Assembly: GCA_003694385.1 (NCBI GenBank)
Contig: RFKA01000032.1
Coordinates: 1 to 16,100, forward strand
DNA: 16,100 bases
DNA from: Candidatus Woesearchaeota archaeon
Lineage (GTDB): Archaea; Nanobdellota; Nanobdellia; Woesearchaeales; UBA525
Direction: 5' to 3'
Shown here: piece after piece, positions 1-16,100 of the stretch
How positions within the stretch are numbered: position 1 is the first letter of the stretch
Layout of the letters: the number at the start of each line of letters is the position of its first letter
Translations under genes and position numbers: made by a program
Notes under the pieces: model-generated
Told to the model about the DNA's origin: nothing
Databases searched by the model: none
What the model saw: the letters and a program-made list of their open reading frames with translations, nothing else

Positions 1-682
1 TCTCGAGCCTGTTCAAGAGGGCGAACTCGAGGCCAAACGAGAGGATATTCAAGTATTCCTTGCCGAGCTCCGAATCAACGGAGAGCGGGTGCGTCTCCTC
101 GTACTGCCAGTCACGCCCCGCGCTCTTCTGCATGTATTTCTGCGCAACTTTGTAGCCGACGCCGCGCGAGCCAGAGTGGATGACGAGCCACACATCGCCG
201 TCATGCTCGTCGAGCTCGATGAAGTGGTTGCCGCCGCCGAGCGTCCCGAGGTGTGCCTCGGCTCCTTGCCGGAAAAAGTTGAGGATGTCGCGGTCGTGCG
301 GTCCTTGGGCGAAGCGCTCGACGAGTTTCTTGTAGTCCTCACGCGTTTCCTTCGTGAGCTTGTGTATGTCGTTCTTGTTCCCCATTCCCATGGGTATGCG
401 TGCGCGGACGCGCTCATAGATGGCTTCGCGGTGCGCTTTACATTTCTTGAGCAGGTCTTTCCCGGAGAGCTTGACGGCAATCATGCCGCAGCCAATATCG
501 TAGCCTACCCACGCAGGCACGACGTGGTCGCGAGCGATGAGGACCGCGCCGATCGGCGCGACGTAACCCGCGTGCGCGTCCGGCATGAGCGCGGCAGCCG
601 TTACGTAGTCTTGGCTGCAGCAGTGCTCGAACTGCGCGAGCGTCGTCTCGTCAGGGTCGGGACAGTGAATGTGGCGCTCCAT
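1..682 (-). CDS. rtcB: RNA-splicing ligase RtcB, 3' end cut by window edge
   Basis: RtcB joins RNA 2',3'-cyclic phosphate (or 3'-phosphate) ends to 5'-hydroxyl ends using GTP and Mn2+, in tRNA splicing and RNA repair. Reading the minus strand from ATG at 682 gives 227 residues with no stop before position 1, so the C-terminal part lies outside the window. Visible motifs are MPDAHAGY (33-40), VGYDIGCGM (59-67, with the metal-binding Cys at 65), LGTLGGGNHFIEL (145-157) and VIHSGSRGVG (167-176). The short N-terminus and the GTLGGGNHFIE and HSGSRG spellings resemble the shorter bacterial-like RtcB more than the long archaeal form. A TTG four codons upstream is an alternative start; a TAA lies further upstream in frame. 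The gene diverges from the broken gene at 758. A 270-aa open frame on the opposite strand is a shadow of this gene. Confidence 0.93.
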   Translation of the reverse strand, partial: MERHIHCPDPDETTLAQFEHCCSQDYVTAAALMPDAHAGYVAPIGAVLIARDHVVPAWVGYDIGCGMIAVKLSGKDLLKKCKAHREAIYERVRARIPMGMGNKNDIHKLTKETREDYKKLVERFAQGPHDRDILNFFRQGAEAHLGTLGGGNHFIELDEHDGDVWLVIHSGSRGVGYKVAQKYMQKSAGRDWQYEETHPLSVDSELGKEYLNILSFGLEFALLNRLE

Positions 683-725
683 GCGCCACTGCAACGGGGC
701 GCGGTTAAAAAAAGTTTAGGAAAGA

Positions 726-737
726 CATTTTTAATAA
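726..737 (+). promoter_or_regulatory. TATA-like box for the broken gene at 758
   Basis: The A/T-rich segment ATTTTTAATAA sits about 25 nt before the ATG at 758, the spacing of a leaderless archaeal transcript. The same A/T-rich block (about 704-737) may also drive the divergent rtcB gene, but no box on the minus strand is clear enough to call. Confidence 0.4.
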
Positions 738-757
738 CGCTAGTATACCCTAAGAGT

Positions 758-1336
758 ATGGAGTACCTTTTGTTTGAGAACGGCGAGTTCTCCACGAGCC
801 TTCATTTGCTGAGCGCCGCGGCATCGTCGAGGGGGAGACTGACTTGTGGTCTGCGCGGCTCTCGACCGGGATATTCGGCTTGCCTGTACAAGCGGAAATA
901 GCGGTCCCAAGTCGCGCAATGAAGTCTTGCGCGCGGCGATGAGGGACTGCAGAAGCTCGTCGCGCTTGGCTTCGTGACGTGCCCTGTCTGCCAGCCAGCG
1001 TTAACGAGGGGGTTCTGGGACATAGTCCGGCCAGTAGTAAAAGTAACGTATGGTCTCCAAACGCTCGAAGGATTCCTTGATCGTGACGTGCTCCCATTCG
1101 ATGCGCGGCGTATCGCGTGGGAAGAGCTCCTGCACTTGACAGGCTTGCCGAGCCGCTTATACGTGCCGCGGGGTCTGCGCGAGGAAGACTTGGTGCTCCT
1201 CGAGGAGCGCTTTCTCAGGGCGCCGAACTCCCTCCCGTGGGGTTCTATGACCGTGACGCGCCAGGAAGAGGAGTATGCTCCCGCAGCAACCAACACGCAC
1301 ATTTATAAACAGTTCCGTGCTCGCGGGGACTGCTGA
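758..1336 (+). pseudogene. frameshifted gene remnant with a CPxC motif, family not recognised
   Basis: Protein-like sequence runs through this stretch but changes frame. Frame A starts with MEYLLFENGEFSTSLHL at 758. From about 808 the plausible reading moves to another frame (AERRGIVEGETDLWSARLS and onward) until a TGA at 940. From about 938 it returns to frame A (DEGLQKLVALGFVTCPVCQP and onward) and ends at TGA 1336. A second short excursion near 1237-1261 (VGFYDRDA) looks more natural than the frame A residues there. The 3' part is rich in conserved-looking Trp, Phe and Pro and has a CPVC pair, which could bind metal. Reconstructed length is about 190 aa. I do not recognise the family. Compensating -1 and +1 shifts suggest a decaying gene; sequencing indels are the alternative. 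A leaderless promoter precedes it, and the eS6 TATA box lies in its last codons. Confidence 0.5.
1302..1309 (+). promoter_or_regulatory. TATA box of the eS6 gene
   Basis: TTTATAAA is a near-ideal archaeal TATA box. Transcription would start near 1330-1335, giving a leader of roughly 60 nt before the ATG at 1393. This is unlike the leaderless neighbours and leaves room for translational control. Confidence 0.5.
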
Positions 1337-1377
1337 GCCACCTACAAGGGCAACCTCGTGAGAGGGGTTTTGGGCTC

Positions 1378-1384
1378 GGGAGGA
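1378..1384 (+). promoter_or_regulatory. Shine-Dalgarno site of eS6
   Basis: GGGAGGA lies 8 nt before the ATG at 1393. It supports that start and contrasts with the leaderless genes around it. Confidence 0.65.
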
Positions 1385-1392
1385 ACAAAAAA

Positions 1393-1863
1393 ATGGCAAT
1401 CAAACTGAACATTGGTGACCCGGCGAGCAAGAAGACGAAGCAATTCGAGCTCGACGACAACAACGCAAAGGGGTTGTACGGCAAGAAGCTCGGCGAGACT
1501 TTCAAGGGCGAGCTCGTCGACCTGCCGGGCTACGAATTCAAGATTACCGGCGGCAGCGATAACGCAGGGTTCCCAATGCGCCCCGACGTCGAAGGCACGC
1601 GCCGCGCAAAAATTCTCATCAGCCACAGCCTCGGCAATCGCAAGCGCCGCAAGGGGATGCGCCTCCGCAAAACTGTTGCAGGCAACACTGTATGTGAGCG
1701 CACCGCGCAAGTGAACGCCGTCGTCGTGAAGGCGGACAAGCAGTCGCTCTTCGAGGAGCCAGAGGAGAAGGAAGCTGAAGAGAAAGAAGCCGAAGGGAAG
1801 GAAGCTGAAGGAAAGGCGTCTCAGGACGAAGCGCCAGAGAAAAAGGAGGCGCCGAAAGAGTAG
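1393..1863 (+). CDS. rps6e: 30S ribosomal protein eS6 with acidic/Lys repeat tail
   Basis: Component of the archaeal small ribosomal subunit. The first ~115 residues are a full eS6 domain: KLNIGDP near the N-terminus, LPGYEFKITGGSDNAGFPMR at 44-63 (the family signature), then RPDVEG, the basic patch GNRKRRKGMRLRKTV (81-95) and GNTVCERTAQVN. Archaeal eS6 is often about 120-130 aa. This one is 156 aa because of a low-complexity tail at 120-156 made of KEAE-type repeats ending in EKKEAPKE. The start is fixed by a strong GGGAGGA site. It is convergent with the glutaredoxin gene, with only 6 nt between the stop codons. The upstream neighbour is a broken gene, so no ribosomal operon is seen here. 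Confidence 0.95.
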   Translation: MAIKLNIGDPASKKTKQFELDDNNAKGLYGKKLGETFKGELVDLPGYEFKITGGSDNAGFPMRPDVEGTRRAKILISHSLGNRKRRKGMRLRKTVAGNTVCERTAQVNAVVVKADKQSLFEEPEEKEAEEKEAEGKEAEGKASQDEAPEKKEAPKE

Positions 1864-1869
1864 GAAGCC

Positions 1870-2127
1870 TCACCCAACGTTTTTGAGTTCTTCTTTGTGC
1901 TTTTCTACATACGCGATGATATCGGCCGACTCTCCGAGCCACACGTCGCCATGCTTAATGACTGGCACGGTCGCGACGCCGCTCCGCTCACGCATCTCCT
2001 TCCGCAGCGGGTCATTCGGGTCGCGTTCAACATTGATTGCTTCGTAAGGGATATTGAGTTCTTCAAGCTTCGCCCGCACCTTCGCGCAGAACGGGCAGAA
2101 TTCGTATTGGTAAAGGATGAGCCCCAT
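1870..2127 (-). CDS. glutaredoxin-like thiol-disulfide oxidoreductase
   Basis: A small thioredoxin-fold protein of 85 aa that would reduce or isomerise disulfides in the cytoplasm. It has the CPFC active site (11-14) after a first beta strand (LILYQYEF), the cis-Pro motif TVPV (53-56) and the ESADI helix start (66-70), which normally helps bind glutathione or a similar thiol. The open frame extends 15 codons further upstream. I chose the ATG at 2127 because it begins the fold directly and lies about 27 nt from a TATA box at 2149-2161, as in a leaderless transcript. There is no signal peptide. The electron donor cannot be told from the sequence. It is convergent with eS6 and divergent from argS. 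Confidence 0.9.
   Translation of the reverse strand: MGLILYQYEFCPFCAKVRAKLEELNIPYEAINVERDPNDPLRKEMRERSGVATVPVIKHGDVWLGESADIIAYVEKHKEELKNVG
1879..1905 (+). terminator. possible T-rich terminator after eS6
   Basis: The plus strand shows GTTTTTGAGTTCTTCTTTGTGCTTTTC starting 16 nt after the eS6 stop. Archaeal RNA polymerase often terminates on runs of T without a hairpin. The tract lies inside the 3' end of the convergent glutaredoxin gene, so the two transcripts would overlap. Confidence 0.35.
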
Positions 2128-2148
2128 TGCGCTTCCATTGCAGGGGTC

Positions 2149-2161
2149 ATTTATAATGTTT
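2149..2161 (-). promoter_or_regulatory. TATA box of the glutaredoxin gene
   Basis: On the minus strand the site reads AACATTATAAATG, centred about 27 nt upstream of the ATG at 2127. It supports that ATG over the longer in-frame start at 2172. Confidence 0.5.
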
Positions 2162-2275
2162 GTGCAGGACATTGGGTGGGCTGTTAGGGCTTTGTTTTTG
2201 AGCGGATTCTCATGAAGGGTGCCGCGTGTGCGGTAGGTGCCGATCTAGAAGTGAAGATCGCACATGTTTACTGAA

Positions 2276-2287
2276 AGATTTATAATC
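2276..2287 (+). promoter_or_regulatory. TATA box of argS
   Basis: AGATTTATAATC is centred about 27 nt upstream of the tandem ATG codons at 2308 and 2311, indicating a leaderless or nearly leaderless argS mRNA. Confidence 0.55.
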
Positions 2288-2307
2288 TCTCCCGCTCCCT
2301 GCTGACA

Positions 2308-3999
2308 ATGATGCACAGTAAGGAACTCGTCGCGGAGACCATAAGCAAACAACTCGGCGTGGGGTGTGAGAGAGTCAGGGAGCTCCTCGAAGTCCCCCCT
2401 GATGAGAAGCTCGGTGATTACGCGATGCCGTGCTTCAGCTTCGCGAAAGAACTGAAGAAGGCTCCACCGGTGATTGCGCAGGAGTTCGCCCAAAAGCTTT
2501 CGAGTAAGGACTTCTCCGTTGAGGTGTCGGGACCGTACCTGAATATTCGCCTCGAGAGGCAACGCCTCGCAAAGCGCGTACTCACCGCGGCTCGCGAAGA
2601 AAACTATGGAAAAGGCAGCCAAGGGGAGCGCGTTATGGTTGAGTTCTCCCAACCGAACACGCACAAGGCTTTCCACGCCGGGCACCTGCGCGGAACGAGT
2701 ATGGGGGAGGCGCTCGCACGCATCCTCTCCTTTGCTGGCTGGGACGTCGTGCGTGCAAACTACAGTGGGGACACAGGCATGCACGTCGCGCGCTGGCTCT
2801 GGTGCTACACGCGCTTCCACGCTGGAGAGCAGCCGCCAAAGCAGGGGAGGGGCGCGTGGCTCGCGAGCATCTACGTTGATGCGATGCGGCGGCTCGCCGA
2901 GCAACCCGCGCTCCAGGAGGAAGCAGACAAGATTAATCTCGCGCTCGACAAAGGCGAGGACGAGGAGCTCATGGCGCTCTGGAGAAAAACGCGGCAGTGG
3001 AGCATTGACGAGTTCGAAGCGATTTACCGTGAGCTCGACACGCACTTTGACATCTGGATTTTTGAGCGGGAAGTCGAGGCGCGCGCGCGGGAGGTCGCGC
3101 AGGAACTCCTCGCGAAGGGGATTGCTGAGAAGAGTGACGGCGCAGTCATTGTGAACCTCGAGGAGGAAGGGCTTGGCGTTTGGGTCTTGCTGCGGCAGGA
3201 CGGCACGCCCTTGTACAGCGCGAAGGACCTTGCGCTCGCTGAGAAGAAGTTCACCGAGCACAAGATTGACCGCGCCATCTACGTCGTCGGGAAGGACCAG
3301 GAGCTCTATTTCAAACAACTCTTCACCACGCTGAAGCGCTGGGGCTTCTCTCAGGCCGAGCGCTGCTTCCACCTCTGCTTTGAGATGGTGCGCCTCCCCG
3401 ATGGGAAGATGAGTTCGCGGACGGGGAAGAACATCCTCTACACTGACGTCCGCGATGAGGTGTTCGCGTACACGGAGGAGCAAATCAGAGCACGCCACGC
3501 TGACTGGCCTGAGGAGAAAATCAGGGAGACGGTTCACGCGGTTGGTGTCTGTGCGTTGAAGTTCGAGATGATTGTGCGGGACATCAATAAGTCCATCATC
3601 TTCGAGACGAAGCGTGTCTGCGACTTCGAGGGGGACACGGGGCCGTACGTCCAGTATACGCACGCGCGCTGTAATAGTATTCTCAGGAAGCTTGGGCGCG
3701 CACCGGACATGCGGCGAGCAGTGTTCTCTTCACTGAGTGAGAGCGAGTACCGCCTCGTAAAAGAGCTCGAGCGCTTCCCCAGCATCATCTCCGAGGTTGC
3801 TACGTCACTCGAGCCAGCGCCGCTCGCTCGCTACGCGCTCGCGCTCGCGAAGGCATTCAACACGTTCTACCACGAGTGTAAAGTCATCGGCGCAGAGCAA
3901 GGAGTGGAGGATGCGCGCGCCCTCCTCGTCGACGCGACGCGGCTCGTGCTTGCGAGGGCGCTCACGCTCCTCGGTATCAAGGCGCCGAAAGAAATGTAA
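2308..3999 (+). CDS. argS: arginyl-tRNA synthetase
   Basis: Class I aminoacyl-tRNA synthetase that charges tRNA-Arg with arginine using ATP. The 563-aa length is normal for the family. The N-terminal domain (about 1-100) resembles the Arg-specific tRNA-contacting domain. The Rossmann fold starts with VEFSQPNTHKAFHAGHLRGT (111-130), where HAGH (123-126) is the HIGH motif. The KMSKS loop is KMSSR (367-371), followed by TGKN. The C-terminal helical anticodon-binding (DALR-type) domain begins near GPYVQYTHARCNSILRK (about 447 onward). Two adjacent ATGs (2308, 2311) are possible starts and the promoter spacing fits either. A 472-aa open frame on the opposite strand is a codon-bias shadow. The gene stands alone: divergent from the glutaredoxin and convergent with the zinc-ribbon gene. 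Confidence 0.97.
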   Translation: MMHSKELVAETISKQLGVGCERVRELLEVPPDEKLGDYAMPCFSFAKELKKAPPVIAQEFAQKLSSKDFSVEVSGPYLNIRLERQRLAKRVLTAAREENYGKGSQGERVMVEFSQPNTHKAFHAGHLRGTSMGEALARILSFAGWDVVRANYSGDTGMHVARWLWCYTRFHAGEQPPKQGRGAWLASIYVDAMRRLAEQPALQEEADKINLALDKGEDEELMALWRKTRQWSIDEFEAIYRELDTHFDIWIFEREVEARAREVAQELLAKGIAEKSDGAVIVNLEEEGLGVWVLLRQDGTPLYSAKDLALAEKKFTEHKIDRAIYVVGKDQELYFKQLFTTLKRWGFSQAERCFHLCFEMVRLPDGKMSSRTGKNILYTDVRDEVFAYTEEQIRARHADWPEEKIRETVHAVGVCALKFEMIVRDINKSIIFETKRVCDFEGDTGPYVQYTHARCNSILRKLGRAPDMRRAVFSSLSESEYRLVKELERFPSIISEVATSLEPAPLARYALALAKAFNTFYHECKVIGAEQGVEDARALLVDATRLVLARALTLLGIKAPKEM

Positions 4000-4063
4000 A
4001 CAGCAGGTGGTGAGGAGGACAAGTGCTGAGCGGTGAGTGCTATGCTGACAAGCAGGGCGGTGT

Positions 4064-4213
4064 TTATTCGCCGTGTTCGTGCCGGTACTTACGGAGCCGC
4101 TCGAGGCACGCGTCGCAGTAGTAGGTTTCGGTTTTCCCCTCAACGCGTTTGCCACAGTTCCGGCACGTATTGATGACTTTATACCCAGAGATTTTCGTGA
4201 AGTGTTTCGACAT
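4064..4213 (-). CDS. small zinc-ribbon protein (49 aa)
   Basis: A 49-residue protein, MSKHFTKISGYKVINTCRNC and onward, with two CxxC knuckles: C17-x2-C20 and C34-x2-C37, spaced as in a zinc ribbon. The C-terminus is basic and helical (LERLRKYRHEHGE). The exact job is unknown; such mini zinc ribbons occur in archaeal RNA- and DNA-binding proteins. The ATG at 4213 was chosen because a strong TATA box (CTTATAAAG on the minus strand) lies about 28 nt upstream. The open frame extends far upstream only as a shadow of the divergent helicase gene. It is convergent with argS, 64 nt away. Confidence 0.75.
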   Translation of the reverse strand: MSKHFTKISGYKVINTCRNCGKRVEGKTETYYCDACLERLRKYRHEHGE

Positions 4214-4233
4214 TGACGTGAAGAGAAGGAAGC

Positions 4234-4248
4234 ACACTTTATAAGTGT
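4234..4248 (-). promoter_or_regulatory. TATA box inside a 15-bp palindrome
   Basis: The sequence ACACTT-TAT-AAGTGT is a perfect 6+6 inverted repeat around a TAT centre. It contains the TATA box of the zinc-ribbon gene. A dimeric repressor bound here would block the transcription factors. The companion box for the divergent helicase is 15 nt further right. Confidence 0.5.
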
Positions 4249-4261
4249 TGGGCTGGGAAGA

Positions 4262-4270
4262 CATAAAAAC
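4262..4270 (+). promoter_or_regulatory. TATA-like box of the helicase fragment
   Basis: CATAAAAAC lies about 25 nt before the ATG at 4292, so the truncated helicase still has an intact-looking leaderless promoter. Confidence 0.45.
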
Positions 4271-4291
4271 CTCTTCGCTTCGCGCCATAAC

Positions 4292-4978
4292 ATGACTGAT
4301 AAGCCTCTCGCGCAGTATAAGGAGCAGATTCCCAAGCCCGTCTTCGCGCTTCTCGAGAAACGAGGGTTCACGAGTTTGCGTCCGTGTCAATGGAAGGCTA
4401 TCGAGGAAGGACTGTTTGCTGATGCAAACCTGCTCGTTTGCACGCCAACAGCGTCGGGGAAGACGCTTGTCGGGGAGCTCGCCGCGTTGCACGCCGTGCT
4501 GCGCGACAAGGGGAAAGCTGTTTACGTCGTTCCCCTGCGCGCACTCGCGGCTGAGAAGCACAAGCAGTTCACAAAGGATTATCCGCAGCTCTCGATTGCA
4601 CTCGCGTCTGGAGAAACGGATAGTGCTGATGCATACCTCGCGCGGTATGATATCATCGTCGCGACGAGTGAGAAGCTCGACTCGTTGCTTCGGCACCGCG
4701 CGCCGTGGATTTCGCGCGTTAAGACGCTCATTATTGACGAGATCCACTTACTGAACGACGCCTCGCGCGGCCCGACGCTCGAAGTGGTCGTGACACTCCT
4801 GCGCAGGATTCTTGATGTGCAGGTCGTCGGCTTGAGCGCGACGATCGGCAACGCTGAGGAGCTGGCTGACTGGCTCGACGCGAAACTCGTCAAGGATGCG
4901 TGGCGCCCTGTCCGCCTCGACAAGGGCGTGTACCTTGACGGGAGAATCACATTCTGGCATCACGGTCGAGAACCATAG
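4292..4978 (+). pseudogene. Ski2/Hel308-type superfamily 2 helicase, truncated after RecA domain 1
   Basis: Hel308-type enzymes are 3'-5' DNA helicases acting at stalled forks, usually about 700 aa. Here only 228 aa are present. Motifs of the first RecA domain are complete and in order: LRPCQWKAI (29-37, Q-like motif), TPTASGKT (51-58, Walker A), VPLRALAAEK (80-89, Ia), ATSEKLD (124-130), DEIH (149-152, Walker B) and SATIGN (182-187, motif III). The match continues to WRPVRLDKGVYLDG and then ends in HHGREP and a stop. RecA domain 2 (motifs IV-VI), the winged helix and the ratchet domain are absent. The next 95 nt do not continue the family in any forward frame I read. It is probably a gene remnant. 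A functional stand-alone domain, or an assembly join, cannot be excluded. Confidence 0.75.
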
Positions 4979-5058
4979 AAGCCCCTTCTCCAGCAGGAGC
5001 AGTCAAGCAGGAGGGGCGAGACCGTAATCAGGATGCAATGGTGTGGAAGGAGAGACGT

Positions 5059-5085
5059 GATAGTGCTAGGAATTATAGTGCTAGG
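5059..5085. repeat. 12-nt direct repeat at the end of the DUF4870-like gene
   Basis: GATAGTGCTAGG (5059-5070) and TATAGTGCTAGG (5074-5085) repeat with a 15-nt period. The second copy overlaps the last codons and stop of the minus-strand membrane gene. It may be a small tandem duplication near the helicase breakpoint. Confidence 0.6.
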
Positions 5086-5420
5086 CGTTCCGCCCAGCGC
5101 CCTATCAGCCAGAGTGGCCGCATCTCTCCCCGTATCGCATTAATGATTCCTTGGATGAGCCAGATGAATGGGACGAAGAAACCAACGAATCCGAAGAAGA
5201 AGAATAATCCTATCGTGAGTACGCCGAGCACAATATACACAAACGAGTAGAGGACACTCCACACCATCCCCGCAATAAGCGCGACGAGGAACTGCTTGCA
5301 ATGGTACTTGCCAAAGGGCTCCTGCACTGTTTTGTCAAGCAGGTACCAGATGATGCCGACGAGAGGGAAGAGGTAGCCAATGACGGCGAATGCTCGTTCA
5401 TGGTTGGTTGCGCGTGTCAT
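5073..5420 (-). CDS. DUF4870/Tic20-like small membrane protein
   Basis: A 115-aa hydrophobic protein with about three to four membrane segments (roughly 11-28, 43-66, 67-94 and possibly a weak C-terminal one). The pattern of a first segment ending in WYLLDK, then a loop with PFGKYHCKQF (35-44), then further segments matches the DUF4870 layout, in which a conserved H-x-x-Q follows the first loop. The molecular role of that family is not established. The ATG at 5420 overlaps the TGA of the upstream 30-aa gene by 4 nt (ATGA), so translation is probably coupled. It is the last gene of a three-gene minus-strand operon. Confidence 0.75.
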   Translation of the reverse strand: MTRATNHERAFAVIGYLFPLVGIIWYLLDKTVQEPFGKYHCKQFLVALIAGMVWSVLYSFVYIVLGVLTIGLFFFFGFVGFFVPFIWLIQGIINAIRGEMRPLWLIGRWAERLAL

Positions 5421-5509
5421 GTTTCATCAACGATGAGCCTGAGGATGCGCTCGCCAAAAACTGCTGGCTCCTGTTTCATGTTTTCAGGCTTCATGCTGTC
5501 GAGTTTCAT
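5417..5509 (-). CDS. 30-aa peptide between two ATGA overlaps
   Basis: The peptide reads MKLDSMKPENMKQEP and continues AVFGERILRLIVDET. It starts with three in-frame copies of a five-residue unit beginning MK, so three AUGs could serve as starts, followed by a short amphipathic helix-like segment. Its ATG overlaps the stop of the dockerin-like gene (ATGA) and its TGA overlaps the start of the DUF4870-like gene (ATGA). This exact double coupling is the main evidence that it is translated. It could be a real small protein or a leader that passes ribosomes from the first to the third gene. It resembles no family I know. Confidence 0.55.
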   Translation of the reverse strand: MKLDSMKPENMKQEPAVFGERILRLIVDET

Positions 5510-5515
5510 GCTGTC
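5490..5515. repeat. 11-nt direct repeat with 15-nt period
   Basis: TTCATGCTGTC occurs at 5490-5500 and 5505-5515. On the minus strand it encodes the repeated MK-containing five-residue unit of the small peptide and spans the dockerin-gene stop. It suggests that the peptide arose by tandem duplication. Confidence 0.6.
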
Positions 5516-6024
5516 ACTCCTGGGAAGACGGGGATGTCGTGGTTGTAGAGGAGTCCTGTGTAGGCGGTGAGGTCTGCCTCGTCTACGGTGCCATCAGCGG
5601 TGAGGTCGTAGATGTGTTCGCTGCAGGGGCCTGTTTCAATCGCTTTCCCGAGCAGTTTTGCATCTGCTCGCGTGAGCACCCCGTCACCGTCATAGTCATA
5701 GAGGCTCGTGACTGCGCCATAGAGTTCCCGCACATCATCTTTCGTGAGGAGGCCGTCCTGGTTCCAGTCACAACGTTCGCCGCAGCTTACGCGCCCTTGC
5801 ATAACGTCAACGACATCGTAGTAGTCAACGTGCCCGTCGCGGTTCATGTCGAGGTCGCTTGCGTCAACTGTCGGGCAAGCGATCGTGAGTTCTTGCTCTG
5901 GTAGCGTCACCATGCCTGTGAGGAGAAATGACGGGCCCGCGTCTGCTGAGACGATGATGATTGTGAATCCGCTAATGCTCGCCACGACGGTGAGGAGGAC
6001 GAGCGCTGCGAAGGGCGTTTCCAT
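5506..6024 (-). CDS. exported protein with four dockerin/EF-hand-type calcium loops
   Basis: A 172-aa protein. Residues 1-27 form a hydrophobic signal peptide or N-terminal anchor (METPFAALVLLTVVASISGF and onward). The rest carries four DxNxDGxxxxxD loops: D59-x-N61-x-D63-G64 to D70, D86 to D97, D110-x-D112-x-D114-G to D121, and D140 to D151. Each precedes a short helix, as in type I dockerins and EF-hands. Residues C50, C81, C85 and C134 could form disulfides outside the cell. In bacteria dockerins bind cohesins; no cohesin is seen here, so ligand and role are unknown. ATG 6024 is preferred to a GTG at 6075 because AGAGGTG lies a short distance upstream and the signal peptide starts cleanly. 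It is first in a coupled operon. Confidence 0.8.
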   Translation of the reverse strand: METPFAALVLLTVVASISGFTIIIVSADAGPSFLLTGMVTLPEQELTIACPTVDASDLDMNRDGHVDYYDVVDVMQGRVSCGERCDWNQDGLLTKDDVRELYGAVTSLYDYDGDGVLTRADAKLLGKAIETGPCSEHIYDLTADGTVDEADLTAYTGLLYNHDIPVFPGVTA

Positions 6025-6105
6025 TGTCGGGGATTGTGCGCCACCTCTTTTTCCCGGGAGACCCGAACAGCGCACAAGTACGTACTAGTATACTCTTTAC
6101 TATAT

Positions 6106-6118
6106 TTGTTTATATGTT
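6106..6118 (-). promoter_or_regulatory. probable TATA box of the dockerin operon
   Basis: On the minus strand an AAACATATAAACA-type A/T-rich box lies about 85-90 nt before the ATG at 6024, which would give a leader of about 60 nt holding the AGAGGTG ribosome site. A second A/T-rich element (near 6085-6104) is also possible. Confidence 0.35.
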
Positions 6119-6189
6119 TTTTGGTGTCTGCACACCCATACAATTGGGAAATGGAAAAGAACAACTCATTACAATAGTATAAATAATAT

Positions 6190-6223
6190 TTTCTATAAAG
6201 AAAATTAATTGGGCTTATAGAAA
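6190..6223. repeat. 9-bp inverted repeat downstream of the SpoIIM-like gene
   Basis: TTTCTATAA (6190-6198) and TTATAGAAA (6215-6223) are perfect inverted arms with a 16-nt spacer. They lie in a very A/T-rich 163-nt gap between the SpoIIM-like stop at 6239 and the dockerin gene. The gap otherwise shows no gene. It could act in transcript termination or as an operator. Confidence 0.4.
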
Positions 6224-6238
6224 GAATGCCTAAGAGAC

Positions 6239-7285
6239 TCAGAGAACAGCCGAGTACACCGTGCGGAGCAGATCGCTGCTGCTCAAGACGACAACCTCAA
6301 CAACAACGGCGAGGAAGAAAACTGCAACGGCAATAACGAACAGCGCGAAATTGTAGCGGAACACTTCACGGTCGTGCGGGCGCACAAAGATGCCACCCAT
6401 GAAGTGAAAGGCCGCGAGGACAAGCGCAATATCGAGTAGTCCGAGAACGAGCGAGAGCGAAGGGAACTGCGCGACGCGAAACAAGCGGGCCGCGGCGCCA
6501 TGCACGAGGAAGAACACGATCGCCACCCCAAAGAAATACGTGAGGAAATTATTGATGGCGGGACGGCGGGCAATGATGTCGTCACTCAGCACGCCGCCAG
6601 CTATCGCGGCGAGTATATACGCACCACCCTCGAGGAGGACGTGCGGGAACGTCACGATGAGGATGATGGCGAGGTTCGTGAGCGGGTCATACGCCAGCCC
6701 CGTTTGCGCAGCTTGGACTGCGCGAAAACCAAAGATGCTCCCCCAGCTACTCGCGTTCCACGCGATAAAGAAGATTGCGGCATCCCCAGCGATGAGCGCG
6801 AGGAGAAAACACGCAAGCAGCACCCACCAATTATTTGTCGCGATGCTCAAGAATATCTCGCCGGCAGAGGCGTGGCCTCGCAGAGCCTCGCCAGCGAGCT
6901 GTTCGCCGAACACCGTAACCGCGCTCAACCCCCTGCCTGTGAAGCGGGGGACAAGGCTGAAGAGGAAGCTGAAGGCGACGAACGTGAGATAGATACCGAG
7001 GAAGAGCGTGAGGTACACGTTCACTGCATCCCTATTATCCTCCCAGAGGTGCTGCAGCGTGAAGCGGCGCTCACGCGATTCTCTCCGTTCCTCTTTCAAG
7101 AGCAGCTTCTTCACGTAAGGGATGAGGAGCAAAGAGACAAAGACAACGCTGACGATGCCACTGTTCGCGGCGAAGAGGAGTCGTGCGAGCACGATGGCAA
7201 CGGCACTATAGACGACCGCCAAGAGGAAGGCGTAACGGAGCCGTTGCTCAAGCCAGTTCTCAGGAAAGAGGTGCTCGAGGACCAT
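6239..7285 (-). CDS. SpoIIM-like multi-pass membrane protein
   Basis: A 348-aa protein with about seven membrane segments (near 19-39, 43-58, 90-112, 153-175, 205-230, 247-268, 277-299 and 311-336, some of these possibly pairing). The segment FPHVLLEGGAYILAAIAGG (213-231) matches the conserved P-H-x-x-x-E signature of the SpoIIM/DUF95 family found widely in archaea and bacteria. In endospore formers SpoIIM acts in engulfment; archaeal members have no established role and this says nothing about sporulation. A charged cytosolic loop follows the second segment (KKLLLKEERRESRERR, 59-74). The ATG at 7285 sits about 27 nt from a TATA-like box in the repeat array at 7310, consistent with a leaderless mRNA. 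Confidence 0.72.
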   Translation of the reverse strand: MVLEHLFPENWLEQRLRYAFLLAVVYSAVAIVLARLLFAANSGIVSVVFVSLLLIPYVKKLLLKEERRESRERRFTLQHLWEDNRDAVNVYLTLFLGIYLTFVAFSFLFSLVPRFTGRGLSAVTVFGEQLAGEALRGHASAGEIFLSIATNNWWVLLACFLLALIAGDAAIFFIAWNASSWGSIFGFRAVQAAQTGLAYDPLTNLAIILIVTFPHVLLEGGAYILAAIAGGVLSDDIIARRPAINNFLTYFFGVAIVFFLVHGAAARLFRVAQFPSLSLVLGLLDIALVLAAFHFMGGIFVRPHDREVFRYNFALFVIAVAVFFLAVVVEVVVLSSSDLLRTVYSAVL

Positions 7286-7309
7286 GGGGAAACCCCCACA
7301 AAATAGGTA

Positions 7310-7348
7310 TTTAAATATTTAGTTTAAATATTTAGTTTAAATATTTAG
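7310..7348. repeat. three perfect tandem copies of a 13-nt A/T-rich unit
   Basis: TTTAAATATTTAG occurs three times head to tail (7310-7322, 7323-7335, 7336-7348). Each copy contains a TATA-like TTTAAATA readable on both strands. The copy nearest the SpoIIM-like gene has the right spacing (about 27 nt) to be its TATA box. The others could be alternative boxes or binding sites. Confidence 0.85.
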
Positions 7349-7360
7349 TACTCGGGAACT

Positions 7361-7385
7361 GTGACTATCCAGCGTGACTATCCAG
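7361..7385. repeat. two direct copies of GTGACTATCCAG, 13-nt period
   Basis: GTGACTATCCAG lies at 7361-7372 and 7374-7385, between the A/T-rich array and the TATA-like box of the gene at 7421. This is the usual position of an archaeal upstream activator or BRE-proximal operator. Confidence 0.8.
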
Positions 7386-7389
7386 AAAG

Positions 7390-7398
7390 AAATTTTAA
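7390..7398 (+). promoter_or_regulatory. TATA-like box of the gene at 7421
   Basis: AATTTTAAT is centred about 27 nt before the ATG at 7421. It supports that start over a GTG at 7361, which lies in the direct repeats. Confidence 0.45.
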
Positions 7399-7420
7399 TG
7401 GACGAACAAACCCTTTGTCT

Positions 7421-8029
7421 ATGCGGCTTATCAACCTCACCGAGGAGGATTTACAGACGCTTCCGCTCACGCACTACGAGCGGCATCTCCTCCGCTCGGG
7501 CCTCGACAACTACGCAGCGACGTCATTCAGCGCAATGCTGGACGGCTTTCGCACCAACCCACCGGTGAAGCGCGACCCACGGTCACAGGCAGGAAGCGCC
7601 TTCGTGCATCTCGGAGCTATCGACGCACGCATCGTTGAGGAGTGGCGTGAACCGCCCGGAATTGACGTGCCACTCTTCGGGCTCAGAGAGGACCTCACCC
7701 ACCCCGTCCTCGAACTATTCGACGGCCAACAAACACTCTACACGACTTGGCTCGCAGGCACTCCACAGGACTTCCTCGAAACAAGAGAGCGGTTCGGGCT
7801 TTCACGCACGCAGCGCGTCGAGGTCCCAGAGGTGACGCTCCAATACCACTATCTCGGCAGGCTTTTCGAGGAGCACGACAAAGGGGCGTACCGTGTTGAA
7901 CTCCGGGCTCTGCGAGAAGAGCAGATTGCGTGGCCCGAACGACAGTGTTTCTCTGAGAGGATGAAGGCCTATTTCGGGAAGATCACAGCGCACGCACCCC
8001 TACCAGCATTCTCACCGAGCCCCAGTTAG
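7421..8029 (+). CDS. hypothetical soluble protein (202 aa)
   Basis: I do not recognise this protein. It starts MRLINLTEEDLQTLPLTHYE and has no signal peptide or membrane segment, so it is probably cytoplasmic. The N-terminal ~50 residues look helical. The middle (about 70-130) is mixed with many acidic and aromatic residues. The C-terminal part is rich in Glu and Arg and ends in a Pro/Ser tail. The single Cys (near 176) argues against a metal site. The open frame can be extended to GTG 7361, but the ATG at 7421 fits the TATA spacing and avoids the repeats. It diverges from the SpoIIM-like gene and shares the repeat-bearing intergenic region, so the two may be co-regulated. Confidence 0.7.
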   Translation: MRLINLTEEDLQTLPLTHYERHLLRSGLDNYAATSFSAMLDGFRTNPPVKRDPRSQAGSAFVHLGAIDARIVEEWREPPGIDVPLFGLREDLTHPVLELFDGQQTLYTTWLAGTPQDFLETRERFGLSRTQRVEVPEVTLQYHYLGRLFEEHDKGAYRVELRALREEQIAWPERQCFSERMKAYFGKITAHAPLPAFSPSPS

Positions 8030-8090
8030 AGACGCTGTTCTCTCCCACACCAAAAAAAGATAAATTTGTCCCTCTGCGAAGACAAAATAG

Positions 8091-8276
8091 TGGTTCTCGC
8101 ACAAGGTTATCCTCGAGGAGAAACTGAAAAAAAGAGGCCTGCAAGGTGACGAGGTCTCCAATATGACATAATACAGCCACGGCGGATACGCAAAAATGTA
8201 ACTCCTCAAGAAAAACAACAAATATAAACCACAGATGATTCGCTTGGCAATTCCGAAGGGGGGATACTATGAATAG
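8091..8276 (+). other. coding-like stretch interrupted by in-frame stops
   Basis: In the 239-nt gap before the giant gene, one plus frame reads WFSHKVILEEKLKKRGLQ and onward to a TAA at 8169, then YSHGGYAKM to a TAA at 8199, then LLKKNNKYKPQMIRLAIPKG to a TAG at 8274. Its composition looks protein-like, with charged helices and Gly-Tyr motifs, but it has no start and two internal stops. It may be a gene remnant. Its 3' end overlaps the ribosome site and first codons of the giant gene. Chance cannot be excluded over so short a length. Confidence 0.22.
8219..8264 (+). promoter_or_regulatory. TATA box and G-rich ribosome site of the giant surface gene
   Basis: AAATATAAACC (8219-8229) is a good TATA box about 44 nt before the ATG at 8269, giving a leader of roughly 15-20 nt. 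GGGGGGA at 8258-8264, 4 nt before the ATG, resembles a ribosome-binding site with rather tight spacing. Confidence 0.5.
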
Positions 8277-11200
8277 AATCAGTTTCACAGCAATCGTTTT
8301 TCTGATAATCTTAGCAACGAGTGTCGCAGCAACTGCAGATAGGGAAAGCCAGCCAGACCTCAACACGCTCTGCGTTGACCATATCTGCGGCGACGGAATC
8401 ATCGACCTAGGAGAGGAATGCGACGACGGGAACACCATTGACGGCGACGGCTGTAGTGCGACGTGCACAGAAGAGCCAGTCATCACTTTTTGCAAGTTCG
8501 ACGCAGACAGCGGCGCTCCCATCCCTGGCTGGAACTTGTACCTCGAGCGCAAGATTGGTGACATCTGGGTGTACTGGTACGGCGGAACAACGGGCGACGA
8601 CGGCTGCTTCGGAACAACAATCCCCACCGGCGTGTACCGCGCGGGTGAAAATCTCACTGCGGGCTGGGAACTCGACCGCGTCCTCATCGACGGCAACCCA
8701 ACAACGCTCCTCAACGACGAATGGACACAGCCATTCGCCGTGACCACACACGACGACCACAGCGTCTGGTTCTATAACAACAGAATCCCCTATTGCGGTG
8801 ATGGCATCCTAGATGAAGGCGAGCAGTGCGACGACGGAAACAACGAGAACGGCGATGGGTGCGACGCGGAGTGCGTCGATGAGCTCTGCGTTCCGGGAGA
8901 GTGCGGCGGCGACAAGTGCACAATCGGCAAGTGCGTCCCCTACGCCGGCTGCGTCTACGACTTCGTGACGTGTGACGACGGCAACGCCTGCACAACAGAC
9001 CGATGCGACCCCACAAGCGGCTGCCAATACGACGAAGTCAACACAGACGACGACATACAATGCACGAACGACGAGTGCGACCCCACAACAGGAAATATCA
9101 CACACGAGCCAGACGACCTCGCCTGCGACGACAACAACGCCTGCACAGCAGAATACTGCGACGCAGAAGAAGGCTGCAACTACGAACCAATCAACTGCGA
9201 CGACGGAGACGAATGCACAGTCGACACCTGCGACCCAAAAACCGGCTGCGCACACGAAGAAATACCAGACTGCCGCAACTACTGCGGCGACGGCATCGTG
9301 AACGGTGATGAAGAGTGCGACGACGGGAACACCATTGACGGCGACGGCTGCAGCAGCACCTGCAAGCAAGAAACCTGCACCCTCCGCATCTGCAAACGAG
9401 TCGACGCAACAGGCGACGGCGCAACAGCGGACGACGAACTCTACACCCAAGGATGGAGCTTCGCCATCATCCCTGAAGAAGGAGAGAACATCCCCGCGCG
9501 CGCAGACGACGACGGCTGCGATGAAGTCGAGCTCGAACCAGGAAGCTACGGAGTAAAAGAAGCAAGCAGGCATGGCTGGCGATTCATCGAACGCACAGTC
9601 GACGGACACCCCAGCCCAAACAGCCAGAAAGTCACCGCGTGCACAAACAAGACAGTCACCTTCTACAACTACCCAGAAGAATGCGGCAACGGCATCATCG
9701 ACCAAGGAGAAGAATGCGACCTCGGAGAAGCGAATGGCGAGCAATGCGACCCACCCTATAATGGTAGTTGCGCGTACTGCACAGAAGCATGCGAATGGGA
9801 ACGTATCCCGGGACCCTACTGTGGCGACGGCGTCAAGAACGGCGGCGAGGAGTGCGACGGCACGGACGGCGTTAACGAGTTCCAAGTGTGCTCCAAGGAG
9901 TGCACCATCACCTGGGAGTACGCCTGCGAAGACCTCCTCCACCTCGACGTCCACAAGAAGAAAAAGTCATTTATTGACATCGTGAGTACGAGCGACGGGG
10001 CAACGACGACCGTCCTCGAGATCGATGAGAAACTCTGGAACGCGCTCGCAGCTGATGCGGAAGGAACATTGTACAGCATACGGCGGACACCCAAGGGTAC
10101 CTCGGGCGACCTCGTCATCATCGAGGAGGATGGAACGCTCACACCCATCGGGCCCACGGGGCTGCCGGGTGGCTCAATCGCGATGGAGTTCGCCCCTGAC
10201 GGAACGCTCTATCTCGCGAACGATAAGACGGACAAGCTCTACACGCTCAGCACGACAACGGGGCTGGCGACGGAAGTCGGCGATCTCCCCTTTGGTGTGA
10301 GCGGCGGCGACCTCGCCGTGACAGAGTTCAATGAGCTTGTGTATGTGCGCTTGGACGGCAGCGTGTTCGTCGTGGACCCCGAGACGCTTGCGTACGAGCT
10401 CGCGGGGAACCTTCCTCCAGGCTCTTATACGAGCAGCGCGTACTTTAAGGGCACGCACTACGCCCTTGACCGTTCGCATGACAAGCTCTACACCTTCACG
10501 ATCGAGCCGTGGAGCTACAGCTTCATCGGCAACGAGGGCGAGTTCGCGTATGGTGATGGCTCAAGCTGCCCGATGGACCACTACTGCGGCGACGGCGTAA
10601 CGAACGAAGAGGAAGAGTGCGATCTCGGCGAACAGAACGGCGAGCCCTGCGACCCCCCGTACGGAGGGAGCTGCACGTACTGCTCTGAGCGCTGCGGGAG
10701 CACGGAGATTCCCGGGCCCTACTGCGGCGACGGCGTCCGCCAGCTTCCTTACGAGGAGTGCGACGGCACGGACGGCGTCGGGGAGCATGAAACCTGCACG
10801 GAGGACTGTACGCTCACGCAGGTTCCGTACTGCGGTGACAATGTTGTTAATCAGCCGAGTGAAGAGTGTGATGGCGACGATACTCCTCCGGGCGCGTACT
10901 GCCTCGAGAACTGCACGATTGTCTACCCTGAGTGCGGCAATGGCGTCGTCGAGCCAGGAGAACAGTGTGACGACGGGAACCGCGTCGAGCGCGACGGGTG
11001 CGATAATGACTGTGCCCGCGAGGAGCTCACGTGTGTTGAGGCAAACCTCGCCGGCTACCTCCACGCGGAGATTGATGGTGGTGAGGTCACCGTGACGAAC
11101 GACTGGACGGCGCCATTCGACGTTGGCGTCGCTTCATACAAACGCCCGACCGAGTTCACGGACGACGAAGTACTCTTCGACTACGACACGGGCATCGTCC

Positions 11201-14200
11201 CAGGCGAAGGCAGTGTTGAGTTCAGCATCAAGGTGCCCGCGTGTATGTACGAGCTCGACGTGTTCTGCGGCGAGGTGCTCTTCAGCCACGACCACGTGCG
11301 CTACGGCAAGAGGAAGATTGCATACGAGATCGTTGGTGATGACTACTGCACAAGCTGGTGCGGAGACGGCGTTGTTGACGATGACGAGGAGTGCGAGGCT
11401 TCTGTGCCGCTCGAGGAAGGCGTCTGCAATGAGATCTGCGAGATCGAGTACCCCGTGTGCGGCAATGGCGAGGTAGAGTTCGGCGAGTCTTGCGATCGCG
11501 GCGACGAGAACGGGAGAGCGTGCTCGCCTGGCTACGGCGAAACCTGCACGTATTGCACGAGCTCATGCGCTGAAGAGACGCTCACGGGACCGTTCTGTGG
11601 CGACGGCGTCAAGAACGGCGGCGAGGAGTGCGACGGCACGGACGGCGTCCCTGAAGGGAAGGTTTGCTCTGCCTCGTGTGAACTCGAAGACGTCCCGAAC
11701 TGCGGTGACGGCGTTGAGCAGGGCGCCGAGCAGTGTGACTTTGGCGACGAGAATGGCGTCCCCTGCTGGCCTTCCTATGGCAAGTCTTGCGAGTGGTGCA
11801 CGGAGAGTTGCGAACTCGTGACTGAGGAAGGCGGCTTTTGTGGTGATGACGTCATCGAGGCTGACGAGGAGTGCGATGAGGGTGACGCGAATGGTGAGCG
11901 CTGCTTCGCGGCGTACGGCGAGACGTGTACCTACTGTAGCAGCGAGTGCACGGAAGTCGAACAGGAAGGGCCGTACTGCGGCGACGGCGTCCGTCAGTAC
12001 TTCGAGGAAGAGTGTGACCTTGGTGCAGAGAATGGTGAGAGTTGCGACCCGGCGTATGGTGAGAGGTGTGAATCGTGCACCTCATCCTGTCGGCGCCTCT
12101 TAGAGGTTGGGCCGTACTGTGGCGACGGCGTCAAGAACGGCGACGAGGAATGCGATGGCACGGACGGCGTCACGGAAGGGTATTACTGCACGGGTGAGTG
12201 CACGCTCGCAATCGATGAGCCAGGTCCGACTTGCGGTGATGGCAAGCAAGAAGAAGGCGAGGAGTGTGATGATGGCAACCGCGTTGACCGCGACGGGTGC
12301 AGCAGCTCCTGCCTCAGAGAAGAGCTGTCGTGTCCTGAAGCGATTCGCGCCGGCTATCTCACAGCAACAATTGATGGTGGCGAGGTCACCGTGACGAACG
12401 ACTGGAAGGCGCCATTCGACGTTGGCGCAGCAACGTATGAGCGCCCGACCGAGTTCACGGACGACGAAGTACTCTTCGACTACGACACGGGCGTCGTCCC
12501 GAGCGAAGGCAGCACCACGTTCAGCGTGCAAGTGCCTGAGTGCGCGTACGAGCTCGACGTGTTCTGCGGCGAGGTTATCGACGAGCGGGAGGGCCAGCGT
12601 TACGGTGAACGAAAAATTGCCTACGAACTGAACAATGGCGTGGCTTGCGCAGTCTGCGGCGATGGTCAGGTGAACCAGGAGAGTGAGGAATGTGATGGGA
12701 CTGATGGCGTCCCCGAAGGGTTCACGTGTACCGAGGAGTGCACACTCGAAGAGCTGCCCGAGGCGGTCTGCGGCGACGGCAACCGTGATGCTGGAGAAGC
12801 CTGCGACCTCGGCGAGGAGAACGGAAATGTCTGCACGCCTGCTTACGGCGACACCTGCGCTTACTGCAGCGAGTCCTGCACGGAAGTAACGCTTGAAGGC
12901 CCCTATTGTGGCGACGACATCAAGAATGGGCCGGAGCAGTGTGACGGGGCAGACCTCGGAGGGGTCACGTGTGAGGACTTGGGCTTCAGCGGCGGCACGC
13001 TGAGCTGCGAGGGCTGCGACTTCGTCGTGGTGGATTGTGTCCGTGGAGCGCCGTTCTGCGGTGACGGCTTCGTCGATGCCGGAGAAGAATGTGATGCTGG
13101 CCCCGCGAATGGGGAAGAATGCACTCCGGGCTATGGCGAGACGTGTACCTACTGTAGCAGCGAGTGCACGGAAGTCGAACTGGAAGGGCCGTACTGCGGC
13201 GACGGCATCGTGAATGGTGATGAAGAGTGCGACGGCGGCGTCGGAGCAGACGAGCTCGTCTGTAATGACGCTTGCGAACTCGTCTCCGCGCCTAGCGTGA
13301 CGCTCTCCGTCCTGCTCCAGGAAGGGAACACCTTCACGTTCAACTGCGTCGCGACCGGTTTCGATGACCCGACGTTTGATTGGACAATGGGCGACGGCAC
13401 AAGCTATGAAGGCCCGGCAGAGATTGTGCACTCCTATCACGAGAATGGTGACTACACGGTGACCTGTACTGCGAGCGAGGGCAGTATGAGCGCGAGTGAC
13501 TGGACGGAAGTGAGTGTTGATTCCTGCGTCACGTACACGCTGACGATCACCGACCCATCACCAGGCGAGGAAGTCTTCGGTGGAGAAGAGCTCACCGTGT
13601 TCGGGACGCTCACCGCTGAGACGAACACGAATGGTGAGCGCGTCGACGTGAATGGCCTGCCGACGTGGGTGCTCATGGACGATGCGTGGAGCAAGGTGCT
13701 CAGCGTACCAGACCGTGACGGGCCATTCACTATCGAGGCGGTGCACGAGAACACGTGTGGCGTGACAGTGAGTGACACCGTGACAGTTGACGTCATTGGC
13801 TCGTCCGTTGAGGAAGAGTCTGTGACGCAATCGACGCGCGGCGGTGGAGGAGGGCGTAACCACTGCGGCAGCGGTTATCAGTGGAGTGGTGATGGCTGCG
13901 AGCCCGTTGCTCAGCCTGAAGTCGTCGAGGAAAGCAAGGAGGCGCAAGAGACCAGTGGCGGCACGGGCACTCCTGTTGTCGCAGCGAGCAATGACCATGA
14001 AACTGGCACGGGAAGCGAGACGCCAAGCGTCGAGACAAGCAGCGAGGATGTCGAAGAAGAGGACAATGCTGGAGAAGAAGCCAGCGCCGAAGCGAAGGAG
14101 GACCTCGTAACGGGCGCGGCCATTGGTGGCGGTGTACCGGCATTGCTCTGGCTCTTCATCGCGCTCGGACTCGTCGGCCTGGGTTTCATCGGCTATTACG

Positions 14201-14214
14201 TCGTTAAACTATGA
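8269..14214 (+). CDS. giant Cys-rich, C-terminally anchored surface protein (1981 aa)
   Basis: It begins with a signal peptide (MNRISFTAIVFLIILATSVA). About 22 repeats of the type CGDG-x(4-5)-GEECD..(D)GN/GTDG..C..C follow, from residue ~39 to ~1660; this matches the Cys-rich DUF4215/Myxococcus-type repeat. Between them lie SpaA-like beta domains at ~75-170 and ~372-468, a run of CDDGNACTxDxCD-type repeats at ~205-335, a propeller-like region of short beta repeats at ~552-765 (SIAMEFAPDGTLYLAND), and a unique domain present twice (~922-1025 and ~1355-1458). A PKD-like domain (~1676-1752, FDWTMGDGTSYEG), a beta domain (~1753-1846), an acidic Ser/Glu-rich stalk and a C-terminal transmembrane helix (~1957-1979) with a short basic end complete it. 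Dense paired Cys imply disulfides outside the cell. The likely role is adhesion or cell-surface structure. It overlaps the next gene by ATGA. Confidence 0.92.
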   Translation: MNRISFTAIVFLIILATSVAATADRESQPDLNTLCVDHICGDGIIDLGEECDDGNTIDGDGCSATCTEEPVITFCKFDADSGAPIPGWNLYLERKIGDIWVYWYGGTTGDDGCFGTTIPTGVYRAGENLTAGWELDRVLIDGNPTTLLNDEWTQPFAVTTHDDHSVWFYNNRIPYCGDGILDEGEQCDDGNNENGDGCDAECVDELCVPGECGGDKCTIGKCVPYAGCVYDFVTCDDGNACTTDRCDPTSGCQYDEVNTDDDIQCTNDECDPTTGNITHEPDDLACDDNNACTAEYCDAEEGCNYEPINCDDGDECTVDTCDPKTGCAHEEIPDCRNYCGDGIVNGDEECDDGNTIDGDGCSSTCKQETCTLRICKRVDATGDGATADDELYTQGWSFAIIPEEGENIPARADDDGCDEVELEPGSYGVKEASRHGWRFIERTVDGHPSPNSQKVTACTNKTVTFYNYPEECGNGIIDQGEECDLGEANGEQCDPPYNGSCAYCTEACEWERIPGPYCGDGVKNGGEECDGTDGVNEFQVCSKECTITWEYACEDLLHLDVHKKKKSFIDIVSTSDGATTTVLEIDEKLWNALAADAEGTLYSIRRTPKGTSGDLVIIEEDGTLTPIGPTGLPGGSIAMEFAPDGTLYLANDKTDKLYTLSTTTGLATEVGDLPFGVSGGDLAVTEFNELVYVRLDGSVFVVDPETLAYELAGNLPPGSYTSSAYFKGTHYALDRSHDKLYTFTIEPWSYSFIGNEGEFAYGDGSSCPMDHYCGDGVTNEEEECDLGEQNGEPCDPPYGGSCTYCSERCGSTEIPGPYCGDGVRQLPYEECDGTDGVGEHETCTEDCTLTQVPYCGDNVVNQPSEECDGDDTPPGAYCLENCTIVYPECGNGVVEPGEQCDDGNRVERDGCDNDCAREELTCVEANLAGYLHAEIDGGEVTVTNDWTAPFDVGVASYKRPTEFTDDEVLFDYDTGIVPGEGSVEFSIKVPACMYELDVFCGEVLFSHDHVRYGKRKIAYEIVGDDYCTSWCGDGVVDDDEECEASVPLEEGVCNEICEIEYPVCGNGEVEFGESCDRGDENGRACSPGYGETCTYCTSSCAEETLTGPFCGDGVKNGGEECDGTDGVPEGKVCSASCELEDVPNCGDGVEQGAEQCDFGDENGVPCWPSYGKSCEWCTESCELVTEEGGFCGDDVIEADEECDEGDANGERCFAAYGETCTYCSSECTEVEQEGPYCGDGVRQYFEEECDLGAENGESCDPAYGERCESCTSSCRRLLEVGPYCGDGVKNGDEECDGTDGVTEGYYCTGECTLAIDEPGPTCGDGKQEEGEECDDGNRVDRDGCSSSCLREELSCPEAIRAGYLTATIDGGEVTVTNDWKAPFDVGAATYERPTEFTDDEVLFDYDTGVVPSEGSTTFSVQVPECAYELDVFCGEVIDEREGQRYGERKIAYELNNGVACAVCGDGQVNQESEECDGTDGVPEGFTCTEECTLEELPEAVCGDGNRDAGEACDLGEENGNVCTPAYGDTCAYCSESCTEVTLEGPYCGDDIKNGPEQCDGADLGGVTCEDLGFSGGTLSCEGCDFVVVDCVRGAPFCGDGFVDAGEECDAGPANGEECTPGYGETCTYCSSECTEVELEGPYCGDGIVNGDEECDGGVGADELVCNDACELVSAPSVTLSVLLQEGNTFTFNCVATGFDDPTFDWTMGDGTSYEGPAEIVHSYHENGDYTVTCTASEGSMSASDWTEVSVDSCVTYTLTITDPSPGEEVFGGEELTVFGTLTAETNTNGERVDVNGLPTWVLMDDAWSKVLSVPDRDGPFTIEAVHENTCGVTVSDTVTVDVIGSSVEEESVTQSTRGGGGGRNHCGSGYQWSGDGCEPVAQPEVVEESKEAQETSGGTGTPVVAASNDHETGTGSETPSVETSSEDVEEEDNAGEEASAEAKEDLVTGAAIGGGVPALLWLFIALGLVGLGFIGYYVVKL
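9820..9872 (+). repeat. 53-nt repeat, copy 1 (copy 2 at 11596-11648)
   Basis: The 53 nt encoding CGDGVKNGGEECDGTDGV are identical at 9820-9872 and 11596-11648. A third copy near 12118-12170 has only a few changes. Synonymous positions are also conserved, so this is recent duplication or gene conversion and not just protein-level constraint. Confidence 0.8.
10930..11345 (+). repeat. large intragenic duplication, copy 1
   Basis: It encodes a Cys-rich repeat (DDGNRVERDGC) plus the ~100-aa unique domain (GGEVTVTNDW, then FTDDEVLFDYDTG). Copy 2 is at about 12230-12650. In the core (11083 onward versus 12382 onward) the offset is exactly 1299 nt, or 433 codons, and long blocks are identical at the nucleotide level. 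Confidence 0.85.
11921..11990 (+). repeat. 70-nt repeat, copy 1 (copy 2 at 13139-13208)
   Basis: These 70 nt, coding for ETCTYCSSECTEVE plus the start of the next CGDG repeat, match 13139-13208 with only two mismatches. The offset is 1218 nt, or 406 codons. Confidence 0.8.
12230..12650 (+). repeat. large intragenic duplication, copy 2
   Basis: Second copy of the Cys-rich repeat plus unique domain (DDGNRVDRDGC, GGEVTVTNDW). It differs from copy 1 mainly in the last third, where the segment after FCGEV has diverged. Confidence 0.85.
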
Positions 14215-14978
14215 GCGCGCGTAGCAAACGCCGGGCCAGTACGCGCCGAGCAAGTAAGCACCGGCCCGCGCTGCGCAAGCACCACTTGACAGCGCTCGTC
14301 GTCATCATCCCAACGCTTTTCTTTCTCTTTCTTATCCCGCTTCTCCTGCAGCAACAGCGGCTGGGAGCGCTCAACGACGCGTACAAAGCGCTCAGTGAGC
14401 AATATGAGGAGTTGTCGCAACGTGAAGCGTTCTACCGCGAGGCTTACGAGGTGGCGCTTGGCGACTTGCGCATCTTAAGCACTGCCTACGGCGGTGATGA
14501 TCGCTATGTGGTGCTCGCGAAAGCGCTCCGCGAGCAAGAACAATCATTCTTCGGGAACGTAACGGACGAGCAGGTCTACACGGTGCGCAACCCCGCGATC
14601 TGGCAGGAGTACATCGACCAGGGCATCGTCCAGACGGATTGCATAGCGAGCACAGTCGTGAATGCGACGAGTGACGAAGCACTCTTCTCCCTGCACATCC
14701 TGGAGGGGTCTGCGGGGCTCTATCTTGACGGGAACTACTTGCGAGAGCTTGGCCCTGGAGCGCACGGCCTCACGCTGCGCGTCGCGCCTGGCGAGCATGA
14801 AGTGTCACTCGTCTCGAGCAGCGGACTCCGCTACGATGCCCTCAGCCTTGAGGGAGAGCCCGTTCTTCCGGTGCCGCGCTATGACCGTGGAACGACGTGG
14901 CAAATCTTCGATTGCCTTGATGTGAGCGCGAGTTCTGAGGGGCCTGGTGCACTACGAATCCCATTCACCCTTGTGTGA
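14211..14978 (+). CDS. membrane-anchored coiled-coil protein coupled to the surface protein
   Basis: A 255-aa type II membrane protein. Residues 1-25 are very basic (RSKRRASTRRASKHRP), residues 26-46 form one transmembrane helix, 47-85 read as a coiled coil (LNDAYKALSEQYEELSQREA), and the rest lies outside. Residues about 165-205 (GLYLDGNYLRELGPGAHGLT) have the xxLDG...PGxHxV layout of a PEGA-like beta domain. Only two Cys (144 and 235) occur, possibly a disulfide pair. The ATG at 14211 overlaps the TGA of the giant gene by 4 nt, so the two products are made together and may form one complex, for example an assembly or anchoring partner. No family is recognised. Confidence 0.82.
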   Translation: MSARSKRRASTRRASKHRPALRKHHLTALVVIIPTLFFLFLIPLLLQQQRLGALNDAYKALSEQYEELSQREAFYREAYEVALGDLRILSTAYGGDDRYVVLAKALREQEQSFFGNVTDEQVYTVRNPAIWQEYIDQGIVQTDCIASTVVNATSDEALFSLHILEGSAGLYLDGNYLRELGPGAHGLTLRVAPGEHEVSLVSSSGLRYDALSLEGEPVLPVPRYDRGTTWQIFDCLDVSASSEGPGALRIPFTLV

Positions 14979-14990
14979 TGAGGTATTTGA

Positions 14991-15010
14991 TGTGGTCCGT
15001 TAGGACCGCA
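14991..15010. repeat. short perfect hairpin between coupled operon and cytochrome gene
   Basis: TGTGGTCC-GTTA-GGACCGCA forms an 8-bp stem (one G-T pair) with a 4-nt loop, 13 nt after the stop at 14978 and just before the TATA box at 15016. No T-run follows, so it may be an operator and not a terminator. Confidence 0.45.
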
Positions 15011-15014
15011 GAAG

Positions 15015-15025
15015 GTTTATAAATG
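15015..15025 (+). promoter_or_regulatory. TATA box of the cytochrome b5-domain gene
   Basis: GTTTATAAATG is centred about 26 nt before the ATG at 15045, indicating a leaderless mRNA and its own promoter separate from the upstream operon. Confidence 0.55.
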
Positions 15026-15044
15026 ATATAAATGGGGCGAGTAT

Positions 15045-16100
15045 ATGCACTTATTCATGAAGTCGCTCCTCGCAGGCCTCCTGACTGGCGTTGTTGGTCT
15101 CGCGGCGATTCTCACCATCGCGAACGTGCCAGATGCACCCGAAGCGGCCGTCCTAACAATCGAGTCGGCACAGGAAACACTCTCTCTGAAGGCGCTGGCC
15201 ACTCACAGCATTCCCACCAACTGCTGGACGGTTATCAATGGAAAAGTGTACGACCTCAGCAGCTACATCTCTTCCCACCCGGGAGGGCCGGTCATCACGC
15301 AAGCGTGTGGGAAAGACGCGACGGAGCTCTTCAACACGAAAGGTGGGGCGGGGCGACCGCATAGCGCGTTCGCTCAGGAGTTGCTCGAGCAGTTCCTCAT
15401 CGGTAGCATCGGCGAAGTGCCCGAGGAGGAAGCACCCGTTACAGAGGAGGTGAAGACGCCGCCAGCACCGGCAGTTCCTGACAAGCTCCAGTCTGCGCTC
15501 GCGTTCTTCTCTGACCCTGCTATTCAGTCCTACCGCATGGTCGTCGAGAATGAAGGGAGGCTCTACACGGTGACCTACGAGGACGACACGCTTACTGTCA
15601 CAGAGGGTGTCGTGTCGAAACCAGCGGGAGAGAGCTGTATTAGGGACGTAGAGATAGCTGCGCATGCTTCCACGAGTGACTGCTGGATCATGATCGGAAG
15701 CGACGTGTATGACGTGACGACGTACCTGCCCGTACATCCTGGTGGGCCAGAGGAGATAAGACCGTTCTGCGGCGGGGATGCGACAGAGGCGTTCGCGACA
15801 AAGAACGGGAAGGGCACGCATAGCGACTTCGCGAGGAAAACGTTGGCTGCTCTCCGCGTTGGCGATGTCTGTGAAGGAACGGAGGTGAGAACAGATATCC
15901 CCGAACCACCAGTTCCTGAGATGCCAGAACCTCCTCTCACCGAGGAAGCCGCTATTGACGCGTACAGTTTGGAAAGAGTTGCACTGCATGATAGACGGAC
16001 CGACTGCTGGCTCATCATCGACGGAGAAATCTACGACGTCACAAACTACATCCCCATCCACCCAGGCGGAAAAACAATGATCACAAACAACTGCGGAACA
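15045..16100 (+). CDS. exported protein with three tandem cytochrome b5-type heme domains, 3' end cut
   Basis: 352 codons are open to the window edge. Residues ~6-26 are a signal peptide or anchor (SLLAGLLTGVVGLAAILTIA). Domain 1 has NCW at C60, HPGG with H78, QACG with C88 and the second heme His H106 (RPHSAF). Domain 2 has DCW, HPGG with H231, FCGGDA and H259 (GTHSDF). The H-to-H spacing is 28 in both. Domain 3 begins with DCW and HPGG at H339 and is cut before its second His. Each domain carries a Cys before the first strand and a Cys ten residues after the HPGG His, likely a structural disulfide typical of exported microbial b5 domains. A non-heme linker (~148-195) separates domains 1 and 2; Pro/Glu linkers join the rest. 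The role would be electron transfer or heme binding outside the membrane. The start is set by promoter spacing; M5 is an alternative. Confidence 0.92.
   Translation, partial: MHLFMKSLLAGLLTGVVGLAAILTIANVPDAPEAAVLTIESAQETLSLKALATHSIPTNCWTVINGKVYDLSSYISSHPGGPVITQACGKDATELFNTKGGAGRPHSAFAQELLEQFLIGSIGEVPEEEAPVTEEVKTPPAPAVPDKLQSALAFFSDPAIQSYRMVVENEGRLYTVTYEDDTLTVTEGVVSKPAGESCIRDVEIAAHASTSDCWIMIGSDVYDVTTYLPVHPGGPEEIRPFCGGDATEAFATKNGKGTHSDFARKTLAALRVGDVCEGTEVRTDIPEPPVPEMPEPPLTEEAAIDAYSLERVALHDRRTDCWLIIDGEIYDVTNYIPIHPGGKTMITNNCGT

Follow-up and report, generated by a model that had tools for sequence, protein, structure and literature searches.

An archaeon with a small genome, in which searches found neither heme-making nor oxygen-respiring genes, encodes what is predicted to be an exported string of cytochrome b5 domains. 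In related genomes the recurring neighbor of such domains is a gene for a DoxX membrane protein of a distinct subfamily. The b5 domains with their ligand residues and matching fold, the pairing of genes, the DoxX subfamily, gene fusions and the failure to find HemB are the basis of our best explanation, which we consider evenly balanced between right and wrong: a flexible, membrane-tethered b-heme electron-transfer arm that would use scavenged heme and work with DoxX as its partner. More tentatively, heme-auxotrophic archaea of a group thought to be without electron transport chains may carry a two-part surface redox system, in which a DoxX subfamily would withdraw electrons from the membrane, and a modular b5 arm, exported and loaded with scavenged heme, would lead them to a partner cell or an acceptor outside.

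The window analyzed here is the whole of contig C38 (16100 bases) of genome G000, so the open reading frame (ORF) at its end (15045–16100, + strand, 352 aa, open at the contig end) is truncated by the assembly and not by the window. A hydropathy scan marks a single hydrophobic segment, a putative signal or anchor (15051–15134, + strand; residues 3–30). On the same strand follow b5 domain 1 (15183–15416; residues 47–124), a small alpha-beta-beta-beta insert (15480–15608; residues 146–188), b5 domain 2 (15648–15875; residues 202–277) and the first part of b5 domain 3 (15966–16100; residues 308–352), which the contig end cuts off. The insert is aligned in protein P0002 and a Pfam search gave no family for it. 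The three domains match PF00173 with 67.8, 65.5, and 48.7 bits (cut-off 23.7), and the ORF as a whole reaches 171.6 bits, far beyond chance. NCBIfam offers no name for this ORF, or for the piece on contig C59 described below. The initial annotation had proposed an exported, anchored chain of at least three b5 domains in an archaeon, to be checked with domain profiles; the profile search bears out the domains, and export and anchoring are borne out as predictions.

Cysteines stand at residues 60, 88, 198, 213, 242, 276, 321, and 350, and histidines at 2, 54, 78, 106, 207, 231, 259, 315, and 339. The axial pairs H78/H106 and H231/H259 are each 28 residues apart, and the cysteine pairs C60/C88 and C213/C242 accompany them in domains 1 and 2, as had been read earlier from the sequence. 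Domain 3 retains C321, H339, and C350, and its second axial histidine would lie past the contig end. An extra pair, C198/C276, brackets domain 2; it has equivalents in P0002, P0004, P0008, P0122, and P0126, and lacks them in P0123, P0124, P0125, and P0127 among the sequences inspected. The b5 fold is recovered, with domain 1 folded as in the solved protein 1CXY, and no CXXCH heme-attachment motif occurs in the ORF or in ten chains checked. In a structure model the domains are ordered, linkers are partly below a pLDDT of 50, and the pTM is 0.40. These values fit beads on a string and argue against a rigid or packed form of the multi-heme wire that had been suggested.

The draft genome comprises 889,737 bases in 130 contigs and is 86.7% complete. 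Contig C59 carries, in order, the end of an immunoglobulin (Ig)-like module, a b5 domain, a cupredoxin-fold tail, and a DoxX gene, and it very probably holds the 3′ end of the window gene, across an unassembled gap estimated from P0002 at about 107 residues, or some 320 bases. The chain would then very probably have four b5 domains. Two separate genes on C38 and C59, with no DoxX behind the window chain, would be consistent with the lack of overlap between the contigs and the gap between them. This is very unlikely, as the two contigs correspond to different, consecutive parts of P0002 and of the profile, the frame on C59 stays open where that contig ends, and neither part has a second copy in the available genome sequence, although such a copy could lie in the missing portion since the assembly is 86.7% complete. 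The initial annotation had asked how many domains follow and whether a C-terminal anchor exists; the likely 3′ piece has a fourth b5 domain, and hydropathy shows no C-terminal anchor on it. The tail has the cupredoxin fold and was considered as a blue-copper domain; this was rejected, as cysteine, and with it a cysteine copper ligand, is absent from it. The tail of P0125 also has no cysteine.

The window gene may have its own promoter, as a TATA-like element, TTTATAAAT (15016–15024, + strand), lies just before the ATG; it was read from the sequence. A sigma-70 promoter scan found nothing, and a sigma-70 model says little for an archaeon. Upstream, a gene at 8269–14214 (+ strand) encodes a Cys-rich surface protein of 1981 aa with five DUF4215 stretches, Dicty_CTDC repeats, and a PKD domain, and a 255-aa gene directly downstream overlaps its end. 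A functional tie of the b5 chain to these two genes was considered and rejected, as it is based on proximity alone. The initial annotation had cast the giant surface-protein genes as the setting of the chain; given the element before the ATG and the recurrence of DoxX as neighbor in related genomes, they are probably not its partner. Elsewhere on the contig are a 189-aa protein matching dockerin type I and EF-hand (5506–6075, − strand) and further genes that include RtcB, ribosomal protein S6e, and arginyl-tRNA synthetase.

Two DoxX genes were found in the genome (E up to 0.001), each directly after a b5 gene. They score 47.4 bits (C59) and 32.9 bits (C106) against DoxX PF07681 (cut-off 23.6), and 23.2 and 18.3 bits, respectively, against DoxD PF04173 (cut-off 22.7). 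On C59 the start of DoxX overlaps the stop of the preceding b5 piece; across the unassembled gap, this DoxX would stand behind the window gene itself. On C106 (locus L007, 1–4550, − strand) DoxX directly follows a single-b5 gene. This pair lies ahead of ATP synthase genes on the same strand, namely V_ATPase_I and a five-hairpin ATP-synt_C frame truncated by the contig end; a 102-aa frame that has no Pfam family and 233 bases separate them.

The pairing was surveyed at 37 b5 places in the 34 b5-bearing genomes of a sample of the phylum, two of these places being both ends of the presumed C38–C59 gene, and most were viewed with only about 1.5 kb on each side. A b5 ORF was recognized at 36 of them, the exception being G182, where the match is under the cut-off. 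DoxX is adjacent on the same strand at 15 places in 14 of the 34 genomes, downstream of b5 at 14 and upstream at one (G069); in G174 DoxX reads as two separate pieces. Outside this sample, the pair was found in G009 and G036 of the order and in L055, the only one of 47 named contigs to have it. In G030, b5 and DoxX are on different contigs. Several observations count against the arm–DoxX reading: the gap between C38 and C59 is unassembled, no adjacent DoxX was found in 20 of the 34 genomes or in 46 of the 47 named contigs within the stretches examined, and a search of four further genomes from the genus gave no PF00173 match. Our literature search found no paper on the pairing, which is weak evidence of absence given that most subscription papers were out of reach, and did not find ‘cytochrome b5-like’ together with ‘Woesearchaeota’. 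As far as we could search, the architecture of the chain and its link to a DoxX subfamily are new.

A tree was built from 18 b5-linked DoxX proteins (17 loci and the fusion P0027) and 28 from loci without b5. All 18 lie within one branch of 19 rows (support 96/99), and the linkage label changes twice compared with a mean of 14.6 in shuffles, none of 500 being as low; the linked proteins do not make up exactly one side of a branch, and the bootstrap is unsettled. The remaining row, L097, is of the same family: it has the signature and no b5 recognized beside it, a further point against the arm–DoxX reading. Residues Q24, P36, N53, H80, I84, and R96 are present in 18 of 18 linked proteins and in none of 27 others, a count that leaves L097 out of both sets and in which the columns of distant rows are possibly misaligned. 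By its sequences, the b5-linked DoxX is a distinct subfamily with private residues.

The distribution of charged residues offers a view of its topology. Lysine and arginine number 36 in 179 residues at the N-terminus and 21 in 126 in the loop between helices 2 and 3, compared with 13 in 425 in loop 1. Loop 3 has 18, equal to the number of invariant R96, alongside 23 aspartates and glutamates, and the C-terminus is neutral. These charges suggest that the N-terminus and the helix 2–3 loop face inside; Q24, P36, and R96-D97 would then be outside, and H80 within helix 3. DoxX usually has four helices. The fusion P0027 joins DoxX to a further hydrophobic segment (145–172) and two b5 domains, and a simple scan recovers three of the DoxX helices; if the usual four are present, its b5 domains would be outside.

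Other membrane modules are attached to b5 domains. For example, the four b5 domains of P0128 are preceded by a membrane part that matches Ferric_reduct (PF01794) with 33.9 bits (cut-off 28) and has MsrQ as its nearest NCBIfam model (29.7 bits, under the cut-off of 130). The environmental sequences P0017, P0019, and P0054 and the archaeal proteins of G070 and G119 begin with about three hydrophobic segments carrying two histidines about 15 residues apart; b5 proteins with this part in two genomes of the class are at L107:1069–1860 (+) and L103:1351–2148 (−). Pfam gave no convincing family for it, and its sequence is perhaps that of a membrane heme module. The proteins of G070 and G119 had been considered as DoxX–b5 fusions, which was rejected as they have no DoxX profile match and have the two-histidine part instead. 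Judged from the sequences, the b5 arm is joined to or paired with varied membrane modules, some of redox families. This variety favors electron transfer over mere storage, without proving it.

The same modules bear on another explanation, in which b5 and DoxX would form an oxidoreductase at the outer face that serves protection and not energy or electron export. DoxX relatives occur in thiol and stress systems, MsrQ is a partner in methionine sulfoxide repair, and the Cys-rich 1981-aa surface protein is encoded upstream of the window gene. The task would be to remove oxidants or to keep the disulfide state of Cys-rich surface proteins right. We regard both the explanation and this task as improbable; in an unsystematic look, no thioredoxin-like or MsrP-like partner was seen beside these genes.

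PF00173 is present in 34 of the 371 genomes of the phylum sample, and the only ones there with more than one b5 per frame are the window's genome and G253, whose chain on contig C131 has two in 379 aa. A search of relatives matched 11 of 58 genomes, the window's included. A profile search of the order matched 239 of 352 genomes. Of the matches listed, the majority lie on the Ig-like columns in other long proteins, and here too G000 and G253 supply the chains that b5 matches more than once. In named genome contigs, 4 of 47 loci have an ORF with two b5 domains; they are from Kerfeldbacteria, Falkowbacteria, a Parcubacteria group bacterium, and one uncultured bacterium. Three to five b5 domains are present in 38 of 156 listed proteins. 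The four-b5 chain P0123 is close to the P0002 kind and is named as coming from an Acidobacteriota metagenome-assembled genome, possibly through a binning error. In P0145 and P0146, precomputed Pfam assignments show b5 joined with flavoprotein domains of the fumarate reductase/succinate dehydrogenase type. A similar PepSY-like end piece occurs in P0002, P0004, P0008, P0009, P0122, P0123, P0124, P0126, P0127, P0130, P0134, and P0019. Assignment to a C-terminal PepSY domain was tried on two pieces and rejected (E 0.063 and 0.002; 14 and 18.9 bits, cut-off 24), so it is called PepSY-like only.

HemB is absent from every one of the 34 b5-bearing genomes in the phylum sample, including that of the window (controls positive 11/14), so heme would come from outside. 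Non-covalent b5 can take up heme without a maturation system, and, as b heme is non-covalent, no cytochrome c maturation would be needed. Neither COX1 nor cytochrome bd oxidase turned up in G000 (controls positive 8 and 10 of 14), and absences in this incomplete genome alone are weak. The lack of HemB is also what an arrangement for heme capture or storage would predict, in which the surface chain of a heme auxotroph would bind environmental hemes and pass them inward, with DoxX helping to release or carry them. Several heme sites on one flexible, predicted exported chain would suit this. We consider it unlikely, since bis-His b5 sites bind heme firmly and the fusions, to DoxX in one case and to an MsrQ-like membrane part in another, point to redox work.

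The electron-transfer arm that we prefer would consist of an N-terminal anchor, outward-facing and very probably four bis-His b5 domains on flexible linkers, an Ig-like module and, at its end, a domain of cupredoxin fold that lacks a Cys copper ligand, with a DoxX of the distinct subfamily encoded directly behind. DoxX would take electrons at the outer membrane face, from quinol or thiols, and hand them to the b5 hemes, presumed to be scavenged. Through collisions along the arm, these hemes would relay the electrons to an acceptor that is outside or sits on a partner cell. The direction could also be the reverse, and we place the chances of this mechanism at about even. The recurring pair is a testable candidate for electron exchange across DPANN and Patescibacteria membranes, and it would offer a reason why organisms without HemB need heme.

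The published context touches this proposal at a few points. In its accessible text, one study describes DPANN archaea and Patescibacteria as ancestrally without electron transport chains (Beam et al. 2020, PMC7507113); ‘DoxX’ and ‘multiheme’ have 0 occurrences in that text. The accessible parts of a paper on Vampirococcus, a candidate-phylum bacterium, place a cytochrome b5 among its electron carriers and suggest oxidative-stress or reoxidation roles for it (PMC8080830). Among the accessible passages on the candidate phyla radiation returned for cytochrome b5, only cytochrome b561 was mentioned. Excerpts of other reports describe a Desulfatiglans membrane protein that has cytochrome c7 and a cytoplasmic b5 domain (PMC13343851), and two DoxX family proteins of Haloferax volcanii that rise 1.60- and 12.6-fold during iron reduction, with Fe(III) compared with O2 (PMC13104607). 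The latter may be seen as a loose parallel only.

Comparison with known systems helps to separate what is ordinary in the window gene from what is not. 1CXY is cytochrome b558 of Ectothiorhodospira vacuolata, a prokaryotic b5, and domains 1 and 2 share with it cysteines at both aligned places and the 28-residue histidine spacing, features that the initial annotation had highlighted. The hallmark residues of the domains are ordinary, and the chain itself is not: 1CXY is a single domain of 90 aa, whereas the window chain has several, is predicted to be anchored, and includes other modules. The C59 tail differs from plastocyanin and other cupredoxins in having no cysteine and in scoring 17.3 bits against Cupredoxin_1, below the cut-off of 27. 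Membrane heme proteins of the MsrQ and ferric reductase type resemble the membrane part of P0128 that precedes four b5 domains, in contrast with the single hydrophobic segment of the window gene. By analogy, the chain is like the multiheme c-type cytochromes of extracellular electron transfer in placing several heme sites on one polypeptide predicted to be exported; it is unlike them in having no CXXCH, heme that would be bound non-covalently, a different fold, and partly disordered linkers. The neighbors on C59 and C106 belong with the DoxX family (PF07681, which includes DoxD and MauE relatives) by their scores, and the b5-linked members stand apart from other DoxX proteins in their six private residues and their adjacent b5 gene.
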